The position numbers and the translations under genes are program-made. The notes beneath the pieces were generated by a model. The model saw only the letters and a list, made by a program, of their open reading frames with translations, was not told the origin of the DNA and did not search any database. A stretch of DNA of 64,000 bases from Algoriphagus sp. Y33 (GTDB lineage: Bacteria; Bacteroidota; Bacteroidia; Cytophagales; Cyclobacteriaceae), in assembly GCF_014838715.1 (NCBI RefSeq), contig NZ_CP061947.1, positions 3,596,001 through 3,660,000 on the forward strand, read 5' to 3'. Of the stretch, positions 1 to 64,000 are shown in pieces (the stretch's first letter is position 1; the number at the start of each line of letters is the position of its first letter).

Positions 1-112
1 TTGACAGTCGTAGGCGGAAGGCCAACTCATTGCACTTGCGAACAATGTCTTCCATGTAAGTTTACAGCATTCATCACGATTCCCCTATAAGGAAAGGTAA
101 GATTCAAGACAC
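1..112. other. Left edge, end of an upstream cassette
   Basis: No convincing gene is visible. A minus-strand frame opens with ATG at position 55 and stays open to the window edge (18 codons), so the 5' end of a leftward gene is possible, but it is too short to identify. By position this stretch would belong to the cassette left of the first palindromic site. Confidence 0.25.
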
Positions 113-239
113 ACCACGGTCTAGTGTATGAGCAGTAGCGGATTAAAAACCACTAACTTTTCGGTTAAACACTTACCTTTATTAATATTCATTTCGTTTC
201 AATTTAGCACCAAACCCGCTATTGCTTATACACATTGTT
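113..239. repeat. attC-like palindromic cassette site 1
   Basis: Imperfect inverted repeat with 18-bp arms, GTGTATGAGCAGTAGCGG (124-141) and CCGCTATTGCTTATACAC (216-233), two mismatches, both transitions that would allow G-T pairs in a folded strand. The loop is about 74 bases. The right core is GTT (237-239), the first bases of the next cassette. The left core is a degenerate CAC rather than AAC. Layout matches sites 2-4, and overall length of about 122-127 bp is like the longer integron attC sites. Recombination function is inferred. Confidence 0.7.
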
Positions 240-252
240 GCCAGTAGTGTTT

Positions 253-834
253 TTATTCCGCTATTCGTTTTCTATTGACATTATACAAGTCAAAATTCGG
301 ATGTTTCCAAAATGCTTCAAGTCCGTTTTTTTCAATAAATTCCATTTCTGATGAGTAAATTGGATAAAGTCCGGCAATGTTAATTTTGTAATTTAATCCA
401 ATGTCAATATTCGAGAAATCTTTTTTTTCCAAAATTGATGGTGTAAAAACTAAAAAAGCGTCCATTTCAGATTCGTCAGATATACTTTCTCTAAAATTGA
501 TTGTATTACTATAACTAAATGGGCAATTTTCTCTTAATTTATTCGCTAAAAATCCCGCAACTTGAGCGAAAGAAATATCTTTTGAATCAACAGTAATTAT
601 CAGTTCAGGTCGTCCGAATTTCCAATCTGGATTATTTCCGAGTGATAGTCCGTAAGTTACTCCTGTTATCATTCCTTTTTCTGGAATATCTTTATAAACC
701 ATTGTTGTAACTCCAGCAATTCCATCTTTTTCAGATTTTTCTATAAAAAATTCGGGTTCAGTTTGAAAAATTCTGTCTAAATGAGCTAAATATTTTTCGA
801 CTGGTGTTTTTTTCTTAAATATTCCTTTCAACAT
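253..834 (-). CDS. Suppressor-of-fused (SUFU) domain protein, cassette gene
   Basis: A 193-aa cytoplasmic protein without signal peptide. The central part has the SUFU-family pattern: GVTYGLSLG near residue 58, a GRPEL segment, AGFLANKLR, PFSYSNTINF and AGLYPIYSSE toward the C-terminus, ending with a FWKHPNFDLYNV-type tail. Bacterial SUFU-family proteins are known as immunity proteins in polymorphic toxin systems, but no toxin gene accompanies this one, so a protective role is inference. It is the only gene of its cassette, flanked by palindromic sites 1 and 2, whose core-proximal sequences (GTTGCCAGTAGTG at the left, CATTACTGGCAAC at the right) are nearly complementary. The gene is AT-rich compared with the chromosome further right, which fits a transferred cassette. 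ATG start 18 bp inside the cassette end. Confidence 0.75.
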   Translation of the reverse strand: MLKGIFKKKTPVEKYLAHLDRIFQTEPEFFIEKSEKDGIAGVTTMVYKDIPEKGMITGVTYGLSLGNNPDWKFGRPELIITVDSKDISFAQVAGFLANKLRENCPFSYSNTINFRESISDESEMDAFLVFTPSILEKKDFSNIDIGLNYKINIAGLYPIYSSEMEFIEKNGLEAFWKHPNFDLYNVNRKRIAE

Positions 835-857
835 AAAGTTTGGTTTACATTACTGGC

Positions 858-979
858 AACGTTTAGTATATGCAAAGTAGGCGATTGCGGGCTTCAAACT
901 TATCAAACCGAGATGAAGTTGAAGCGAGCTACAACCGTTGAATTTACTGCTATTTCGCCTATTTTGTATATACATTGTT
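858..979. repeat. attC-like palindromic cassette site 2
   Basis: 122-bp site bounded by AAC (858-860) and GTT (977-979). The arms are GTATATGCAAAGTAGGCG (866-883) and CGCCTATTTTGTATATAC (956-973), 18 bp with two transition mismatches and about 72 bases between them. Unpaired spacers between core and arm are unequal (5 and 3 bases), as expected if extrahelical bases give strand choice. The left core belongs to the SUFU cassette and the right core to the mercury cassette. Confidence 0.75.
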
Positions 980-1004
980 AGCGGTTCGGGCTTTTTTTCT
1001 TCGG

Positions 1005-1211
1005 TCAGCAACATTTCTCGTCTTGTTGAATTGGTGGACATTTCTCGCTCCCATAACTGCAATAAACACAGCAGTCTCCTTGTTGTGGTTTCAATACAGT
1101 TTTGCAGTTTTCGCACTCGTAAAAGTATTGGCAAGCATCTGTCGGCATTGTTTCTTCTTTTTTGTGTCCGCAGTTGGGGCAAGTGATTGTTGATTGCAAT
1201 TTTATTTCCAT
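1005..1211 (-). CDS. GDCCVxC-domain small metal-binding protein
   Basis: 68 aa, with four Cys-rich clusters: CPNCGHK near the N-terminus, CENCK, the signature GDCCVYCSYGS, and a terminal CC. This matches the GDCCVxC-domain family of small proteins that often sit in mercury-resistance operons; some members carry selenocysteine, but this one has ordinary Cys codons. A thiol role in binding mercury or another soft metal is inferred. It is the last gene of a three-gene operon, starting 1 base after the merTP-like stop codon. The operon ends before palindromic site 2. Confidence 0.75.
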   Translation of the reverse strand: MEIKLQSTITCPNCGHKKEETMPTDACQYFYECENCKTVLKPQQGDCCVYCSYGSEKCPPIQQDEKCC

Positions 1212-1212
1212 T

Positions 1213-1812
1213 TTATTTTTCCTTTTTGTCTCTTACTGAATATCCTGTTCCGTTAATTGCTGTTTCGATTTCGGCTATGTTAGTTTTTGAGTTGTCAAAT
1301 TCAACGATTGCGTTTCCATTCTCGTATGAAGCAGTTGATTTGATTATTCCTGAAAGTTTGTTCACTTCGTGGTTTACGTGTTCTTCGCATCCTGCACAAG
1401 TCATTCCGCTGATAGTAAACTCAACGGTCTGTAAATTTGATTTGTCAACTACTATTACTTGTTTTTCTGTCTTAGGGTAGAAAATATGTGCATAGTAAGG
1501 AAAGGCAAGCATTACAATTGCGAATGCTGTAACAATTCCTAAAAACTTTTTACTCTGAATGAATTTTGGCTTTTCATCAGTTTCACAATCACAGTCTATT
1601 TCCTTTTTCGGTTTTAGTTTTTGATACCAAGCAAAACCAAGAACCAAAATTGTCAAACCAATTAAATACGGTCGGAAAGGTTCAAGCCACGAAAAAGAGG
1701 CAGCAAGTCCGCTTGTTCCTGCAATTAGTGCCAAAACTGGTGTAATACAGCATAGAGAAGCAGCGAATGCCGTTAAAATTCCTGCTCCGATTAGTTTATT
1801 GTCCTTTTTCAT
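1213..1812 (-). CDS. merTP: Mercuric transport protein MerTP (MerT-HMA fusion)
   Basis: A 199-aa inner-membrane protein. The N-terminal 125 residues have MerT-like helices: the first carries the vicinal pair in SLCCITP that takes Hg(II) from the periplasm, a second helix follows after a short loop, then a cytoplasmic stretch with CDCET, and a third helix. The C-terminal 70 residues form a heavy-metal-associated domain with the motif GMTCAGCEEHV, the MerP-like part. Fusions of this type are known in Bacteroidota mercury loci. The start overlaps the stop of the ArsR-type gene by 4 bases (ATGA), indicating translational coupling. No merA reductase is present in the cassette or elsewhere in the window, so uptake here must rely on a reductase encoded elsewhere, or the operon may do something other than full detoxification. 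Confidence 0.85.
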   Translation of the reverse strand: MKKDNKLIGAGILTAFAASLCCITPVLALIAGTSGLAASFSWLEPFRPYLIGLTILVLGFAWYQKLKPKKEIDCDCETDEKPKFIQSKKFLGIVTAFAIVMLAFPYYAHIFYPKTEKQVIVVDKSNLQTVEFTISGMTCAGCEEHVNHEVNKLSGIIKSTASYENGNAIVEFDNSKTNIAEIETAINGTGYSVRDKKEK

Positions 1813-2183
1813 ATTGTCTCCAAAATTTTGTTTTCGTCAAGTATTATGAAAAACGGTTCAAGCAAGTTTTTGTATTCGTTTGTCAGCGAATAGAAAATGG
1901 TCTGTGCTTGCCTTTCTGTTTCAATGAGTTTTCGGTCTTTGAGTTTTCGCAGGTGTTGAGAAACTGCCGAAATGGTCATTCCAAGAACATCACTCAGGTC
2001 GCAAACGCAAAGTTGTTTCTCTTCATAAAGCAGGAACAGGATTTTCAGTCTGACGTTGTTACCCGCCAATTCAAGTCCGTTCGATAAGTAGTCAAACGAG
2101 CCGTTGAGTTCTGCAACTCGGTCTTTACAACGGTTGATTTGTTTAATGTCCGCTTGTTGTCTTATGCAAGAATTGTTTTCCAT
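1809..2183 (-). CDS. ArsR-family metal-responsive repressor
   Basis: 124 aa from the ATG at 2183; a TTG 18 bases further upstream lies inside the promoter and is rejected as start. The protein has the winged-helix ArsR/SmtB fold: a metal-sensing motif CVCDLSDVLG in helix 3, followed by the recognition helix region TISAVSQHLRKLKDRKLI and the wing. The N-terminus carries extra Cys (NNSCIRQQ and RCKD) that could serve as ligands. First gene of the mercury operon, so it likely represses its own transcription until Hg(II) or a similar thiophilic metal binds. The promoter ends at the start codon, so the mRNA is probably leaderless or nearly so. Confidence 0.8.
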   Translation of the reverse strand: MENNSCIRQQADIKQINRCKDRVAELNGSFDYLSNGLELAGNNVRLKILFLLYEEKQLCVCDLSDVLGMTISAVSQHLRKLKDRKLIETERQAQTIFYSLTNEYKNLLEPFFIILDENKILETI

Positions 2184-2188
2184 AAACA

Positions 2189-2219
2189 CAAAGATAGTCA
2201 ACTTGTTTATTTAAGCAAA
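2189..2219 (-). promoter_or_regulatory. Bacteroidota-type promoter of the mercury operon
   Basis: On the minus strand TTTG (2219-2216), 19 bases, then TATCTTTG (2196-2189), an exact match to the TTTG-N19-TAnnTTTG promoter of Bacteroidota. The -7 box ends 5 bases before the ATG, so transcription should start at or next to the start codon. A repressor bound here would block polymerase directly. Confidence 0.7.
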
Positions 2220-2241
2220 TGCTAAAATACAATATTTTAAA

Positions 2242-2269
2242 AATAACCCGATTTGTTTCTCGGGTCGTT
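2242..2269. terminator. Bidirectional terminator-like hairpin
   Basis: ACCCGA and TCGGGT pair around an 8-base loop, with A-rich sequence on one side and GTTTTATT on the other. It lies between the intron and the mercury promoter, so it could insulate the operon from transcripts arriving from the upstream cassettes. Confidence 0.5.
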
Positions 2270-2286
2270 TTATTGCCTGACCGCTA

Positions 2287-4218
2287 ATCGGGTCAGGCAA
2301 GGGAATTGCACCCTCACCTTCCCACAGAACCGTGCGTGAGACTCTCACCTCACACGGCTCTTCATGTTTATAAATCGCTTGGTACTAAAAGTACTTAAGG
2401 TTGAACCAATTTCCAATGCTCAAACAGGCTCGGAGAGGCTTTATACTGGCGCTTCAGCCATCTGACTGCGGCCATCTTATACAGTCCCTTCTCCCATTTT
2501 ACCCATTTGAGCAGACGATGGTTGAGCTGATTCCATACTTCACGCATAGGCTCTCCCCGCAGCTTGTGGTAGTAGTTCAGCAGTCCTCTGATAATTGGAT
2601 TGAGACGTTTGGCAATATCCAGTAACGGCCTTCGCCACTTGTGGATTGCCATATCTCTAAACTTTCCCAATATCGATGCTTTGGATTTGCTGCTTACAAA
2701 TGTTCCCGGCAGTAGCATACCCTTCCCTTTAATGGTTTGCATGGTTGGTTTGATAGTAAAACCCAGGAAGTCATATTTCCTTGGATGCTTGGTCTCTGAC
2801 CGGCCACGAAGATTTACTATCTTGGTCTTTACAGGATGCAGTTCCAGATGGCAGGCTTTCATGCGTTGGCTGATTAGCCTAAGCATAAATTTCGCCTGTT
2901 TCTCTGTCTTGCAATGCACCACTACATCATCGGCATACCGTTCAAAGGGCTTTTCGGGATGAAACTTTCTCATCCATTCGTCTAAAGCCACATGCAGATA
3001 GAGGTTGGCAAGCAGTGGACTTACCACGCCTCCCTGAGGTGTCCCTGCACTCGTTTTCAAATACTCTCCTTCTGCCATAATACCTGCCTTTAGCCATCTG
3101 GACACGTATAGTGCGACCCATTCGTCCTTGCAGTAATGCCTCAAGGCTTTCATCATCAGGTCATGGTCAATATTATCGAAGAACCCTTTGATATCCAGGT
3201 CGACGACAAAATCATGTCCAAAACAATTCAGCTGTGATTGTTTAACCGCTTGGTGGGCACTGCGTCCGGGTCGATAGCCGAAAGAACTTTCATGGAATAT
3301 GGGTTCCAGTTGTCTCTCCAAGTGCTGACGCACTACTTGCTGGGCAATACGGTCTAGAAGGGTCGGTACGCCTAGTTTGCGAACTCCCCCATCCTTCTTA
3401 GGTATCTCCACTTGCTTGACAGGCGAAGGAAAATAACTCCCTGAGGTCAGGCGGTTCCACAGTTTATACAGTTGTGATGAGAGATCTTTATCCAAGTCCT
3501 CCCAACCCATCTGGTCTATACCAGCACTTCCTTTGTTAGATTTTACTTTCCTGTACGCTTGCCATACCATCAGTTTGGTAATTGGTTGCGATTTTGTTTC
3601 ATAATAGTCTGTCATCCCAAATTGCTTGGTTGTAAACTGGTTTGAAACCAAACATGCCTCCTTCCCGCCTCCTCGCTCAAATGTCCCCCGGACATTTGCC
3701 GTGCTCCATTCCCGTTACAGGAACTTCATCACTACTACGAATAGGTCTGTCCCCTATACCTCACCTAACCACAGGTGCAGGTTTCCTCTTTCGATTTGGC
3801 CTGACGGTATAGAGTTCACTTGTTCCCCCGAAATCATCGGGGCAGGCTTTGAAATGGCCTGTACTGTGTTCCTGCCAGCTTAACCCCGGATGCGGTGTGG
3901 CCGGTATCTTCCGGGCGTCTGCCACACTTAGTCATAGGTATAAACGTAACTACCTATTTTTCACATCTTAATTTGCCATATCGAAGCTTCATCACTGGTT
4001 CACTTTCGTTCAGCTCCATCAGTACTCACCTACAGGAATCGATGTTCCCATTTTTCCTTAACCGCTCACCACATCAGTGCTTCCACTAGATGCAGCGTAA
4101 GGTGGTTTGATAGCTGCTCCGGCAAGCCGCCATCGGAGGGCCTAGCTATTGATTTCTCAATAGTCCTCCATCCATTTCAAAGCATTCAACCTACTTTTAA
4201 GGTCGATTCAAGTCACAC
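2287..4218 (-). mobile_element. Group II intron inserted in an attC-like site
   Basis: A 1932-nt intron read on the minus strand. Its 5' end is GTGTGACTTG (from 4218) and its 3' end is CCGAT (to 2287), the AY ending expected of group II introns. A domain V-like hairpin, GAGCCGTGTGAGG pairing with CTCACGCACGGTTC, lies near 2328-2362, and the maturase ORF lies at 2395-3651. About 570 nt of ribozyme sequence precede the ORF. Removing these bases joins CCCTAAAACGT to TAGCGGTCAGG and restores AACGTTAGCGG, the core of a palindromic cassette site. IIC-attC introns are known to enter integron attC sites; this element behaves the same way at a non-canonical site. Class assignment was not computed. Confidence 0.85.
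2395..3651 (-). CDS. ltrA: Group II intron reverse transcriptase/maturase
   Basis: 418 aa. The N-terminal and central part is the reverse transcriptase: KSNKGSAGIDQM (RT0/1), FGYRPGRSAHQAV (RT2a/3), DLDIKGFFDNIDHD (RT3), GTPQGGVVSPLLANL (RT4) and the catalytic FERYADDVVV with YADD at about residues 239-242. A thumb/maturase (X/GIIM) domain follows, with GLLNYYHKLRG and the C-terminal KWVKW segment. There is no room for an HNH endonuclease domain, so second-strand cleavage must come from elsewhere, as in compact bacterial introns that use hairpins or replication forks as targets. The frame is intact, so the intron may still be mobile. It is encoded in the intron sense strand. Confidence 0.9.
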   Translation of the reverse strand: MVSNQFTTKQFGMTDYYETKSQPITKLMVWQAYRKVKSNKGSAGIDQMGWEDLDKDLSSQLYKLWNRLTSGSYFPSPVKQVEIPKKDGGVRKLGVPTLLDRIAQQVVRQHLERQLEPIFHESSFGYRPGRSAHQAVKQSQLNCFGHDFVVDLDIKGFFDNIDHDLMMKALRHYCKDEWVALYVSRWLKAGIMAEGEYLKTSAGTPQGGVVSPLLANLYLHVALDEWMRKFHPEKPFERYADDVVVHCKTEKQAKFMLRLISQRMKACHLELHPVKTKIVNLRGRSETKHPRKYDFLGFTIKPTMQTIKGKGMLLPGTFVSSKSKASILGKFRDMAIHKWRRPLLDIAKRLNPIIRGLLNYYHKLRGEPMREVWNQLNHRLLKWVKWEKGLYKMAAVRWLKRQYKASPSLFEHWKLVQP

Positions 4219-4341
4219 ACGTTTTAGGGCTTTGCGTTCGGGCGGGTTTCGGAGCACAAAGTTTCAATTTATTACTAAAGTTCATTAGAAGTACAAGGCT
4301 CCAATTTTGCACGTCAGCCCGCCTGACGCAAAACCCGTGTT
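4219..4341. repeat. attC-like palindromic cassette site 3, split by the intron
   Basis: The arms are GGGCTTTGCGTTCGGGCGGG (from 4227) and CCCGCCTGACGCAAAACCC (4318-4336), pairing with one bulge. The right core is GTT (4339-4341). The left core AAC is rebuilt only by joining the intron flanks: ACCGCTA (2280-2286) plus the AC at 4219-4220. Reconstructed length is close to 122 bp, like sites 2 and 4. Confidence 0.7.
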
Positions 4342-4358
4342 GGTGGCTGGGCTTCCTT

Positions 4359-4970
4359 TCATCGTCTCATTGATATGTTTTCGTGCACCCATTTTGCTTC
4401 TTCGTCTGGCGTTACTTTGTCTAACGTACTACTTATTCTGCTAAAAGTCGCTTGCGGAAAATCGTAAGGTTTGCTGTCGTCAAAATATGGTCCAACTACA
4501 CCTAAAAACCATCCGTCTTTTGCAGCCCAATGCGGTTCGCTCACTCTGCATTTAAAAACTTCATAGTGAACAAAGTTATTTTGTCCGTCAAAGTCAAAGG
4601 TTACACGTTTAATATGTTCAATTTCGTCAGGGCAAGCATCAAGTTCAGTCGGAAACTCTAACCAATTTGCAAGATTACTTTCAGCACCTGAAATTAAATT
4701 ATTGAACTCCTTCGGAAAAAGATTTGTCTTGTTGTGGTCTGCTAAAAGTTGAAATGCTGTCTGTCTGGTTAATATGTTTTTCGCAAATGGCAAAACATCA
4801 TTTCCCGTAATTTCTTGTCCACTTTCAAGTTTGTCGTAGAGTTCTTTAACTCTATCAAAACGTTCTGCGTTGAGTTTGTTGTTCTGTCGTTTAACAGTTA
4901 CAAGTCTGTAAACAGCAAAAACTACAATTGCTAAAACTATCAGTCCGATTATTATAAAAACTATTTTCAT
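4359..4970 (-). CDS. Hypothetical membrane-anchored protein, cassette gene
   Basis: 203 aa, family not recognised. Residues 1-25 form one hydrophobic helix (FIIIGLIVLAIVVFAVYRL) followed by basic residues VKRQ, so the protein is probably anchored in the inner membrane by its N-terminus with the rest in the cytoplasm. The soluble part is mixed alpha/beta, with a C-terminal region rich in aromatic residues (HWAAKDGWFLGVVGPYF). It is the only gene in its cassette; the cassette begins with GTTGGTGGC after site 3 and ends with GCCACCAAC before site 4, exact complements. No partner gene suggests a function. Confidence 0.65.
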   Translation of the reverse strand: MKIVFIIIGLIVLAIVVFAVYRLVTVKRQNNKLNAERFDRVKELYDKLESGQEITGNDVLPFAKNILTRQTAFQLLADHNKTNLFPKEFNNLISGAESNLANWLEFPTELDACPDEIEHIKRVTFDFDGQNNFVHYEVFKCRVSEPHWAAKDGWFLGVVGPYFDDSKPYDFPQATFSRISSTLDKVTPDEEAKWVHENISMRR

Positions 4971-5024
4971 TCTTCGTTTATTTTGAATTTGTCTGTCTGT
5001 GAAGTGTCAGTTAGCCTTGCCACC

Positions 5025-5147
5025 AACGATTATATATACTTCGGAGGGGGATTTTCTAGCAGTTCAGTATCCGCCGAGAACCGTAATAGGATAATGAGAA
5101 ACAGCCTGACTTACAACGACCACCCCCTCTGAGGTATATATGCTGTT
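5025..5147. repeat. attC-like palindromic cassette site 4
   Basis: 123-bp site from AAC (5025-5027) to GTT (5145-5147). The arms are TATATACTTCGGAGGGGG (5033-5050) and CCCCCTCTGAGGTATATA (5123-5140), two transition mismatches, 72 bases between arms. Spacers of 5 and 4 unpaired bases separate the arms from the cores. Arm sequence is unrelated to sites 1-3; only the geometry and the AAC/GTT cores are shared. Confidence 0.75.
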
Positions 5148-5172
5148 ATAGGGCGTTTTCCTGTTTTTCGTT

Positions 5173-5622
5173 TTATTGGTCTGCTTCATCGTCAGAGTAC
5201 AATATATCTTTCGGCAACAGGTCATTCTGTAAATATTTAATATCCGATTTTGTCCAAAAATTAAAATTCATTAGTCCCATTGTTCCGCTGTCAAACCAAT
5301 TTCCTTCTTTATCTTGAATTTGCAGTGTCCACTTATATGGTTTTCCATTTTTTGAAAACTCTTTAAGCCTTGCAATTCCTGTCAAACCGAAAACAAGTTG
5401 ATGAAGCATTTCATTTGTCTCTTCTTCGGTGTTGTCATAGTGCCAATGAAAAGTTCCGAAATGGAGTGTGTTTTCTCGTTGATCGGTCTGCAACAAAATG
5501 TCAAATCCTTTGTCGTCACGGCAAAATATTTCGAGTTCACTTTCATTTTTCTTATTGAATTTAATGTCAGGATACTTGTTAAGTTTCTCAACTACTATGT
5601 CAATAATATTTTGTTCTGCCAT
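5173..5622 (-). CDS. Hypothetical protein, cassette gene
   Basis: 149 aa, soluble, acidic at the C-terminus (YSDDEADQ), family not recognised. It contains a aromatic-rich middle (LHFGTFHWHYD) and KWTLQIQDKEGNWFDSGTMG, which suggests a small beta-rich fold. No signal peptide or membrane segment. It shares a cassette with the lipoprotein gene 27 bases upstream of its start, the only two-ORF unknown cassette here, so the pair may work together. The cassette ends are TGTTATAGGGC and GCCCTATAACA, perfect complements. Confidence 0.6.
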   Translation of the reverse strand: MAEQNIIDIVVEKLNKYPDIKFNKKNESELEIFCRDDKGFDILLQTDQRENTLHFGTFHWHYDNTEEETNEMLHQLVFGLTGIARLKEFSKNGKPYKWTLQIQDKEGNWFDSGTMGLMNFNFWTKSDIKYLQNDLLPKDILYSDDEADQ

Positions 5623-5649
5623 TGGTTTGCTTTGTCAATTTTCTTGCAT

Positions 5650-6093
5650 TCATTTTTTCGTTGTCGGGTCAAAGCCATACATGAAGTTGTTTAAATGTCC
5701 ATCTGAACTTTCAAGTCCAACAATGTCCATTAGTTCTTCAAAGTAGCTACAAACTCTTTCTCTGTCTTCAGTGTCAAGTTGTAAGTATAATTCGGCAAAT
5801 CTGTCAAGTCCGATTTTGATTGCATTTTGATATTCTTTGTCTGTTGCATTTCCTTTGTCTGCAAGTTTTTTAAGATCGTCTGCTGCAAGATTGATTTTTT
5901 CTGTCAAAACTGGCTTTAGACTTGGTTCACCTATTCCTGGATAAAATAGTTTGTCATCTTGTAGAAATTTTTCTCTGTTCTTAAACTCTTCAAATTTTGT
6001 CATTGCATTTTCTGGTGTTTTTATTTGTCCTTGTCCACAAGCTGTAAAAAGAAGTAAAGTCAGTGCAATTATTATGTTTGTTTTAAGTTTCAC
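5650..6093 (-). CDS. Cassette lipoprotein, DUF4844-like
   Basis: 147 aa. A lipoprotein signal peptide is clear: KLKTNI, a hydrophobic stretch, and a lipobox ending FTAC at residue 19. The mature part is helical, with motifs FYPGIGEPSLKPVL, NATDKEYQNAIKIGLDRF and DREDR-like ERVCSYFEELMDIVGLESS, which resemble the DUF4844 family as I remember it; the function of that family is unknown. The first gene of the cassette after the integrase, on the same strand as the integrase. Confidence 0.65.
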   Translation of the reverse strand: MKLKTNIIIALTLLLFTACGQGQIKTPENAMTKFEEFKNREKFLQDDKLFYPGIGEPSLKPVLTEKINLAADDLKKLADKGNATDKEYQNAIKIGLDRFAELYLQLDTEDRERVCSYFEELMDIVGLESSDGHLNNFMYGFDPTTKK

Positions 6094-6109
6094 AGTCGTC
6101 TTTTTAAAT

Positions 6110-6145
6110 GCCCTATAACACTTGTGTATACAGCATTCCCCTACC
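6110..6145. repeat. Half of an attC-like site at the array edge
   Basis: GCCCTATAAC (6110-6119) is the left core and is complementary to the start of the same cassette at 5145. It is followed by a 4-base spacer and a potential arm GTGTATACAGCATTCCCC, but no partner arm exists in the next 130 bases, which are integrase coding sequence. The array therefore ends with a half-site, either a boundary of the system or a scar. Confidence 0.55.
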
Positions 6146-7307
6146 CTATTGCGTCTATATCACCATTGTCTATAGGTCTTCGGGGTTCTGACGACACCAA
6201 ATTAAGGATTTCGGCGATACCATCAAGTGGGCTCTGGATGTTTTTGTTGGAAATGGACAACACATGGGTATAGATTTCTGTGGTCTTACTGCTCCCATGC
6301 CCCAGCAATGCCTGCACATATCGAAGATTTGTGCCCTGTTGGAGCAAGTGTGTCGCAAAGCTGTGCCGTAGGGTATGGACAGTTGCCCAAGGGTTGGAAT
6401 TGCTTTTCTTGATTGCCCTACGAAACACCGCCTGAATACTGGTAGCAGAATATTGGCCCCCGTCCTGTCCCTCAAACAGCCAATAGGATGGTCTGTATTC
6501 CTTGTAATACTGTCTTAGCAGCACCAAAAGAAGGGGCGAAAGCACAGTTTTACGGTCCTTTTTATTTTTTGCCCCTTTGATAAAAATATAGCCTTCGTCA
6601 GAGTGGATATCCCGGCTCCGCAGGTTGATCGCCTCACTGATTCTTAACCCGGCGCTGTAGATCAGCATGAGTACCGCACGGTGCTTAAGGTTCTCCACGC
6701 TTTGCAGGATTGATTTCACCTCATCTTGGCTTAGAATATTAGGTAGCGTTAGGCTTTTCTTAGGTCGCTGGATCTCATAAACGGTACGCTCTCTGCCCAG
6801 TACATGCTCATAATACGCTTTAATGGCATTGATCAGTGTATTCTGGGCACTTTCCGAAATCCTGTATTTGGTGATCTGATGGTACACAAACCCCTCGATT
6901 TCTTCCTTGGTCACGTCAAGGATATTCCTGGTTTCAAAAAACGACAGAAACTTGGCCAGTGAGGAAATATAGTTCTTGACCGTGGACGGACTGTATGCTT
7001 TGAGGATAAGCTTTTGTTCCAGATCGGCCAATGCCTGCATGGACTGCCTATTCAGGTTTTTGGAGGGAGCAGGTACTTTTTTTTCAGCAGACCTGACTTC
7101 TGATTTACCCTGATACAACCGCATGAGCAATTCCCAGTTTTCCCTTGTATTGACTAAACTCCACAATTTTTGGGTTGGATGGTAAAAGCTGGTATTGATG
7201 CGCTTCAATTGCTCCCTTTCCAGTTTAAGGGAATAGGGTACAAAGATTTTTATCCGGCTTGCTTTAGGCAAGGGCTGATATATAATGATTTGAGCGGGAC
7301 TTTCCAT
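6141..7307 (-). CDS. Tyrosine recombinase (integrase) at the cassette array
   Basis: 388 aa. An N-terminal arm-type domain (about 1-75) is followed by a SAM-like core-binding domain (about 88-175, KAYSPSTVKNYISSLAKF) and a catalytic domain with the full set of residues: R222 in AGLRISE, Lys in GAKNKKDRK near 247, H311 and R314 in HTLRH, H337 in LLGHG, and the nucleophile Y346 in TEIYTH. The insert of about 16-20 residues before the HTLRH box that marks IntI is absent, so this is a XerC/D-like enzyme rather than a canonical integron integrase. Its 3' end abuts the last half-site and all cassettes are co-directional with it, unlike class 1 integrons where intI diverges from the array. Whether it recombines the palindromic sites is inference from position. 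Confidence 0.85.
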   Translation of the reverse strand: MESPAQIIIYQPLPKASRIKIFVPYSLKLEREQLKRINTSFYHPTQKLWSLVNTRENWELLMRLYQGKSEVRSAEKKVPAPSKNLNRQSMQALADLEQKLILKAYSPSTVKNYISSLAKFLSFFETRNILDVTKEEIEGFVYHQITKYRISESAQNTLINAIKAYYEHVLGRERTVYEIQRPKKSLTLPNILSQDEVKSILQSVENLKHRAVLMLIYSAGLRISEAINLRSRDIHSDEGYIFIKGAKNKKDRKTVLSPLLLVLLRQYYKEYRPSYWLFEGQDGGQYSATSIQAVFRRAIKKSNSNPWATVHTLRHSFATHLLQQGTNLRYVQALLGHGSSKTTEIYTHVLSISNKNIQSPLDGIAEILNLVSSEPRRPIDNGDIDAIG

Positions 7308-7356
7308 GGTTTTTTAATGCCAGTATAGCTTATCCTTTGAATTTAAGTCGGGAGCT

Positions 7357-7384
7357 AACCGTTTGTAGTCGTTTGTAAACGGTT
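7357..7384. promoter_or_regulatory. dif-like 28-bp tyrosine recombinase core site
   Basis: Arms AACCGTTTGTA and TGTAAACGGTT (11 bp, 9 of 11 positions complementary) flank a 6-base spacer GTCGTT, the geometry of Xer/dif core sites. It starts 50 bp upstream of the integrase ATG. The left arm sits in GAGCTAACCGTTT, which resembles the AAC cores of the cassette sites. It could be the primary attachment site (attI analogue), a dif-type site, or an operator for the integrase gene. Confidence 0.45.
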
Positions 7385-7493
7385 GTTATCGCTTGCCAAA
7401 ATGTATGGCCGATCACTTTTTCCAAATTCCAGGATCCGGAGTAATGGAAAATTGGATGAAACAATTCCCGGTAAATAACCTTAAAAAAGAGCC

Positions 7494-7828
7494 CTAAAGC
7501 TCCCCATAATCCGCAAAGGAATAATACCCTTCTTCAGCTAGAATCAAATGATCCAGTACCGGGATGTCCAGGATCTTACCGGCTTCTTTGATTCTTTGGG
7601 TCAGCCTTTTATCCTGCTCAGACGGCATTAGATTTCCCGATGGGTGATTATGGGCCAGTATTACAGCGCTTGCATTAGCCTTGATTGCTGCTGCATATAC
7701 AAGCTTAACATCCACCACAGTCCCTGCTGTTCCACCCGAGCTGATGGTTACTATTCCCAGTACCCAAATGGCTCTGGATAGTAGCATTACTTTGAAGTCT
7801 TCAACAAACCCAATCCTTTCTTGATACC
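7494..7828 (-). pseudogene. 5'-truncated radC-like gene
   Basis: The DNA is almost identical to the last two thirds of the intact radC-like gene at 18614-19084. It keeps the JAMM motif region (AHNHPSGN, then SEQD) but lost the N-terminal 45 or so residues; homology stops at about 7828, where the reading frame runs into the decayed RHS tip. An ORF can be read from 7847, but its first residues come from the RHS side, so this is a fusion scar and not a functional start. Substitution of ANR by AIW shows independent drift. Confidence 0.8.
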
Positions 7829-8470
7829 ACTCCAAACCAATTTTCAAAATTCCATGTCCATAAATTTCGTGTACACCTAAAGCACGAATATTATTTAAAG
7901 TCTCTTTCTAAGCAGAAACACTAAAATTTACATGAAATTTACCATCTATTTCACCTAAAAAATGAGCATTCCCTTTTTCCGCAGTAGGATATGTTTTTAT
8001 CAACTCTTTATGGGACTTAAGTGTCAAACCTAAATTAACTTTATATTTTTTTTTACCCATTAGGCAATAATACCCCATCTAAAGCCCTATAATATTGCTC
8101 TGGAGTCCAACGTGAATTCAGATATGCCCCGCTAAATGATCCTATTGAGATAGTCGATTTACTTGCGCTTCTCTTCCCATACCCGTCTGACCATAGAAAA
8201 TCCCTATTCGTCCCCACTTGCCCGGTAGCCACTTCATTTTGGTTAGGATCCTCACTGTCGCTATGACTTGCAGTTCCTTGGTGAATAGTAACCGGCGCCA
8301 TCCCATCCGGATCAATAAACCTCATCGGGTTATTAAATGCATAATTGTATGGGAAATGCCGTCTCATCTGCTCTGCCATAGGATCCGCTACAAACCATCT
8401 TCCAATAGCAGGATCATATAGCCTAGCTCCGAAGTCATATAGGTTAACCCCTAGGTGGCCGTTTGCCTCC

Positions 8471-8561
8471 CTCACTGCAAGCTGGCTTCCCGATACGCTG
8501 CGCTATCGGGACAGGCTCTCGCTAAAATGATCCTAAGGGATCATTTTTTAACGCTCAGCCC
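8471..8561. repeat. Palindromic mini-insertion A in the RHS tip
   Basis: About 90 bp absent from the homologous stretch of the intact RHS gene near 10800. It holds two hairpins, CCCGATACGCTGCGCTATCGGG-type (8491-8512) and ATGATCC/GGGATCAT (8526-8543), followed by TTTTTTAACGCTCAGCCCTC. The tail matches insertion at 8881-8964. Confidence 0.65.
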
Positions 8562-8880
8562 TCATTATAAAGATATGGATTCACTCCTGCCCTGCAAGCA
8601 GGCCCCTCGCACCGTCCTCACCATACTGATAGCCAAGACCAGAAAGCTCAACTCCCTAGGGATTCCCGATATCATTCCACTTCGCTTCTTTTATCGGGAC
8701 AGGCTCCATGGGTTTCCTGGACAATCAATTGCCCTGTGCTCATAATACTGAACTGGTCGAACCTGCCTTTGCCGGTAGGCAGGCCAAACATCGTCAGAAC
8801 TCTCATTGACCAAGTAGGTTTCTATATACCCATCCTTAGGTATGGCAATCTTTTTGACCAGTTCTTCATGCTTGTTTCTG

Positions 8881-8964
8881 CCTGCTTGGATAAGACCAGC
8901 CTCCACGCCTCCTGGCTCTTTGCTAAAACAGTCCACTGGACTGTTTCTTTACGCTCAGCCCTCC
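8881..8964. repeat. Palindromic mini-insertion E in the RHS tip
   Basis: About 84 bp not present in the intact RHS gene near 11040. It contains GGCTCTTTGCTAAA, a hairpin ACAGTCC/GGACTGT and TTTACGCTCAGCCCTCC. The frame around the hairpin is shared with the insertion at 8471-8561, while the hairpin stem itself differs. Confidence 0.65.
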
Positions 8965-9185
8965 TGTTCATATAAAGTAGAATCTGCATCGTATAGCGCA
9001 TACCCCATATAAGCCTCCGGTACCGGTTTCTGTCGGAGTTTTGTGATCACCAGTGCTACCACATTGGCAATGGCTATTTTGTTGGGTTCCACCGCATGTA
9101 GGTTTTAATCATATTCGGTGAGTTGTTTAACTTTAATTATTCGAACGCACTCCTGAAAAATAGGGTAAACGAATATCAGTGTAGA

Positions 9186-9935
9186 CTAACAACAGGATGG
9201 GAACTCATTGCCCAAATATCCCAAATTTTCACTTTTTACATCTACGAGGCTTCCATTATCAAACATAAAATGAAATTTAACCAATCCATGATTTTGGTAC
9301 CAGCAATACACTATTCCGTCAGAATCTTCAATAATAAGAGTACTTAAATCTATTATATCAAATCCTAACCCTATTAGAGTCTCTTTTTTATCTATTGGAT
9401 TATTCAAAACAACAACCTCTAAATCAGTTAAATCCTGAATAATTACATAATCATCAAAGTTATTCGGGTTTGAAATAAAATAGCAATACTTATTAACTAT
9501 CGACTTCTCTCCGTCCACATTAAACAACCTTACATATAAATTAAATGAATCCAAATTAATTAATTTTGATAAATAGTTGTTTTTGTCAGTTACTTTTTCG
9601 GAATTGTCCCCAAACAAACTCCAAGGATAAGCTTTAATAAAACTTTCCTGGGAATTCTGACGAAGCACTACGAAATTTGTTTTAGTAGAACTTTTATTAT
9701 CAACAATATTGATCAATTCAGAATCACCCGAAGAGTCCAAAACACTTATTGTATAATCATCATAGATTTCACTTGGTGTAATACCAAGAAATTTATGAAA
9801 AAAATATCCTCTAGTACTGGTTTGAAAAATTCTATACATAGCCGAATTATACCCTCCATTAAAAAACCTAAACAGCATTCCTCCACAGGCCGTGATACAT
9901 ATTGCTAAAACGAGACATTTAACTAGTTTCCCCAT
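9186..9935 (-). CDS. Candidate immunity lipoprotein for the RHS toxin
   Basis: 249 aa, family not recognised. The N-terminus KLVKCLVLAICITACGG looks like a lipoprotein signal with lipobox ITAC, so the mature protein would be anchored to a membrane facing the periplasm. The rest is a long, AT-rich, beta-leaning sequence with repeated short acidic turns (DSSGDSE, DNKSS) and a Cys-Cys C-terminus. It is the last gene of the RHS operon; its start overlaps the end of the toxin gene by 13 bp, the classic place for a toxin's immunity gene. A periplasmic or membrane-surface immunity factor fits a secreted peptidase toxin. This is inference from position and low relatedness to known families. Confidence 0.6.
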   Translation of the reverse strand: MGKLVKCLVLAICITACGGMLFRFFNGGYNSAMYRIFQTSTRGYFFHKFLGITPSEIYDDYTISVLDSSGDSELINIVDNKSSTKTNFVVLRQNSQESFIKAYPWSLFGDNSEKVTDKNNYLSKLINLDSFNLYVRLFNVDGEKSIVNKYCYFISNPNNFDDYVIIQDLTDLEVVVLNNPIDKKETLIGLGFDIIDLSTLIIEDSDGIVYCWYQNHGLVKFHFMFDNGSLVDVKSENLGYLGNEFPSCC

Positions 9936-12900
9936 ATACTTTTCTTAATAACAGATTGCTGACTTGAATTAAACCCTGCCCCTTGTACATACGAACTCCT
10001 ATAATCCATAATGCTATTGGGATCACTTGTATAGCCTTGAGAATCGTGATCAAACTTAAAAAGACCATGGCCTAACTCATGAACGGAAGCATTACTATAT
10101 TTCCAAGTATCAACAACTCTTCCTTTAGGCTGCATACTTAGTTCATTATATATAGTAATCGAATGTGGATCACCTAACCTAGCGTATCCACCTGCGCCAA
10201 AACTATCCCTTGCTAGATTAAAATTCTTAATTGTAATTGTAGCTGTAGGAGATCCCTGCCACCAAGCTTTCAATCTCCCAATTATTGAGTCATCCTGAAT
10301 TTTTAACTTGGAATTAAATCCATTTTCGACAAGAGTATTTTTTAAAGTTTTGTAATAATCTTCCTTATCAAATCCTTGAGGAGTCACCCATCTATTTACA
10401 AAAATAGTCGGATCCCCAAATGAATTATTTTGCACATTTCCTCCTGTAGTTTGATAACTCCCATAAAAAGAAGAACTGGAGACAGTCGAATTTCTGGCAC
10501 TACTCTCCCCGTACCCATCTGACCATAGAAAATCCCTATCCGACCCCACTTGCCCGGTAGCCACTTCATTTTGGTTAGGATCCTCACTGTCGCTGTGATG
10601 TGGAGTCCCCTGAATAAGTTTAACCGGCCGCATGCCGTCTGGATCAATAAAACCCAGAGGATTATTGAAGGCGTAATTGTATGGGGAATGCCTCCGCATC
10701 TGCTCTGCCATAGGATCCAGCACGAACCATCTTCCAATAGCAGGATCGTAGAGTCTGGCTCCGTAGTCATACAGATTCACTCCCAAGTGGCCGTTTGCCT
10801 CTTTTCCGTTGTATAAATACGGATTTATTTTGATTCCACCATACTGGTAACCCAAACCACTGAGTTCCACTCCCCAGGGATCGTAATGCGTCTCCTGGAC
10901 AATCAAAGGGCCGGTACTCATGATGCTGAACTGGTCAAACCAAACATCATCAGAAGTCTCGTTGACCAAGTAGGTTTCTATGTACCCATCCTTAGGTATG
11001 GCGATCTTTTTGACCAGTTCTTCATGCTTGTTTCTGGCTTTTTTAGATAAAATTACTTTTCCCTGCTCATATAGTACAGAATCCGAATCATACAAGGCAT
11101 ATCCCATATAAGCTTCCGGTACCGGTTTCTGTTGCAGTTCGGTGATCACCAGCGCGATCACATTGGCAATGGCGATTTCATTCACTCCCCCAGCACTGAG
11201 ATTCTGTCCATATTCGGTGAGTTGCCGGATCATCTTCTTGTCCATTCCTGTAGGTATGAAGCTGGCTGGAGACAAGCGGATTTTCTTCGGATCCACATAT
11301 TTACCAAATACCCCTAGTTTCACACTATCCCCCCGTTGGACTTCCTGTGACCGGGAAGGCCCAAGGACCCTGTTTCTATCCGCATTGAGCCATGCAGTGG
11401 CGTAGCCACCGGGCGTTTTGTTATGCTCGCCAGCTCCCTGTCTCGATGCGCTGATATTCTCGAAATACTTCTCTTCCTCTTCAGCATTTTCAGGCTCCAT
11501 CGTGGCTATTCTGCCTCCGGATATCGGAGCCCGGATTACCTGCCTCACATTCCCCAGATGGTCTTTGACAAAGAATTCATATAGGAAAGCTGTGTTTTCA
11601 TAGGCAGCTCTCCCCTCTTCGTGTAGGATATAGGATATTGCGTTGTTTTCAAAAACAATTTCACCAAGATAATCAATGGTCTTAACTGTGGTTCCATTTG
11701 TATTGACTTGGCGAAGTTTCACGCCCAACGCATCATACCAATAATCAATTTTCTTATTGGTTCCGGAGAAAGTGATAGTAACCGGAAGGTTAAGATGGTT
11801 GTAGGTAATAGAGGTGATTTCCTTGTCCAGATTCTTGGTCAGGTTACCGTTTACATCGTATTCATAGGCCGCTATACTTCTTTCTTTAAAATCCTGGGAG
11901 GTATGAGTTGTGGAAGGAACGGCATCCGCCACTTGGGTTAATTTGTTTCCATTTAAGTTATAAGTATAGGTAAGCTGGTCTACCCAACCATAACTGGAAG
12001 AGGTAATCTGATTTCTTCTGTTCATGGTCAGAATATTACCATTAAAATCATAGGTCAAATTATTCACCGTGTACCTATCAGTTCCGGTTGAAGCTGTATA
12101 TACTGCCTCAAGCAACCTATCAGCTTTATCATAGGTATAGTTATAATTTACTTTGACGTCATTTTGACCCTTCCAGGAAATCTTAGAAATATTCCCGTTC
12201 CAATTATTTATGGTACCACCAGATTCATAAAACAATTCCTGTGCAAACACCTTTGAGGCGGAATTACTGACCTGAGGATCGTTGATTTTCTTCAGCCAGC
12301 CCCTGATGTTATAGGCAAAATCGGTCACTGCATCCGCTGCGTCTGGATAGCTTTTGGAAGTAAGCTCACCCAGCTGGTTATAGGTATGGGTAGCCAGGGT
12401 TACCGTTGCCCCAGAATTGATTTTATGGGTAATATGGCTCAGCGCTCCTGCAGCATTATAGACATAGCCTTTTGTGATGGTATAGGTACCAGGGGTCGTG
12501 TGCTGGGTAATAGTTGCCAGCGGTTTGTTTTCAAAGTCGTACTGGGTGGACACCCTGACTGTACCTGCCAGGTGGTGGTCAGATATGGTCTGGATAACCC
12601 TTCCCTGAGCGTCGTAATAGACCGCAGTTTCATACCGGGTATTATTTCCCAGGTTTTTTACCAAGGTCCCAGTCAATAATCCGGTGGTCTTGTTACTGCT
12701 GTCATGGTAGCCTGTAGGCTTCGCATAGGTGAGTGTTGATTTTCTGAGCGTGTAATTGTCATAATAATTTACCGTCAGCACATCCCCTTCCCCATTGCCG
12801 TCCGATGCTCTCGGGAAACCTCCGGCATTTGTGGTTCCTGTCTTGCCTGAGGTAGCGTTGATCACGGCATTGTTATTTTCCAATGTATTGACAAGTGCCT

Positions 12901-14494
12901 GCAAGGTGTCCCTGTTTCCTGAATAGGTAACCAAACCCGTCATTATCTCCCTACTCAGGGCATCGTATTTAGTAAACTTCCATTTTCCTTCCGCCGCAAG
13001 TTTTGCATCCCTCCAGGCGACAAGCCGGTCATTGTTGTCATAGACCATTTCCTCGATTCCTTTACCCGGAAGGCGCTTGACCGTCATACGTCCCCTGCTG
13101 TCATAAGAATACATGTAATACATTCCATCGCGCAGACTACTATACGTGGAGTTTGCCCAATCATTGGTGTTATTGCGCAGGGTCTCTACTGCCTGGGGTG
13201 GCATCACCACTCTTAACCTGCCAAACGTGTCATAGACATAATACGTACACATCCATCCCACATGTCCGGAAGACGGTGAGGCTGAGGCTTGCACTTTTTT
13301 CAGGATAAGCCTTCCAAGCTTATCGGTGTATTCGACTACCCGCTGTTCATTTTCATTGATGGAGGTTTTTTCATATAGGCTGCCCAAAGGATATTCTGCA
13401 CTGGTTACAGGAAGTCCACTCCCATTCACCGTCCAGATTCGGATACCCTGTGAAAGGGTGTTGGTTTTTTCGGAAAATTCAAGCTCCCGCGTAGATCCCA
13501 GCTTCCAGGGATTGCCCGGATTCCCGATTTTAAGAACACGGTTGAGCGGGGAGGTTTCATAGGATTTCTCCGCAAAACCATTGGGATCAGCATATTGAGC
13601 TGTATAATAAGAACTATGAAGGGTAGTTGCTGTACTTCTGAAAAGCCCCAGACTGGTGGTATTGTTTGGGAAGGGCAAATAGTCCCTGTATTGTCTCCCC
13701 AGCGCATCATATCCAACGGGAGTGATTATATCCGACCCGTTTACAGAAGCCTGTATGGCCACCTGTTGGCTGGGCCTTCCCAAGCCGTCGTAATAGGAAG
13801 TCTGTTTATAGGAAGCTTTCTGGGAGGAGTTCCTTAAGGCATAATCCCCGGTGAGAGTATCCCTGGCTGAATATTCCCGGGTCCAGTTGAGATTTTCGGC
13901 ATAGCGGTTCACCCTGACAGGCATTTTTGAGCTGATGCAACCTGTAGCAGTATAGCGGTAAGCTATGTAATAGGTTTTGCTTGCAGACAGAGTCGGCGTG
14001 GTATAGCTTTGCGTACTGGCAAGAAGGGTTGTTTGGTTGCTGTCATACCACTGATAGGTAAATCCGGCAGGAGCAGAATTTGCAGTCAGGGTAACTGCAC
14101 TGTTTGCAGTGAGGGTCGCGCCAGGTGCCGAAGGAAGTACCGAAGGACAGGGATCCACTGTGCTTCCTGTTACTGTCACCGTCATGTAATCATAGAAAGT
14201 CCCGCTTATATCTGAATATTCATAATAGATATTAAAAGACCCGCCTGAAGCCCAGATAATAGTATTAGAACTGATTGTAGTACCTGTTCCGGCCGCTGAT
14301 CCAATATCCCAAAAATAGCTGGCTGAACTAAAAGGAGCCACCAGATTTGAACCGCTGTAAAACTGTACGGAATAAGCCGTCTGCTGTCCGGCGGTTGCGG
14401 TGGACGGACCTACTATCTCAACGTGGGTAATAGCCTGGGAAAAGGCCCCAGTTATCACTGCGAAATAAATCAAGAAAACGAAGGATAATTTCAT
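9923..14494 (-). CDS. RHS polymorphic toxin with metzincin-like tip
   Basis: 1523 aa. A signal peptide (LSFVFLIYFAVITGAFSQA) is followed by an Ig/PKD-like region (about 20-195), a DUF6443-type start (NWTREYSARDTL, near 205), and a long array of YD/RHS repeats that forms the shell. The core closes with [15 protein letters not shown] and a DPDGM boundary near residue 1285. The variable tip of about 235 residues ends in VHELGHGLFKFDHD (near 1471) and SIMDYRSS, the zinc helix and Met-turn layout of a metzincin-type peptidase; at the third ligand position Asp or the adjacent His may serve. The tip is more AT-rich than the core. The start codon overlaps the preceding small gene by 4 bases. Export is presumably Sec followed by a Bacteroidota surface or type IX route, which the sequence does not settle. 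Confidence 0.8.
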   Translation of the reverse strand: MKLSFVFLIYFAVITGAFSQAITHVEIVGPSTATAGQQTAYSVQFYSGSNLVAPFSSASYFWDIGSAAGTGTTISSNTIIWASGGSFNIYYEYSDISGTFYDYMTVTVTGSTVDPCPSVLPSAPGATLTANSAVTLTANSAPAGFTYQWYDSNQTTLLASTQSYTTPTLSASKTYYIAYRYTATGCISSKMPVRVNRYAENLNWTREYSARDTLTGDYALRNSSQKASYKQTSYYDGLGRPSQQVAIQASVNGSDIITPVGYDALGRQYRDYLPFPNNTTSLGLFRSTATTLHSSYYTAQYADPNGFAEKSYETSPLNRVLKIGNPGNPWKLGSTRELEFSEKTNTLSQGIRIWTVNGSGLPVTSAEYPLGSLYEKTSINENEQRVVEYTDKLGRLILKKVQASASPSSGHVGWMCTYYVYDTFGRLRVVMPPQAVETLRNNTNDWANSTYSSLRDGMYYMYSYDSRGRMTVKRLPGKGIEEMVYDNNDRLVAWRDAKLAAEGKWKFTKYDALSREIMTGLVTYSGNRDTLQALVNTLENNNAVINATSGKTGTTNAGGFPRASDGNGEGDVLTVNYYDNYTLRKSTLTYAKPTGYHDSSNKTTGLLTGTLVKNLGNNTRYETAVYYDAQGRVIQTISDHHLAGTVRVSTQYDFENKPLATITQHTTPGTYTITKGYVYNAAGALSHITHKINSGATVTLATHTYNQLGELTSKSYPDAADAVTDFAYNIRGWLKKINDPQVSNSASKVFAQELFYESGGTINNWNGNISKISWKGQNDVKVNYNYTYDKADRLLEAVYTASTGTDRYTVNNLTYDFNGNILTMNRRNQITSSSYGWVDQLTYTYNLNGNKLTQVADAVPSTTHTSQDFKERSIAAYEYDVNGNLTKNLDKEITSITYNHLNLPVTITFSGTNKKIDYWYDALGVKLRQVNTNGTTVKTIDYLGEIVFENNAISYILHEEGRAAYENTAFLYEFFVKDHLGNVRQVIRAPISGGRIATMEPENAEEEEKYFENISASRQGAGEHNKTPGGYATAWLNADRNRVLGPSRSQEVQRGDSVKLGVFGKYVDPKKIRLSPASFIPTGMDKKMIRQLTEYGQNLSAGGVNEIAIANVIALVITELQQKPVPEAYMGYALYDSDSVLYEQGKVILSKKARNKHEELVKKIAIPKDGYIETYLVNETSDDVWFDQFSIMSTGPLIVQETHYDPWGVELSGLGYQYGGIKINPYLYNGKEANGHLGVNLYDYGARLYDPAIGRWFVLDPMAEQMRRHSPYNYAFNNPLGFIDPDGMRPVKLIQGTPHHSDSEDPNQNEVATGQVGSDRDFLWSDGYGESSARNSTVSSSSFYGSYQTTGGNVQNNSFGDPTIFVNRWVTPQGFDKEDYYKTLKNTLVENGFNSKLKIQDDSIIGRLKAWWQGSPTATITIKNFNLARDSFGAGGYARLGDPHSITIYNELSMQPKGRVVDTWKYSNASVHELGHGLFKFDHDSQGYTSDPNSIMDYRSSYVQGAGFNSSQQSVIKKSIWGN

Positions 14495-14952
14495 GGCTCG
14501 ACCCTTTTAAGATAAAGACCAGGGGCTTCAGTTTCCTTTGGATTATCCAGAGATAGCTGAAGTCCTCTTTTATCCAAAGTGACTGAATAGGACAACATCC
14601 ATTTATCATCGAGTTGAATTTCCAGAATTCCGTCTTTCCGGATGTTCCATGTACCGTACACCAACTGCGTGTCCCCGTGTGAGTTCCAAGAAGCTTCAAA
14701 CCTTCCACCTTCATGGAATATATATATTCTCGAACTCATACTTTCAAGCTGGCTTTGAAGATGCTCTTCCTTTAAAGAGTTGAGACTGTTCCTGCCTGCC
14801 AGAGCGGATTTCTCCATCTGGAATTCTGAATCCATAAGCCATACCCCCGTCAGAACTGAGACAGCCAAGCTGTCTTGTGATTGGGCTAATCCACCAAACT
14901 GGAACATCCCAAAAATGAGCCCTGTTAAAATCAATGATCGATAAGTCACCAT
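14491..14952 (-). CDS. Small secreted protein of the RHS operon
   Basis: 153 aa, family not recognised. Signal peptide TYRSLILTGLIFGMFQFGGLAQS is present. The mature part has a short helix and then a beta-rich segment (GRFEASWNSHGDTQLVYGTW, SYSVTLDKRGLQLSL) that reads like a small lipocalin-type or heme-binding-like barrel. It lies between the two YD-repeat genes, 3 bp after the first and overlapping the second by 4 bp, so it is made together with them and may help their export or assembly. Confidence 0.6.
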   Translation of the reverse strand: MVTYRSLILTGLIFGMFQFGGLAQSQDSLAVSVLTGVWLMDSEFQMEKSALAGRNSLNSLKEEHLQSQLESMSSRIYIFHEGGRFEASWNSHGDTQLVYGTWNIRKDGILEIQLDDKWMLSYSVTLDKRGLQLSLDNPKETEAPGLYLKRVEP

Positions 14953-14955
14953 ACC

Positions 14956-17900
14956 TTATTTAATAAAATTGTATTCATAGTGCGAAAGGATATGCCCGTC
15001 GTTGTTGAGTATGGTTTCCAGCCTGCCCAATCGGTCATACTTATATACCACCGCATGGTTTTTCGCATCCACCTGGGACCATTGTCCCACCCCTGGAACG
15101 TAGGTATAGGTATTCATTTCTGATCCGGGTGGATGGATCCTGATTTCATCAATAAGGATGTTAGTCCCGGAGATGGAGAGTGATGTACTGGTTACATCAC
15201 GTTCGATAAGCTTCCAGGTAGTACTCAGTGTTTCTGTGGCTCCCATGAACGTCCAGGACTGTGATCCCGTAGGTACTTTGGCCCAGAAACTCAGTTTAAA
15301 TTTATTCGAAGTGGAAGCCCCGGTTACTGTCCGGGTAACCGCGCCTCCAGACAGGCTGTAAGCATTCCTTCCGGTTCTGGCCTCACCCCAGCGGAGCACT
15401 GTTTCTGGACCGCTATAGTTCCATCCGCCTTTTTCATTCGTTTCAAAAGAAGTGTAGGCAATCTGGGAAAATATGGCATTTTTAGCTTCTGCAATAGGAT
15501 AAGCTCCATCGTATGCCCAGATAAAGGAATTTGGCTGGGCATTGGACTTATTGAAAGTAGTGATGTTTCCACGTGTGTCGTAAGTGGAAAATGTCAACCT
15601 TGGTTGATAGCGGGAATCGCGGGTTACCGCAGAAGTCCCAGAAACCGCAAGTGGAGCGAAGGAAGAAAGTGTAATTGGCGCAGCAAGCTCCAGAAAATAC
15701 ATTGCTTCAGGTACATAGTAACTTCCCTGCGTCTTAAAATAGGTTAGTTGGCTACCCACCACTTGGGCACTGGTACCGTTTAGATTCTGGATAAGCGTGT
15801 ATTGTTCTACAGGTTTCAGTATGTTTTTTAAGGTGAGCTGCTTCAGAATATTGGGATATCCTGTATAGGTAGTTGCTGGATTGATCACCTGAAATGGATA
15901 TCGGAAACGGGTCACCACTACTTCAGGATTTGTACTGACCCTTACCTCTTCCTGGGTAAGTTGGAGGTAAGTGGGATCGTAGCTCTTCAGAGTGGTTGTA
16001 GTAAATGCCCCACCTGTATTGATAATTGATTCTGTCCGGGAAGTTTCCACATACAACCCTGTCTGCTGCTCCAGATTTCTGATCTGATAAGTCATAACAT
16101 CCACAGAGGTCCCATTTTCATCAATGCAGGTTGAGTTAAAAGGAGGAGTATAACCTGAATCTATATACTGGATGACAGCCTGGCTTATTTCGGCATTCTG
16201 CCCTTTCAATTTAGTGTATGCAATAACTGTTTGGGAGACATCAGTACCTGCGGCATTTTTAACTGTCTTTTTTGTCAACTTCCCTCTTTCCCAACTACTT
16301 GAATTACGATGGGTTTTATTGGAAAAAGGAACAATCATGAACATATCCGGTATATGTATATTATTGTCAAATTCGTATAGGGTTTTTCCGTTCGTCCCGT
16401 TAATGTTTTCATATTCGCTGACCTTTAAGTAAACCACAGGGCTATCATCATATCCTGCACCTATGGCAGAGTTTGAGTAAAACATCCTGATCCTGTCCCT
16501 GCGGCTGCAATTTGTAACTTCACATCCTGTTCTGGACTGGGACTCAGTGACAAAATAAAACAGGCTCTGGGTGAAATTTTTGGTACCTGTACCCGATTCC
16601 CCTTCACCATACCTGTATTCCTTGGTATATACAACAGAACCAGCCGTATTAGTAATTTTCTTAATGCGCAATCCACCCCCATACTTTGTAACTGTACCGT
16701 CTAGGTATTTGTGGGGCTCATAGAAAAATTCTGTGTATCCTTTTGTCGGATGGGTAATGCGTTTGAGCATCCCTTCTTTTAGGAAAGTAGTGTCACTTTC
16801 ACGGTTAGCACTTCCTATTGTAATATTGGAAAGGGCTGTTGAAGTATTGGGTTGATATTGAATGGTCTGCTGAGGAATGAGACTTGTATTTGTCTTTCCG
16901 TTATAAAAACCAAACCAATCCCTTCTTTTACTATTATTTGCCTGGTCCCAAGAAAAAGAAGTGGTATGATAACTGAATGACTGTTTGTTGATCACTGTAT
17001 TGGCACCGTCCCTCTCTATAAGTTCGTCCAATTTTAGTCGTGATACTCCTGTGAAATAACTTTTGGTAAGCTGGTAGGTTTTTATAAGCGTATACTCTGT
17101 ACCGGTTTTACTATAAATCTCTATTCTATCCAAAGCATTCAATCCGACAAGATCAGACCTCTTTGCGGTGTTGATTATAAATTTAACCTTGCCTGTTTTA
17201 TATTTAATTTCATCAATGCCAAGGCTGTTTGAATGTGAACTTGTATTGACTTCCTGTTGGATATAGGTTCCACTTCTGCAGGGAAGAAGGGACGGGTTTG
17301 TCGTATTACATTGGTCAATAACTGTTATGTTATGCTCTATGTCCACCAGAGATTGGGACCCTAGGGGTTGGTAAGTGATTTCCACCTTATCATCAGAGTT
17401 AGGGGCAAAAATCTCTACCAGATACCAAGCCGTTCTTCCGGCAACAGAACTACCTCCACCCCCGCTAGTAGTTGTGGATTCAGTGTAATTTGAATTGGCT
17501 GAATTTCTTCCAAATCTATACCTGATCCCATTTTCATCTGTGATATCAAAAAAATTAAGACTAGCCCCAGGTACAAGTTTAATGGGGGCCTCCGGGAAAA
17601 GATATGGAGCCTGTCCATTCTGTCTGAGATAAAACTTCCCACTTTTACCCGGGAATGAGTAAGAGAATATATCAGCCTCCCTATCATACCCTGGTTGCAC
17701 GCTGTTCTTTTTATAGAGCCAGTTATTCTTATCAGTTTGCGTGACACCTGTACAATAATTTCCAACCGAATAATTATTTGACGCAGTAAAAAAATATAGA
17801 TCATCACTCATTCTCTGGATTTGACGTGTGATTTGCCCTCCTGCAATCACAGACCATCCAAGCCCTGCCCAACTTGCCTGATCGGTATATTTTATTCCAG

Positions 17901-18177
17901 AAGAATGGTAATTAAGAGAAATAGGCAACTTGATCGGCCCTGCCTCCACAGTATATAAGGGGATGGAAATATTAGGAACCCCAGTGTATAGATTGACATG
18001 GTAATTCCCATAGCGTTCAATACCTGAAGCATTTGGTGACTTCTGGATAGGCTTTGGAAAATTTCTATTTACCTGCGTCTGAACGTCAGAAGGAAGCTGT
18101 CCGAAGGCTTCAGTTAAGAGTATCCAGGATAATAGCTGAAATAGGAGAAATGATTTGGGTAAAATTTTTGATTTCAT
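14956..18177 (-). CDS. Secreted YD-repeat protein, first gene of the RHS operon
   Basis: About 1073 aa from the ATG at 18177, which gives a good signal peptide (ILPKSFLLFQLLSWILLTEAFG); an upstream start at 18204 adds 9 residues. The N-terminal part (VNLYTGVPNISIPLYTVEAG, then LNYHSSGIKY and WAGLGWSVIAGGQITR) is typical of large Bacteroidota RHS-related proteins. The C-terminus has YD-like repeats (WSQVDAKNHAVVYKYDRLGRL) and ends without a toxin-like tip. It could be a structural partner of the toxin-tipped protein, in the way TcB and TcC subunits combine, but that comparison is inference. The region upstream contains a strong hairpin. Confidence 0.7.
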   Translation of the reverse strand: MKSKILPKSFLLFQLLSWILLTEAFGQLPSDVQTQVNRNFPKPIQKSPNASGIERYGNYHVNLYTGVPNISIPLYTVEAGPIKLPISLNYHSSGIKYTDQASWAGLGWSVIAGGQITRQIQRMSDDLYFFTASNNYSVGNYCTGVTQTDKNNWLYKKNSVQPGYDREADIFSYSFPGKSGKFYLRQNGQAPYLFPEAPIKLVPGASLNFFDITDENGIRYRFGRNSANSNYTESTTTSGGGGSSVAGRTAWYLVEIFAPNSDDKVEITYQPLGSQSLVDIEHNITVIDQCNTTNPSLLPCRSGTYIQQEVNTSSHSNSLGIDEIKYKTGKVKFIINTAKRSDLVGLNALDRIEIYSKTGTEYTLIKTYQLTKSYFTGVSRLKLDELIERDGANTVINKQSFSYHTTSFSWDQANNSKRRDWFGFYNGKTNTSLIPQQTIQYQPNTSTALSNITIGSANRESDTTFLKEGMLKRITHPTKGYTEFFYEPHKYLDGTVTKYGGGLRIKKITNTAGSVVYTKEYRYGEGESGTGTKNFTQSLFYFVTESQSRTGCEVTNCSRRDRIRMFYSNSAIGAGYDDSPVVYLKVSEYENINGTNGKTLYEFDNNIHIPDMFMIVPFSNKTHRNSSSWERGKLTKKTVKNAAGTDVSQTVIAYTKLKGQNAEISQAVIQYIDSGYTPPFNSTCIDENGTSVDVMTYQIRNLEQQTGLYVETSRTESIINTGGAFTTTTLKSYDPTYLQLTQEEVRVSTNPEVVVTRFRYPFQVINPATTYTGYPNILKQLTLKNILKPVEQYTLIQNLNGTSAQVVGSQLTYFKTQGSYYVPEAMYFLELAAPITLSSFAPLAVSGTSAVTRDSRYQPRLTFSTYDTRGNITTFNKSNAQPNSFIWAYDGAYPIAEAKNAIFSQIAYTSFETNEKGGWNYSGPETVLRWGEARTGRNAYSLSGGAVTRTVTGASTSNKFKLSFWAKVPTGSQSWTFMGATETLSTTWKLIERDVTSTSLSISGTNILIDEIRIHPPGSEMNTYTYVPGVGQWSQVDAKNHAVVYKYDRLGRLETILNNDGHILSHYEYNFIK

Positions 18178-18227
18178 CGGTTGTAGTTGAAATATTTCCC
18201 GCAAATGATGAGAAAATCAATCTATTA

Positions 18228-18253
18228 AAAAATACCCTATACACGGTATTTTT
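18228..18253. terminator. Hairpin upstream of the RHS operon
   Basis: AAAAATACC and GGTATTTTT pair perfectly around an 8-base loop, with runs of T after the stem on both strands. It lies 50 bp upstream of the first RHS operon gene, so it may be an attenuator in the leader or a terminator for incoming transcripts. The rest of 18178-18613 is AT-rich, with no gene seen. Confidence 0.5.
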
Positions 18254-18613
18254 AATTCGTAAAAATAAAATTATACAGAATTAAATTTGGCTACATCCCG
18301 TATAATCAGTGTCATGAAATCCATTTTAATGTACAGATCGTTAAAAAATACACTTCGAAAAAAGAAAAAATACGATTAATTTCACCAATCTATATTTCAT
18401 CCTATTCCTAGTAATAATTACATAAATCAGGCTATTAAAAATGGAATTTTATTATCATGAGGAGGAAAAATCCATAAATTTATTTTTAGTAAAAAATAAT
18501 AAAAATAAAATTTTTGCTATTTCTCACTAAAACAGAGATACACTGCAATACTGTGATAATTAAACCACCGTAAATTCATAATATTCACAGTGTAATTAGG
18601 CAAAAAAAGAGCC

Positions 18614-19084
18614 CTAAAGCTCCCCATAATCCACAAAGGAATAATACCCTTCTTCAGCTAGAATCAAATGATCCAGTACCGGGATATCCAGAATCTTACC
18701 GGCTTCTTTGATTCTTTGGGTCAGCCTTTTATCCTGCTCAGACGGCATTAGATTTCCCGATGGGTGATTATGGGCCAGTATTACAGAGCTTGCATTAGCC
18801 TTGATTGCGGCTGCATACACAAGCTTAACATCCACCACAGTCCCTGCAGTGCCTCCTGAGCTGATGGTTACTATTCCCAGTACCCTATTGGCTCTGGACA
18901 GCAGCATTACTTTGAAGTCTTCAACAAAGCCAATCCTTTCCTGATCCCAGACTTTGGCAAACACTTCATGAACCTGTCTTGAACTTGCTACCCTAGGTCT
19001 TTGAGATGACTTTACCTTGGCACTGTAGCCCAGCTTGATCTCTGCTACTTCATACAAATCAATTTTTCTTTCCTGAGTCTCCAT
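18614..19084 (-). CDS. radC: RadC-like JAB domain protein
   Basis: 156 aa from ATG 19084, where the coding homology with the third copy starts; a longer frame reaches into the leader RNA and is rejected. It is a short RadC-like protein with only the MPN/JAB+ domain and no helix-hairpin-helix part. The JAMM zinc site is complete: H105 and H107 in AHNHPSGN, D118 in SEQD and an upstream Glu near 55. Proteins of this type are common on Bacteroidota mobile elements and are linked with conjugation, anti-restriction and DNA repair without a settled activity. A radC-motif RNA lies in its 5' leader. Near-identical DNA at 7494 and 28854 shows repeated duplication. Confidence 0.85.
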   Translation of the reverse strand: METQERKIDLYEVAEIKLGYSAKVKSSQRPRVASSRQVHEVFAKVWDQERIGFVEDFKVMLLSRANRVLGIVTISSGGTAGTVVDVKLVYAAAIKANASSVILAHNHPSGNLMPSEQDKRLTQRIKEAGKILDIPVLDHLILAEEGYYSFVDYGEL

Positions 19085-19115
19085 AATCTTTTTCGTTTTT
19101 GTGGAACAATGAATT

Positions 19116-19220
19116 ATGAAGCTCCACCAGGCCTTGGGCGACAAAGACCGGAAGGAAAAGGAATAAAAAGCGCAGGGAAGCAAGCGGCTTTATGCCGGAA
19201 GCTTACGGTCGCCCAGAGCC
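19116..19220 (-). ncRNA. radC RNA motif (5' leader of radC copy 2)
   Basis: On the minus strand an outer stem GGGCGAC/GTCGCCC (19214-19208 with 19142-19136) encloses CCG pairing with CGG, a small hairpin CGGCATAAAGCCG and an unpaired TTTATTCCTTTTCC. GGAGCTTCATAA follows the stem, then about 30 bases to the ATG. The shape and location match the known radC RNA motif of Bacteroidota, a conserved leader found before radC, ardC-type, integrase and methyltransferase genes. Its ligand or protein partner is unknown. Confidence 0.75.
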
Positions 19221-19518
19221 CAGAGGACTAACTTTGTGAGGAATTCAGGGTAAAAAAACTGTCTTTTATCCAAGAGGTTTTATGAATGACCTATCCCGCG
19301 CCACCAAACCGATCGGGAGAATCACGCTAAAAAATTCATGCCTCCTACTGGATACTTATAAATTGGGAATTTCACCAGTCTTCGAATTCACAAGTGGGAT
19401 ACCTAGCCCATAAACTTGTTAAACAATAGAAGAACAAGCACTTATCTTGTATAGAAATTTGATTACCATATTTTGATTTCCGAGCAATAGTTTTAATCTT
19501 AACCATAAAAAAAAGACA

Positions 19519-19740
19519 ATGACAACAATTCATATGCCTACCGACCCCGAAGTTTGTTTCCAATTGGATCCTGATGTCACAATCCCGCAGCCAGGTGAAA
19601 TATTGTATTTAAAATTCGATGATTACATAACAGACGAATATGAATGGGAGCTGGCCCAAAGTACCTTGAGCAATGATGTAATGGTAGTTGACCGCAAGGA
19701 AGAGAACCATGTATGGCTTCGTGAAGGGTTTCCTTTGTAA
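19519..19740 (+). CDS. Small hypothetical protein
   Basis: 73 aa, not recognised. Acidic and soluble, with PDVTIPQPGEILYLKFDDY in the middle and a VWLREGFPL end. It is one of few plus-strand genes in this part. A purine-rich stretch (AAAAAAAAGACA) precedes the ATG. Upstream 19221-19518 holds the end of the leader region and otherwise nothing I can identify. Coding status is likely but unproven; the antisense ORF at 19577-19765 looks less protein-like. Confidence 0.45.
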   Translation: MTTIHMPTDPEVCFQLDPDVTIPQPGEILYLKFDDYITDEYEWELAQSTLSNDVMVVDRKEENHVWLREGFPL

Positions 19741-19833
19741 ACTTATTAGAGGTAATAAACATCATAGCTTAACCTTGTACTTCCCTATGGATAGCTTTTA
19801 ACTATTTAGCCAAATTCCTGTGCCGGAAATAGA

Positions 19834-20577
19834 TTAAAAATTCATCATCATCTCCGGAAGCTCTTCATATTTTTCCATTAGGATGACTTCAGGAACATCG
19901 GAGTCCTCAACCCTGGAAGTAAGCAGGCGACTGACTGTATGCGACTCCATGCCTTTTGCATGGAAAGGCTTCATGAGATCTTCAATATCCTGCTTCTTCA
20001 GCTCTGGTGAAATCCACTTTTTGGCCTTTGTTATATCCATGATAAAGGGCATCCGCTTTTTGGTGTTATGGATCTGTTCCATAAGCTGATTTGCAGGAGT
20101 GGTAATGATGGAACAGGTCTTTTTGATTTCCCCGGATTCCTTGTCCGTCCATTCCTCCCATATTCCCCCTAAGCAGAAATAGGATCTTTCTTTAGGATAG
20201 ATAAAATAAGGATAGGTCTTTTTTTCATAATGCCTCCATTCATAAAATCCGTTTACCGGGATAATACATCGTCGCTTTAAGATCGCAGCCCTGAAGGAAG
20301 GAAGCTCAAAGATGGTCTCGGATTTGGCATTGAGGGTTTTATTGGCAATATCAGCTGCCTGTTCCACAGACTTCACCCAAAAAGGAATCAATCCCCATTC
20401 CATTTCCTGAAGTTCGTCCGGTTTGTCATTGGCCAGAACCACCAACTTTGGATGGGCAAATCCATTCAGATGATATCCGGTATTTTTTATGGCAGTTTTC
20501 TTCCCCCTCTTCGCCTTAAATTCATCAGCAAAGTCAATTTCAAGTTGCTCCCCTTCCTGATTTACATTGTAGCACAT
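19834..20577 (-). CDS. yedK: SOS response-associated peptidase (SRAP/YedK family)
   Basis: 247 aa, full family length. Cys2 directly after the initiator Met (MCYN) is the nucleophile that forms a thiazolidine link to abasic sites in single-stranded DNA. Other family motifs are NAKSET (about 90), GFYEWRHYE with the catalytic Glu (about 113), and the His in QIHNTKKRMPF (about 172). The protein shields abasic sites and so limits strand breaks during replication. It lies next to a small acidic protein gene and the DnaE/DinB polymerases, which fits a shared DNA-damage-response role. A broken second copy is at 29507-29866. Confidence 0.9.
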   Translation of the reverse strand: MCYNVNQEGEQLEIDFADEFKAKRGKKTAIKNTGYHLNGFAHPKLVVLANDKPDELQEMEWGLIPFWVKSVEQAADIANKTLNAKSETIFELPSFRAAILKRRCIIPVNGFYEWRHYEKKTYPYFIYPKERSYFCLGGIWEEWTDKESGEIKKTCSIITTPANQLMEQIHNTKKRMPFIMDITKAKKWISPELKKQDIEDLMKPFHAKGMESHTVSRLLTSRVEDSDVPEVILMEKYEELPEMMMNF

Positions 20578-20680
20578 GGCAAGGTTTTTAAGTGATATTT
20601 ATTAATAAGATAAACAACAAAACCCAAAAACCATAAATACCCTAACAACTACTATCCAGTGAAACTGATGCTGCAAACAC

Positions 20681-21034
20681 TCAGACCGGATCAGTCTTGG
20701 GAAACTCCTCTTCTTTCCCCGGAGGCAGTTCTTCCCCTTCCCCCGGAAATGTAGGATCTTCCACCTCTCCTGGTGGCTCTTCAACTGGCACTTCCTCTTC
20801 ATCCGGCAGATATTCCTCCTCTTCCGGAATCTCCTTGTTAGGGTTGATCTCATCATCATCAAACAATGGGAAATCCTCTGTGGGAGGAATTGGTAAGTCC
20901 TCATCATCCTCATCAGGTTGGGCAAAAACTATAGTATCCCTGGAGAATGAAGTAAATAAAGCAGATGGGCCTGCCAAAAATTGTACAAATCTCCCCAGAG
21001 AATGTATCTCAGGAATTGAAGTGGTGTGGTTCAT
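20681..21034 (-). CDS. Small acidic protein next to SRAP
   Basis: 117 aa from an internal ATG (IMNHTTSIPE), family not recognised. The last 65 residues are almost only Asp, Glu and Pro, with a conserved end EEFPKTDPV. The same frame and the same end, KDEFPKTDPV, are preserved in the decayed copy at 29990-30110, which supports real coding in spite of the low complexity. In both places it sits directly upstream of SRAP, so the two genes are probably co-transcribed. The acidic tail could act as a DNA mimic or as a clamp or SSB-like interaction tail; this is speculation. Confidence 0.6.
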   Translation of the reverse strand: MNHTTSIPEIHSLGRFVQFLAGPSALFTSFSRDTIVFAQPDEDDEDLPIPPTEDFPLFDDDEINPNKEIPEEEEYLPDEEEVPVEEPPGEVEDPTFPGEGEELPPGKEEEFPKTDPV

Positions 21035-21233
21035 GATTTCTATCAGCTGGTTGATCCTTAACCGCATACAATACCCATGCAAATAAATTCCGTTGCTGCG
21101 TATCCCCCCGGGTACTGTGCCAGGGGAATAAAACCTGAACTACCTCAAAATTATATACTCCATTTGGGGTATTTAAAACCACATTCCGAGCATGGTAGAA
21201 TCCTTTTTCTCTCCCCTATACCAGCCTCCTGTT

Positions 21234-24170
21234 TCAAACCGTCGCCTTCTTGTCCTTCAATCCCACTTTCTTCATAAAATTCACCTCCAAGGCATAAACC
21301 CCGAATTCCTGCACCACCTTGCCTTTTAACCGATAAAACCCCTTTCCCTGAAAAGGAAACCGCTTTAATGTATTGGGGAAATGGACTGTGTCCAGCCAGT
21401 CCCCTTTTGGATCCAAAAATGTCCCAAAAGCCATGTATTCCCTGTTGACCGTACGTACATCCTTAGTGGTAACCAGCTGTCCGAGCATTTCCACAGGTTT
21501 GCCTAGTATCCCTGGCAGATCGGCGGCCATCACTGTTCCCCGCCCATCGTCGGCACACAGTCGGAACATATCAGTCAGGGCAAAACCCAGCACATTGATT
21601 TCATCAATGGCATCTTCCAGAGGATAATCCGGAAAATCTGGAAGCACAAATTCCATTGGCGGTTCTCTAAACAGGGCTGGAGCATCCATTGGCTCTGTCT
21701 GCCTTTTCTGCAGAAAGTTCGCCTGCCACAGCAGTTTCTTCTTCCCCAGTCCTGTAAATCCAAATGCCCCTACACTGATCAGGATATTCAGCATTTCAGG
21801 GCCCGCATGGGTACGTTCGATAAAGTCATGAAGTCCCAGATAAGGGCCTGATCTTGCCCGCTCATCCAGCATCCTTTCACAGAGTGATTTTTCGAGTTGC
21901 TCTACGTGGATAAACCCCACAAACACATCATCCCCTGAAATATTGGTGAGGTAATCACTGCTGTTCACACAAGGTGGATGAACCTTAGCCCCTGTCCGCT
22001 TAAGCTCATGGAAATAAAACTCAGTACTGTAAAATCCACCGAAATTATTGATGACCGCCACCATAAACTCTTTAGGATAATAGGTCTTTAAGTACAGGCT
22101 TTGATAGCTTTCCACCGCAAAAGAGGCTGAATGTGCTTTGGAAAATGAATAGCCCCCAAAGGATTCTATCTGCCGCCAAACTTCTGCAGTCACTGCTTCT
22201 TCATAACCCAATCCCTTACAGTTTGCAAAGAACTTTTCCCTGATCTGTATAAATTTGTCATGCCCCCGGTATTTACCGGACATGGCACGCCTGAGTATAT
22301 CCGCCTCCCCCATGTCCATGCCCGCAAAATGGTGGGCCACCTTGATCACATCCTCCTGGTACACCATCACCCCATACGTTTCCTCCAGCAGTTCCTTCAT
22401 TTTCGGATGCAGGTAAACGATCTTTTCCGGATCATGGAACCGCTCGATGTATTGCTTCATCATGCCTGACTGGGACACTCCGGGTCGGATAATGGAGCTG
22501 GCAGCTACCAGCGTCAGGTAATCCTCACATTTTAGCTTAGTCAGCAGCTGACGCATTGCAGGGCTTTCTATGTAAAAGCATCCTATGGTGTCCGCCCGTT
22601 TAATCTGGTCAGCCACCTTGGGGTCTACCATAAACTGCTCCACCCGATGTATGTCAATATCGATTCCCCTATTCTGTTTTACCAAGCGGATCGCCTCCTT
22701 GATATGTCCCAACCCCCGCTGGCTGAGGATGTCCAGTTTAAAAAGACCGATCTTTTCAGCCAGAAACATATCGATCTGGGCGGTACAAAATCCCTTTGGT
22801 GGCATTTCATTGACTGTATATTGGTAGATCGGCTTTTCTGATATCAACATGCCCCCCGGATGGATGCTGTGGTGGTTCGGGAAATTCTCCAACAGCTTGC
22901 CGTACTTGAGGATGGTACGCTGGATCTTATCCTCGTTTAGGGGCTGGTCTTTGCCCCTGACCAGCTGGTCTATCTCCTCCTTGGGCAATCCAAACACCTT
23001 TCCGAGTTCCCTAATCACTGCCCTACGTTGAAATGTGCTGTACATACCCAACAGGGATACATGGTCTTTGCCGTAGCGCTTGAAGATGTAATCAATCACC
23101 TCGTCCCGGTCTTTCCATGAAAAATCAATATCAAAGTCCGGAGGGGAAGTCCGGTGCGGATTTAAAAAGCGTTCAAAGTACAGATCCAGTTTGATCGGAT
23201 CCACATCCGTGATTTTCATGCAATAGGCCACGATGGAATTGGCTCCACTCCCCCTACCCACATGGTAAAATCCCCGGTTCTGTGCATAGCGGATCACGTC
23301 CCATACAATCAGAAAATAGGCATTGAAATTCAGCTGATTGATGATCTTCAGTTCCTTGAAGACACGTTGCCTGGCAACCGGGTTATTCCCATAACGGTAA
23401 TCCAACCCTTCCATGGCGAGTTTTTCAAGTAAAATCCTGTCATCCTCCGGGGAGGCTGAAAAACACCGCTTGTTCTTGTCGGTATGCAACTCTGTATGGA
23501 TACAGCAGGCATCGATCAACTGGAGGGTGTTGGTGATCATAACCGGGAAATTCCGGAATGCTGCCATCAGCTCCGCTTCCGGCACGAACATTTCATCAGG
23601 AGAGGCAAAGTCAGTTGCACCCAGCTTGGTGATCAGGGTGTTTTTACCGATAGCCCTAAGCAGCCGGTGTACATTGAAGTAGGTTTTGTCCTGGAACGTG
23701 ACGGGGTGGCGGATTAGCCACTTCTTGGGAAATGCCTGGAGTTCCTGCTTTTTAATCCGGTTCAATTCGCCGGCGAGCACACCAATGAATTCATGATCCT
23801 TTAGTTCTTCTACTGCATATTTTCCTACTGGATAAATGATAAACACCTCTAAAAAGCAGTCTGGCCTAGCTGGAAACAAAAGTTCCTCCTGCAGGTGCAT
23901 GGAAAGGAAACGGTTGATTTCAAGCAAACCTGCATCGTTCTTTGCCAGAAGCGTATAACAAAACTCATCCCCGTTTCTGATCTCGGTCCCGGCAATAGGC
24001 TTGATGTTTTTTTCCCGGCAGAACTCCACAAAATCCCATAGATCCGCCGTACTGTTGATATTGGTAAGGGCCAGAGCCTGAAATCCCAAATCCGCAGCCG
24101 TATACACCAGTTCCCTGGTAGAAAATGTACCGTAACGGTAACTGAACCATGTCTTGCAATTCAAAAACAT
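21234..24170 (-). CDS. DNA polymerase III alpha-type polymerase (error-prone DnaE class)
   Basis: 978 aa, shorter than replicative DnaE. The PHP domain starts at residue 1 but the metal-binding HxH is missing (NCKTWFSYRYGTFS in its place), so the domain should lack exonuclease activity. The C-family palm carries the aspartates in PDFDIDFSWKD near residue 345, followed by a fingers region (SKAHSASFAVESYQSLYLK) and a C-terminal OB-like domain with few insertions. Length and the lost PHP site suggest a translesion role like DnaE2/ImuC. It starts 1 base after the Y-family polymerase stop codon, so both are one operon under the LexA-like repressor's operator. Confidence 0.85.
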   Translation of the reverse strand: MFLNCKTWFSYRYGTFSTRELVYTAADLGFQALALTNINSTADLWDFVEFCREKNIKPIAGTEIRNGDEFCYTLLAKNDAGLLEINRFLSMHLQEELLFPARPDCFLEVFIIYPVGKYAVEELKDHEFIGVLAGELNRIKKQELQAFPKKWLIRHPVTFQDKTYFNVHRLLRAIGKNTLITKLGATDFASPDEMFVPEAELMAAFRNFPVMITNTLQLIDACCIHTELHTDKNKRCFSASPEDDRILLEKLAMEGLDYRYGNNPVARQRVFKELKIINQLNFNAYFLIVWDVIRYAQNRGFYHVGRGSGANSIVAYCMKITDVDPIKLDLYFERFLNPHRTSPPDFDIDFSWKDRDEVIDYIFKRYGKDHVSLLGMYSTFQRRAVIRELGKVFGLPKEEIDQLVRGKDQPLNEDKIQRTILKYGKLLENFPNHHSIHPGGMLISEKPIYQYTVNEMPPKGFCTAQIDMFLAEKIGLFKLDILSQRGLGHIKEAIRLVKQNRGIDIDIHRVEQFMVDPKVADQIKRADTIGCFYIESPAMRQLLTKLKCEDYLTLVAASSIIRPGVSQSGMMKQYIERFHDPEKIVYLHPKMKELLEETYGVMVYQEDVIKVAHHFAGMDMGEADILRRAMSGKYRGHDKFIQIREKFFANCKGLGYEEAVTAEVWRQIESFGGYSFSKAHSASFAVESYQSLYLKTYYPKEFMVAVINNFGGFYSTEFYFHELKRTGAKVHPPCVNSSDYLTNISGDDVFVGFIHVEQLEKSLCERMLDERARSGPYLGLHDFIERTHAGPEMLNILISVGAFGFTGLGKKKLLWQANFLQKRQTEPMDAPALFREPPMEFVLPDFPDYPLEDAIDEINVLGFALTDMFRLCADDGRGTVMAADLPGILGKPVEMLGQLVTTKDVRTVNREYMAFGTFLDPKGDWLDTVHFPNTLKRFPFQGKGFYRLKGKVVQEFGVYALEVNFMKKVGLKDKKATV

Positions 24171-24171
24171 A

Positions 24172-25326
24172 TCATATGCCGCTTAAAGTGATAGCCCTGG
24201 TGATACTGTGTGCCCCGTAGCGGTTTTTAATCCAGTCTATGGCCTGGTAAAGGCTTACCTCTTCCTCGGTATGCTCAAAGAGATCGATCTGCTGGCTTCC
24301 CTGTACCAGATGGCTGAGTTTTACCCCTACCAACCGTACCAACATCCGTCTGTCGTAGAGCTTTGTAAAAAGCTCCTTGGCACGTTGCAGCAACACCTCA
24401 TCCGAACTGTTGTAGGAAATCATACACTGCCTGCTTACCGTATCGAAATTCGAATAGCGGAGTTTCACGGTGATACAACCGCAAAGTTTCTGTTTCTGCC
24501 TCATTTCAAAGGCGACCTTCTCGGTCATGCGTACCAGCTGGGCATGCAGGAACTGCATATCAATCGTGTCCGATTCAAAGGTCGTCTCAGTTCCTATACT
24601 CTTCTGCTCGGTATAAGGAATCACAGGGGATTCATCAATTCCATTGGCTTTGCGTGAAAGGTCTATGCCAGATTTGCCAAGCAGATTCTGCATCATCCGA
24701 AGCGGGATCTCGGAAAGCAATTTGATATTTTCCACCCCCATCCGCTCAAGTAACGCTGAGGTTTTCTCCCCCACTCCCGGCATCCTGCGTATAGGCAACG
24801 GTGCCAGATAAGGCTTCTCATTACCAAAGGGGACGGTCATCTGCCCGTTGGGTTTGGCATCATGGGTGGCAACTTTTGACACCAGTTTGTTTACCGCCAG
24901 TGCATAGGAAATAGGCAGCCCGGATTCGTTGTAGATTTTGCTTTTAAGCTCAGCGGTAAACTTGCCACAACCAAAAAAACGGTCCATTCCTGTAAGGTCC
25001 AGGTAAAACTCATCAATGGAAGCTTTCTCCAACAGCGGAACCTGATCCTGAATCACTTCAGTCACCAGTCGGGAGTAGTGGGTGTAGCCGTCAAAATCCC
25101 CTTTGATGTAAAACGCATTGGGGCATAGCCTTCTTGCCAGCCGCATGGGCATGGCCGAATGTACCCCGAAGGTTCGTGCTTCATAACTGCAGGAGGACAC
25201 TACCCCCCTGTCCGAGCTTCCACCGATGATGACGGGTTTATTGTTCAGGGCACTGTTTTTCAACCGCTCCACGGATACAAAAAAAGTATCCAAATCCATA
25301 TGCACTATATGCCTTTCCATTTTCAA
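24172..25326 (-). CDS. dinB: Y-family DNA polymerase (DinB/Pol IV type)
   Basis: 384 aa. Catalytic carboxylates are intact: D11 in HMDLDTFFVS and the Asp-Glu pair in KASIDEFYLDL near residue 103. The helix-hairpin-helix segment (RRMPGVGEKTSALLERMGV) is in the thumb, and a little-finger domain follows. Intact catalytic residues separate it from ImuB, which is inactive, so it is a working lesion-bypass polymerase. First gene of the mutagenesis operon, 48-63 bp from the divergent repressor gene with a shared operator. A clamp-binding peptide may be QIDLFEH (near 350). Confidence 0.9.
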   Translation of the reverse strand: MKMERHIVHMDLDTFFVSVERLKNSALNNKPVIIGGSSDRGVVSSCSYEARTFGVHSAMPMRLARRLCPNAFYIKGDFDGYTHYSRLVTEVIQDQVPLLEKASIDEFYLDLTGMDRFFGCGKFTAELKSKIYNESGLPISYALAVNKLVSKVATHDAKPNGQMTVPFGNEKPYLAPLPIRRMPGVGEKTSALLERMGVENIKLLSEIPLRMMQNLLGKSGIDLSRKANGIDESPVIPYTEQKSIGTETTFESDTIDMQFLHAQLVRMTEKVAFEMRQKQKLCGCITVKLRYSNFDTVSRQCMISYNSSDEVLLQRAKELFTKLYDRRMLVRLVGVKLSHLVQGSQQIDLFEHTEEEVSLYQAIDWIKNRYGAHSITRAITLSGI

Positions 25327-25341
25327 TAATTTGTAGTATGT

Positions 25342-25360
25342 TTGATACGATTAGTATCAA
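25342..25360. promoter_or_regulatory. Operator between dinB and the LexA-like gene
   Basis: TTGATAC, five bases GATTA, GTATCAA: a perfect 7-bp inverted repeat midway between the divergent start codons. A further half-site GTATCAA is at 25377-25383, just before the repressor ATG. The likely ligand is the adjacent HTH-S24 protein, which would control both directions. Confidence 0.65.
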
Positions 25361-25389
25361 TAGTCAACTTCTAATTGTATCAAATAAAA

Positions 25390-26190
25390 ATGAGAAGTCA
25401 AAAATATTTCTGGGCTGCCAATCTCAAATTCCTCAGAAAGAGAAGAAAATTCAGCCAGGATGAGCTTGCTGAAAAACTCGGGATGACCCGGGTGAAGCTC
25501 AATTCATTGGAAAACGGACACACTAAATCACCCTCCATCGATGATTTATTGTTGTGTGCGGACTTTTTCAGAATGAGCGTGGATACGCTGCTCAGGATAG
25601 AGCTATCCAGACTCAGCGAATTGAAAATCCGTGACCTGGAAGCGGGAAACGACATTTATATGGCAGGTTCCAAGATGCGGGTGCTTGCCACTACTGTTAA
25701 CTTAACCAATGAGGACAACATAGAAATGGTACCCGTTAAAGCCAAAGCCGGGTACATGGAAGGTTATGGTGACCCGGAGTTTATCAGTACACTCCCGGTA
25801 TTCAATCTACCTACTTTCCCCAAGGACAAAAAGTACAGAATGTTTCAGACAGAAGGTGACAGTATGCTTCCTATTCCTGACGGTGCATATGTAATCGGAT
25901 CATTTTTGATGGACTGGAAACTAGCCAAGGAAACAGCCTGTGTGGTAGTAACTGAAAATGAAGGCATCAGTTTTAAGATGGTGAGCTTTAGTGAGGAAAA
26001 GAAAAGTTTCTCTTTGAGATCATTAAACCCGCTTTATTCAACCTATGAAGTAAATGCTGAAGAAGTACGGGAAATCTGGAAGTTTGAGGCAACACTTTCA
26101 AAAGAATTGCCGACAGAGACACTTACGCTACAGCAGATAGGATTGGGCATAGCTGAGATAAACAGAAAGCTGGAAGATTTAACCAATTGA
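25390..26190 (+). CDS. LexA-like repressor, XRE HTH plus S24 peptidase
   Basis: 266 aa from ATG 25390; a TTG start 15 bases upstream is less likely because it overlaps the operator half-site. Residues 8-75 form an XRE-type helix-turn-helix (LRKRRKFSQDELAEKLGM). An Ala-Gly cleavage site candidate is KAKAGYMEGY near 118. The S24 peptidase has the nucleophile Ser in TEGDSMLPI near 157 and a Lys in SFKMVSF near 198. DNA damage would trigger RecA-assisted self-cleavage and release of the divergent dinB-dnaE operon. In many Bacteroidota such HTH-S24 proteins take the place of classic LexA. Confidence 0.85.
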   Translation: MRSQKYFWAANLKFLRKRRKFSQDELAEKLGMTRVKLNSLENGHTKSPSIDDLLLCADFFRMSVDTLLRIELSRLSELKIRDLEAGNDIYMAGSKMRVLATTVNLTNEDNIEMVPVKAKAGYMEGYGDPEFISTLPVFNLPTFPKDKKYRMFQTEGDSMLPIPDGAYVIGSFLMDWKLAKETACVVVTENEGISFKMVSFSEEKKSFSLRSLNPLYSTYEVNAEEVREIWKFEATLSKELPTETLTLQQIGLGIAEINRKLEDLTN

Positions 26191-26329
26191 CGCGTCAAAG
26201 TGATCCATGCTTCTGGTCTTCAGTTTTCTGCTTAAATAAACTGGCTAAACATCCATATGAGAAATAAAATCCAACCTGTTAAAATAAAGACTGTCTATCT
26301 ACCCATCTTTACCGGACGATTTAACTACA

Positions 26330-26608
26330 ATGAAAAGATTACGCATACTCTGTACTAAAAAATTAACCCAAGGAACTTTTGAAGGAGACATTACCCATAT
26401 CGGAGGTGTAAACGGAACAGGTGAGAAATGGAATATTTCAGTGAAGGAAGCGGTGGATGGAATCATGTCCGGAGCATTTGAATTCTACATCGTAGAGCAG
26501 TTTGAAGAAATAAACGTACAGGTCACCGGGGAAATCGAAAAATCACTGACTGCAAAAGGACAGGGATATCTTCATAATCTGTTGCTTGACCTTCCGGATT
26601 GTCCTTAG
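26330..26608 (+). CDS. DUF3892-like small protein
   Basis: 92 aa. The pattern THIGGVNGTGEKWNISVKEAVDGIMSG, then EFYIVEQ and a conserved beta-strand pair, matches the DUF3892 family, whose function is not known. No signal peptide. It stands alone downstream of the repressor, 139 bp away, with its own start region. The 230 bases between it and the lipoprotein gene at 26842 contain nothing I can name. Confidence 0.65.
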   Translation: MKRLRILCTKKLTQGTFEGDITHIGGVNGTGEKWNISVKEAVDGIMSGAFEFYIVEQFEEINVQVTGEIEKSLTAKGQGYLHNLLLDLPDCP

Positions 26609-26841
26609 GTATCAACATATCAATTGGTTTAATAATTAAATCCGGGACTGTCATTCATTCCATCGCTCTACCTACTTCTTCAGTGTAGGCACATTTCAAA
26701 TTTCCCGTCAAATTTGAGGAACGGAGACTACAGTAGTTTTGTCTCCAATTTGACATTGGTGAAAAACTATCTAACATGGGTAATTACAGCTTTGATGGGA
26801 ATTTTTAACCATTGTAAGATGCATCACATCAATAAGGATAG

Positions 26842-27345
26842 TTACCGCACTTTTAAATAAGTCTCGGGACCAAGACAGTCACTTAAAACTTGCATTGAAT
26901 CTATACAGGGATACGTTAACAGGAATGATTCATTGATTTTACCTAATACTAAAGAACCAGTAAATTCCTGATAGTAAGGATCTTTACTACTAATCAATTG
27001 ATCCTTCCTAAAACAGTCACCAGACAATTCGATTGAGGGATCGGGGCCAAAAGCAGAAGTGAGAACCATTTTAAATACTTCTCCTCGGAGAGAATATGTC
27101 CCCTCGTTATAAGAACTCAGGCACCGCTCCTCAGTATCTGCCGGTGTGACAAAATTCTCAATTAACACATTGCCCGATCTGCTAAATGTCATTACAAGTA
27201 CTTGCAGGTACCTTGGTGGATCAACATTAGATAAACGCGTATTTTCATAAACTCCCTCTAAGTAAATCTCCGGAAGATCATCTTCTTTTTTACATGAAAA
27301 AAATAAGGACATTAGTAAACTAAGAAGTGAAAAGAGTTTTTTCAT
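26842..27345 (-). CDS. Hypothetical lipoprotein
   Basis: 167 aa from ATG 27345, chosen because KKLFSLLSLLMSLFFSCKKED is a clear lipoprotein signal with lipobox LFFSC; the longer frame from 27405 would bury it. The mature protein is beta-rich with four Cys (RCLSSYNEG, SGDCFRKD, YPCIDSM, SDCLGPE) that could form two disulfides. Not recognised as a named family. It looks like a single gene with its own leader, placed between the polymerase block and the ardC-like gene. Confidence 0.6.
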   Translation of the reverse strand: MKKLFSLLSLLMSLFFSCKKEDDLPEIYLEGVYENTRLSNVDPPRYLQVLVMTFSRSGNVLIENFVTPADTEERCLSSYNEGTYSLRGEVFKMVLTSAFGPDPSIELSGDCFRKDQLISSKDPYYQEFTGSLVLGKINESFLLTYPCIDSMQVLSDCLGPETYLKVR

Positions 27346-27435
27346 AGTGTATTTAAATTGATAGTGCCAATTTATAAAACAAGCAGCTGTAAATGTAACA
27401 GCCATGACAAAAAAAAGGGGATCTCTCCCCTAGAT

Positions 27436-28422
27436 CTAAAATGGAGGCTCCATCAGAATGTAATCCACCGCCTTTTGAGCTTTGCTCGCAGCCTCTATCA
27501 GTAAGTGCTTATCGTTTCGGAGTTCGTTCAGCCAGTGTTGGATGTAAGCTGCCGAGTTCTCCAGCAGATTCTGATCCAATATCCCCGTGAGGTTGTTCAG
27601 ATACCCTGCGCCCATCTCAGCAATCAGCTCCTCCTTGCTGTAAAACTCAGAGGCAAACTGTTGGGGTTCTGAAACCCCTATCCTATTTAACCTGGAAGGG
27701 TGGCCTGTGCTGTGGACTAGCTCATGGTACAATACCCCAAAATATTGCTCAGCCGAGTCAAACAGGTTTCTCTCCGGCATCGTGATTTGATCCAGGTCTG
27801 CCCGGTAGTAAGCCGAGGAACCAGAATGAATCAACTCAGGAGCCCTTAACATTTCCTCATAAATCCTTTGGCATTGCTCATTTTCGGGTAGCGGCTCAGC
27901 TTTGCTTATTTCAGGAAATTCCCAGTCTATTCCCTCAATCTGTTCTATGGGAAACACTTTGAACTCCTTGAGAAAACCCGATTTACTCACCAGTTTGAGA
28001 TCATATTCCCCTATCCTATCTTCTGGAATCACCTTTCCCGTCTTCTTATCCCGAAAGGCAAAGTTCCAGTAGCAGATGGGTAGTGCCTTTGCCCCTTTTT
28101 TGATTTTTCCTCCCAATCCATTTGCCTGTTTGAAAGTCAGGTAGTAAGGATACTGATGGCCACAGGATAGTAAAAGCCAAAGATTTATCCCTCTATAAGG
28201 CTTCTTGGTCAGGTAATTTGCCGGCATTCCCATCTCATGCCATGGTTGTCTCCAGGGAATCACTCCCTGCTCCAGTTTCTCAATAATCAGATCGGTAAAC
28301 TTCCGGTAGATATCCGATGATCCTTTTGCGGGTTGTGTAGTGCATCCCTTGTTACTTGCAAAATCATTTCCCCCTTTTCTCTTAGTGGATGTCTTTGCTG
28401 ATGTTTTTACTTGCGTCTTCAT
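27436..28422 (-). CDS. ardC: ArdC-like antirestriction protein
   Basis: 328 aa from ATG 28422, directly after the leader RNA; the longer frame reads into the RNA and is rejected. N-terminal ArdC-type ssDNA-binding domain (about 25-150, with GVIPWRQPWH and KKPYRGINLWLL), then a zincin-like domain with the motif YHELVHSTGH near residue 234 and a downstream Glu in EELIAEMGAGYL that would complete the zinc site. ArdC proteins protect incoming single-stranded DNA from host restriction during conjugation. A radC-motif RNA precedes it, as with the radC genes, so these genes may be expressed together at transfer. A decayed copy of gene and leader lies at 61700-62012. Confidence 0.85.
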   Translation of the reverse strand: MKTQVKTSAKTSTKRKGGNDFASNKGCTTQPAKGSSDIYRKFTDLIIEKLEQGVIPWRQPWHEMGMPANYLTKKPYRGINLWLLLSCGHQYPYYLTFKQANGLGGKIKKGAKALPICYWNFAFRDKKTGKVIPEDRIGEYDLKLVSKSGFLKEFKVFPIEQIEGIDWEFPEISKAEPLPENEQCQRIYEEMLRAPELIHSGSSAYYRADLDQITMPERNLFDSAEQYFGVLYHELVHSTGHPSRLNRIGVSEPQQFASEFYSKEELIAEMGAGYLNNLTGILDQNLLENSAAYIQHWLNELRNDKHLLIEAASKAQKAVDYILMEPPF

Positions 28423-28450
28423 AGTCTTTTGTGTTTTGGTTTGACAAATA

Positions 28451-28572
28451 CTTATGAAGCTGCACCAGCCTGAGACCGGCACTAAGTGCAAGAGGAAACG
28501 GAATAAACCAGCAAAGGCAAGAGCGCCGGCTTTATGCCGTAGTCTCTTGCCTCGTGTGACGGGATCAGGCTA
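28451..28572 (-). ncRNA. radC RNA motif (5' leader of ardC-like gene)
   Basis: Outer stem GCCTGA/TCAGGC (28570-28565 with 28473-28468), inner stem AGGCAAGAG/CTCTTGCCT, apical CGGCATAAAGCCG hairpin, TTTATTCCGTTTCC strand and trailing GCAGCTTCATAA. Stem sequences differ from the radC leaders while pairing is kept, which is covariation; loops and the apical hairpin are the same. Confidence 0.75.
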
Positions 28573-28698
28573 AATTGGCGGAAGAAGGAATGGAAAAAAT
28601 AATAAGTCCTATTATTGGCTTATTTGAAATTTCAAAAAGTCTGAATGATAGAATTGTATAAATTCCATTTGCAACGGCTAAAAATCACATACAAAAGG

Positions 28699-29319
28699 CT
28701 AGAGGATCATGAAATGCTCATTAGTAGAAATACCTATGTATAGAAATCTGGAATCAATCGCGATTTTACAATAATGAATACCTACGAATAGCTTCCATGG
28801 ATTTTCCGAAACGGAAAGTTCATGGAAACTAAAAAAAGAAGAAGAGCCCTCGAGCTCCCCATAATCAGCAAAGGAATAAAATCCTTCCTCAGCAAGAATC
28901 AGATGATCCAGTACAGGGACATCTAAAATCCTGCCTGCTTCTTTAATTCTTTGAGTTAATCTCTTATCCTGTTCTGAAGGCATCAAGTTTCCACTCGGGT
29001 GATTATGGGCCAGTATTACAGAGCTTGCATTAGCCTTGATTGCAGCTGCAAAAACCAGTTTTACATCCACCACAGTCCCTGCGGTTCCTCCCGAGCTGAT
29101 GGTTACTATTCCCAGTACCCTATTGGCTCTGGACAGCAGCATTACTTTGAAGTCTTCAGCAAAGCCAATCCTTTCCTGATCCCAGACTTTGGCAAACACT
29201 TCATGAACCTGTCTTGAACTTGCTACCCTAGGTCTTTGGGATGACTTTACCTTGGCACTGTAGCCCAGCTTGATCTCAGCTACTTCATACAAATCAATTT
29301 TTCTTTCCTGAGTCTCCAT
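28699..29319 (-). CDS. radC: RadC-like JAB protein with C-terminal readthrough
   Basis: 206 aa. Residues 1-156 match the intact copy at 18614 closely, with all JAMM residues (AHNHPSGN, SEQD). The other copies stop after the end YGEL. Here the TAG stop codon has become CGAG sequence, so translation continues for 50 residues that do not look like a domain (EGSSSFFSFHELSVSENPWK and beyond). The catalytic fold should be unaffected. It lies behind its own radC-motif RNA and upstream of the ardC-like gene on the same strand, with a 276-bp gap. Confidence 0.75.
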   Translation of the reverse strand: METQERKIDLYEVAEIKLGYSAKVKSSQRPRVASSRQVHEVFAKVWDQERIGFAEDFKVMLLSRANRVLGIVTISSGGTAGTVVDVKLVFAAAIKANASSVILAHNHPSGNLMPSEQDKRLTQRIKEAGRILDVPVLDHLILAEEGFYSFADYGELEGSSSFFSFHELSVSENPWKLFVGIHYCKIAIDSRFLYIGISTNEHFMIL

Positions 29320-29350
29320 AATCTTTTTCGTTTTTGTGGAACAATGAATT

Positions 29351-29455
29351 ATGAAGCTCCATCAGGCCTTGGGCGACAAAGACCGGAAGGAAAAGGAATA
29401 AAAAGCGCAGCGAAGCAAGCGGCTTTATGCCGGAAGCTTACGGTCGCCCAGAGCC
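29351..29455 (-). ncRNA. radC RNA motif (5' leader of radC copy 3)
   Basis: Nearly identical to the leader at 19116-19220: outer stem GGGCGAC/GTCGCCC (29449-29443 with 29377-29371), hairpin CGGCATAAAGCCG, and GGAGCTTCATAA toward the gene. Sequence identity continues 20 bases outward, so the leader was duplicated with the gene. Confidence 0.75.
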
Positions 29456-29506
29456 CAGAGGACTAACTTTGTGAGGAATTCAGGGGTAAAAAAGTTCAGT
29501 TGAAAT

Positions 29507-29866
29507 CTATTCAGCCAACGGCATAACAGGAAGCTCCTCATATTCTTCCCTAAGAATGACTTCGGGTACATTTGAGTCCTCAGTACGGGAGGCAAGCAGG
29601 CGGCTCACTGTATGAAAACCCATCCCACTCGCCCCAAAAGGCTTCATCAGGTTTTCAATGTCCGCCTTCTTGAGATCCGGAGAAATCCACGCCTTGGCAT
29701 CAGCAACATTAAGGGTCGGTTGCCAGCACCAGCAGGTGGGGATGGGCAAATCCGTTCAGGTGGTATCCCATCTTCTCAATACTCCTTCTTTTTTTGGCTT
29801 AGCATTGAATTCCATACTTAAATCCAGCTCAATTTGCTCCCCTTTCTGATTGACATTGTAGCACAT
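29507..29866 (-). pseudogene. Decayed SRAP gene copy
   Basis: Starts like the intact copy (MCYNVNQKGEQIELD), hits a frameshift after about 30 codons near 29790, and then joins a C-terminal part (AKAWISPDLKKADIENLMKPF) to its N-terminal part with a deletion of roughly 110 codons; the lost region contains the GFYEW active-site segment. The catalytic Cys2 codon is present but the protein cannot be made. Neighbour order (radC, SRAP, acidic protein) repeats that at 18614-21034. Confidence 0.8.
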
Positions 29867-29989
29867 AGTATCCCCTACTTTTATACCTACCTAAAAGATA
29901 AACAACAAATTCCAAGAACGATAATGGCCCATGCATTTATACTAAACGAAATGATTCGCAGAACTCGATAATTCTTCCTCTTCATATTG

Positions 29990-30110
29990 TCAGACAGGAT
30001 CAGTTTTCGGGAACTCATCCTTCTTTTCAGGAGGCAGTCCATCACCCTTCCTTGGAAAACAAGGATCTTCTTCAATTTGATCTGGTGGAATTGTATCGGG
30101 AAAGGGTCAG
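29990..30110 (-). pseudogene. Remnant of the acidic protein gene
   Basis: One frame reads IPPDQIEEDPCFPRKGDG and ends KDEFPKTDPV, aligned with the C-terminus of the acidic protein at 20681. The upstream part is missing and a stop lies just before the homologous segment. It stands where it would be expected in the duplicated block, upstream of the SRAP remnant. Confidence 0.65.
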
Positions 30111-30307
30111 GGAGATCGGGAGGATTGAGTTGAATAGTAGCTTTCGGCCTGTTACTAAGGAAATAAAAAAACGTCGATGCCCCATGGAACATCGGAATTA
30201 TCCATGCATGAATGTCCGAGACAAGATAGGCAGCTGTAGTCTTTCTAAACCAATCTTTATTTGACCCTGTTCCGTTTGTTTTCCCCGGGTTTTAATCGGC
30301 CACAGGA

Positions 30308-30338
30308 TTGGCTGCCATAATAATAAGACGTATATTTA
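30308..30338 (+). promoter_or_regulatory. Promoter of the thiamine salvage operon
   Basis: TTGG (30308-30311), 19 bases, TATATTTA (30331-30338), close to the Bacteroidota consensus and ending a few bases before the riboswitch. Confidence 0.5.
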
Positions 30339-30344
30339 CTCTGG

Positions 30345-30420
30345 CTTTAGGGGTATTCTGAGAAGAATTGAGATAGTCCCTTCGAACCTGATCCGGTTGA
30401 CACCGGCGTAGGGAAAAGCA
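30345..30420 (+). promoter_or_regulatory. TPP riboswitch (THI element)
   Basis: The two hallmark elements are present: GGGGTATTCTGAGA (P2/P3 side) and CCTTCGAACCTGATCCGG with GACACCGGCGTAGGGAAA (P4/P5 and closing P1). Directly followed by a terminator-like hairpin and the thi genes. Binding of thiamine pyrophosphate would favour termination and reduce thiM-thiE-thiD-tenA expression. Confidence 0.95.
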
Positions 30421-30456
30421 GACAAAGCACCGTCCGGTATGCTGTCTTTCTTTTTA
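30418..30456 (+). terminator. Riboswitch expression platform terminator
   Basis: GACAAAGCACCG and CGGTATGCTGTC pair imperfectly, followed by TTTCTTTTT (30446-30454). Position between aptamer and thiM start fits a TPP-controlled intrinsic terminator. Confidence 0.7.
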
Positions 30457-30504
30457 TCCAAAGGAATTCCTTTAGCCATTTTCACTTTCCAAAAGTAAAA
30501 AACA

Positions 30505-31305
30505 ATGGCAAAAAATCTCTGGAAACACATTCAGAAGGTACGGCAAACCTCTCCCCTAGTCCACAATATCACCAATTTCGTGGTCATGAATAATTCGGCC
30601 AATGCTTTATTGGCTGTAGGAGCATCACCTATTATGTCTCACGCCCATTCCGAAGTTGAGGACATGGTAAATATCTGTCAGTCGCTGGTCATCAACATTG
30701 GTACATTGGATGAATATTTTGTGAAGTCCATGATTCTCGCCGCGCAAAAAGCCAATGAGTTAAACAAACCTTGGGTATTGGATCCTGTTGGTGCCGGTGC
30801 TTCTCCTTATCGAAATGAGGTTCTGATGCAACTTTTGGCCTATTCCCCCACGGTAATAAGAGGAAATGCTTCTGAAATTATGGCACTTGCCCAAGCTGAC
30901 CGAGTCTCAACCAAAGGGGTTGACAGCACCGCCAAAAGTGATGAAGCGATTCACGCCGCGGAATACGTTCATCAAAAATATGGATCAATAATCTGCATAT
31001 CGGGAGAAACAGACATCATCGTGGGCAATTCCCGGCAGACCTTCATCAGTAATGGTGATGGGTTGATGACAAAAGTAACCGGCTTAGGATGCTCTGCGAC
31101 TGCGGTGATCGGTGCATTTATCGCCGTCATTGAAAACAGGGAAGAAGCGGTCTGTGCAGCAACCGCCCTGTTCAGCATCAGTGGTGAATTGGCAGCCCAC
31201 CAAAGCAAAGGCCCGGGAACCCTACAGGCCAACCTATTGGATAAGTTGTATCACCTGACAGAAGATGAATTTGTCGCGGTCTTGAAAATCAGAAACAATG
31301 GATAG
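30505..31305 (+). CDS. thiM: Hydroxyethylthiazole kinase ThiM
   Basis: 266 aa, usual family length. Phosphorylates 4-methyl-5-(2-hydroxyethyl)thiazole, the salvage entry for the thiazole half of thiamine. The substrate loop is VHNITNFVVMNNSANALLAVGASPIMSHA (20-48), a DPVGAGASPYR loop follows near 92, and the catalytic GLGCSATAVIGAF motif with its Cys lies near 193. First gene of the operon, 50 bp after the terminator hairpin. Its 3' end overlaps thiE by 8 bases. Confidence 0.95.
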   Translation: MAKNLWKHIQKVRQTSPLVHNITNFVVMNNSANALLAVGASPIMSHAHSEVEDMVNICQSLVINIGTLDEYFVKSMILAAQKANELNKPWVLDPVGAGASPYRNEVLMQLLAYSPTVIRGNASEIMALAQADRVSTKGVDSTAKSDEAIHAAEYVHQKYGSIICISGETDIIVGNSRQTFISNGDGLMTKVTGLGCSATAVIGAFIAVIENREEAVCAATALFSISGELAAHQSKGPGTLQANLLDKLYHLTEDEFVAVLKIRNNG

Positions 31306-31933
31306 AAATCCATTCCCATATAAACTGTATTTGGTCGTCTCGGAGGCTGCTTGCAAAAAGGACTTTTTGCATGTGATTGGGCAGGCGATTCAGGGAGGTG
31401 TTGACATCGTACAGTATAGGGAAAAGGGACTAAACCCGGAAGAGTATGCATCCAAAGCTTTGCAGGTCAAAGAAATCACCGATAAGTATAATGTCCCTCT
31501 CATCATTAATGACAGCGTCTCAGTGGCGAAAAAAATCAACGCTTTTGGGATACATGTAGGCAATTCGGATATAGCCCCAACTGTAATTCGGGAAATATGG
31601 AAAGATTGTCAGTGTCTTGGATACTCCATCGAGTATATGAATCAATTGGAATCTAAAGAAACCGCAGCCGCGGACTATTTGGGGGTGAGCCCGGTATTCT
31701 CTACCCCGACGAAAATTGACACCATCACAGAATGGGGCATTGAGGGAATGAAAACCATCAGAAAACTCACTACGAAACCACTTGTTGCTATTGGTGGACT
31801 CAATCAAAGCAACGTCTCTGAAGTAATGAATGCGGGAGCGGACTCCATTGCCGTGGTCTCCGCGATCTGCGCTGCGGATGACCCACGGGAAGCTGCCTAT
31901 TCACTGAAGGGGATATTAATGAATTCACTATGA
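31298..31933 (+). CDS. thiE: Thiamine-phosphate synthase ThiE
   Basis: 211 aa TIM barrel. Joins HMP pyrophosphate with thiazole phosphate to give thiamine phosphate. Typical motifs are QYREKGLNPEEY (substrate phosphate site, near 40), LIINDSVSVAKKINAFGIHVG (near 68) and VAIGGLNQSNVSEVMNAGADSIAVVSAI near the end. Overlaps thiM by 8 and thiD by 4 bases, so translation is coupled. No biosynthetic thiC or thiG appears in the window, which makes this a salvage set. Confidence 0.95.
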   Translation: MDRNPFPYKLYLVVSEAACKKDFLHVIGQAIQGGVDIVQYREKGLNPEEYASKALQVKEITDKYNVPLIINDSVSVAKKINAFGIHVGNSDIAPTVIREIWKDCQCLGYSIEYMNQLESKETAAADYLGVSPVFSTPTKIDTITEWGIEGMKTIRKLTTKPLVAIGGLNQSNVSEVMNAGADSIAVVSAICAADDPREAAYSLKGILMNSL

Positions 31934-32763
31934 AAAAATACAGTTATCCTTCTGTTTTGGCGATTGCCGGATTTGACGGAAGCGGAGGGGCGGGTATTCA
32001 GGCTGACATCAAGACCATCTCTGCCCTGGGGTGCTATGCTACCTCTGTTTTGACAGCTTTACCCGTTCAAAACACCCAGGGTGTGCGGTCTATTTTCCCC
32101 ATTCCCATAGAGGCAGTGGCGGAGCAGATGGAAGCCGTCTTGGATGATATTTTCCCGCAGGCCATAAAAATAGGAATGGTGCATACGGGCGAGCTCGTGG
32201 ATACGATTGTTGAAATACTGGCAAAATACCCCAAGGTACCGCTGGTTTTCGATCCTGTCATGGTGGCCACGAGTGGGCATAGATTGATTGAGGAGAAAAC
32301 AAAGTCAGTGATTGTCGAAAAGTTGTTTCCCATTTCAACACTCATTACTCCCAATATGGATGAAGCCGGGATATTGGCCGGAATGAATGTAAACACGGTA
32401 GAAGACATGTACCTAGCAGGTGAGAAGATATTGAAGCTGGGCAGCAATGCCATATTGCTCAAAGGCGGACACCTGAATCTCCCGAAAATCACATCACTGT
32501 TTTTTGATGCGGACGGCAGTGTGAAGTCATTTGAACATGAAAAACTCAAAACCAACAACACGCACGGTTCGGGTTGTACTTTATCCTCAGCCATCGCTGG
32601 TTATTTAGCGCTGGGAAATGATTTACCAACAGCTATCCAACTTGGAAAGAACTATGTTCATCAGGCCATCTTTGCCGGCAAAGACGTGGTAACCGGCAAG
32701 GGGAACGGTCCGCTCAACCACTTTTTCAACCCTCAAAAACTTATAAAAAATGACATGGTCTGA
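31930..32763 (+). CDS. thiD: HMP/HMP-phosphate kinase ThiD
   Basis: 277 aa ribokinase-fold enzyme that phosphorylates hydroxymethylpyrimidine twice. Motifs are AGFDGSGGAGIQADIKT (14-30), DPVMVATSGH (near 105) and the anion-hole segment THGSGCTLSSAIAGYLALG with its Asp/Cys site near 215. Provides the pyrimidine substrate for ThiE. Starts 4 bases inside thiE and ends 14 bases inside tenA. Confidence 0.95.
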   Translation: MKKYSYPSVLAIAGFDGSGGAGIQADIKTISALGCYATSVLTALPVQNTQGVRSIFPIPIEAVAEQMEAVLDDIFPQAIKIGMVHTGELVDTIVEILAKYPKVPLVFDPVMVATSGHRLIEEKTKSVIVEKLFPISTLITPNMDEAGILAGMNVNTVEDMYLAGEKILKLGSNAILLKGGHLNLPKITSLFFDADGSVKSFEHEKLKTNNTHGSGCTLSSAIAGYLALGNDLPTAIQLGKNYVHQAIFAGKDVVTGKGNGPLNHFFNPQKLIKNDMV

Positions 32764-33400
32764 TTCAGCCTGGACGCAGATCCAGCCAATTTATCTGCGA
32801 ATCCTGGACATGCCCTTTATCCAGGAATTGATTGATGGCTCATTGGGTGAAGAAAAATTCCAATTCTACATTGCCCAGGACTCAAACTATCTGGAACATT
32901 TTGGAAGGGCATTGGCAGTGATAGGGGCACGCTCCCATGAAACTGGTGATTCACTTGCCTTCATCAGATTTGCCGAAAATGCGATTATTGTAGAAAAGGC
33001 ATTACACGAATCCTATTTTAATGAATTCGGGATCAAGGGCAAAGTAGCAGCCCAGCCTGCCTGTCACCATTACATTCATTTCTTAAAAAGCACCGCTGCT
33101 TTTGATGCGGTGGAAGTAGGTATGGCCAGCGTTCTTCCGTGTTTTTGGATCTACAAGGCAGTTGGGGATTACATTCTGGAGAATCAATCCTCCTCGACCA
33201 ATCCCTATCAAAAATGGATCGATACCTATGGAGGGGAGGAATTTGCGCAAGCAGTAATGAAAGCGATTACTATCTGCGACAAGGCAGCTCTCGGTACAAC
33301 GGAAAAAACAAGAAACGATATGATGGAAGCATTTGTCACAGCCACCCGATTAGAGTTTGACTTTTGGGATAACGCCTATCAGTTGAAAACTTGGGTTTAG
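32750..33400 (+). CDS. tenA: Thiaminase II / aminopyrimidine aminohydrolase TenA
   Basis: 216 aa all-helical protein. It hydrolyses aminopyrimidine breakdown products of thiamine to HMP, feeding ThiD. Features visible are QFYIAQDSNYLEHFGRAL (active-site Asp and Tyr, near 40), the YIHFL segment, LPCFWIYKAVGDYI with the catalytic Cys near 128, and a Glu near 195 in RLEFDFWDNAY. Last gene of the operon. No terminator is obvious in the next 60 bases. Confidence 0.95.
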   Translation: MTWSDSAWTQIQPIYLRILDMPFIQELIDGSLGEEKFQFYIAQDSNYLEHFGRALAVIGARSHETGDSLAFIRFAENAIIVEKALHESYFNEFGIKGKVAAQPACHHYIHFLKSTAAFDAVEVGMASVLPCFWIYKAVGDYILENQSSSTNPYQKWIDTYGGEEFAQAVMKAITICDKAALGTTEKTRNDMMEAFVTATRLEFDFWDNAYQLKTWV

Positions 33401-34082
33401 TTGCGAAGTAAGAGAGAATGTTAAACCCGGATTCTAAGACTTTGAGAAAGTAACGTATAGTAGCTAACTTTTGGAGGCAGCATGAAAGCCTAGGCATTAA
33501 ATGGTGATTTTATCCCTTCCCGGATTCTGGTAGAAATGCAAAACCCCAACCGATAAGGTCAGGATTTTGAAACGTTAATTGGTGACCATGCCTTGGTTGA
33601 ACCAACAGTCCCTCATAAGGGCTTTCACTATCGTTTAGTCATGGATGTTCCGCCAGTTCCGCCCAGATCAGGAGAACAACTGTCGCTTGTCCTGTTCTGA
33701 AGTCATCAAGTTGCCAATCGGGTGATTATGGGCTTTATGTAAAACTTTACATAAGACCCATTATGCAAAGTATTTATTTATGTGAAGTAATATTGTTAAC
33801 TCCTTCATATTCAGGTATCTGATAGTGATTTATTTTACAGTCAAATGGTTTGTGATAACTGGGCGGGATTTGTAATTCCACCCTAATATCCTTATCAATT
33901 TGAAATTGGCTTTTCTACCTCACCCCTGCCCTCTCCTGAAGAGAGAGGGTGATCGGCTCTGTTATCATTTTACTATCTGATTCAGAATTAAATGGTTTCC
34001 GGGTTTATGGCCGGATGGGTGATAAAAGTTGGTTGTTCTACCTCCTCCCATCCTTCCCGATATCGCTGTACTCATCCTTTAT
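33401..34082. other. Gene-free scar region with a radC fragment
   Basis: No intact gene. On the minus strand 33735-33680 reads AHNHPIGNLMTSEQDKRQ, a short remnant of a radC-like JAMM segment. Further right 33930-33950 is a run related to GGGTGAGG-type low-complexity palindromes. The zone looks like accumulated debris between the thi operon and the IS element. Confidence 0.6.
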
Positions 34083-34393
34083 TTACAAATTATTGCCAAC
34101 CGCCTCCCAGAGCCCTATAGAGGTCAATGGAAGCGTAAGGCTTAGATCTAGTTGGCTTTGGAGCAGAATGCCCTGTGCTGTTATAACTTCAAGGTAATTA
34201 GCGACCCCGTTTTCGAACAAAAGGGCAGCATTTTCCACGGTATGCTCAAGAGCCTCAACACGGGAAAAAGCAATATCCAGTCGCTGTGTGGTTTTTTCTA
34301 TTCGCATCAGCGCATCTGACACTTCCTTGACAGCAGCCAGGGGGTGTTTCCTTGAATGGGTAAACTTGTTTCTCCCGCTGGATTTGTTCAACC
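34083..34393 (-). pseudogene. C-terminal fragment of an outer-membrane efflux protein
   Basis: About 103 codons. They match the last part of TolC/OprM-type factors: a helix with KEVSDALMRIEKTTQRLDIA, then LFENGVANYLEVITAQGILLQSQLDLS and a final LWEAVGNNL. The open frame begins inside the IS end, so the 5' part is gone. No matching part is visible on the far side of the IS, so the rest was lost and not only displaced. Confidence 0.75.
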
Positions 34394-34449
34394 AACTAGG
34401 TTTTCGTTGCGTGCGTAGCACGCAACGAAAACCTAGTTCTCAAGTTTGG

Positions 34450-35889
34450 CTAATTTCTAGCATGAAACAATGCGGAGAGGATAGGATTATCTGATTTTTT
34501 GAGGGTTTGCATTTTTTTCTGGATGTTTACGAAGTCGGAGAAATTGATTTTTGAAGTGTGGGCCCAGTTTATTGCCCTGAATTGGTTGAGGATGTCACCT
34601 GTTGTTGTACGGATCGATTTTTCTGATTTATACCACTTTGGACGGGGGAGGACTTGCGTTTTTGCAGTTTCTGAGGCCAGCAGAAGCATGGAATAGACGG
34701 CGGTGAGGAATGCGGGGACTTTTTCACAGGCCTGCTCGGTTCTGACCTGGGCTTCCCCGCATCCCAAAATAGTTTTCTCGTCTTTGAAGTTGACCTCTAT
34801 GCCCCATCTCCAGAGATAGGCTTGCAGCAGTGTGCCCAGGTCCAGCTCCGGTTCGGTACAGACCAGATAGGCCGGATCCCGGTAGAGCAGGCGTGACTTG
34901 AGAGTTTTGCGGTAGGAAACCGGACGGATGATAACCAGTTTCAAATCTTTGTTTCCGGCTTTTCTCCAGCGGACAGTCGGGATAACTTTAAGCTGAAACC
35001 CGTGAACTTTTCCAGCCGCCCATGCCTGGACTTTTACCCAGGAATAGTCATCGGACTGGCGGATTTGCTCGGGAGTCGGAAGCGGTTCTCCGTAGACTTT
35101 TTTCCGTCCCTTACCGGATGTGGGAGGCTCTGGAGGCAGGTAGAGGCTACAGTCTTTCCGGATTCTGCCGATCAGAATGGTGTTGGCAGGGAGCTTTTTC
35201 AGAACCGCTTCGTTGGTATAGCTTCCGTCCACGCTGACCACCAGTTCCTTGTCGGTAAAGCCATCCTGATCGAGATTTTCACGCAAGAGCCTGATCCGTT
35301 GGGCACCGATGACGCTGAGCTTGGCTTTTTTCTGGGTTTCACGGAACAGTTGCCAATCCTGTTCCCCTGCCGCTTTACCGGGCTTTTTTACACTGGGGCA
35401 ATGATGTAGATCAACGGGGATGGCCCGGGCCTGTACCGGGCCCATTTTTGAAAAACAGGATAATGAAAGCTGGATGAACCGCTGCCCCCAAACCAGATTA
35501 GTCTGGAAAGGTGGGCCAAGCGCATCCCTGAGCCAACGGGCACCAAACACGTTTCTTCCTTTTTTTGGTAACAAGGTGTCATCCATGTGGGCAAAAACAT
35601 ACCGCTGTACCGGATCGGCCAATGTGACAACTTTCCTTCGGATGACACCGAAAATCCCGGCAATATCCATCCTGTCCCCTTTGAAAAGGCGATAGGCGGC
35701 CGACCAGTCCTTAAACTGATCACCACTTGCGGTCAGCCAACCTGTAATGGTGGAACGCCCCATACAGGAAAGCACCCCGTTGACCAGCCTTGCGGCTCTT
35801 TGCCAGGTGCGAAACTGCTTGAAGCAGGATTGGCATTCTAAGAAAATCCCTTCCAGTACTCCCTTCAGATCTTCTCCGGGAGTTTTTTT
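34450..35889 (-). CDS. DDE transposase, orfB read by -1 frameshift
   Basis: 479 codons are open from 35889 to 34450. The DDE triad is visible: Asp in FAHMDDTLLP, Asp in VVSVDGSYTN and Glu in WRWGIEVNFKDEK. Homologous-looking sequence begins upstream of any start codon (CFKQFRTWQRAARLVNG precedes the GTG at 35775), and a TAA lies right before the frame opens at the A9 run (35891-35883). In the zero frame this run is the AAA AAA AAA of the small upstream ORF. A -1 slip there would fuse both frames into one protein of about 540 aa. Start by internal initiation is the alternative. Confidence 0.75.
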   Translation of the reverse strand, partial: KKTPGEDLKGVLEGIFLECQSCFKQFRTWQRAARLVNGVLSCMGRSTITGWLTASGDQFKDWSAAYRLFKGDRMDIAGIFGVIRRKVVTLADPVQRYVFAHMDDTLLPKKGRNVFGARWLRDALGPPFQTNLVWGQRFIQLSLSCFSKMGPVQARAIPVDLHHCPSVKKPGKAAGEQDWQLFRETQKKAKLSVIGAQRIRLLRENLDQDGFTDKELVVSVDGSYTNEAVLKKLPANTILIGRIRKDCSLYLPPEPPTSGKGRKKVYGEPLPTPEQIRQSDDYSWVKVQAWAAGKVHGFQLKVIPTVRWRKAGNKDLKLVIIRPVSYRKTLKSRLLYRDPAYLVCTEPELDLGTLLQAYLWRWGIEVNFKDEKTILGCGEAQVRTEQACEKVPAFLTAVYSMLLLASETAKTQVLPRPKWYKSEKSIRTTTGDILNQFRAINWAHTSKINFSDFVNIQKKMQTLKKSDNPILSALFHARN

Positions 35890-36071
35890 TTAAGGTCCGC
35901 TACGGACTGGTCACTGCGCTGCAGAACCAGTCTCTGGTGGTCGTCGATGATCCACTCCACTACTTCTCCTTGATGAAATTCGATGGCCTGGGCAACGGCA
36001 GCAGGAAAATTGACATACCACTGTTCGCTTTTTGCTCTTTTGATGAGTTGTACTTTGGTTGGATATCCCAT
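35865..36071 (-). CDS. AbrB-like small ORF of the IS (orfA)
   Basis: 68 aa from ATG 36071; an upstream TTG start is less likely because it would cover the palindromic operator. The sequence GYPTKVQLIKRAKSEQWYVNFP and EVVEWIIDDHQRLVLQR looks like a SpoVT/AbrB-type swapped-hairpin DNA-binding domain. It ends in KKKLPEKI, whose Lys codons make the A9 slippery run. As a separate product it could bind the palindrome upstream of its start and repress transposition; as a fusion it would supply end recognition. Confidence 0.65.
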   Translation of the reverse strand: MGYPTKVQLIKRAKSEQWYVNFPAAVAQAIEFHQGEVVEWIIDDHQRLVLQRSDQSVADLKKKLPEKI

Positions 36072-36091
36072 ATCTAGTTTATTAACTAGAT
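36072..36091. promoter_or_regulatory. Palindromic operator before orfA
   Basis: ATCTAGTTTATTAACTAGAT, an 8-bp perfect inverted repeat with a 4-base centre, ends directly at the ATG of the AbrB-like ORF. A related half-site TATCTAGTAAATA follows at 36146-36158. A likely autoregulatory site. Confidence 0.5.
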
Positions 36092-36102
36092 ATAATAATC
36101 TC

Positions 36103-36137
36103 AAAAAAAGGCCATAAATCCAAATTATGGCCTTTTT
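36103..36137. terminator. Terminator inside the IS upstream of orfA
   Basis: AAAAAGGCCATAA and TTATGGCCTTTTT pair perfectly around a 6- to 7-base loop. It sits between the right IS end and the transposase promoter, where it would block transcripts entering from outside, a common IS safeguard. Confidence 0.65.
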
Positions 36138-36306
36138 ATTTTAAGTATCTAGTAAATAGCCAAACGAAAACCTAGTTGTTACCTGCTGGCTTTTTTTAAC
36201 TCATTTCTGATAATTTTAAGACTCGATTATCAACAAATATTTCGGGATCAACTTTTCTTTTGTATAAGCTTTCCGTTGTCCATTTCAATTTTTTCGATTT
36301 CGCTAA

Positions 36307-36591
36307 TCATTTTTTTAGATTAACTGAGCGGTTTATTTTGTCTATTAAATAAAAATCGTCTTCGTAAAAATCCTCCTCTTTTAGAAGTGACCAAAAACTT
36401 GCAGCAATCATTACCCCTGCAGCAAATCCAAGCATTGAATTAAGAACCCTTTTGTTTATTGATTTGAAAAAGAAAACCATTGATGAGCCTGCTGCTGTAA
36501 CAAACCATGTGAATAACGTAGCTACTAGTGCTAATAATACAGGATTATAATTTAATAATTCTTCCATATCCCATTCATCATGTTTTACCAA
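36307..36591 (-). pseudogene. N-terminal fragment of a ZIP-family metal transporter
   Basis: The frame reads NYNPVLLALVATLFTWFVTAAGSSMVFFFKS, then KRVLNSMLGFAAGVMIAASFWSLL, which is the N-terminal two-helix part of ZIP/GufA-type transporters. Normal members have about 250-270 residues; here the frame leaves the family after about 70 residues and stops. The remaining transmembrane helices with metal ligands are missing, so it is a remnant. Confidence 0.75.
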
Positions 36592-37226
36592 TAGTAATCA
36601 AATATTATTTATCTATTGAGTTTATATTTAATGTAGGATTAGCCTTAATCATACTTTAAGATGATAAAATAGATTATCGGCAATAAAAGTTTACGGTCAA
36701 CAAATTTCCATTTGTCGCATTTAGTCTTAATTCAGGATCAAAAGGTATCGATCATATCCGGATCTATGTCCGGAAGAATGGTAAAAGTTAGTGCAGTTCG
36801 CAGGTCCTTTCAGTCTCTGTACTTGAGGGTCTCAGGCGATAAAGAACAGGGGAAAGGAATAAAATTATATAATCCCATCACGCAGGCTGGCTACTTCACT
36901 AAAATAATTTGCCATGGAGTATTTTTATAAACACACCTCATTCCTTCCCAAAAGCCCTGTTTCCCGATACGCTTCGTAACAGCCCCTCCTTAGAAGTGTC
37001 CCCATGACATTATCTTAAGCACCGGTTCTAGGGTGTTTTTTGGCGAAAACCAGAAAGCTATCCACAATATAGGGATTTGCCATGGAAATGGCTGGAGTTA
37101 GGAGGAACCTGTCGATCTCTGTCACTGGTCAGTTGGAAAGGAAATTAAATACTATATCTGATTATTGATTGCTCATGGCGGCAGGAAGCAGCAACTCTTA
37201 AAGCTGGTTTTTTTCCCGCCGTACAT
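36592..37226. other. Intergenic region with no recognisable gene
   Basis: Several short frames exist but none is protein-like. A fragment TTCCCGATACGCTTCG (36960-36975) resembles the palindromic mini-elements of the decayed RHS tip. Marks the border between the scar zone and the polysaccharide locus. Confidence 0.5.
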
Positions 37227-37955
37227 TCAAAACCATTTCACAATTTCATCGGCAATCAGTTCGTGTCCCCGGCGGTTGGGATGATTCACATGCGACATGT
37301 AGGCTTTGATATTTCCTTCTTCCAGAGCCTTCTTTTGAAACTCCGCAAAGGGATCTGCCAGTCCTACGCTGTATTTGGCCGCTAGTTTTCTTATCTGCTC
37401 TGCATGCTGTTCGAGCTGATTGTCGTGTGCCAGGATATCGTGTCGCTGGTCAGGCGACGGTGTCACGAGAATCACCTTGAGGTTTGCTTCCAAAGCCTCC
37501 CCTATCATTTTTCCCCAGGCCACTTCGGCTCTTTCCAGGCCAATGCCCAGATCATTCAGCGCATAGTCGATAAACAACACATCAGGTTTATGTGGCAGCA
37601 CATCCGTGGCCACACGCGGCTGCCCTTTCTCGGAATACTCTCCGCCAATGGCCGTCACGATGACGTTCACCACTGCATGCGGATACATTTCTTTCACTTT
37701 CCCAAGTACAATATTAGGGTAAGAATCAAGGGTATGGACCTCAGAATTGTGCCAGTACCCCGCCGGTACAGAATGCCCGTGAAAGACCAGATTGATCGTC
37801 CTGTTGTTCGGCCAGCGAGTGGTCAGTTCCTTTTTAAGGTCTGAAAGATAGGCGGCGGTATCTGCCCCTTTTTGGTCCTGCGACACAGAATATCCGGACA
37901 TCAGGAAAATCAAAAACATGAAAATTATTGTTCTCATTTTAAAACTGTTTACCAA
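37227..37955 (-). CDS. Secreted SGNH/GDSL-family esterase
   Basis: 242 aa with a signal peptide (MRTIIFMFLIFLMSGYSVSQ). Block I is FHGHSVPAGYW, with GHS in place of GDS and Ser as nucleophile; block II Gly is in AIGGEYS, block III Asn in DYALNDLG, and the Asp/His pair is near HVNHPNRRGHE at the end. Likely removes acyl groups from a polysaccharide or oligosaccharide. Last gene of the polysaccharide locus, 7 bp overlap with the preceding gene. Confidence 0.8.
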   Translation of the reverse strand: MVNSFKMRTIIFMFLIFLMSGYSVSQDQKGADTAAYLSDLKKELTTRWPNNRTINLVFHGHSVPAGYWHNSEVHTLDSYPNIVLGKVKEMYPHAVVNVIVTAIGGEYSEKGQPRVATDVLPHKPDVLFIDYALNDLGIGLERAEVAWGKMIGEALEANLKVILVTPSPDQRHDILAHDNQLEQHAEQIRKLAAKYSVGLADPFAEFQKKALEEGNIKAYMSHVNHPNRRGHELIADEIVKWF

Positions 37956-40498
37956 GATACCACCAGCTCGCCGGTCACACCTTCCACTACATAACTGTTG
38001 CCAAACTCTTTTTTACCTTTTTTCGATGATATCTTGCCTGTTTTCCAGGGATACCCACTATTCAGGTAGAAACTGATCTCATCTTCCTCGATTCCTTCGT
38101 CGGGATATATCCTCACAGTGGCATTTTCGAGTCCCGTAACCTGCAGCCTCCGGGTAACTCCCATTTCGCCGGAATGCATTTCTTTACAAGATACTATTCC
38201 GCTTTCTTGCCGCACAAAAACGCGGCACTCGCGGTTCCATGCCGTAGGAAAAGAGTAAGTCGCAAAACCATCTTCCAATTCCGTATCATAGCCCAACAAT
38301 ACAGGCGCTCCCTGACCAAATTTAAACCGGTGATCAACGGTAGTGTTAGGCACATATCCGGCAAAGAAAAAACCATTGTTGCTGCGTGAAATGCTCAACA
38401 CCGGACTCTTTATCGCAGGATTAAGTTTGTCAACGGCATATTCCAACCCGAATTCTTTGAGCACATACCGCAAGTAAGCGGGCCCTGTGAAATATTTTGT
38501 CGGATCATCAGGCTTCAGCAGCCGCTCTCCTTCAAAATGGCTGGAGTTGGTTCCACGCAGGTAAACGATCCTCCCTTCTTTCCAATCGGGATCCTGCCTC
38601 ACCCAGAGTACATCGCGCGAATGACTCCCCTGCGACATTTTTACCAAAACACGCGTATGCGGATCCTTGCTGTCATTTATCTTGCTTCGCAAACCGCCAC
38701 CAGAAAACAAGGCATCGTGGCGGATCATTTTCGGAAATTCCTCTTTCAGAATATCATTTTCATAATTTCCTGAAATACCAAATTCTCCTTCGAGCGGGTT
38801 TTCATTCCTTAGATTGATCAGCGAAAGAAACTCCTGACCGGCAAAATCCGCCGGGCCATAGACGATTACCTTCCCACCGTTTTTCACAAATCCCATCAGT
38901 TGTTTTTCATACTCTGATCCTGCATCCGGGACAATGCTTATCAAAACCGATTCTTCGAATAACTTCGGCTGGTTTTGCAGAGCGGATTTGAAATTCCCGG
39001 TAGAGATCACGGTATTCAAAGGCAATCCGTTGTTAATGGCCTGGCGGATAAACCAATCGCCATAGTAAATTTCGGCTAGACGGCTTGGCTGCATATGTGT
39101 CCACTGATGATATTCTTCAAAGGGATATACCCAAACCAAGGGGCCTGGAGCCGTAGGTGCGTCATACCTTGCTTTCATGATATGCGAAATTACCTCGTCA
39201 GGAACCTGAGTTGGCATATTCCCAAAAGAATCATCTATTGTTAAAAAGTTCAAATGCGTAGGTAGTCCCACTTCCCCCTTACCGTTGATCCGGGCAACCG
39301 ACATGGGCAGATAAATATCATGAGGCTCCCGGCCATAGCGATCGAGCCAAGGGCTGTTGAGCCACCAGGGATCGTGCGTGTAGTACCGGAAAATATAACG
39401 GTCATCCGGTAGCTCTGCCATCCGTGACAAGTATCCTACCAACTCCAGTCCAAAATCGCCGTCAAGTGCCGCCCAAGGGGAATTGGGAGGCGGTAATAGG
39501 TTAAAATCACCTTCATAAATCGCCTTTAGATCTACGCCGTCTTTCGCAAGGTCAACACCTGTGGAAAGATTTGTGCCGCGGGTCTCGATCCTGAAATCAG
39601 GACATTCCTTGCGAAACAAGCTCCAGAAGTCAATGATTTTTCTACGGGTATCTTCCAGCTTATCCGCATTGAAACCGTTACCTGTAAAAATTGTTCCTGT
39701 AGATGCCCATGGCTCCATGCCAAATCCAAACCCATTGCTGAACCAGATATAATCAAAGTCCAGGTCAGACAGGAAATGCTGACTTTGGCGCCCAAAGAAA
39801 GTACCAAAAGGCATACCTTCGGGAATGCCCTCCGGAAATCCGGCATAGGCAGCGTCATCGGCATTCAGTGTAGCATAACTGAACACAAATGACTTGTGAC
39901 CCATCGCGCTACCTTCCAGTATTTCCGGATGCTTTTCATACTTGAAAGGTGATTTGGCAAATTCGGGTCCCGGATCAAAGGTAGCTCCGATCCTCACGGG
40001 TTTTCCGGTGATTGCCTCTCCTGTCTCTTTCAATGTTTTGACAATAAGTTTTAGATCTTTATAGGTGAAAGCCGGGGGATTTTCCATGTATAAATAGGCT
40101 CGCTCGTGAAGCGACAGCTCTTTTGGTCCTGACCCAACCTCATGTACCGTGTTCGGGTTTCCTATATATTTCGACCACTCGAGCGCCTGGTTAAGATCTC
40201 CAGAGTAATCGAGTATCTCCGAGCCATCTGACGTCCATAGCATCACTGAAACGGTATCGGCATGTCTGAGCAAAGAATGCCACTGTGTAAACATTTCCGC
40301 CGCCACTTTTTTAAAGTAGGCTTCATCGTTCTGCTTGAAAGGCTTTAGGGATGCTTCCAGTGTAATGTTGTGAAACGGAGTTCCTTTTAGAGATCCCTCT
40401 ACCAGCGGAAGCGGATTCTGTGCAAAGGTTTTATTGGAAAGGCCGCCAAATCCCTCCAGCAGCAGTATACTCAACACTAATACTTTTACTTTTAACAT
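37949..40498 (-). CDS. Large secreted protein of the polysaccharide locus, unknown
   Basis: About 849 aa from the ATG at 40498, which puts a signal peptide (LKVKVLVLSILLLEGFGG) at the start; ATG 40543 adds 15 residues. The first 450 residues carry conserved-looking acidic and aromatic segments (TLEASLKPFKQ, GATFDPGPEF, YIWFSNGFGFGMEPW, IETRGTN), suggestive of a glycoside-hydrolase-type TIM barrel. Residues near 540-590 (PDAGSEYEKQLMGFVKNGGKVIVYG) look like a beta-galactosidase-type trimerisation/GATase-like domain. The C-terminal part is beta-rich. I cannot assign a family, so a catalytic role is inferred from context and layout only. Confidence 0.65.
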   Translation of the reverse strand: MLKVKVLVLSILLLEGFGGLSNKTFAQNPLPLVEGSLKGTPFHNITLEASLKPFKQNDEAYFKKVAAEMFTQWHSLLRHADTVSVMLWTSDGSEILDYSGDLNQALEWSKYIGNPNTVHEVGSGPKELSLHERAYLYMENPPAFTYKDLKLIVKTLKETGEAITGKPVRIGATFDPGPEFAKSPFKYEKHPEILEGSAMGHKSFVFSYATLNADDAAYAGFPEGIPEGMPFGTFFGRQSQHFLSDLDFDYIWFSNGFGFGMEPWASTGTIFTGNGFNADKLEDTRRKIIDFWSLFRKECPDFRIETRGTNLSTGVDLAKDGVDLKAIYEGDFNLLPPPNSPWAALDGDFGLELVGYLSRMAELPDDRYIFRYYTHDPWWLNSPWLDRYGREPHDIYLPMSVARINGKGEVGLPTHLNFLTIDDSFGNMPTQVPDEVISHIMKARYDAPTAPGPLVWVYPFEEYHQWTHMQPSRLAEIYYGDWFIRQAINNGLPLNTVISTGNFKSALQNQPKLFEESVLISIVPDAGSEYEKQLMGFVKNGGKVIVYGPADFAGQEFLSLINLRNENPLEGEFGISGNYENDILKEEFPKMIRHDALFSGGGLRSKINDSKDPHTRVLVKMSQGSHSRDVLWVRQDPDWKEGRIVYLRGTNSSHFEGERLLKPDDPTKYFTGPAYLRYVLKEFGLEYAVDKLNPAIKSPVLSISRSNNGFFFAGYVPNTTVDHRFKFGQGAPVLLGYDTELEDGFATYSFPTAWNRECRVFVRQESGIVSCKEMHSGEMGVTRRLQVTGLENATVRIYPDEGIEEDEISFYLNSGYPWKTGKISSKKGKKEFGNSYVVEGVTGELVVSW

Positions 40499-40736
40499 AG
40501 GTACATTTACATTTATCTGCATTGCAAAAAAAGGTTTATTCAAGGGCTGTCAAAGCCGTTGAAGACATGGTATTTGCCACTGAAGATACCAGGGGCTTTG
40601 TTTCATTTCGGGATTGACCTCGATTTTCCGCTGCGAAAATGGAACTGATTTTCCTGATGGCGACAATACCGAAAAGCAAAGGGTTTTCCACTGCCATCCA
40701 AGGATTTTTTTTCTGTTCTTTATTAGTGACATAGCT

Positions 40737-43700
40737 TTATTGTAATCGGATCATGAACTTGCTACTTACCTTTTCTCCACTCCCGTAGTTATATAAAGTG
40801 ACAACGTAAAATCCGGGAAGAGTACCTTCTAACCTTACTTCAACAGCTTGTAGACCTTTTGTAAATGAGCGGGACTCATCCCCCAGCCTTTTACCAAACA
40901 TATCAGTAACCGTAATTCTGCCCCGGGTGTCTTCCGGGACATCTACTCCAATGGACATGAGTCCCCCTTCATTTTTGTAAACTGTCAATTTGCTTTCCAT
41001 TCTGTCATTGAACATCGCCGTAATTATTGGATTCAAAAGCACACTGTCCTGAGCTATCTGCGGGCTGTCCGGTGACAAGGTGATGTAATCTATCTCTACC
41101 ACATTACCAAAAGAAGCCTGACTCACCGGGCTGGGCACATCGAACCGGATAATCCTGATATGGCTTTTTCCCGTCCACGACGCTTCCTCGCTCAACTCTA
41201 CGGTATATTCTTTATAATCTGAATGGTTAGCTAAAATATCAAACTCGACAAAATGGGCAACATTGTCACCTACCGGCCCCCACCAATAAAATCTGGCTTT
41301 CGAGTCACCGGTTACGTTTTTCATTTTAATGGTGGCATATTTATAGACACTTGGATCTATTGGTTCCGCATCTGGCACATCATACCGGATGTTGTGGTAG
41401 GTTTGAGCAGTAGTGAGCGAAAGAACACTGTTGGAGGTGCTTGCATTCGTATAATTCACAATATTCCAGCCCTCTACCTTGTTGTTTACCACGGGCTCCT
41501 CAAAATGCCAAGTGTAGGCTTGGATTTCTGGAATAGAAGAGAGTAATTTAACCTGATCGACACGGACGTTTTCACCTAGCGATGCGGTGCTTGCCATAGC
41601 AGGCAAATCAAAACGGATAATACGGATACTGGTCTTTCCAGTCCAATCGGTATTTTCGCTTAGATCTACAATGTATTCTTGGTAATCCGTATCGTTAGCC
41701 GAAATGTCGAACTCCACAAAATTGGCAACATTGTCACCAGCTGGCCCCCACCAGTAAAATCTAGCTTTGGTATCCGGCGTCTCATTTTTCAACTTGATAG
41801 AAGCATATTTACTGTGGGACGGATCGATCACATTGCTTGCGGGCACATCATATTTAATGTGTTGGTAGGTCTGGGAAACGGTTAAATTCAAAATTCCATC
41901 CGCTGAATTAGCATTGGTATAATTCACAATGGTCCAGCCATCGATGCGGTTATTTTCCACTGTTTCGTCAAATTCCCAGATGTGCGTCTGATAATCTCCC
42001 TGCCCTTCACATTCAGAGTTAGCTGTCTTATATAACTCCAAGGTGGCCATTTGCGGCCGATCAACACCACTGATAGGCTCTACCGCCAGCCTATAGCTTC
42101 CCCACCTCGGACCCGCCGCCCAATAGGTACCATTTATGCAATTTTCCTGCAAGTAGGCCAGCATGTTGTCGAGCGCAACCAGCCATCTCGGATCATCGTC
42201 CGGCACCCCATATTCTCCTATAAATCCTCTGAAACCGTTCTGTTTAATCCAATTTACAAATGGTGCGGTTCTGGTAATGCCTATGTTTGGGTTGGCCCCC
42301 TCACCGTCATAGTCTTGGTCGTATTTCCCCGAAGCATCATCGTCAAAATAGACATGCCCTTCAAAGATCAGGTTGTCGGAGGGGTCGTTCAGGTTTTTAA
42401 GGTTATCGCTTGCCGAAGGCCATCTTTCTGCCGAACTCCAGCTGTCTCCGGCCACAACTATGGTCGTTTCTGCATCTACATTCCGAATCTCGGTAATTAT
42501 TGCCTGGGCAATGCCTGCCCAGGGAGTCGTGTGCAACATCCCGTGGGGCTCGTTCATGATGCCATAGCCCCATATGTTCTCTCTCGACTTAAATTCGCCG
42601 GCAATCTTTCCCCATACATCGGCAACGGCAGACACGGGCAACGCAGGATCTCCGATGATATATTCGGTGGTATCAATTTTCCTGCGGCCGTAATTGTGCA
42701 TATCCAGCAATACCCACATTCCCCTGGCCCGTGCGGCGGTCACAAAAGTTTTCATCCTGCTCAGCTCCACGACATTCAATGGCCCATTCAGCTGCTGCTG
42801 AATCCGTTCCCATTTAAAGGGCAACCTTATCAGATTCAAGCCTTTAGATTTAAAATAATCCAGTTCTTCTTTTGTGGGATAGCTATAATCCGAGCCATAA
42901 ACACCCGGCATATCATCTCCAAACTCGGCTCCGGCAAGGTTTACTCCGAACGGCGAGGGCAACAAAGGCGCCATGGGTTGCACAGGTTCCGGTTCCGGCT
43001 CCGGCAGCACTTCTGATGACATCTTTATGTAATCGATCTCGATCACCTTACCGTAAGACGAGGAATACAACGGGCTGGGCACGTCAAAGCGGATAGCACT
43101 GATAGTCCCTTCCCATCTCGTATCCCTGCTCAAATCGATTTTGTATTCCTTGTATATGGTATCATTGGCTGATATATCAAATTCTACAAAGGCAGCAGTG
43201 GCCTGGCTTCCCCACCAATAAAACCGCGCCTTGGTATCGGCAGTAGTGTTCTTCAACAGGATAATAGCTGTTTTACTTTCGGCAGGATCAATCGCATTCC
43301 CTGCAGGAACATCGTAGCGGATATGGTTGTAGGTCTGTGTACCCGTGAGATTTAATATTCCATTGTCTGTACCTGCATTGCCGTAGTTGACAATTGTCCA
43401 GCCTTCCACCTTATTGCTCACCACGGGGTCTTCAAACTCCCAGACATGGGTTATGCCTACATCGGGATCGTCCATTGCTCCGGTGCGTAGACGAAATTGG
43501 CGGGCGACAGGTTTATTGATGAGGTAAATTTCGTTTATAACGTTTACCAACTGTTGCTCAATAGTGCTTTCAGCAGGTTTGTTGATCAGGTAGCTATCAA
43601 AAAGATTTTTATTGTGCGTATATTTTAGATCATTTGTATTCTTCAGGGTTTCAATATAGGTTTCAATATCTTCAAAAGTGCCGTGTTTCACCGAATCAGG

Positions 43701-44849
43701 CAGGTAGTTAATCTCCACTCTTCTTATATCCCGCAGTTTTCGCTGGAGGGACCGGAAAAAGACCGTTTGTTCCCTGACCTGCTCGGCCTGTTTATATTGA
43801 GGTGTGTTTTTTTCCAGTGCCAGATTGACGCCGGTCGCCAGATCTTCATGGGAGTAATTGGCGATGAAGACATCGTCAATAGTCAGGGCATATTCGCCTA
43901 CGGGCAATGCTTTTACCTTGAGAGTTTCGGCATTCAGTTCCTGCATAAAAGGAACCAGCTCCAATGCTGAACTTGCCTCCGGGGCAACCGGAAACGGAAG
44001 GCTGTTGGCCAGGTAGGAAAAAGAAATCAAACTATCAGAAGCCTGAAAGTTCTCAATACTGCAGTTTTTACATGGTTTTAATGTTGCTGCATCTATTCTG
44101 ATAGATCCCACTGTTCTTGGAGCACCTGTTTGCTTGAGGAACTGGTATGCCATGATAAAATTCCCGGGAGTGCCGGGATGAATTCTGTCGTTGCTGATCA
44201 AAGTAGCTTGTGGGTTCCCTACCTGTATCTGCTGGTTCAGGGTGTTGAGGATACTCCAATAATCTACAGTCTTCAGGTTATATTCTGTCGCCAACTCATC
44301 GATGACATCGGCGCACTGCTTTAGGGCATCGTTTACACCATACATGTTTTGGGCAGGTAGGTCGCCTGTTTGGTCGTATATGGACGGCTTCTGCAAAATC
44401 ACCTCTGTATTGGCCGCCAAAAGACGTTGGATCACCGTCTCCATATAACTCCGATAGTCGCTTATCGCCCGTTCCTTTTTTGTTTCAATATCAGGATCTC
44501 CCTGATTTTCTTCCGAGTACAGTGCCCGGTTCACATCGTTCATACCAGCCATTACGACCGAATAACCGGCCGGTTTGTCAAGGATATCCTCATCCATGCG
44601 ACGCAGGAAACTGTTGGCATTGTCTCCCCAGATCCCGGAATTATAAAAGGTAACATTTGCCTCCGGAAACCGGGTTGCGTAGTAGAGCATGATGAAGTTG
44701 TGAAATTCACCTGAATGGGTGATGCTGTTGCCGACAAAGTTGACGTGATCACCATCCTGAAAGACTACTTCATCTGTACTCTGGGCGCAGCAGACGTGAT
44801 AGCTTACCAGCATCGCCAGACTGGCCAATAAGGCTGCTTTTCTAAACAT
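40737..44849 (-). CDS. SGNH esterase - GH5 multimodular T9SS enzyme
   Basis: About 1370 aa from ATG 44849 (FRKAALLASLAMLVSYHVCCAQ signal). Residues 25-260 form an SGNH hydrolase: VGNSITHSGE, NSGIWGDNA, AGMNDV and DRIHPGTPGN. A beta-rich module follows at about 470-612. A GH5-type barrel spans about 630-946, with acid/base Glu in MNEPHG (near 768) and nucleophile in GEYGVPDDD (near 879). Two more copies of the beta module lie at about 950-1110 and 1113-1265 (shared KARFYWWG and EFDIxAN motifs), probably carbohydrate binding. A type IX sorting domain ends the protein. One polypeptide thus combines de-esterification and endo-cleavage at the cell surface. Confidence 0.8.
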   Translation of the reverse strand: MFRKAALLASLAMLVSYHVCCAQSTDEVVFQDGDHVNFVGNSITHSGEFHNFIMLYYATRFPEANVTFYNSGIWGDNANSFLRRMDEDILDKPAGYSVVMAGMNDVNRALYSEENQGDPDIETKKERAISDYRSYMETVIQRLLAANTEVILQKPSIYDQTGDLPAQNMYGVNDALKQCADVIDELATEYNLKTVDYWSILNTLNQQIQVGNPQATLISNDRIHPGTPGNFIMAYQFLKQTGAPRTVGSIRIDAATLKPCKNCSIENFQASDSLISFSYLANSLPFPVAPEASSALELVPFMQELNAETLKVKALPVGEYALTIDDVFIANYSHEDLATGVNLALEKNTPQYKQAEQVREQTVFFRSLQRKLRDIRRVEINYLPDSVKHGTFEDIETYIETLKNTNDLKYTHNKNLFDSYLINKPAESTIEQQLVNVINEIYLINKPVARQFRLRTGAMDDPDVGITHVWEFEDPVVSNKVEGWTIVNYGNAGTDNGILNLTGTQTYNHIRYDVPAGNAIDPAESKTAIILLKNTTADTKARFYWWGSQATAAFVEFDISANDTIYKEYKIDLSRDTRWEGTISAIRFDVPSPLYSSSYGKVIEIDYIKMSSEVLPEPEPEPVQPMAPLLPSPFGVNLAGAEFGDDMPGVYGSDYSYPTKEELDYFKSKGLNLIRLPFKWERIQQQLNGPLNVVELSRMKTFVTAARARGMWVLLDMHNYGRRKIDTTEYIIGDPALPVSAVADVWGKIAGEFKSRENIWGYGIMNEPHGMLHTTPWAGIAQAIITEIRNVDAETTIVVAGDSWSSAERWPSASDNLKNLNDPSDNLIFEGHVYFDDDASGKYDQDYDGEGANPNIGITRTAPFVNWIKQNGFRGFIGEYGVPDDDPRWLVALDNMLAYLQENCINGTYWAAGPRWGSYRLAVEPISGVDRPQMATLELYKTANSECEGQGDYQTHIWEFDETVENNRIDGWTIVNYTNANSADGILNLTVSQTYQHIKYDVPASNVIDPSHSKYASIKLKNETPDTKARFYWWGPAGDNVANFVEFDISANDTDYQEYIVDLSENTDWTGKTSIRIIRFDLPAMASTASLGENVRVDQVKLLSSIPEIQAYTWHFEEPVVNNKVEGWNIVNYTNASTSNSVLSLTTAQTYHNIRYDVPDAEPIDPSVYKYATIKMKNVTGDSKARFYWWGPVGDNVAHFVEFDILANHSDYKEYTVELSEEASWTGKSHIRIIRFDVPSPVSQASFGNVVEIDYITLSPDSPQIAQDSVLLNPIITAMFNDRMESKLTVYKNEGGLMSIGVDVPEDTRGRITVTDMFGKRLGDESRSFTKGLQAVEVRLEGTLPGFYVVTLYNYGSGEKVSSKFMIRLQ

Positions 44850-44996
44850 ATACAGATTATTATGAGTTGAAACTAAATATATAATAATAAAGAAAAGAAG
44901 AGGAAGAAGACCAATCACATCATTTCACTGTCATTAGTCCTGTGGCCCTTGCTTTCCCCTTACTTATATTGCTATCAATTGCTCCTAGAAATGTCT

Positions 44997-47900
44997 TTAT
45001 TTCTCTGTTGTGGCCTCGTATTCTCCCCAACCCTCCTGCAAAAGAAAGTACACTCGGCAGAAATGTTTTTTGCTCCAGTGTTCTCTTGCCAGTTCGAGAT
45101 AAGGACCGCGCTTCCGGAAGCTTTCTTCTTTTTCCACCGCACGGTCTTCCATAGCTGTCAGTGACTTCTCGAGATCAGCCAGCCACTCTTTGTCCACTTT
45201 TACCTTGCCGCCGGAAATACCCTGAGGAGTGTCCGATGAACTGACAAATGTTCTTAGCTCATATGGAGCGAGCTTCAGATGTAAAGTTTTGGACTTTGCA
45301 TAAACCTTATTTTTCGCAGGTTCCTGTATTTTTCCTGTTTCATTCAATCTTATGCTGATTTCCACAGCTGCAGGAATGGTATTCAGCACGTAGAAATACA
45401 ATTTTCCATCAACAATCTTTTGTCGTACCCGCACCGGGTCAGCAAGACCGGGGATATCTTCAAATTTCGTCGCCGGCAAAGCCTGAAAAGCTTTCGAAAA
45501 TTCCGACAGCTCTTTTTCCATCCCAAAAGTGCCCACCACATAGCCTCCTTTCACGATGCTTGCAGCATCGAGATTATTGAGTGCAATAACATAAGGCTCC
45601 AGACTATGGAAGCCGGAGGCATTCAAAGTTGATGCCCTCCAAACCATTTCACTTACCCCCATTTCAGTGAGTCCTTCCATCGGTTTTTCCCGTCCTATTG
45701 CATCTTCCCAATAACGATCATGGATCGTAACACGAATGTTTTCCAAGCCCTGCATGGAAGTCACCATCTCCGGGGCGGTCATTACCGTGCGGTCTATATT
45801 GGGAATGGCGGGAGGATAATGTGAACGCTTCCATCGAAGATCCGCCGGCACCAGCGTATGGTTGATGACGATGTTCTTTTCGTTTTTATATAGGGCGGGA
45901 TCAATGCCCATTTCGCGCATTACTTCTACCGGAGGTTCATTGAGGTAGTCTGCAAGTCGCTGATTGTGCATCAGGTGAACAAAAACATTGAGCTTGAGTT
46001 TTAAATCCGGACGATAAGCGGCCAGTTTTCTGCCCATCGCAGCATAATGCTCATATAAGATTTGGCACCGCCAGTCGATCCAGGCTTTCTTGGCTTCAGC
46101 ATTTCCCATAATCCATTCAGAGCTTTTCCTAAACCGACTGGTATCACCGGAAACGTACCCGGGAATTTCAATACCGGAAGCTTCTTGAAAGCGCTGTAAA
46201 TTAGAATCGTTATAACCGGAAGCCAGAGAGCCAAAGGTGAAGAGTTTAGGCTTGGCCATTACAAGAGAAATTCCGTCAAAAGCAGGTTCCTTCGCATAGC
46301 GCTCCGCAATTTCCATGACAATAGTATCGACAGCATGCATTACCCTCGGATCTGCAGCATTGAAGTTGGGGTCGTTGCCATGCCAGTAGCCGTACCACAG
46401 TTTTCCGTCTTTGTTGATGTTGATGACCGTTTCTTCACCGCTGTTGATTCTTTCCCAATCAGCCAGTGCATATTTATTTAATCTGGGCAGGGTATGGATG
46501 TGCAGGCCGGCGGTAAATTTCATATTTTGTTCACCCAGACGCTTGATGAGGTATGCCGGGTAACCATCAGGATGTGGGCGTTGTCCGCCTTGCGCGCCAT
46601 CAATATCTGGCTGGAAGGGCTCTACCGATGTCCCATATAACGGCCCTGCATACCACGCCAGCGGGTATTCAAACTCCTTCTGCCCCATGGAATGCAGGTA
46701 TTGCATAAGGCGATCGGTAGCGATAACAAACCCCTGATGGTCTCTTCCCGACCCAAAGTTGTGGAACAGCACTGGGTCTTCATAATACAAGCCGCTGCTA
46801 CGGGAAGGTACACTTCCGTGGAAATTGCTCTCCGAGGACGCGACTTTAAATTTATCAATCTTATAAATTTTGATGTCTTTCACTGCCGCCGGATACCCCT
46901 TTTCCGCTGTCATAAAGACAAACGCCTGTTTTTTCGAACGAGGCCAAAACACGATCTCAAATTCTTTATCAGCATTAGTCAACGGGTATTCTTCACCGGT
47001 TAAGACACCGGTATGCGATTGGAAGTCTATGGCGCCATTGAAATGCTGCAGCATAATTTCCATGGTCCGCGGTTTATCATCCGGATAAGTGACGATTGCC
47101 AGGTGCGGCTCTCCGACTGCATCTACTTCAAAATCCATTGCAAACCGGTCGTTGAAATGCTTTCCAGCCTCCCTATAACTGCCAAAAGAAGTTTCACAAA
47201 CAAGGGTGCCTCCGGATTCTGCAATAGGCTCTTTTTCAGTAGCTTTTACATGAGAGACCAATTGATAGCTCCAATCCTGCGCCACCGCCTTTTCTTTACT
47301 TTCGAAGACATGAAGCGGCGTAACGGTTTGTTTTCTTTGGTTATTCTCAAGGTATGTGATGGTGAAAGAAAAAGTACCTGTTTTATCTGTTTTCACCGGA
47401 ATCTGCAGGGTTGTATGACTCGATTTTTTCAGCGACTGCTCTTCCAAATCAGCCTTAAACAGTTCGTCCCCATTGTGATCGGTGAGCGTGCATACGATGT
47501 TCGTTAGTGCTACCGGATGATCCGAAGGGTTGACGAGTTCCGCAGTCAGAATATTCTCCTTGCCTGCCGGAATAAAGGGATCTTTAACCGAAATTTGGGC
47601 AGAGAAATGCCGGTATTTAAGGAATTCTTCTCCCGCTTCTACTTCTGTGAATTCTCGGTTGTAAATAGTAAATTCGTCGATGGCAACATGCGATGCTTCT
47701 TCTCCGCCGGCGTTACCTGCACCTATAAAAAAGCTGTCGTAGCTTTTGGGAATCCACCGTGGCATCCATCCGGTAGATGCGGCTTTTCCGTCCACATAGA
47801 TAAAAGCGCCCTTCTTCACATTCCAGGTGATGGACAGGTGGTGCCATACATTTCCTTTCCAAGAGTCGATCTTGTGATAATAAATGAAGGAATCCCTGGA

Positions 47901-48320
47901 GTCTTTCAAGCTGAAACGAATAAAACGGCCTGGAAAAAGCTCAATCCGAAAATTGTTCTCACCTGCATCTTTTGGACCGTTTTCTGAAAATAGCGTCAGG
48001 GGCCCTTGCTCTGGCATTTTGTCGCCTGTCTTCAGCCAGAAGCTGATCGTTCCTTTTTCTTTATCCAGATTTTTCAGCGAAGGATATTGCAATACTTTGC
48101 CCGCTTCAAAAAAAGCAGCTTTGCCGTCCACACCAGAGATCAACTCCGGAAAATTTTTGTTCAACGGATCGTTCCCCCCCATTGCAAAGGGTGAAAAACC
48201 TTCTTCAAAATCAAGAAAAAACAGCTTTTGCAATGGTTTTTTCGCAATGCTATCGTCGGCGGCTATATTTCCGGAGAATATAATAAAGACTAAGAAAATA
48301 ATTGTACGAACTGTGTTCAT
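44997..48320 (-). CDS. Secreted LamG-domain protein, putative glycan-active
   Basis: 1107 aa from ATG 48320, which gives the signal peptide NTVRTIIFLVFIIFSG. Residues about 20-240 are a LamG/concanavalin-type domain (KGTISFWLKTGD, WHHLSITWN, AIDEFTIYNREF). An Ig-like region follows, and the C-terminal 550 residues appear to form a large alpha/beta domain (YYEDPVLFHNFG, WYAGPLYGTS, GLHIHTLPRLN, DWRCQILYEHYAAMGRKL) that may be a hydrolase barrel. No family is recognised. Lies between the isomerase-like gene and the GH5 enzyme in the same direction. Confidence 0.65.
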   Translation of the reverse strand: MNTVRTIIFLVFIIFSGNIAADDSIAKKPLQKLFFLDFEEGFSPFAMGGNDPLNKNFPELISGVDGKAAFFEAGKVLQYPSLKNLDKEKGTISFWLKTGDKMPEQGPLTLFSENGPKDAGENNFRIELFPGRFIRFSLKDSRDSFIYYHKIDSWKGNVWHHLSITWNVKKGAFIYVDGKAASTGWMPRWIPKSYDSFFIGAGNAGGEEASHVAIDEFTIYNREFTEVEAGEEFLKYRHFSAQISVKDPFIPAGKENILTAELVNPSDHPVALTNIVCTLTDHNGDELFKADLEEQSLKKSSHTTLQIPVKTDKTGTFSFTITYLENNQRKQTVTPLHVFESKEKAVAQDWSYQLVSHVKATEKEPIAESGGTLVCETSFGSYREAGKHFNDRFAMDFEVDAVGEPHLAIVTYPDDKPRTMEIMLQHFNGAIDFQSHTGVLTGEEYPLTNADKEFEIVFWPRSKKQAFVFMTAEKGYPAAVKDIKIYKIDKFKVASSESNFHGSVPSRSSGLYYEDPVLFHNFGSGRDHQGFVIATDRLMQYLHSMGQKEFEYPLAWYAGPLYGTSVEPFQPDIDGAQGGQRPHPDGYPAYLIKRLGEQNMKFTAGLHIHTLPRLNKYALADWERINSGEETVININKDGKLWYGYWHGNDPNFNAADPRVMHAVDTIVMEIAERYAKEPAFDGISLVMAKPKLFTFGSLASGYNDSNLQRFQEASGIEIPGYVSGDTSRFRKSSEWIMGNAEAKKAWIDWRCQILYEHYAAMGRKLAAYRPDLKLKLNVFVHLMHNQRLADYLNEPPVEVMREMGIDPALYKNEKNIVINHTLVPADLRWKRSHYPPAIPNIDRTVMTAPEMVTSMQGLENIRVTIHDRYWEDAIGREKPMEGLTEMGVSEMVWRASTLNASGFHSLEPYVIALNNLDAASIVKGGYVVGTFGMEKELSEFSKAFQALPATKFEDIPGLADPVRVRQKIVDGKLYFYVLNTIPAAVEISIRLNETGKIQEPAKNKVYAKSKTLHLKLAPYELRTFVSSSDTPQGISGGKVKVDKEWLADLEKSLTAMEDRAVEKEESFRKRGPYLELAREHWSKKHFCRVYFLLQEGWGEYEATTEK

Positions 48321-48410
48321 GTTCAGATGTTTTGATGTAGGAAGGCCAAAGCCTTCCTTGGAGGTGAGCTCTGCTCCGGCCTTAGGGATTGCTTTAGTCT
48401 TCACAATTTG

Positions 48411-49901
48411 CTATTCAACTATAACTGCTTCAATGTTTAAGTATTCAGCGATCTTCCTGATCGTCTTCGCATGGTGACCTACTCCCAATGCAAAATGATG
48501 GGTTGGTCCTTCCTTGACCCATTTCGTAAGAAAGGTCCTTACATCCGGTTTAAAGTAACCCCGGGTATTGGTATTTCCTGTTGGCGGTATTGGACCTTCC
48601 ACCGATTCTCCTTCTGCGATAACAAATTTGAATTTGCCCTCATAAGTGGAGGTGATGCTCAACATCGTAATAGGGCCTTCCTTGATTTTAAATTCCACTC
48701 CTGCACCAAAACCCGGCTTTCCATGATATTTCTTCAAGCTTCTCAAAACCGGTTTACCTTCCGCAATGGAAATATTATGCGGGCCGTCGTGCCCTACAAG
48801 AATAAAATTCTCCTTAAAATCAACCGGGTGAAATTCTGCGAAGCTTCCGCCGATCCTGAGCCTGTCCATAATGAACATTGCCAGACAGCATTTCAAATCG
48901 GATTCGCCGCACATGGGAAAACCAGCGCTCGTCAGCAGGGAGTTGCCTACGATTAGATTAGACATTACCAACTGGGTGTCGCTGTTTTCCTCTCCATTAT
49001 AATAATAGGCAAGCCCGTCCAGCTCCTTATCTTCCACAAATTTTTTCAAGGCTACCGATACGCTCGCCGCGACCTCCAGGTCTTCCTGCTTAAGTTTTTC
49101 CGAAATCGGGTCAGAAACCGGATCCGGCGTATCAAAAAATGCGAGTATGCGCTGCTCTTCAGTTTCTATTTCATTTTCATTTACTTCTCTCTGGTATTTG
49201 GTGACGATCTCATGGGCTTCACACTGCACAACGTGCACCCCAAAATGCGCTGTGAGCATGGTGGAATCAGAGTGCATATCGAGCATGGCTTCAATAGGAT
49301 GTCCTATATGTCCGATGCGTGCTGTTTTTAATCCATTTAAAACCCTCGCAATGTTGCAATATTCTCTGATCTCCTTTTCCGACTGAGGATCATCGTGCAA
49401 CGTACCAATGATGACTTCAGGGACTTTTTTTCCCATTCTCACCGCAACACCGGTAAACTCCGGCAAGGAGCAGACGTCATCGTTGTAAAGTTGCATATAA
49501 GTTGAGGCCTTTGAATAATCCATTGCCTTGTCTGGCTGTAAGGCCACCAATACGATGGGTACATCCAGGTTCTTGATGATGACACCGAATGTGCTGGAGG
49601 TGGCGTAGGTGAGCATGTCACAAAAAATGAGATCCAGATTGGCTGCTTTAAGCTTTGGCACAAGGTCGTAAGCGCTTTTTGCGTCGTCAACCAACCCAAA
49701 TTCTATTATGTCTGCTTTATTTTTCTTTAATTTCTCTACAAATACGTTTTGTTTTTCCAGCAAATCTTCCAAGAGACCGTCGAATTGCGCCCAATATTTG
49801 AAATATCCGACCCCAAAAACACCTATTCTGGGAACAGTTTCCTCCCTTCTTACCACCTGTCCGTTCATGCCGACCTGTTCCCCTTTTAATAGTTCATTCA
49901 T
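48411..49901 (-). CDS. L-fucose/L-arabinose isomerase family protein
   Basis: 496 aa, cytoplasmic. Fits the arabinose-isomerase-type fold: N-terminal Rossmann-like domain (RIGVFGVGYFKYW, LDLIFCDMLTYATS), DPQSEKEI, a GHIGHPIEAMLDMHSD segment, a metal-site region with Glu in CGESDLKC (near 330) and HDGPHNIS, and a C-terminal GPTHHFALGVGHH. Likely converts an aldose freed by the surface enzymes into a ketose. The substrate is not visible from sequence. Preceded by an operator copy at 49931. Confidence 0.75.
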   Translation of the reverse strand: MNELLKGEQVGMNGQVVRREETVPRIGVFGVGYFKYWAQFDGLLEDLLEKQNVFVEKLKKNKADIIEFGLVDDAKSAYDLVPKLKAANLDLIFCDMLTYATSSTFGVIIKNLDVPIVLVALQPDKAMDYSKASTYMQLYNDDVCSLPEFTGVAVRMGKKVPEVIIGTLHDDPQSEKEIREYCNIARVLNGLKTARIGHIGHPIEAMLDMHSDSTMLTAHFGVHVVQCEAHEIVTKYQREVNENEIETEEQRILAFFDTPDPVSDPISEKLKQEDLEVAASVSVALKKFVEDKELDGLAYYYNGEENSDTQLVMSNLIVGNSLLTSAGFPMCGESDLKCCLAMFIMDRLRIGGSFAEFHPVDFKENFILVGHDGPHNISIAEGKPVLRSLKKYHGKPGFGAGVEFKIKEGPITMLSITSTYEGKFKFVIAEGESVEGPIPPTGNTNTRGYFKPDVRTFLTKWVKEGPTHHFALGVGHHAKTIRKIAEYLNIEAVIVE

Positions 49902-49930
49902 AATTCTTTGTTTAAGCTATTTTTATATTA

Positions 49931-49947
49931 TTAACGCACTAAGTATT
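49931..49947. promoter_or_regulatory. Locus operator copy 1
   Basis: TTAACGCACTAAGTATT, 30 bp upstream of the isomerase-like gene. Same element at 55772, 57055 and 57219. Probable binding site of the GntR regulator of the locus. Confidence 0.6.
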
Positions 49948-50085
49948 ATTCTACATTCCAATCCAATTCCGTATTAGCCATGGTGTTTTCTTAAAACACC
50001 CCGTTTGCTTATTCTAAATTTCCCTTCCTATAGGTCAAAAAGATTACCCGGAAGAACTTTACCCGCTAGTACATTGGCGTTTTTC

Positions 50086-50985
50086 CTACTCAACCGTAAT
50101 CGTAAACTGCCTGATCACCTCTTTATGGTCATCTACAGTGTAGTTTGATCCCATGAACGTCACGGTGTATGTTCCCGGAGTATTGTATACAAATTCATAC
50201 CCTTCCAGCGCGTTCGAGCCAATGTTCTGAATAGGGAGGCCTGTATCCGGCGGAACCTTGGTGAAGTTCAGTGCTTTGGTGATCATCCAGTCTTCACTCT
50301 GCGGCGCATTGAAGCCTCCACCGATGATGTATGCTTGGGTATTGTTGTTTCTGAGGATCCATTGAGAGGCATCGTTGAGAATGCTAAACGTAGACCAGCT
50401 TGCAGAAGGCATCGTCACTACCGGCAGCGCATTGCCATCGTCCATAACCGTATTTGCCACAAAATCGTGGATTATCCAGTTGCCCGGAATATGAGTATCA
50501 CTAGTCTCACCTATAAATTTGAATCCGAAATACAAGGGTTTTCCAGGGTCAATGTACCCGCTCAGATCCAGAACGCCCGAGGGAGTTATGGTGGTGTTAG
50601 AAGCAATATCGGCTTTCTCAGTAATATCTGTCCAAGTAGCATTTACCACACCGGCAGAATCCATGGAAGCCAGGTCGGCAGTCACCATAAGTCTTAGAGA
50701 ACCGAGTTGGGTTCCCCCACCTCCGTACTGAGTCACCAGTTCAATCTGCGGAACGCCGTCCTTGATTTCCGTCCTGTTCCGGAATTCATAGTCTGCGCCA
50801 GGAAGACCGGAATAAAAGGTAATGTTACCGGCATAACCGGTAAAAGCGAACCTTACTGTATCTCCTGTTTTGTAGACAGGCCCCGCCTGCAATTTTACAT
50901 CAAAGTCAGGAGCATCTACCTCTAATCTGTATTCACACGAGAACAAAATGATCATCAACGGTATAAATGTATTTAAGAACTTCAT
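50086..50985 (-). CDS. DUF5017-like surface glycan-binding lipoprotein
   Basis: 299 aa. Lipoprotein signal with lipobox LFSC at residue 17. The mature part resembles DUF5017-type proteins encoded after SusD: an N-terminal PKD/Ig-like strand region (FDVKLQAGPVYKTGDTVRFAF), a middle jelly-roll-like part with WTDITEKADI and PLYFGFKFIGE, and a C-terminal VYNTPGTYTVTFMGSN strand. It would act as an outer-membrane, SusE/F-like glycan-binding protein. 12 bp downstream of susD. Confidence 0.75.
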   Translation of the reverse strand: MKFLNTFIPLMIILFSCEYRLEVDAPDFDVKLQAGPVYKTGDTVRFAFTGYAGNITFYSGLPGADYEFRNRTEIKDGVPQIELVTQYGGGGTQLGSLRLMVTADLASMDSAGVVNATWTDITEKADIASNTTITPSGVLDLSGYIDPGKPLYFGFKFIGETSDTHIPGNWIIHDFVANTVMDDGNALPVVTMPSASWSTFSILNDASQWILRNNNTQAYIIGGGFNAPQSEDWMITKALNFTKVPPDTGLPIQNIGSNALEGYEFVYNTPGTYTVTFMGSNYTVDDHKEVIRQFTITVE

Positions 50986-50996
50986 ATCTGTCTGTT

Positions 50997-52583
50997 TTAA
51001 TATCCCGGGTTTTGGGTTAATGCTTTGTTTAAAGCCATCTCCGCAGTTGGAATAGGCAGTAAATAATTTCTCTCAGAAATGTTGGTAGGAGCCAACACGT
51101 GTCCCTGGGCGGCATCATTCTCTAATGCCCACACTCTGTATTCTTTCATCCGTCCGACAAAAGTTCCCCAACGGATGTAATCAGGCCTTCTGGAGGCCTC
51201 GAAACAAAACTCCCTTGCGCGTTCATCAATTATTGCCTGGAAAAATTCCGCTTTGCTCATTCCTGAGGGTAATTCCGCGTCCACCTCCGGATTCGGGGGT
51301 ACCGGAAGCAATAGGCCGTAGGCTCTCCTCCTCACCTGATTGATGGCATCATATGCAAGGCCGGTTGGGCCGTTCACTTCATTTTCAGCTTCTGCGATCA
51401 TCAACAGCACATCAGAATACCGGAGAATAGGAAAATTTTGTGCCGACACTACCCTGTCTTTGGGAGTTAGGGTTTCGTACTCTCTTCTCCACTTACCCAT
51501 TGTTCTTCTCCAAAGATCCGGATTGTAAGTCTGTACAGCAGGGACGCCTATATAAGTAAAAGGAGCAATGTTCCAGTCCCTTCGCAGATCCGGTGACTCT
51601 TCCGGTGACTCAGAATTTTCATCTCCGGTTTCATAAAGGTCATATAACCATCTGGTAGCCAGAACAGACCCTCCACTATAGCCTATCTGTTCATCTGCGC
51701 TTCTTATACCTCCACGCGCTCCGATGTAATAGGTATACTCTTGAGATCCCGAAGACAACAGGCCGTAGAATTCTACTTCCCAAATACTTTCCTTGTTGTC
51801 GTACTCATCCTTGGCGTATTTGATAAAAATGTCCTTATAGTCAGGGTTAAGTGCATGAAAATTCGATTCCTGCACTTTTTTAGCCCACTCCAACGCTTCG
51901 GCGTACTTGGGCTTATCTCCCAATGGGTAACCGGCCATGGTTAAACACACACGGGCAAGGATTCCCTGGACAGCCGAACGGGAAATCCTCCCTCCCCCGC
52001 TCAAGTTTTCCGCCTCTTCTACCAGACCCTCTGCTGCTTTCATATCTTGGAGTATATGTGCATATACCTCTTCGATAGATGATCTCGGGACGTTGACGTT
52101 ACCGATATCCGGTTTTTCGGTAAGTAGCATGGGCACACCTCCATAGTTTTTTACCAACAAAAAGTAATAATACCCTCTGAGGAATAGCGCCTGGCCTTTG
52201 ATTTTGTTCCTTGCATCCTCATCCAATTCGGGATTATCCACCTTGGCAAGTACAAGGTTCGCCCTGTATATACCCTGATAAAGGGTCTTCCAGAGATTGG
52301 TAATCTGGGCATCTGTAGGTGTATAAATGTATGCCGTGGTATTAAGTTGGCCGGTATTGGTGTATTCAATGTCCGTGCTGACATTTAGCCAATAGGGAAT
52401 TACATCCCCATAGGTGGCCTGGCTTCCCAGCACGTCATAAACACCGGACAGACCCGTTTCGAGCTCCGCAATCGTGGAATATTCCGGAGCAATAAAATTG
52501 GTGGGCTCTGTGCTGAGGAAATCTTCGCAGGAGGTGCAGAAAATTCCCAATAGAAAGATTAATGTATATAATTTGAAATTCAT
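50997..52583 (-). CDS. susD: SusD/RagB-family glycan-binding lipoprotein
   Basis: 528 aa. Lipobox FCTSC at residue 19. Typical SusD motifs: an N-terminal SusD-like helix bundle with ALFLRGYYYFLLVKNYGGVPML near residue 130, GRISRSAVQGILARVCLTMAG near 200, and the C-terminal LRYSDVLLMIAEAENE and DERAREFCFEASRRPDYIRWG. It forms the lid of the SusC channel and captures oligosaccharide. 18 bp after susC. Confidence 0.9.
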   Translation of the reverse strand: MNFKLYTLIFLLGIFCTSCEDFLSTEPTNFIAPEYSTIAELETGLSGVYDVLGSQATYGDVIPYWLNVSTDIEYTNTGQLNTTAYIYTPTDAQITNLWKTLYQGIYRANLVLAKVDNPELDEDARNKIKGQALFLRGYYYFLLVKNYGGVPMLLTEKPDIGNVNVPRSSIEEVYAHILQDMKAAEGLVEEAENLSGGGRISRSAVQGILARVCLTMAGYPLGDKPKYAEALEWAKKVQESNFHALNPDYKDIFIKYAKDEYDNKESIWEVEFYGLLSSGSQEYTYYIGARGGIRSADEQIGYSGGSVLATRWLYDLYETGDENSESPEESPDLRRDWNIAPFTYIGVPAVQTYNPDLWRRTMGKWRREYETLTPKDRVVSAQNFPILRYSDVLLMIAEAENEVNGPTGLAYDAINQVRRRAYGLLLPVPPNPEVDAELPSGMSKAEFFQAIIDERAREFCFEASRRPDYIRWGTFVGRMKEYRVWALENDAAQGHVLAPTNISERNYLLPIPTAEMALNKALTQNPGY

Positions 52584-52601
52584 GACCGTTCAATTTTAAG
52601 T

Positions 52602-55600
52602 TTAGAAAGTGGTGGATAATCCAACGGTGAATGTCCTAGCCAACGGGTACGCGGCAAAGTCAAATCCGGGTGTAAGTGCCGAATGCCGGGTCGAAACATC
52701 AGGGTTTGAACCCGAGTAGTTGGTCCAGGTATACAGATTTTGTGCTGACGCATAGAGCCTCATGCTTTTCAGCCAAACCTTATTGAGAAACAACTCGCTG
52801 AAGCTATAACCCAAAGAAACCGTTTTCAACCGCAAAAAAGAGCCATCTTCGACCACTCTGCTGGTGTACCAGGTATCCTTTTTCCCTGCGGTCCTGAAAT
52901 ACTCCTCGCTAGGATTTTCGGGGCTCCATCGGTTCTCATAGACGGCGTACTGGTTCAGGGAAATCAGGTTTCTTGCGTTACCTTCGAAAAACAAACGGTT
53001 GGCGTTTATAATATCATTGCCATAAGACCATTGGAAAAAAACATTGATATCAAAACCTCTATATTTTAAGCTGTTGTTAAACCCGCCGCTATGGAAGGGG
53101 ATGCCCCTTCCTATTACCGTGAAATCCATTTCATTCACCAACAGGTCACCATTGATGTCACGGTATTTAATGTCGCCTGGTTGTATATTTGCCCGGGGTT
53201 GCCCATTGGTGGGAATGTTGTCTTTCAGAACATACTCGCCCAACACCTGATCGAAATCCCCGTACTGGTACACACCGTCCCAGATCAGTCCATACATTTG
53301 GCCGATAGGCTGTCCCACCTGTGCTATATAGGGATGGGTATTACTGAAATATTGGTCAAAGTTCACGTTTTCAAGCAACGAGGTCTGACCCTCGTTCAGC
53401 TCTATCACTTCATTGCGGTTAAAAGTGATATTGAAGTTGGTTCTCCACTCAAAATCTCCTTTTGCGATGTTTACGGTGTTTAGTGTAAGCTCTAGTCCCT
53501 CGTTCTTGATCTTACCGATATTCTTGTAGGCGGAAGCTGAATTATAAATATTCGTTAACCCTGTGGAATAAGGCAGATCAGCATTCAACAATACATTTTT
53601 GGTCATTTTACGATAAACATCCAGCGTAATCTCCAACCTGCCTTCCAGTACGGACAGGTCATAACCTATGTCCGTCTGCACGGTAGTTTCCCACTTAAGG
53701 TTTGGGTTGCCGTAATTTTCAAGTAATGCTCCTCTAATCGGTTCACTGTTGTTGAACGAGTACCCACCGGACCTTGGAATGGTTAGTGTCGACAAATAGG
53801 CGAAATCTGATACACGGTTGTTCCCGGTGGCACCATGGCTCAGCCTCAGTTTGGCATCGGTGATAAAGCTGATACCCTTCAGCAAATCCTCCTCCGACAT
53901 GCGCCATGCCAACGCTGCCGAAGGAAAGAATCCCCAGCGATTTCCTGGTGCGAACTTTGACGATCCGTCATACCTCGCCGATGAAGTAAGCATGTATTTG
54001 GATTTATAACTATAATTAAGCCGCCCAAGAAAAGATGCCAGTGCCCAGCTCGATCTGCCTGAAGTCCCAAAATTCTCAGCAGCCTCATCTAGGCCATCAA
54101 CCGCTGTACCTTCATTTAAGACCTGAATGGCAGAAAACCCATAATTCCCATCTTCCTGCTTTTGTATCGCCGTTCCGATGACAGCATTGAAGCTATGGAT
54201 ATTATTGTAGGTTTTCTTGAAGGTGAGTGTATTGGTATTGTTCCAGTTGTTTACCGGCCGGAAATAAATGAACCCATTTTGCTTTTGATCTCTTCTATCG
54301 TTCCCTGCGGTCGTCAAAGAATTGAAAAAACCTTCCCTCCTAACCATAATATTATTAATACCACCGGCCAGTTTCAGGGTAAGTTCGGGAATGATCGAGT
54401 ATTCGAAGAACCCGTTGGCCCTGAGGTTGTTCACTGCCGTTACACGATGTTCGTTCTTTGCCGATAATATTGGGTTTACCCTGAAATCCGTAGAGGGAAT
54501 GGTAGGGTCAAAAAGTTCATCCATGACGTTTTCATTTTCACCAGCCACCGGGCGGAATCCCCATACCGAAGCCATCAAGCTCAGATTTCCGTAAGTCAGG
54601 GAATTGGAAGAAGACTGCGTCATGATAGCACCGTATGTTTCCTCGCTGCTGTAGGCTATATCTGCGCCCACTTTAATTTTATTATTGATTTCCTGATCTA
54701 AGGTAATCCTTCCGGAATACCGTCTGAAGCCTGAATTGATGGCTATTCCTTCTTGGTTAAGTATATTTCCAGAAATAGAATAGTTTGTTTTACCATTTCC
54801 TCCCCGAATGGAAAGCTCATGGTTAAGTACGGGGGCATTTTGGTAAATCTGATCCTGCAGATCTATACTTTCAACGTTGCGATAATCTTCCAGCGATTTT
54901 CCGTTCGTGAAATAAATCTTGTCGGCTACTTCAGGATTTAGCTCACTTTGGTACTTCACGAATTGGTAAGCGTCCATCAGCTTGATGGGATTTGGGTTTT
55001 GTGAAATCCCGTAGTACATATTGTAAGAAATTTCCGGAGCTCCCATCTTTCCTCTCTTGGTTGTTATAATAATAACCCCGTTGGCTCCACGTGCACCATA
55101 TATTGCCGTTGCAGAAGCATCCTTGAGAACCGTCATTGATTCTATATCATTAAGATTCAAAGAATTGGCATAGGAATCTTCCATTGGAAAACCGTCAACT
55201 ACATATAGCGGTGCTGTAGAACCGGTAATGGAACCGACTCCCCGGATGATGATGTTGTTATTGGATCCCGGCTGGCCATCATTACCTGAAACCGTCACTC
55301 CCGCAACCCTTCCGGCAAGTGCCTCATCAAAGGACTTGACCGGTGCCTTTTGTACGTCTTCCATATCGACGGTTTCAATGGAGCCAGTCATGTCTTTTTT
55401 GGTCGTTGTCCCGTAACCAACCACTACTACCTCGGTTAGAGAGGTAATATCAACCTCCATAACCAGATCCACGACTTTCCGGTTGTCAATGGGTATTTCC
55501 TGGGTACGGTACCCAATAAATGAAAATACAAGTGTTCCGGGGCCATCAGGTACTTTTATTGTGTAGTTCCCCATGACATCCGTAACGGTACCGACAGCGG

Positions 55601-55748
55601 TACCTTTTAGCAGAATACTTACACCAGGAAGGCCTTCTCCGCTTTCTCCGTCGGAAACTGTACCCTTCAGGGTAATTTCCTGGCCAAATCCGGCTGATGC
55701 CCACATGAAGAACATCATCAGAAAGATTGGTTTGTAGAAATGTTTCAT
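52602..55748 (-). CDS. susC: SusC/RagA TonB-linked outer-membrane transporter
   Basis: 1048 aa from ATG 55748, the start that gives a proper signal peptide (FYKPIFLMMFFMWASAGFG). A carboxypeptidase-regulatory-like domain (about 25-105, GTVSDGESGEGLPGVSILLKGT) is followed by the TonB box and plug (VVVVGYGTTTKKDMTGS, then IIIRGVGSITGSTAPLYVVDGFPM), and a beta-barrel with the SusC end pattern LKTVSLGYSF near the C-terminus. No STN domain, so no FecI/FecR control is expected; a GntR operator lies upstream. Imports oligosaccharides freed at the surface. Confidence 0.95.
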   Translation of the reverse strand: MKHFYKPIFLMMFFMWASAGFGQEITLKGTVSDGESGEGLPGVSILLKGTAVGTVTDVMGNYTIKVPDGPGTLVFSFIGYRTQEIPIDNRKVVDLVMEVDITSLTEVVVVGYGTTTKKDMTGSIETVDMEDVQKAPVKSFDEALAGRVAGVTVSGNDGQPGSNNNIIIRGVGSITGSTAPLYVVDGFPMEDSYANSLNLNDIESMTVLKDASATAIYGARGANGVIIITTKRGKMGAPEISYNMYYGISQNPNPIKLMDAYQFVKYQSELNPEVADKIYFTNGKSLEDYRNVESIDLQDQIYQNAPVLNHELSIRGGNGKTNYSISGNILNQEGIAINSGFRRYSGRITLDQEINNKIKVGADIAYSSEETYGAIMTQSSSNSLTYGNLSLMASVWGFRPVAGENENVMDELFDPTIPSTDFRVNPILSAKNEHRVTAVNNLRANGFFEYSIIPELTLKLAGGINNIMVRREGFFNSLTTAGNDRRDQKQNGFIYFRPVNNWNNTNTLTFKKTYNNIHSFNAVIGTAIQKQEDGNYGFSAIQVLNEGTAVDGLDEAAENFGTSGRSSWALASFLGRLNYSYKSKYMLTSSARYDGSSKFAPGNRWGFFPSAALAWRMSEEDLLKGISFITDAKLRLSHGATGNNRVSDFAYLSTLTIPRSGGYSFNNSEPIRGALLENYGNPNLKWETTVQTDIGYDLSVLEGRLEITLDVYRKMTKNVLLNADLPYSTGLTNIYNSASAYKNIGKIKNEGLELTLNTVNIAKGDFEWRTNFNITFNRNEVIELNEGQTSLLENVNFDQYFSNTHPYIAQVGQPIGQMYGLIWDGVYQYGDFDQVLGEYVLKDNIPTNGQPRANIQPGDIKYRDINGDLLVNEMDFTVIGRGIPFHSGGFNNSLKYRGFDINVFFQWSYGNDIINANRLFFEGNARNLISLNQYAVYENRWSPENPSEEYFRTAGKKDTWYTSRVVEDGSFLRLKTVSLGYSFSELFLNKVWLKSMRLYASAQNLYTWTNYSGSNPDVSTRHSALTPGFDFAAYPLARTFTVGLSTTF

Positions 55749-55771
55749 AGCTTCAATAATAAATTTCAACG

Positions 55772-55788
55772 TTAACGCACTAAGTAAA
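55772..55788. promoter_or_regulatory. Locus operator copy 2
   Basis: TTAACGCACTAAGTAAA, 24 bp upstream of the susC start. Same element as at 49931, 57055 and 57219. Confidence 0.6.
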
Positions 55789-55811
55789 ATGTCACTAAAA
55801 TCCTTATGCTC

Positions 55812-57050
55812 CTATCTTAATAGAACTCGCACAGCTAAAGGGTTTAAGTTAGGGATGAAAATGAGCATAATGAGAAAAGTAAGAGGGTACATGATCCCTG
55901 CTACCAACCATAGCGGCCCATAGGAATAATTTTGCACGACCATTCCAATTAGAGGATTGACCAGCACTCCAGCCAATGCCCCGGCAGTTCCGGACAGTCC
56001 CACTACCGTTGAGGTCGCATATTTTCCAAATATATCCGAGATGGCAGTGATATAGTTGGTGATCCAAAATCCGTGGGCAAACATCATTATTGCCATAAAC
56101 CCAACAGCAAGTTCCACCGACGAAACCCGGGAAATAAAAGGCGCAATCAGGGTGAGTAGGGCTGCAGACCCCATAACCCATTTCCGGGCAGCATTTACCG
56201 AAAGGTTGTTCGCAATCAATTTATCGGATATCCATCCCCCTATGATGTTGGAAACTCCAAGCGCCATGAACGGTATCCAGAAAAGCTCTCCAATCCTATC
56301 AAAGGATAGTCCACGTTCCTCACTTAAGTACTTGGGCACCCAAAACATGAGAAAATAGAACACCGGATCCAATAAAAAACGCATTAGGACTAAGACACGT
56401 GCCGATCTGTTTTTTATGATCTCACGAAATGATATTCCTTCTGCCCGTTCGACCGGGGCATTTACTTCTTGGTCCTGAGTGGCGCCGCCCTTGTTTCTCC
56501 ATGAGATTGCTACCCATGCCAACACCCATAGAATGCCGAACAGCCCAGGAATAATGAAGGTCCAACGCCAGCCATAGGTGGAAGAAATAAGAATGGTAAG
56601 AGGCGGGGCCACTACTGCGCCGATTGCAGAACCGCCAATGGCAATCCCGTTTGCCAGTGCACGTTCTTTTCTTCCAAACCATTCATATACCGTTTTGGCA
56701 GCACCGGGAAAGCATCCCCCTTCCCCTATTCCGAGCAGAAACCTAAAAGCAAGTAAATGATAAAACCCGGTTATCACCCCATGTAAAACACTTGCTGTAG
56801 ACCATATCCCAACCGAAAGTGCAAGCCCAAGTTTTCCTCCGATTTTATCAATCAACCGTCCACCGATAGTAAACATCAACGCATAGCTGATAAGGAAACT
56901 AGTATTAATTATGCCGTATTGCACATCAGTAATGTTCAGCTCATCCTGTATCTTAATAATGGTCATTGACAGCACCTGTCTGTCGAGAAAATTAAGACCT
57001 GTAGCTATGAAGACCAGGATAAGTATAAACCATCGTATTTTTGCTTTCAT
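55812..57050 (-). CDS. MFS transporter (ACS family type)
   Basis: 412 aa with about 12 transmembrane helices. Sequence features of anion:cation symporter-type MFS proteins: NFLDRQVLSMTIIKIQDEL near the N-terminus, FLLGIGEGGCFPGAAKTVYEWFGRKER in the helix 4-5 region, and the loop after helix 6. Members often carry hexuronates, glucarate or other sugar acids. Probably imports the monosaccharide or sugar acid released in the periplasm. Ends 64 bp upstream of susC start, in the same direction; an operator lies on each side of the gap. Confidence 0.8.
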   Translation of the reverse strand: MKAKIRWFILILVFIATGLNFLDRQVLSMTIIKIQDELNITDVQYGIINTSFLISYALMFTIGGRLIDKIGGKLGLALSVGIWSTASVLHGVITGFYHLLAFRFLLGIGEGGCFPGAAKTVYEWFGRKERALANGIAIGGSAIGAVVAPPLTILISSTYGWRWTFIIPGLFGILWVLAWVAISWRNKGGATQDQEVNAPVERAEGISFREIIKNRSARVLVLMRFLLDPVFYFLMFWVPKYLSEERGLSFDRIGELFWIPFMALGVSNIIGGWISDKLIANNLSVNAARKWVMGSAALLTLIAPFISRVSSVELAVGFMAIMMFAHGFWITNYITAISDIFGKYATSTVVGLSGTAGALAGVLVNPLIGMVVQNYSYGPLWLVAGIMYPLTFLIMLIFIPNLNPLAVRVLLR

Positions 57051-57054
57051 CAGC

Positions 57055-57072
57055 TTAACGCTCTAAGTATTA
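57055..57072. promoter_or_regulatory. Locus operator copy 3
   Basis: TTAACGCTCTAAGTATTA, five bases upstream of the MFS start codon; one position differs from the others. Too close to the start for a promoter, so binding here would block elongation or translation initiation region. Confidence 0.55.
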
Positions 57073-57218
57073 TTTTTCAATAATAGAAGTTTGATTTATT
57101 AAAAACAAATAATCGAGATTTAATTTTCAATTTTTAGCGCAACCCCGATAATTATATCAATTAAATAGGTGTTTACGAAATTTATGGATGGCAGAAGAGC
57201 GTTCGGCAACAAAAAATA

Positions 57219-57235
57219 TTAACGCACTAAGCATC
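57219..57235. promoter_or_regulatory. Locus operator copy 4
   Basis: TTAACGCACTAAGCATC, 169 bp upstream of the MFS start and downstream of the GntR stop. With copy 3 it may form a looped pair around the MFS promoter. Confidence 0.55.
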
Positions 57236-57308
57236 AACAACGTAATTCCATTTGTAGGAAAAGTATTTATAAAAAAAACAGTGCCAAGCTATTTTTCACA
57301 ATAGATAA

Positions 57309-58091
57309 TCATTTGTCTGCATGGTTTGTTTCTGGAGTAGACGATTCGCTATAATATTCGGGATTGGCGACAATGGCAAATTTATATTTGTCTCCACGAT
57401 AGTAAGATTTCTCAATTTCAACGACTGTATCTGAATAACACAGAACTACACTGTCAAGCACAAAGGCAGGCAAAGGATCCGAAACTTCAAAATTATTTCC
57501 TTCTGCTTGAGGCATCAGGATCATTGTGCTAAGGTTTTGTTTAATATCTGAGATCTTAAGATCGTACTTGTCTTCGTAGATTTTGAAATATGAAATCTCG
57601 GTAGACATCTTATTAATCTTGGGACAAAGCTTGAGAGAAATGTACTTAATTTCATCTTTCAGCACAATATCGTTGGCATAGCGCACTTGATGGATTTTGA
57701 GAATAGGGCCTTCCATGATATAGTGCTTTCCACTGATCTCAGAGGAAACCCCGTGATTTAATATTGTTTTTTCCAGTACAATATTTTTCGGATTAAAACC
57801 TTCTGCCTTCAAACTCTCATTGAACCCCCTCCGGGTAGAATCAATAGACCCCAGAGTGCGGAGAATGCGATGATCTTCGTTCCTGTTCAAAACAAAAGTC
57901 CCTTTTCCCTTTATTCGCTGGGCCCAACCTCTAGATTCGATTTCCAGAAGACTTTTGCGGGCTGTAGTATTGCTTACTTCATATCGTTTTATCAGTTCAT
58001 TCTCAGAGGGCACCCTATCTCCCGGTTGTAATTCCCTGGATTTTATTTTCTCAATGATATCTTCACTAATAGATATGAATTTTGGTTTCAT
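57309..58091 (-). CDS. GntR-family (UTRA) transcriptional regulator
   Basis: 260 aa from ATG 58091; the longer frame from 58121 adds ten unlikely residues. N-terminal winged helix with LQPGDRVPSENELIKRYEVSNTTARKSLLEIESRGWAQRIKGKGTFV (25-70) is GntR type. The C-terminal UTRA-like effector domain (about 95-240) would bind a sugar or sugar phosphate from the locus. Probably controls the locus through the TTAACGCACTAAGTA elements. Same strand, upstream of the MFS gene. Confidence 0.85.
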   Translation of the reverse strand: MKPKFISISEDIIEKIKSRELQPGDRVPSENELIKRYEVSNTTARKSLLEIESRGWAQRIKGKGTFVLNRNEDHRILRTLGSIDSTRRGFNESLKAEGFNPKNIVLEKTILNHGVSSEISGKHYIMEGPILKIHQVRYANDIVLKDEIKYISLKLCPKINKMSTEISYFKIYEDKYDLKISDIKQNLSTMILMPQAEGNNFEVSDPLPAFVLDSVVLCYSDTVVEIEKSYYRGDKYKFAIVANPEYYSESSTPETNHADK

Positions 58092-58543
58092 GTTATCGTT
58101 ATTTTCAAAATGTTGCCCCACTTACTTGATATTTTTTACGGTTTGCCTTACTACGAAAGTAACGAATGTAAAGTAAAGTAGGGTGTTGGAGACAATACAC
58201 ATTGGGGTAATAGCCTTAAATTTTCAGAATTCTATCCTATAGACTATGCTTATTTCTGAAGCATTCCGAATGCATAGGACAGATCCAATCCGGAAGTCGT
58301 AAAAGATAATAACTTCCCGCTTATCCCCAGCTCATCATCTATGGCCGATATACGTAAAAAATGTTTGTGCATCACAAAAAATTGTCTGGCCAGGGATTCT
58401 GGGATCATAGGATGGTGGTGGATATAGAAATAACCACTAAAATTATCACTTCATTTCTCAATACGTAATGCCTCTTTTCACCCCAAAGGAAACCGATATG
58501 CTAACCGAAAAGGATGGAATTAATTTTGAATAAAGGGCTATTA
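58092..58543. other. Intergenic region, GntR promoter side
   Basis: No gene is seen. A TTACTTTCG segment near 58156 on the minus strand may be the GntR promoter's -7 box. The rest shows no repeat or RNA feature I can support. Confidence 0.4.
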
Positions 58544-58565
58544 AAGTGGGACTTTCGTCCCACTT
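58544..58565 (-). terminator. Terminator after the DapA-family gene
   Basis: AAGTGGGAC and GTCCCACTT form a perfect 9-bp stem with a 4-base loop, and a T-rich tail on the minus strand. It starts 4 bp beyond the stop codon region. Confidence 0.75.
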
Positions 58566-58569
58566 CATT

Positions 58570-59451
58570 TTACCTGAGTGTAGTTAGGATCGACCTCAAT
58601 TCCTGTGATTCAATGGATGAAAGTGGTTTTAATGGACTTCTTAAATTTCCACCTTCTTCTCCTATAATCGTTAACCCTGCTTTAATTGATCTGGGCAACC
58701 CTTTGTTTACAATAAACCTTAATAAATGAATCTGCTCGTAGAATATTTTTTGGGCTAATGGTAAATCGCTTTTTACCATGGCTTCATAAAGTCCTAAGTT
58801 CAGCTTGGGTATCAGATTAGGAGCTGCTGTGCACCACCCGGCTGCACCTGCTGCAAATGCAGCCAGAGCTAATGGATTTGAACCATTATAAAATGCTACA
58901 TCTTCCCCCAGTTCTTTTCGTAGGTAGTGCATCCGCTGAACATCTCCGGTACTTTCCTTTATCATAGTGACATTGGGTATCTGAAGCAACCGTTTAAGCA
59001 ATGCAGGAGACATATCCACTCCACCGGTGGCAGGATTATTATAAGCCATGATCGGGATAGAAACCTGTTCGGCAACAGCATCATAGTGCTTAACTATTTC
59101 ATCATCGGTTAATTTCCAATAACTCATTGGAATAATCATTAAGGCAGTTGCCCCTGCTTTTTCCGCAAACCTGGCGTGGTAAACGGTGCGTTCTGTTGTC
59201 AGGTTGGAAACGCCCACCACTACAGGAACACGTGCATTTACTTGTTGGATAGTAGCTTCCGTAACCGCTTCTTTCTCTTCATCGGTAAGATATGGAAGAA
59301 CTCCTGTGCTCCCCAGAGGCGCGATGCCGTGTGAACCGTTGGCAATAAGCCTTTCTACCATAGTCTTAAAAAGCGGAATATCAACTTTCTCATCTATGTC
59401 GAATGGTGTAATCGGATAGGCAATAATTCCTTTTAAAGGTATATTTTTCAT
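58570..59451 (-). CDS. DapA/NanA-family aldolase or dehydratase
   Basis: 293 aa TIM barrel. Schiff-base Lys is in TMIKESTG (near 165), and the Tyr is in IMAYNNPATGG (near 137). GSTGVLPYLTDEEK is the carboxylate-binding loop. The family includes dihydrodipicolinate synthase, N-acetylneuraminate lyase and 2-keto-3-deoxy sugar acid aldolases. The genomic position beside a sugar locus and the lack of lysine genes argue for a sugar-acid catabolic role. Not overlapped by the operator regulon, and transcribed with its own terminator. Confidence 0.75.
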   Translation of the reverse strand: MKNIPLKGIIAYPITPFDIDEKVDIPLFKTMVERLIANGSHGIAPLGSTGVLPYLTDEEKEAVTEATIQQVNARVPVVVGVSNLTTERTVYHARFAEKAGATALMIIPMSYWKLTDDEIVKHYDAVAEQVSIPIMAYNNPATGGVDMSPALLKRLLQIPNVTMIKESTGDVQRMHYLRKELGEDVAFYNGSNPLALAAFAAGAAGWCTAAPNLIPKLNLGLYEAMVKSDLPLAQKIFYEQIHLLRFIVNKGLPRSIKAGLTIIGEEGGNLRSPLKPLSSIESQELRSILTTLR

Positions 59452-59562
59452 CTATATATAATTTCTTTTAATGGTCAGATGGAATCTCGCAGGATTATAA
59501 TCATCTCTGTGAGTGTCGTTTACGACATACTCGATTTCATCGTATGAATCAGTTTAGTTTGA

Positions 59563-59594
59563 AAAAATGTCCCTTTCCAGGAAGGGACATTTTT
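59563..59594. terminator. Terminator between the cupin and DapA-family genes
   Basis: AAAAATGTCCCTT and AAGGGACATTTTT pair perfectly around six bases, with A and T runs on both sides. It begins 4 bp after the cupin stop and can work in both directions. Confidence 0.8.
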
Positions 59595-59597
59595 AAT

Positions 59598-60059
59598 TTA
59601 CAGGTCTCGGCCTTCTTCTTCTCGAAGGGCTACTCCCAAGTTTTGTAACTGTGGTGCATTTTCGCATGCAATGTATTTTGCTTCTTTTTTGCGGCTGCGG
59701 TTTCCGTGCCTGTGCCAAGCCCAGGAAGGAATATATACAGCATCACCTGCCTGCCATTCCACTTTTTCTCCTTCAATTTCTGTCCAGCCCTCCCCTTCAA
59801 TTACATATAAAACTGTTTCGTAAGTGTGTCGGTGGCGGTTGGTGATTTGGTCATTTAAAAGTCCTCCGATTGTCATACTGACATTTTTGGTCGGTAAGTC
59901 AACAAAGAATACGGGATGCTTCCTTTCGGTGGAAAATTGGTCATGTTGGCCGGCCTGCTCCACATTTTTGTGGATGAGCTTAGTGGGTTTTACATACCTA
60001 GGACGGTCAAATGTTTCATGAAAATCCTTTGAGCTGAATTGCTTTTCTTCAAGTTTCAT
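59598..60059 (-). CDS. Cupin-domain protein
   Basis: 153 aa small cupin. Metal-binding motif 1 is NRHRHTYETVLYVIEGEGWTEIEG (near 75-98) with two His and a Glu; motif 2 is the WAWHRHGN segment near 120. Likely a small sensory or isomerase-type enzyme, function not determined. It is divergent from the MocR gene with a 98-bp gap that holds a perfect inverted repeat, so it is a probable target of that regulator. Confidence 0.7.
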   Translation of the reverse strand: MKLEEKQFSSKDFHETFDRPRYVKPTKLIHKNVEQAGQHDQFSTERKHPVFFVDLPTKNVSMTIGGLLNDQITNRHRHTYETVLYVIEGEGWTEIEGEKVEWQAGDAVYIPSWAWHRHGNRSRKKEAKYIACENAPQLQNLGVALREEEGRDL

Positions 60060-60112
60060 TTTCTGAAAATTTTAAGTTGTTGCGTTATTGCGAAACAAAA
60101 ATCTGAAATATT

Positions 60113-60156
60113 TGGACTATCTTAGTGGCTCAGTTTTAAATAAAACAGATAGTCCA
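60113..60156. promoter_or_regulatory. Inverted-repeat operator of the MocR-type gene
   Basis: TGGACTATCT (60113-60122) and AGATAGTCCA (60147-60156) are exact complements 24 bases apart. The right arm touches the MocR start codon, and TATCTTAG in the left arm could be a promoter box. Probably the MocR protein's own binding site. Confidence 0.6.
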
Positions 60157-60157
60157 G

Positions 60158-61576
60158 ATGCTTAGACCTTGGGAACTCCAAATCGACCTTGACTTGAAGG
60201 ATACAAAAGCTGTTTATTTACAGATAGCTGATGCGATTATAGATGCCATCAAAAAGAACAAACTTAAAAGCGGTGATTGTCTGCCAGGTAGCCGTAAACT
60301 TGCCAGCCTATTAAAAGTTAACCGTAACACCGTAGTGCAAGCCCTTAATGTACTTTTGATCGAAGGTTGGTTGACTACGGTTGAGCGTAAAGGAATTTTT
60401 GTAGCGGAAATCCTTCCTGCCGGTTCAAGAGTTTTTTCTCAGGATATTGATTATCCGACGGAGAAGAATAGACCAAACCCCAAACCTTCTATCGTGTTTG
60501 ACGATGGTTTTCCAGATAGCAAACTTGCCCCAATTGATGCGTTAGCCAAGGCTTACAGAGAAATTTTTAGCCGAAAAGGAAGAAGGCAACTGATGGGATA
60601 CTCAGAGGCTCAAGGCGATTACCCATTTAGAGAAGCCATCAGCCAAATGCTGAATTTCAAACGAAATCTTACTACAGATCCAAGCCAAATTGTAGTTACA
60701 CGTGGTAGCCAAATGGCGATGTTCCTGACTTCCCATTGTATAATTGATAAAGGTGATATGGTGATAATTGAGAATCCGGGCTATAAACCTGCTTGGCTAG
60801 CCTTTGAAAATGCCGGGGCAAAGTTGGTTCCCGTCGGGGTGGATGAGCAAGGCATCGTGGTAGAGGAAATAAGGGAGATCTTAAAAAAGCATACCATCAA
60901 AGCTATTTATATAACTCCACATCATCAGTTCCCCACTACGGTAACTCTTAGTATAAAGAGACGATATGAACTCATTGAGCTTAGTAATATCCATAATTTC
61001 TACCTGATTGAAGATGACTATGATCACGAGTTCCATTTTGCGGCCCGACCGGTTTTTCCTGTTGGAAGTTTGGCACATATAGACAACTATGTTTATATCG
61101 GAACAATGAGTAAAATTGTCGCTCCTGCACTGCGGATAGGATATTTATTCACAAATCAAACCTTGACAGATAAAATAGTGGCACTGCGTAAAATAATAGA
61201 TGTCCAGGGAGATTCCATGATGGAACAGGCTGTATTAGAACTCATTAAAGAAGGGGCGATTAAGCGGCACTTGAAAAGGGTGAGTGCCATTTATTTGAAA
61301 AAAAGAGACTACTTTGAAAATCTGCTCACAGCACATCTGAATACCAGGGTGGATTTCCAAAAACCAAACGGAGGCCTTGCCTTTTGGCTGAAACCAAAAA
61401 AAGAGATCGATATTTTTGATCTGGCAGCCCGGTTGGAAAGAAAAGGGATTTTAATTTTAACCCCTGACAAATACAGTTATAGGGAGCCGATAATGGGGTT
61501 AAGGCTTGGTTTTGCTTCGTTGACAGAAGATCAACTGGAAACGGGAATAAAAACTCTTGTACCACTATTAGACTGA
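60158..61576 (+). CDS. MocR-type regulator (GntR HTH - aminotransferase fusion)
   Basis: 472 aa. N-terminal winged helix (about 12-80, LKSGDCLPGSRKLASLLKVNRNTVVQALNVL), a linker, and a class I aminotransferase-like domain. The PLP-binding Lys is in GTMSKIVAPALRIGYL near residue 317, and the cofactor-contacting region EDDYDHEFHF precedes it. Such regulators, for example PdxR, sense PLP or related amines. The left neighbour on the minus strand is the cupin. The gene is one of few plus-strand genes in this part. Confidence 0.85.
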   Translation: MLRPWELQIDLDLKDTKAVYLQIADAIIDAIKKNKLKSGDCLPGSRKLASLLKVNRNTVVQALNVLLIEGWLTTVERKGIFVAEILPAGSRVFSQDIDYPTEKNRPNPKPSIVFDDGFPDSKLAPIDALAKAYREIFSRKGRRQLMGYSEAQGDYPFREAISQMLNFKRNLTTDPSQIVVTRGSQMAMFLTSHCIIDKGDMVIIENPGYKPAWLAFENAGAKLVPVGVDEQGIVVEEIREILKKHTIKAIYITPHHQFPTTVTLSIKRRYELIELSNIHNFYLIEDDYDHEFHFAARPVFPVGSLAHIDNYVYIGTMSKIVAPALRIGYLFTNQTLTDKIVALRKIIDVQGDSMMEQAVLELIKEGAIKRHLKRVSAIYLKKRDYFENLLTAHLNTRVDFQKPNGGLAFWLKPKKEIDIFDLAARLERKGILILTPDKYSYREPIMGLRLGFASLTEDQLETGIKTLVPLLD

Positions 61577-61699
61577 TTCATATTCGGGGAAATCAACCTG
61601 CAAATCCGTTGTGGCAAACTTTTCCTGCAGGAATTTATACAATAGTTCTGTCCAATTGTTGCTTTTAATATGTGAACGGGTACCCTGCATTGTTCTTCA

Positions 61700-61862
61700 T
61701 CAATAATAATCGGGGAATCACACTTGTTCGAGTTCTTCAATGATCGGTTCATTAAACTTCTGGAAGATACCGGATGATCCTTTCGCTTTTTGTAAGTTAT
61801 CCCTTCCTCTTCAAAAGGAATACCCCCCATTTCTCTTAGCGACGTTTTTGTATGCCTTTTCA
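61700..61862 (-). pseudogene. ardC-like gene remnant
   Basis: Minus strand from ATG 61862: a Lys/Arg-rich start, then a frameshift and GSSGIFQKFNEPIIEELEQV read in another frame, matching the region GSSDIYRKFTDLIIEKLEQG of the intact ardC-like protein. Homology stops near 61706. The remnant sits behind a matching, partly decayed leader RNA. Confidence 0.75.
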
Positions 61863-61890
61863 TAGTCTTTTGTGTTTTGGTTTGACAAAT

Positions 61891-62012
61891 ACTTATGAAG
61901 CTGCGCCAGCCTGAGACCGGCACTAAGTGCAAGAGGAAACGGAATAAACCAGCAAGGGCAAGAGCGCAAGCTTTATGCCGTAGTCTCTTGCCTCGTGTGA
62001 CGGGATCAGGCT
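61891..62012 (-). ncRNA. radC RNA motif, orphan decayed copy
   Basis: Closely related to the ardC leader at 28451-28572, with GCCTGA/TCAGGC outer stem and GCAGCTTCATAA. The apical hairpin is damaged: CGGCATAAAGCTT in place of CGGCATAAAGCCG, so the second half of the small stem no longer pairs. It leads only to the ardC remnant. The following 62013-62297 has no gene. Confidence 0.7.
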
Positions 62013-62297
62013 AAATTGGCGGAAAAAGGAATGGAAAAATAGTATTGTTTTAAAATCATCTATTATAAGAAAATGATACAAGTAATATCATATTCTACTA
62101 GGTCTAACTCATCTTGTGATCCACCCGTAACCAGATGAACCTCAAATACAGAACTTGTATATAGTGAGCTGCGAAGCCCATACAAAAAAATTACCAGAAG
62201 ATCATTTCTTCAAAACACCGCATTTACCTTATTAGCCATCAGATTGCTGGAAAGTATACCAATAGATGAAACCCCAAATGGAGATCGCCTTCATCTA

Positions 62298-63284
62298 TCA
62301 TATCGTGCATAGTACTTCTGCTCCTCCTTGCAATTTACTTTTTTCAGCAGCATCCATAAAGGCATAGATTTCCAAGGTTTCAGTAAAATCAACCGGTGAA
62401 ACCTTGGTTCTGAAAAACCGGGCAATTTGCTTTGCCAAGGCTTCATAGCCGTCAAAGGAACCCAGCGTAAGATTGCCCCCTGTCCCGAAGGCAGTCCCAC
62501 CATAGTCATGTACACCTGTACGCATTCCCCTAAAAGTCCCGATTCTTCCATCAGCCCATTTTCCTACTACTATGTCCGCATCATGGCTATAAATCCTCTT
62601 AACAGATTCACACCCGGGCCCCATCACAGTAAAAAGCATTTCCACCCCATGAATTCCATACCAAAACAGGTCGCTATGGCCTGGTTCTATTTCAGCAGGA
62701 CTGAATGTATCACAGCCGATAATTTTGCCGAGTAAGTCCTCATTACGTATGGCATGTACATTTTGCTGATATCGCAGAGAAGAAGCAGAAAATAGTGGTA
62801 CCCCGCTCTCCTGAGCCTCGGAATAAATCGCCTTGACTTCTTTGTAATTCGCCGCCACAGGCTTATCAATAAATAGAGGTTTATTCGCTTTAAAAACCTT
62901 TCTTGCCTGCTCTAGGTGAAGGTTGCCATCATTGGTTTCAAGAAGAACGACATCTATTTCTTCCAGAAGTTCCTCTATGGAATTTGAAATTCTTACTCCC
63001 ATATCCTGGACAGCCTTTGTATATTCCGGAATCCTCTCCATACTCGATGAAATTTTCATACTGCCATAAGGAAAAGCAGATACCACTTTGAATCCCTCAA
63101 ATTCTTTTAGGGGATTTTCAGCATTAAACAATTTTGTGAATGCTACTGCATGGGAAGTATCCAAGCCAATGATCCCAATCCTGATAGAAGCATTGCCGAA
63201 GTGGGGGATTGAACCTAAATCCAATCCCGCTCCAACCCCGAAAATCGCGGATTTCTTTAAAAACCTCCTTCTGGATAAATCCAT
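62298..63284 (-). CDS. Gfo/Idh/MocA-family oxidoreductase with Tat-type signal
   Basis: 328 aa from ATG 63284. The N-terminus SRRRFLKKSAIFGVGAG is a Tat-like signal with twin Arg, so the enzyme is exported folded with its cofactor. The Rossmann start is RIGIIGLDTSHAVAF, the catalytic-region motif is IDKPVAANYKEVK (near 140), and the C-terminal beta-sheet domain carries DLFWYGIHGVEML with the His. Periplasmic relatives act on sugars with a tightly bound NAD(P). It may modify a sugar from the neighbouring locus, but linkage is only by position. Confidence 0.8.
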   Translation of the reverse strand: MDLSRRRFLKKSAIFGVGAGLDLGSIPHFGNASIRIGIIGLDTSHAVAFTKLFNAENPLKEFEGFKVVSAFPYGSMKISSSMERIPEYTKAVQDMGVRISNSIEELLEEIDVVLLETNDGNLHLEQARKVFKANKPLFIDKPVAANYKEVKAIYSEAQESGVPLFSASSLRYQQNVHAIRNEDLLGKIIGCDTFSPAEIEPGHSDLFWYGIHGVEMLFTVMGPGCESVKRIYSHDADIVVGKWADGRIGTFRGMRTGVHDYGGTAFGTGGNLTLGSFDGYEALAKQIARFFRTKVSPVDFTETLEIYAFMDAAEKSKLQGGAEVLCTI

Positions 63285-63354
63285 GAAGTCATTATGCTGT
63301 ACCATACGAGTAACTGATCTTAATTAGTATATGCATTAACCACTTGCTTATCAC

Positions 63355-64000
63355 TTACGGCCTGAACGACCAAAGATCCGTACCCCTTCGGAAGAAAAGC
63401 GTTCCCTGATTATCCATGACCAGTAAACCTGCCTTATCAGACAGCTCGGTTAAGATCATTGACTTTGGGTCAATCCTGAAAAGCTTCTTGTTATCTGTTC
63501 CATATACATGACCATCTGGATGTAAGATAAGAAAAGAACTTCTCCAGATGTGGCTTTTAAACTCCGGAAATTCATACATTTTATGCGTATTGACAACCTT
63601 CCTGCCTATCGGGTCAAATTTAAAAAGAGTTCCATCTCCCATTCCCCATATATTACCGTCAGGACCTTTAATAAAACCTGTTAAGGCTGAGGCTCCTGGA
63701 ATAGGAACAGTCTGAAAAAGCTTTTTGCCAGTTTCCGGATCCCATCCAACCAAAACCGCTTCTGTAGTTGTAGGCTTTATTCCTAGCCCACCGGAAATAG
63801 TAGTACCTACCAAAACGTATTCACCTGTATAGATAAGACCTGAAATAGCCTGTGAATCAACTGGACTTGGATGACCTTTTAGTTCGTCGCTGTTAAGATC
63901 GTAAGTGATTAAGGCACCCCCAAGTTTACCGTATTCAGGGATCATCCCAAAAACCACCATCTCTTTTTCAGGGATACTAACTTGCGCAAATGACCTGCTT
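63355..64000 (-). CDS. Partial beta-propeller-like protein
   Basis: The frame stays open to the right window edge; the first Met visible is at 63960 but the frame continues upstream, so the gene is cut. At least 215 residues with repeated blades (TGEYVLVGTTISGG, LVGWDPETGKKLF, TGFIKGPDGNIWGMGDGTLFKFDP, GHVYGTDNKKLFRIDP), typical of PQQ/Kelch/NHL-like propellers. A secreted or periplasmic location is likely but the N-terminus is not in view. Confidence 0.6.
   Translation of the reverse strand, partial: SRSFAQVSIPEKEMVVFGMIPEYGKLGGALITYDLNSDELKGHPSPVDSQAISGLIYTGEYVLVGTTISGGLGIKPTTTEAVLVGWDPETGKKLFQTVPIPGASALTGFIKGPDGNIWGMGDGTLFKFDPIGRKVVNTHKMYEFPEFKSHIWRSSFLILHPDGHVYGTDNKKLFRIDPKSMILTELSDKAGLLVMDNQGTLFFRRGTDLWSFRP

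Follow-up and report, generated by a model that had tools for sequence, protein, structure and literature searches.

Does a row of small co-oriented genes separated by hairpins, next to a tyrosine recombinase, amount to an integron, or to another gene-capture system built of similar parts? The case comes from a 64,000-nucleotide stretch of Algoriphagus sp. Y33 (contig NZ_CP061947.1; hereafter the window), for which a first-pass annotation had proposed an integron-like array with a non-IntI recombinase. That reading is borne out by cassette-precise exchange, one-sided placement of the sites and the absence of the IntI insert, and we consider the locus, with a probability of about 0.88, to be an integron-like gene-capture platform run by its own tyrosine recombinase family, not an IntI integron.

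A recombinase, an attI-like junction and four cassettes

The platform spans approximately positions 110-7307 of the window, and the minus strand carries both the recombinase and all cassettes: the recombinase comes first, then an attI-like junction, then four cassettes with hairpin sites of ~120 nt between them. The four palindromic sites first noticed between the gene units were all matched by a covariance model (R1) trained on 10 sites, including sites 2, 3 and 4 of the window, site 1 being outside the training set. The gene units do share one orientation, but not every hairpin has the intact AAC...GTT core that had been attributed to it, the outer core being interrupted in sites 1 and 3; because of these interruptions, a strict scan of the 64 kb for AAC...GTT palindromes finds only 858-979 and 5025-5147. 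Chance palindromes were ruled out, as six Markov shuffles of one strand gave 0 matches. A looser scan gave 9 matches in five one-strand shuffles of 272 kb, and its weak matches were therefore never used alone; a short core pattern failed to pick out arrays (17 matches, 4 for the reversed pattern, one in the window).

The recombinase gene (6141..7307) is a complete ORF of 388 aa, identified by Pfam, TIGR02249, motif distance and conserved residues. The attI-like junction (6115..6165), recognised by its conservation and absent from the first-pass annotation, lies at the 3' end of this gene and ends at a GTT core (the complement of 6117-6119). Cassette A (body 5145..6119), whose start GTTATAGGGC is complementary to its end GCCCTATAAC, encodes a DUF4844 lipoprotein-like protein (5650-6093; Pfam DUF4844, 5.2e-35) and an unknown protein of 149 aa (5173-5622), two genes that are found apart in other genomes. 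Site 4 (5025..5147; palindrome scan and R1 match 5020-5152, 80.1 bits) separates it from cassette B (body 4339..5027), which has one gene (4359-4970) of unknown family and whose homology to other genomes begins exactly at GTTGGTGG. Beyond site 3 (4219..4341; R1 match 4213-4346, 111.5 bits) and an intron lies cassette C (body 977..2286), with an ArsR-like regulator (1809-2201), a MerT plus HMA protein (1213-1812), both assigned by Pfam, and a small ORF (1005-1211); its start GTTAGCGG is complementary, across the intron, to its end CCGCTAAC. Site 2 (858..979; palindrome scan and R1 match 853-984, 98.5 bits) precedes cassette D (body 237..860; start GTTGCCAGTAATG complementary to end CACTACTGGCAAC), which encodes a SUFU-domain protein (253-834; Pfam SUFU, 4e-10), and site 1 (116..239; R1 match 110-244, 67.6 bits) closes the array.

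The intron is a group II intron of 1,932 bp (2287..4218; Rfam RF01999 and RF00029, and junctions) with a reverse transcriptase/maturase (2395-3651; TIGR04416, 409.5 bits), and it splits the outer core of site 3 at GT^T. Its removal restores the core as AAAACGTTAGCGG, and the intron ends, one base of which is ambiguous, were placed by this restored core. In site 1 the outer core is CCGT, after which comes an intron-like 5' end, GGTGTGTCTTGAATC, with decayed intron pieces further out. The core of a cassette hairpin is likewise the location of group IIC-attC introns; these, however, are described as mostly opposite to the cassettes and at the bottom-strand TTGT/T (PMC7923331), whereas the window intron is co-directional with the cassettes and lies in the top-strand GT^T.

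Such interrupted cores, recombinase remnants in the same genome and broken related copies, one of them common to seven species, lend some weight to the view that the array in the window represents the decayed remains of a formerly active family. We regard this as possible but improbable, given that the recombinase of the window has an uninterrupted reading frame and the conserved residues and that exchange has been recent elsewhere in the family, as seen in a cassette 99.4% identical in two species and in the comparison of G009 with G042.

Hairpin sites with a preferred strand

Across the family, CGTTR is found in 103/103 unique located cores and YAAC in 111/112 inverse cores, while the full integron consensus GTTRRRY occurs in only 11/103. 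As initially stated, the RYYYAAC consensus is not followed, but more than AAC is fixed in the core. The hairpin loops have conserved motifs in common, and 68 unique sites pair across 20 nt without shift; site 3 has one bulge. XerCD/dif (pdif) modules are bounded by 28-bp dif-like sites, a size not matched by the present sites, which span about 120 nt.

As had been proposed for the window, the start of a cassette is complementary to its own end, and this extends to 54/71 cases in the family, against 5.4% for mismatched pairs (matches of at least 30 bits, L044 and L057 left out, GTT located in 107/117 sites); the rule is broken in 17/71 consecutive pairs. As in IntI integrons, each cassette has a single hairpin site and ends that are complementary, although the complementarity covers about 15 bp, compared with the 9-11 reported for attC (PMC2727003).

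In sites 1, 2 and 4, the arm mismatches are A.C on the gene strand and hence G.T on the other, as the G-T pairing first suggested for them would have it. Over non-repeated sites of 113-122 nt with arm scores of at least 11, wobbles in the stem are biased to the bottom strand in 58 sites and to the other strand in 1, and those at cassette ends split 55 to 10 in the same direction. Inner-stem wobbles and site length are biased towards R1, as the 10 sites used to train this model were bottom-strand ones; 50 of the 55 bottom-strand end wobbles fall at positions 10-11, outside the model. In the circular form, the bottom strand is energetically more stable in 36/45 cassettes (45 of the 54 that conform to the rule), and the longest ORF is on the top strand in 49/54. 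A folding preference for the bottom strand, as read from sequence, is thereby common to these sites and to attC; sites of the platform differ, however, by a near-constant length and, in the 68 sites measured, apparently by wobbles instead of extrahelical bases.

The recombinase and its link to the sites

The window recombinase matches Pfam Phage_integrase (1.3e-37) and SAM_4 (2.4e-14), and its architecture comprises an N-terminal HARP-like domain, a SAM-like core-binding domain and a catalytic domain without the IntI insert. HARP is a DNA-structure-reading domain; its likeness here comes from a profile (E 8e-6), HARP being under Pfam's cut-off and undetected in the window protein itself. R222, H311, R314 and H337 are invariant and Y346 is more than 90% conserved in 27 relatives; we take these to be the catalytic residues, Y346 being the catalytic tyrosine. 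A phage or ICE integrase was considered and rejected, as attI and the sites come after the recombinase, and 10 members show no arm-binding domain in Pfam.

Might the locus nevertheless be an ordinary IntI-type integron, with a divergent integrase and cassettes on its downstream side? The two systems share, in sedentary chromosomal and class 1 integrons alike, a recombinase, an attI and mostly co-oriented cassettes, along with GTT-core exchange, the bottom-strand bias and a G next to AAC on that strand. The best NCBIfam model for the window protein is TIGR02249 (integron integrase), IntI1 matches at 31% identity, and in a tree built by a quick method IntI falls among family proteins. In this tree, where L246-L248 are labelled IntI on motif distance and tree alone, the site-bearing recombinases do not form a single clade, though many of the site-less entries are short contigs or may carry divergent sites. 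However, the TIGR02249 score (196.7 bits) is under the cut-off of 265, in a test without positive control since none of 14 control genomes exceeds it either, and the alignment skips model positions 182-238. The corresponding motif distance is 67 in the window protein and 67-72 in the family versus 109 residues in five IntI, and the insert is absent in all 34 members measured, which upholds the original remark that the recombinase lacks it. Together with the rarity of GTTRRRY and an R1 search of a class 1 integron region and a Thiodictyon IntI region that returned nothing, these differences make an IntI integron very unlikely. Further differences are an attI borne by the recombinase gene at its 3' end, cassettes co-directional with this gene and the HARP-like N-terminal domain. 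Smyshlyaev et al. (2021), who describe an integron-like subgroup of simple tyrosine recombinases, present the insert as essential for integron function; insert-less members here precede cassette arrays. Escudero et al. (2016) likewise held integrons to depend on an I2 insert that "has not been identified elsewhere" (PMC4792948).

Running a covariance-model search, as the first-pass annotation had advised, yielded 115 sites of at least 30 bits in 52 recombinase regions, all 115 downstream of the recombinase and on the expected strand. L044, another genome that has the window's array, is part of this count, which drops to 113 sites when it is left out; so is one of seven identical broken copies, all seven of which were scanned with R1 and have no site. 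At least one such site is present in 37/42 sources having at least 2 kb downstream; the other five (L046, L120, L127, L134 and L147) have none of at least 30 bits, L147 showing sub-threshold matches of 28.3 and 23.4 bits. Around 51 recombinases, 62 sites lie downstream and 0 upstream within a distance of 4 kb, so that the palindromes are not equally common away from recombinases and cassette boundaries. Among named loci, L187 has one weak off-pattern site, and two of three recombinase remnants in the same genome have a site upstream.

The attI-like sequence is kept up to GTT and unrelated beyond in relatives of the window's clade and in the three remnants; within each clade it is conserved up to this insertion point. 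A GACGAC motif suspected at the starts of cassettes proved enriched yet rare (9/107; background about 0.005 per search window).

That another enzyme, such as the host's XerC/XerD, moves the cassettes, the recombinase being merely a neighbour, could be argued from the Xer-like proteins of this genome and from genomes such as G047 and G060, where sites occur without a recombinase match at E 1e-60. We give this little credence, as in 52 regions the sites keep with no exception to one side of the recombinase and to one strand, the clade-specific attI-like sequence adjoins its 3' end, and site relatives occur in 0/200 genomes of another phylum, screened here for sites only.

Exchange, proposed mechanism and distribution

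Genome comparison, made between species and not strains, reveals cassette exchange exactly at the GTT core, contrary to what would be expected if the cassettes were not units of exchange. Two platforms agree at 198/200 positions before this core and 59/200 after it, and two others at 58/200 before and 200/200 after. Cassette B is present in G394 (93%) and G352 (85%), with unrelated sequence before the start of homology and a different hairpin after it, and a cassette common to G034 and G045 has a different loop; the hairpin therefore does not always move unchanged. Homologous recombination between hairpins that are terminators or other repeats, for which the conserved loop motifs could supply homology, is the least credible alternative, since the breakpoints coincide with the GTT core and the arms on its two sides are unrelated in sequence, cassette ends are complementary to their own starts, and strand-specific wobbles are unexpected under DNA-level homology.

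For the gene-capture platform that we favour, we propose that circular cassettes would enter at CG^TTR of the attI-like site borne by the 3' end of the recombinase gene, so that the newest cassette would adjoin the recombinase and cassettes would be co-directional with it. Each cassette would contribute one hairpin site, in which its two ends pair over about 15 bp (including a fixed wobble) and are followed by a central spacer, an 18-20 bp stem and a ~70-nt loop. As in integrons, the folded bottom strand is the most likely substrate of recombination; the chemistry would then be single-stranded, with the platform's own recombinase as presumed catalyst. IntI reads extrahelical bases through its I2 insert; here, fixed G.T wobbles, the uneven central spacer and the N-terminal HARP-like domain probably replace the insert's role. 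We see an even chance that this is a second, mechanistically separate integron class in about half of sampled Bacteroidota, in which folded single-stranded sites are recognised without I2, the HARP-like domain and fixed wobbles standing in for I2 and extrahelical bases, and IntI may be a branch of a wider group. The platform would be a natural test case for the way in which recombinases acquire the use of folded single strands, and the HARP-like domain, whose part in platform function is a candidate one, yields a concrete prediction.

Sites of this type were found in 148/296 genomes sampled across Bacteroidota, and in none of 200 around a Sphingobium genome from another phylum, searched with the same model. 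An insert-less cassette platform so distributed would amount to a large system of gene exchange that may escape present tools: IntegronFinder 2.0 lists one complete integron in Bacteroidota, in Salinibacter ruber (PMC9024848), while a review names this phylum among integron carriers (PMC8618304). We found no description of such a platform in the literature within reach, which took in neither preprints nor most subscription papers. Lone site arrays also exist, for instance at 520-532 kb of the same genome; they resemble CALINs in lacking an integrase, but their sites are of the present type, undetected in the two IntI regions searched. Among 48 cassette proteins scanned (of 49 ORFs), many are unknowns, and others match restriction-modification and abortive-infection models.

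Platform layout and site architecture

Judged from its sequence, the platform appears to work like an integron. Its first element is a tyrosine recombinase gene (7307-6141, minus strand), followed on the minus strand by an attI-like junction (the conserved 3' end of the recombinase gene, up to GTT), cassette A, site 4, cassette B, site 3, cassette C, site 2, cassette D and site 1. The window covers positions 3,596,001-3,660,000 of a host genome of 6.38 Mb, and G053, a relative in the same genus, encodes an identical recombinase. We do not class the platform as an IntI integron, because the IntI insert and the GTTRRRY consensus were both tested and neither applies.

The distance between cores was 116-118 nt in nine hand-defined sites (the outer core of site 1 being counted as CGT) and 115-121 nt in 98 of the 106 sites with both cores located, with a mode of 118 (46 sites). 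Each of the 103 unique cores that were located has the sequence CGTTR, 111 of 112 inverse cores read YAAC, and 11 of the 103 conformed to GTTRRRY. Most attC sites reportedly share with the present sites a bottom-strand G adjoining AAC (PMC2727003).

Site 3 is interrupted by a group II intron (2287-4218) inserted at ACGT^; elsewhere in the same genome a related 5' end lies at ACGT^ (575.7 kb) and at CGGT^ (520.4 kb). At site 1 the outer core reads CCGT and runs into what resembles an intron start, beyond which lie decayed pieces of intron. This intron family recurs in the GT of site cores, in the direction of the cassettes (2287-4218 and 1-116 in the window, and two recombinase regions, L058:771 and L066:1627). 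The window intron differs in this respect from most IIC-attC introns, which reportedly do not run in the cassette direction (PMC7923331).

Cassette ends, folding strand and exchange

The first-pass annotation held that the start of each cassette is complementary to its own end. We took the bases following the attI GTT in other recombinase regions and sought their reverse complement downstream. L053, L054 (at two places), L055 and L056 had the predicted match with a hairpin behind it; no clear hairpin emerged in L045, L052, L058, L059 and L060. We then compared the first six bases beyond GTT with the reverse-complemented cassette end in 71 pairs of consecutive sites: all six agreed in 47 pairs and at least five in 54, against 1.4% and 5.4%, respectively, in mismatched-pair controls. 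The 54 rule-conforming cassettes (at least 5/6) had a median body of 782.5 bp, and in 49 the longest ORF lay on the top (gene) strand.

Inner stems of 68 unique sites contained 134 G.T pairs on the bottom strand versus 37 on the top, the preference per site being bottom in 58, top in one and tied in nine. At cassette ends the corresponding numbers were 55 and 10, position 11 being a bottom-strand wobble in 41 of 54. Circular folding of 45 cassettes under DNA parameters made the bottom strand the more stable one in 36; linear folding gave 27 of 45, and random segments 53 of 135.

Comparisons between genomes place the limits of homology at the cores. A 716-bp cassette common to G037 and G033 (99.4% identity) begins its homology at GTTATAGG and ends it at the next core; 19 of 60 bases agree in the right flank and 36 of 60 in the left, where two different sites end. 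Between G009 and G042, the platforms are identical at 198 of 200 positions before the attI GTT and at 59 of 200 after it. The G034 and G045 platforms, whose recombinases belong to different clades, match at 58 of 200 positions before the GTT and at all 200 after it; in the latter pair, divergence resumes past the next core, and the loop of the cassette's site differs. A 357-bp cassette is repeated eight times across two arrays of G093. For cassette B of the window, homology in G394 and G352 begins exactly at GTTGGTGG, with unrelated sequence before it; both have hairpins different from the window's, that of G394 still being an R1 site (R1 being a covariance model trained on 10 sites). At loci L159 and L160 the body and inverse core match those of cassette B (window 4339-5027) and the hairpin behind them is a different one; the hairpin may be exchanged separately or evolve fast.

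Linkage to the recombinase and distribution

R1 was searched on regions around the recombinase matches that 97 genomes gave at an E-value of 1e-60 or below, counting R1 matches of at least 30 bits. All 115 sites, from 52 recombinase sources, lay downstream of the recombinase on the expected strand, and none was upstream or on the opposite strand. At least one site was present in 37 of the 42 sources having at least 2 kb of downstream sequence; up to 4 kb from 51 recombinases, 62 sites were found in 167 kb downstream versus none in 175 kb upstream. Sites were present at 26 of 80 loci from named genomes, and their 64 rows all lay downstream on the strand expected; four further rows were mirror images and one weak match (L187) was off pattern.

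The window's own genome contains 14 sites (E 1e-3) and three recombinase C-terminal remnants, at 576920, 340948 and 3425466 of G000:C1 (L007, L008 and L014), each with an attI-like end and then different sequence; two of the three have an upstream site on the same strand. No R1 site was detected in the regions searched around a broken recombinase copy common to seven species of the genus (L046-L052). These broken copies have the same 3' region and the same first downstream sequence in all seven.

R1 was positive in 76 of the 97 relatives at E 1e-3 and in 148 of 296 genomes sampled across Bacteroidota at E 1e-5, and had no match in 200 genomes from the phylum to which a Sphingobium genome belongs. 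In a set encoding related recombinases, it matched 3/3 Bacteroidota genomes and 0/20 labelled otherwise. On a Chryseobacterium plasmid, the recombinase is followed by five sites.

The recombinase and its relatives

The best NCBIfam model for the window recombinase is the integron integrase TIGR02249 (196.7 bits, cut-off 265). Its positions 2-181 and 239-314 aligned and 182-238 were skipped, which upholds the earlier view of a recombinase without the IntI insert; the IntI4 structure 2a3v also matches in two pieces. The KDR and RHS motifs are 67-72 residues apart in 34 of 35 family members (one not measurable), compared with 109 in five IntI and 74-75 in two Xer proteins. None of the 97 genomes exceeded the TIGR02249 cut-off in a search run without a positive control.

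With an E-value limit of 1, seven of 27 family members matched HARP (PF07443); the strongest match (8.4e-4) fell short of the Pfam cut-off, and HARP was not detected in the window protein itself. A profile of 18 N-terminal domains had the SMARCAL1 HARP domain (4o66) as top PDB match (E 8.4e-6; next 0.028). We infer that a HARP-like domain stands in for the I2 insert.

A quick tree built from 120 proteins placed five IntI and one further row in a single clade among insert-less relatives, the forks containing IntI having SH-aLRT values of about 83-85; this gives a hint, and nothing beyond, of kinship between insert-less recombinases and IntI. Site-bearing recombinases required 25 changes on this tree and therefore do not form one clade.

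Repeats like ACAAACGAC/ACAAACG lie just upstream of the recombinase start (window ~7355-7390), and members of the window's clade (L045, L053, L054, L055 and L056) also have them upstream of this gene; they may be a binding site with a regulatory or accessory role. Adjoining the platform, a 300-nt direct repeat (8147-8446 and 10479-10778, 83% identity) corresponds to the C-terminal part of long ORFs. Elsewhere in the window, a TPP riboswitch lies at 30339-30431 (Rfam RF00059, 72.7 bits).
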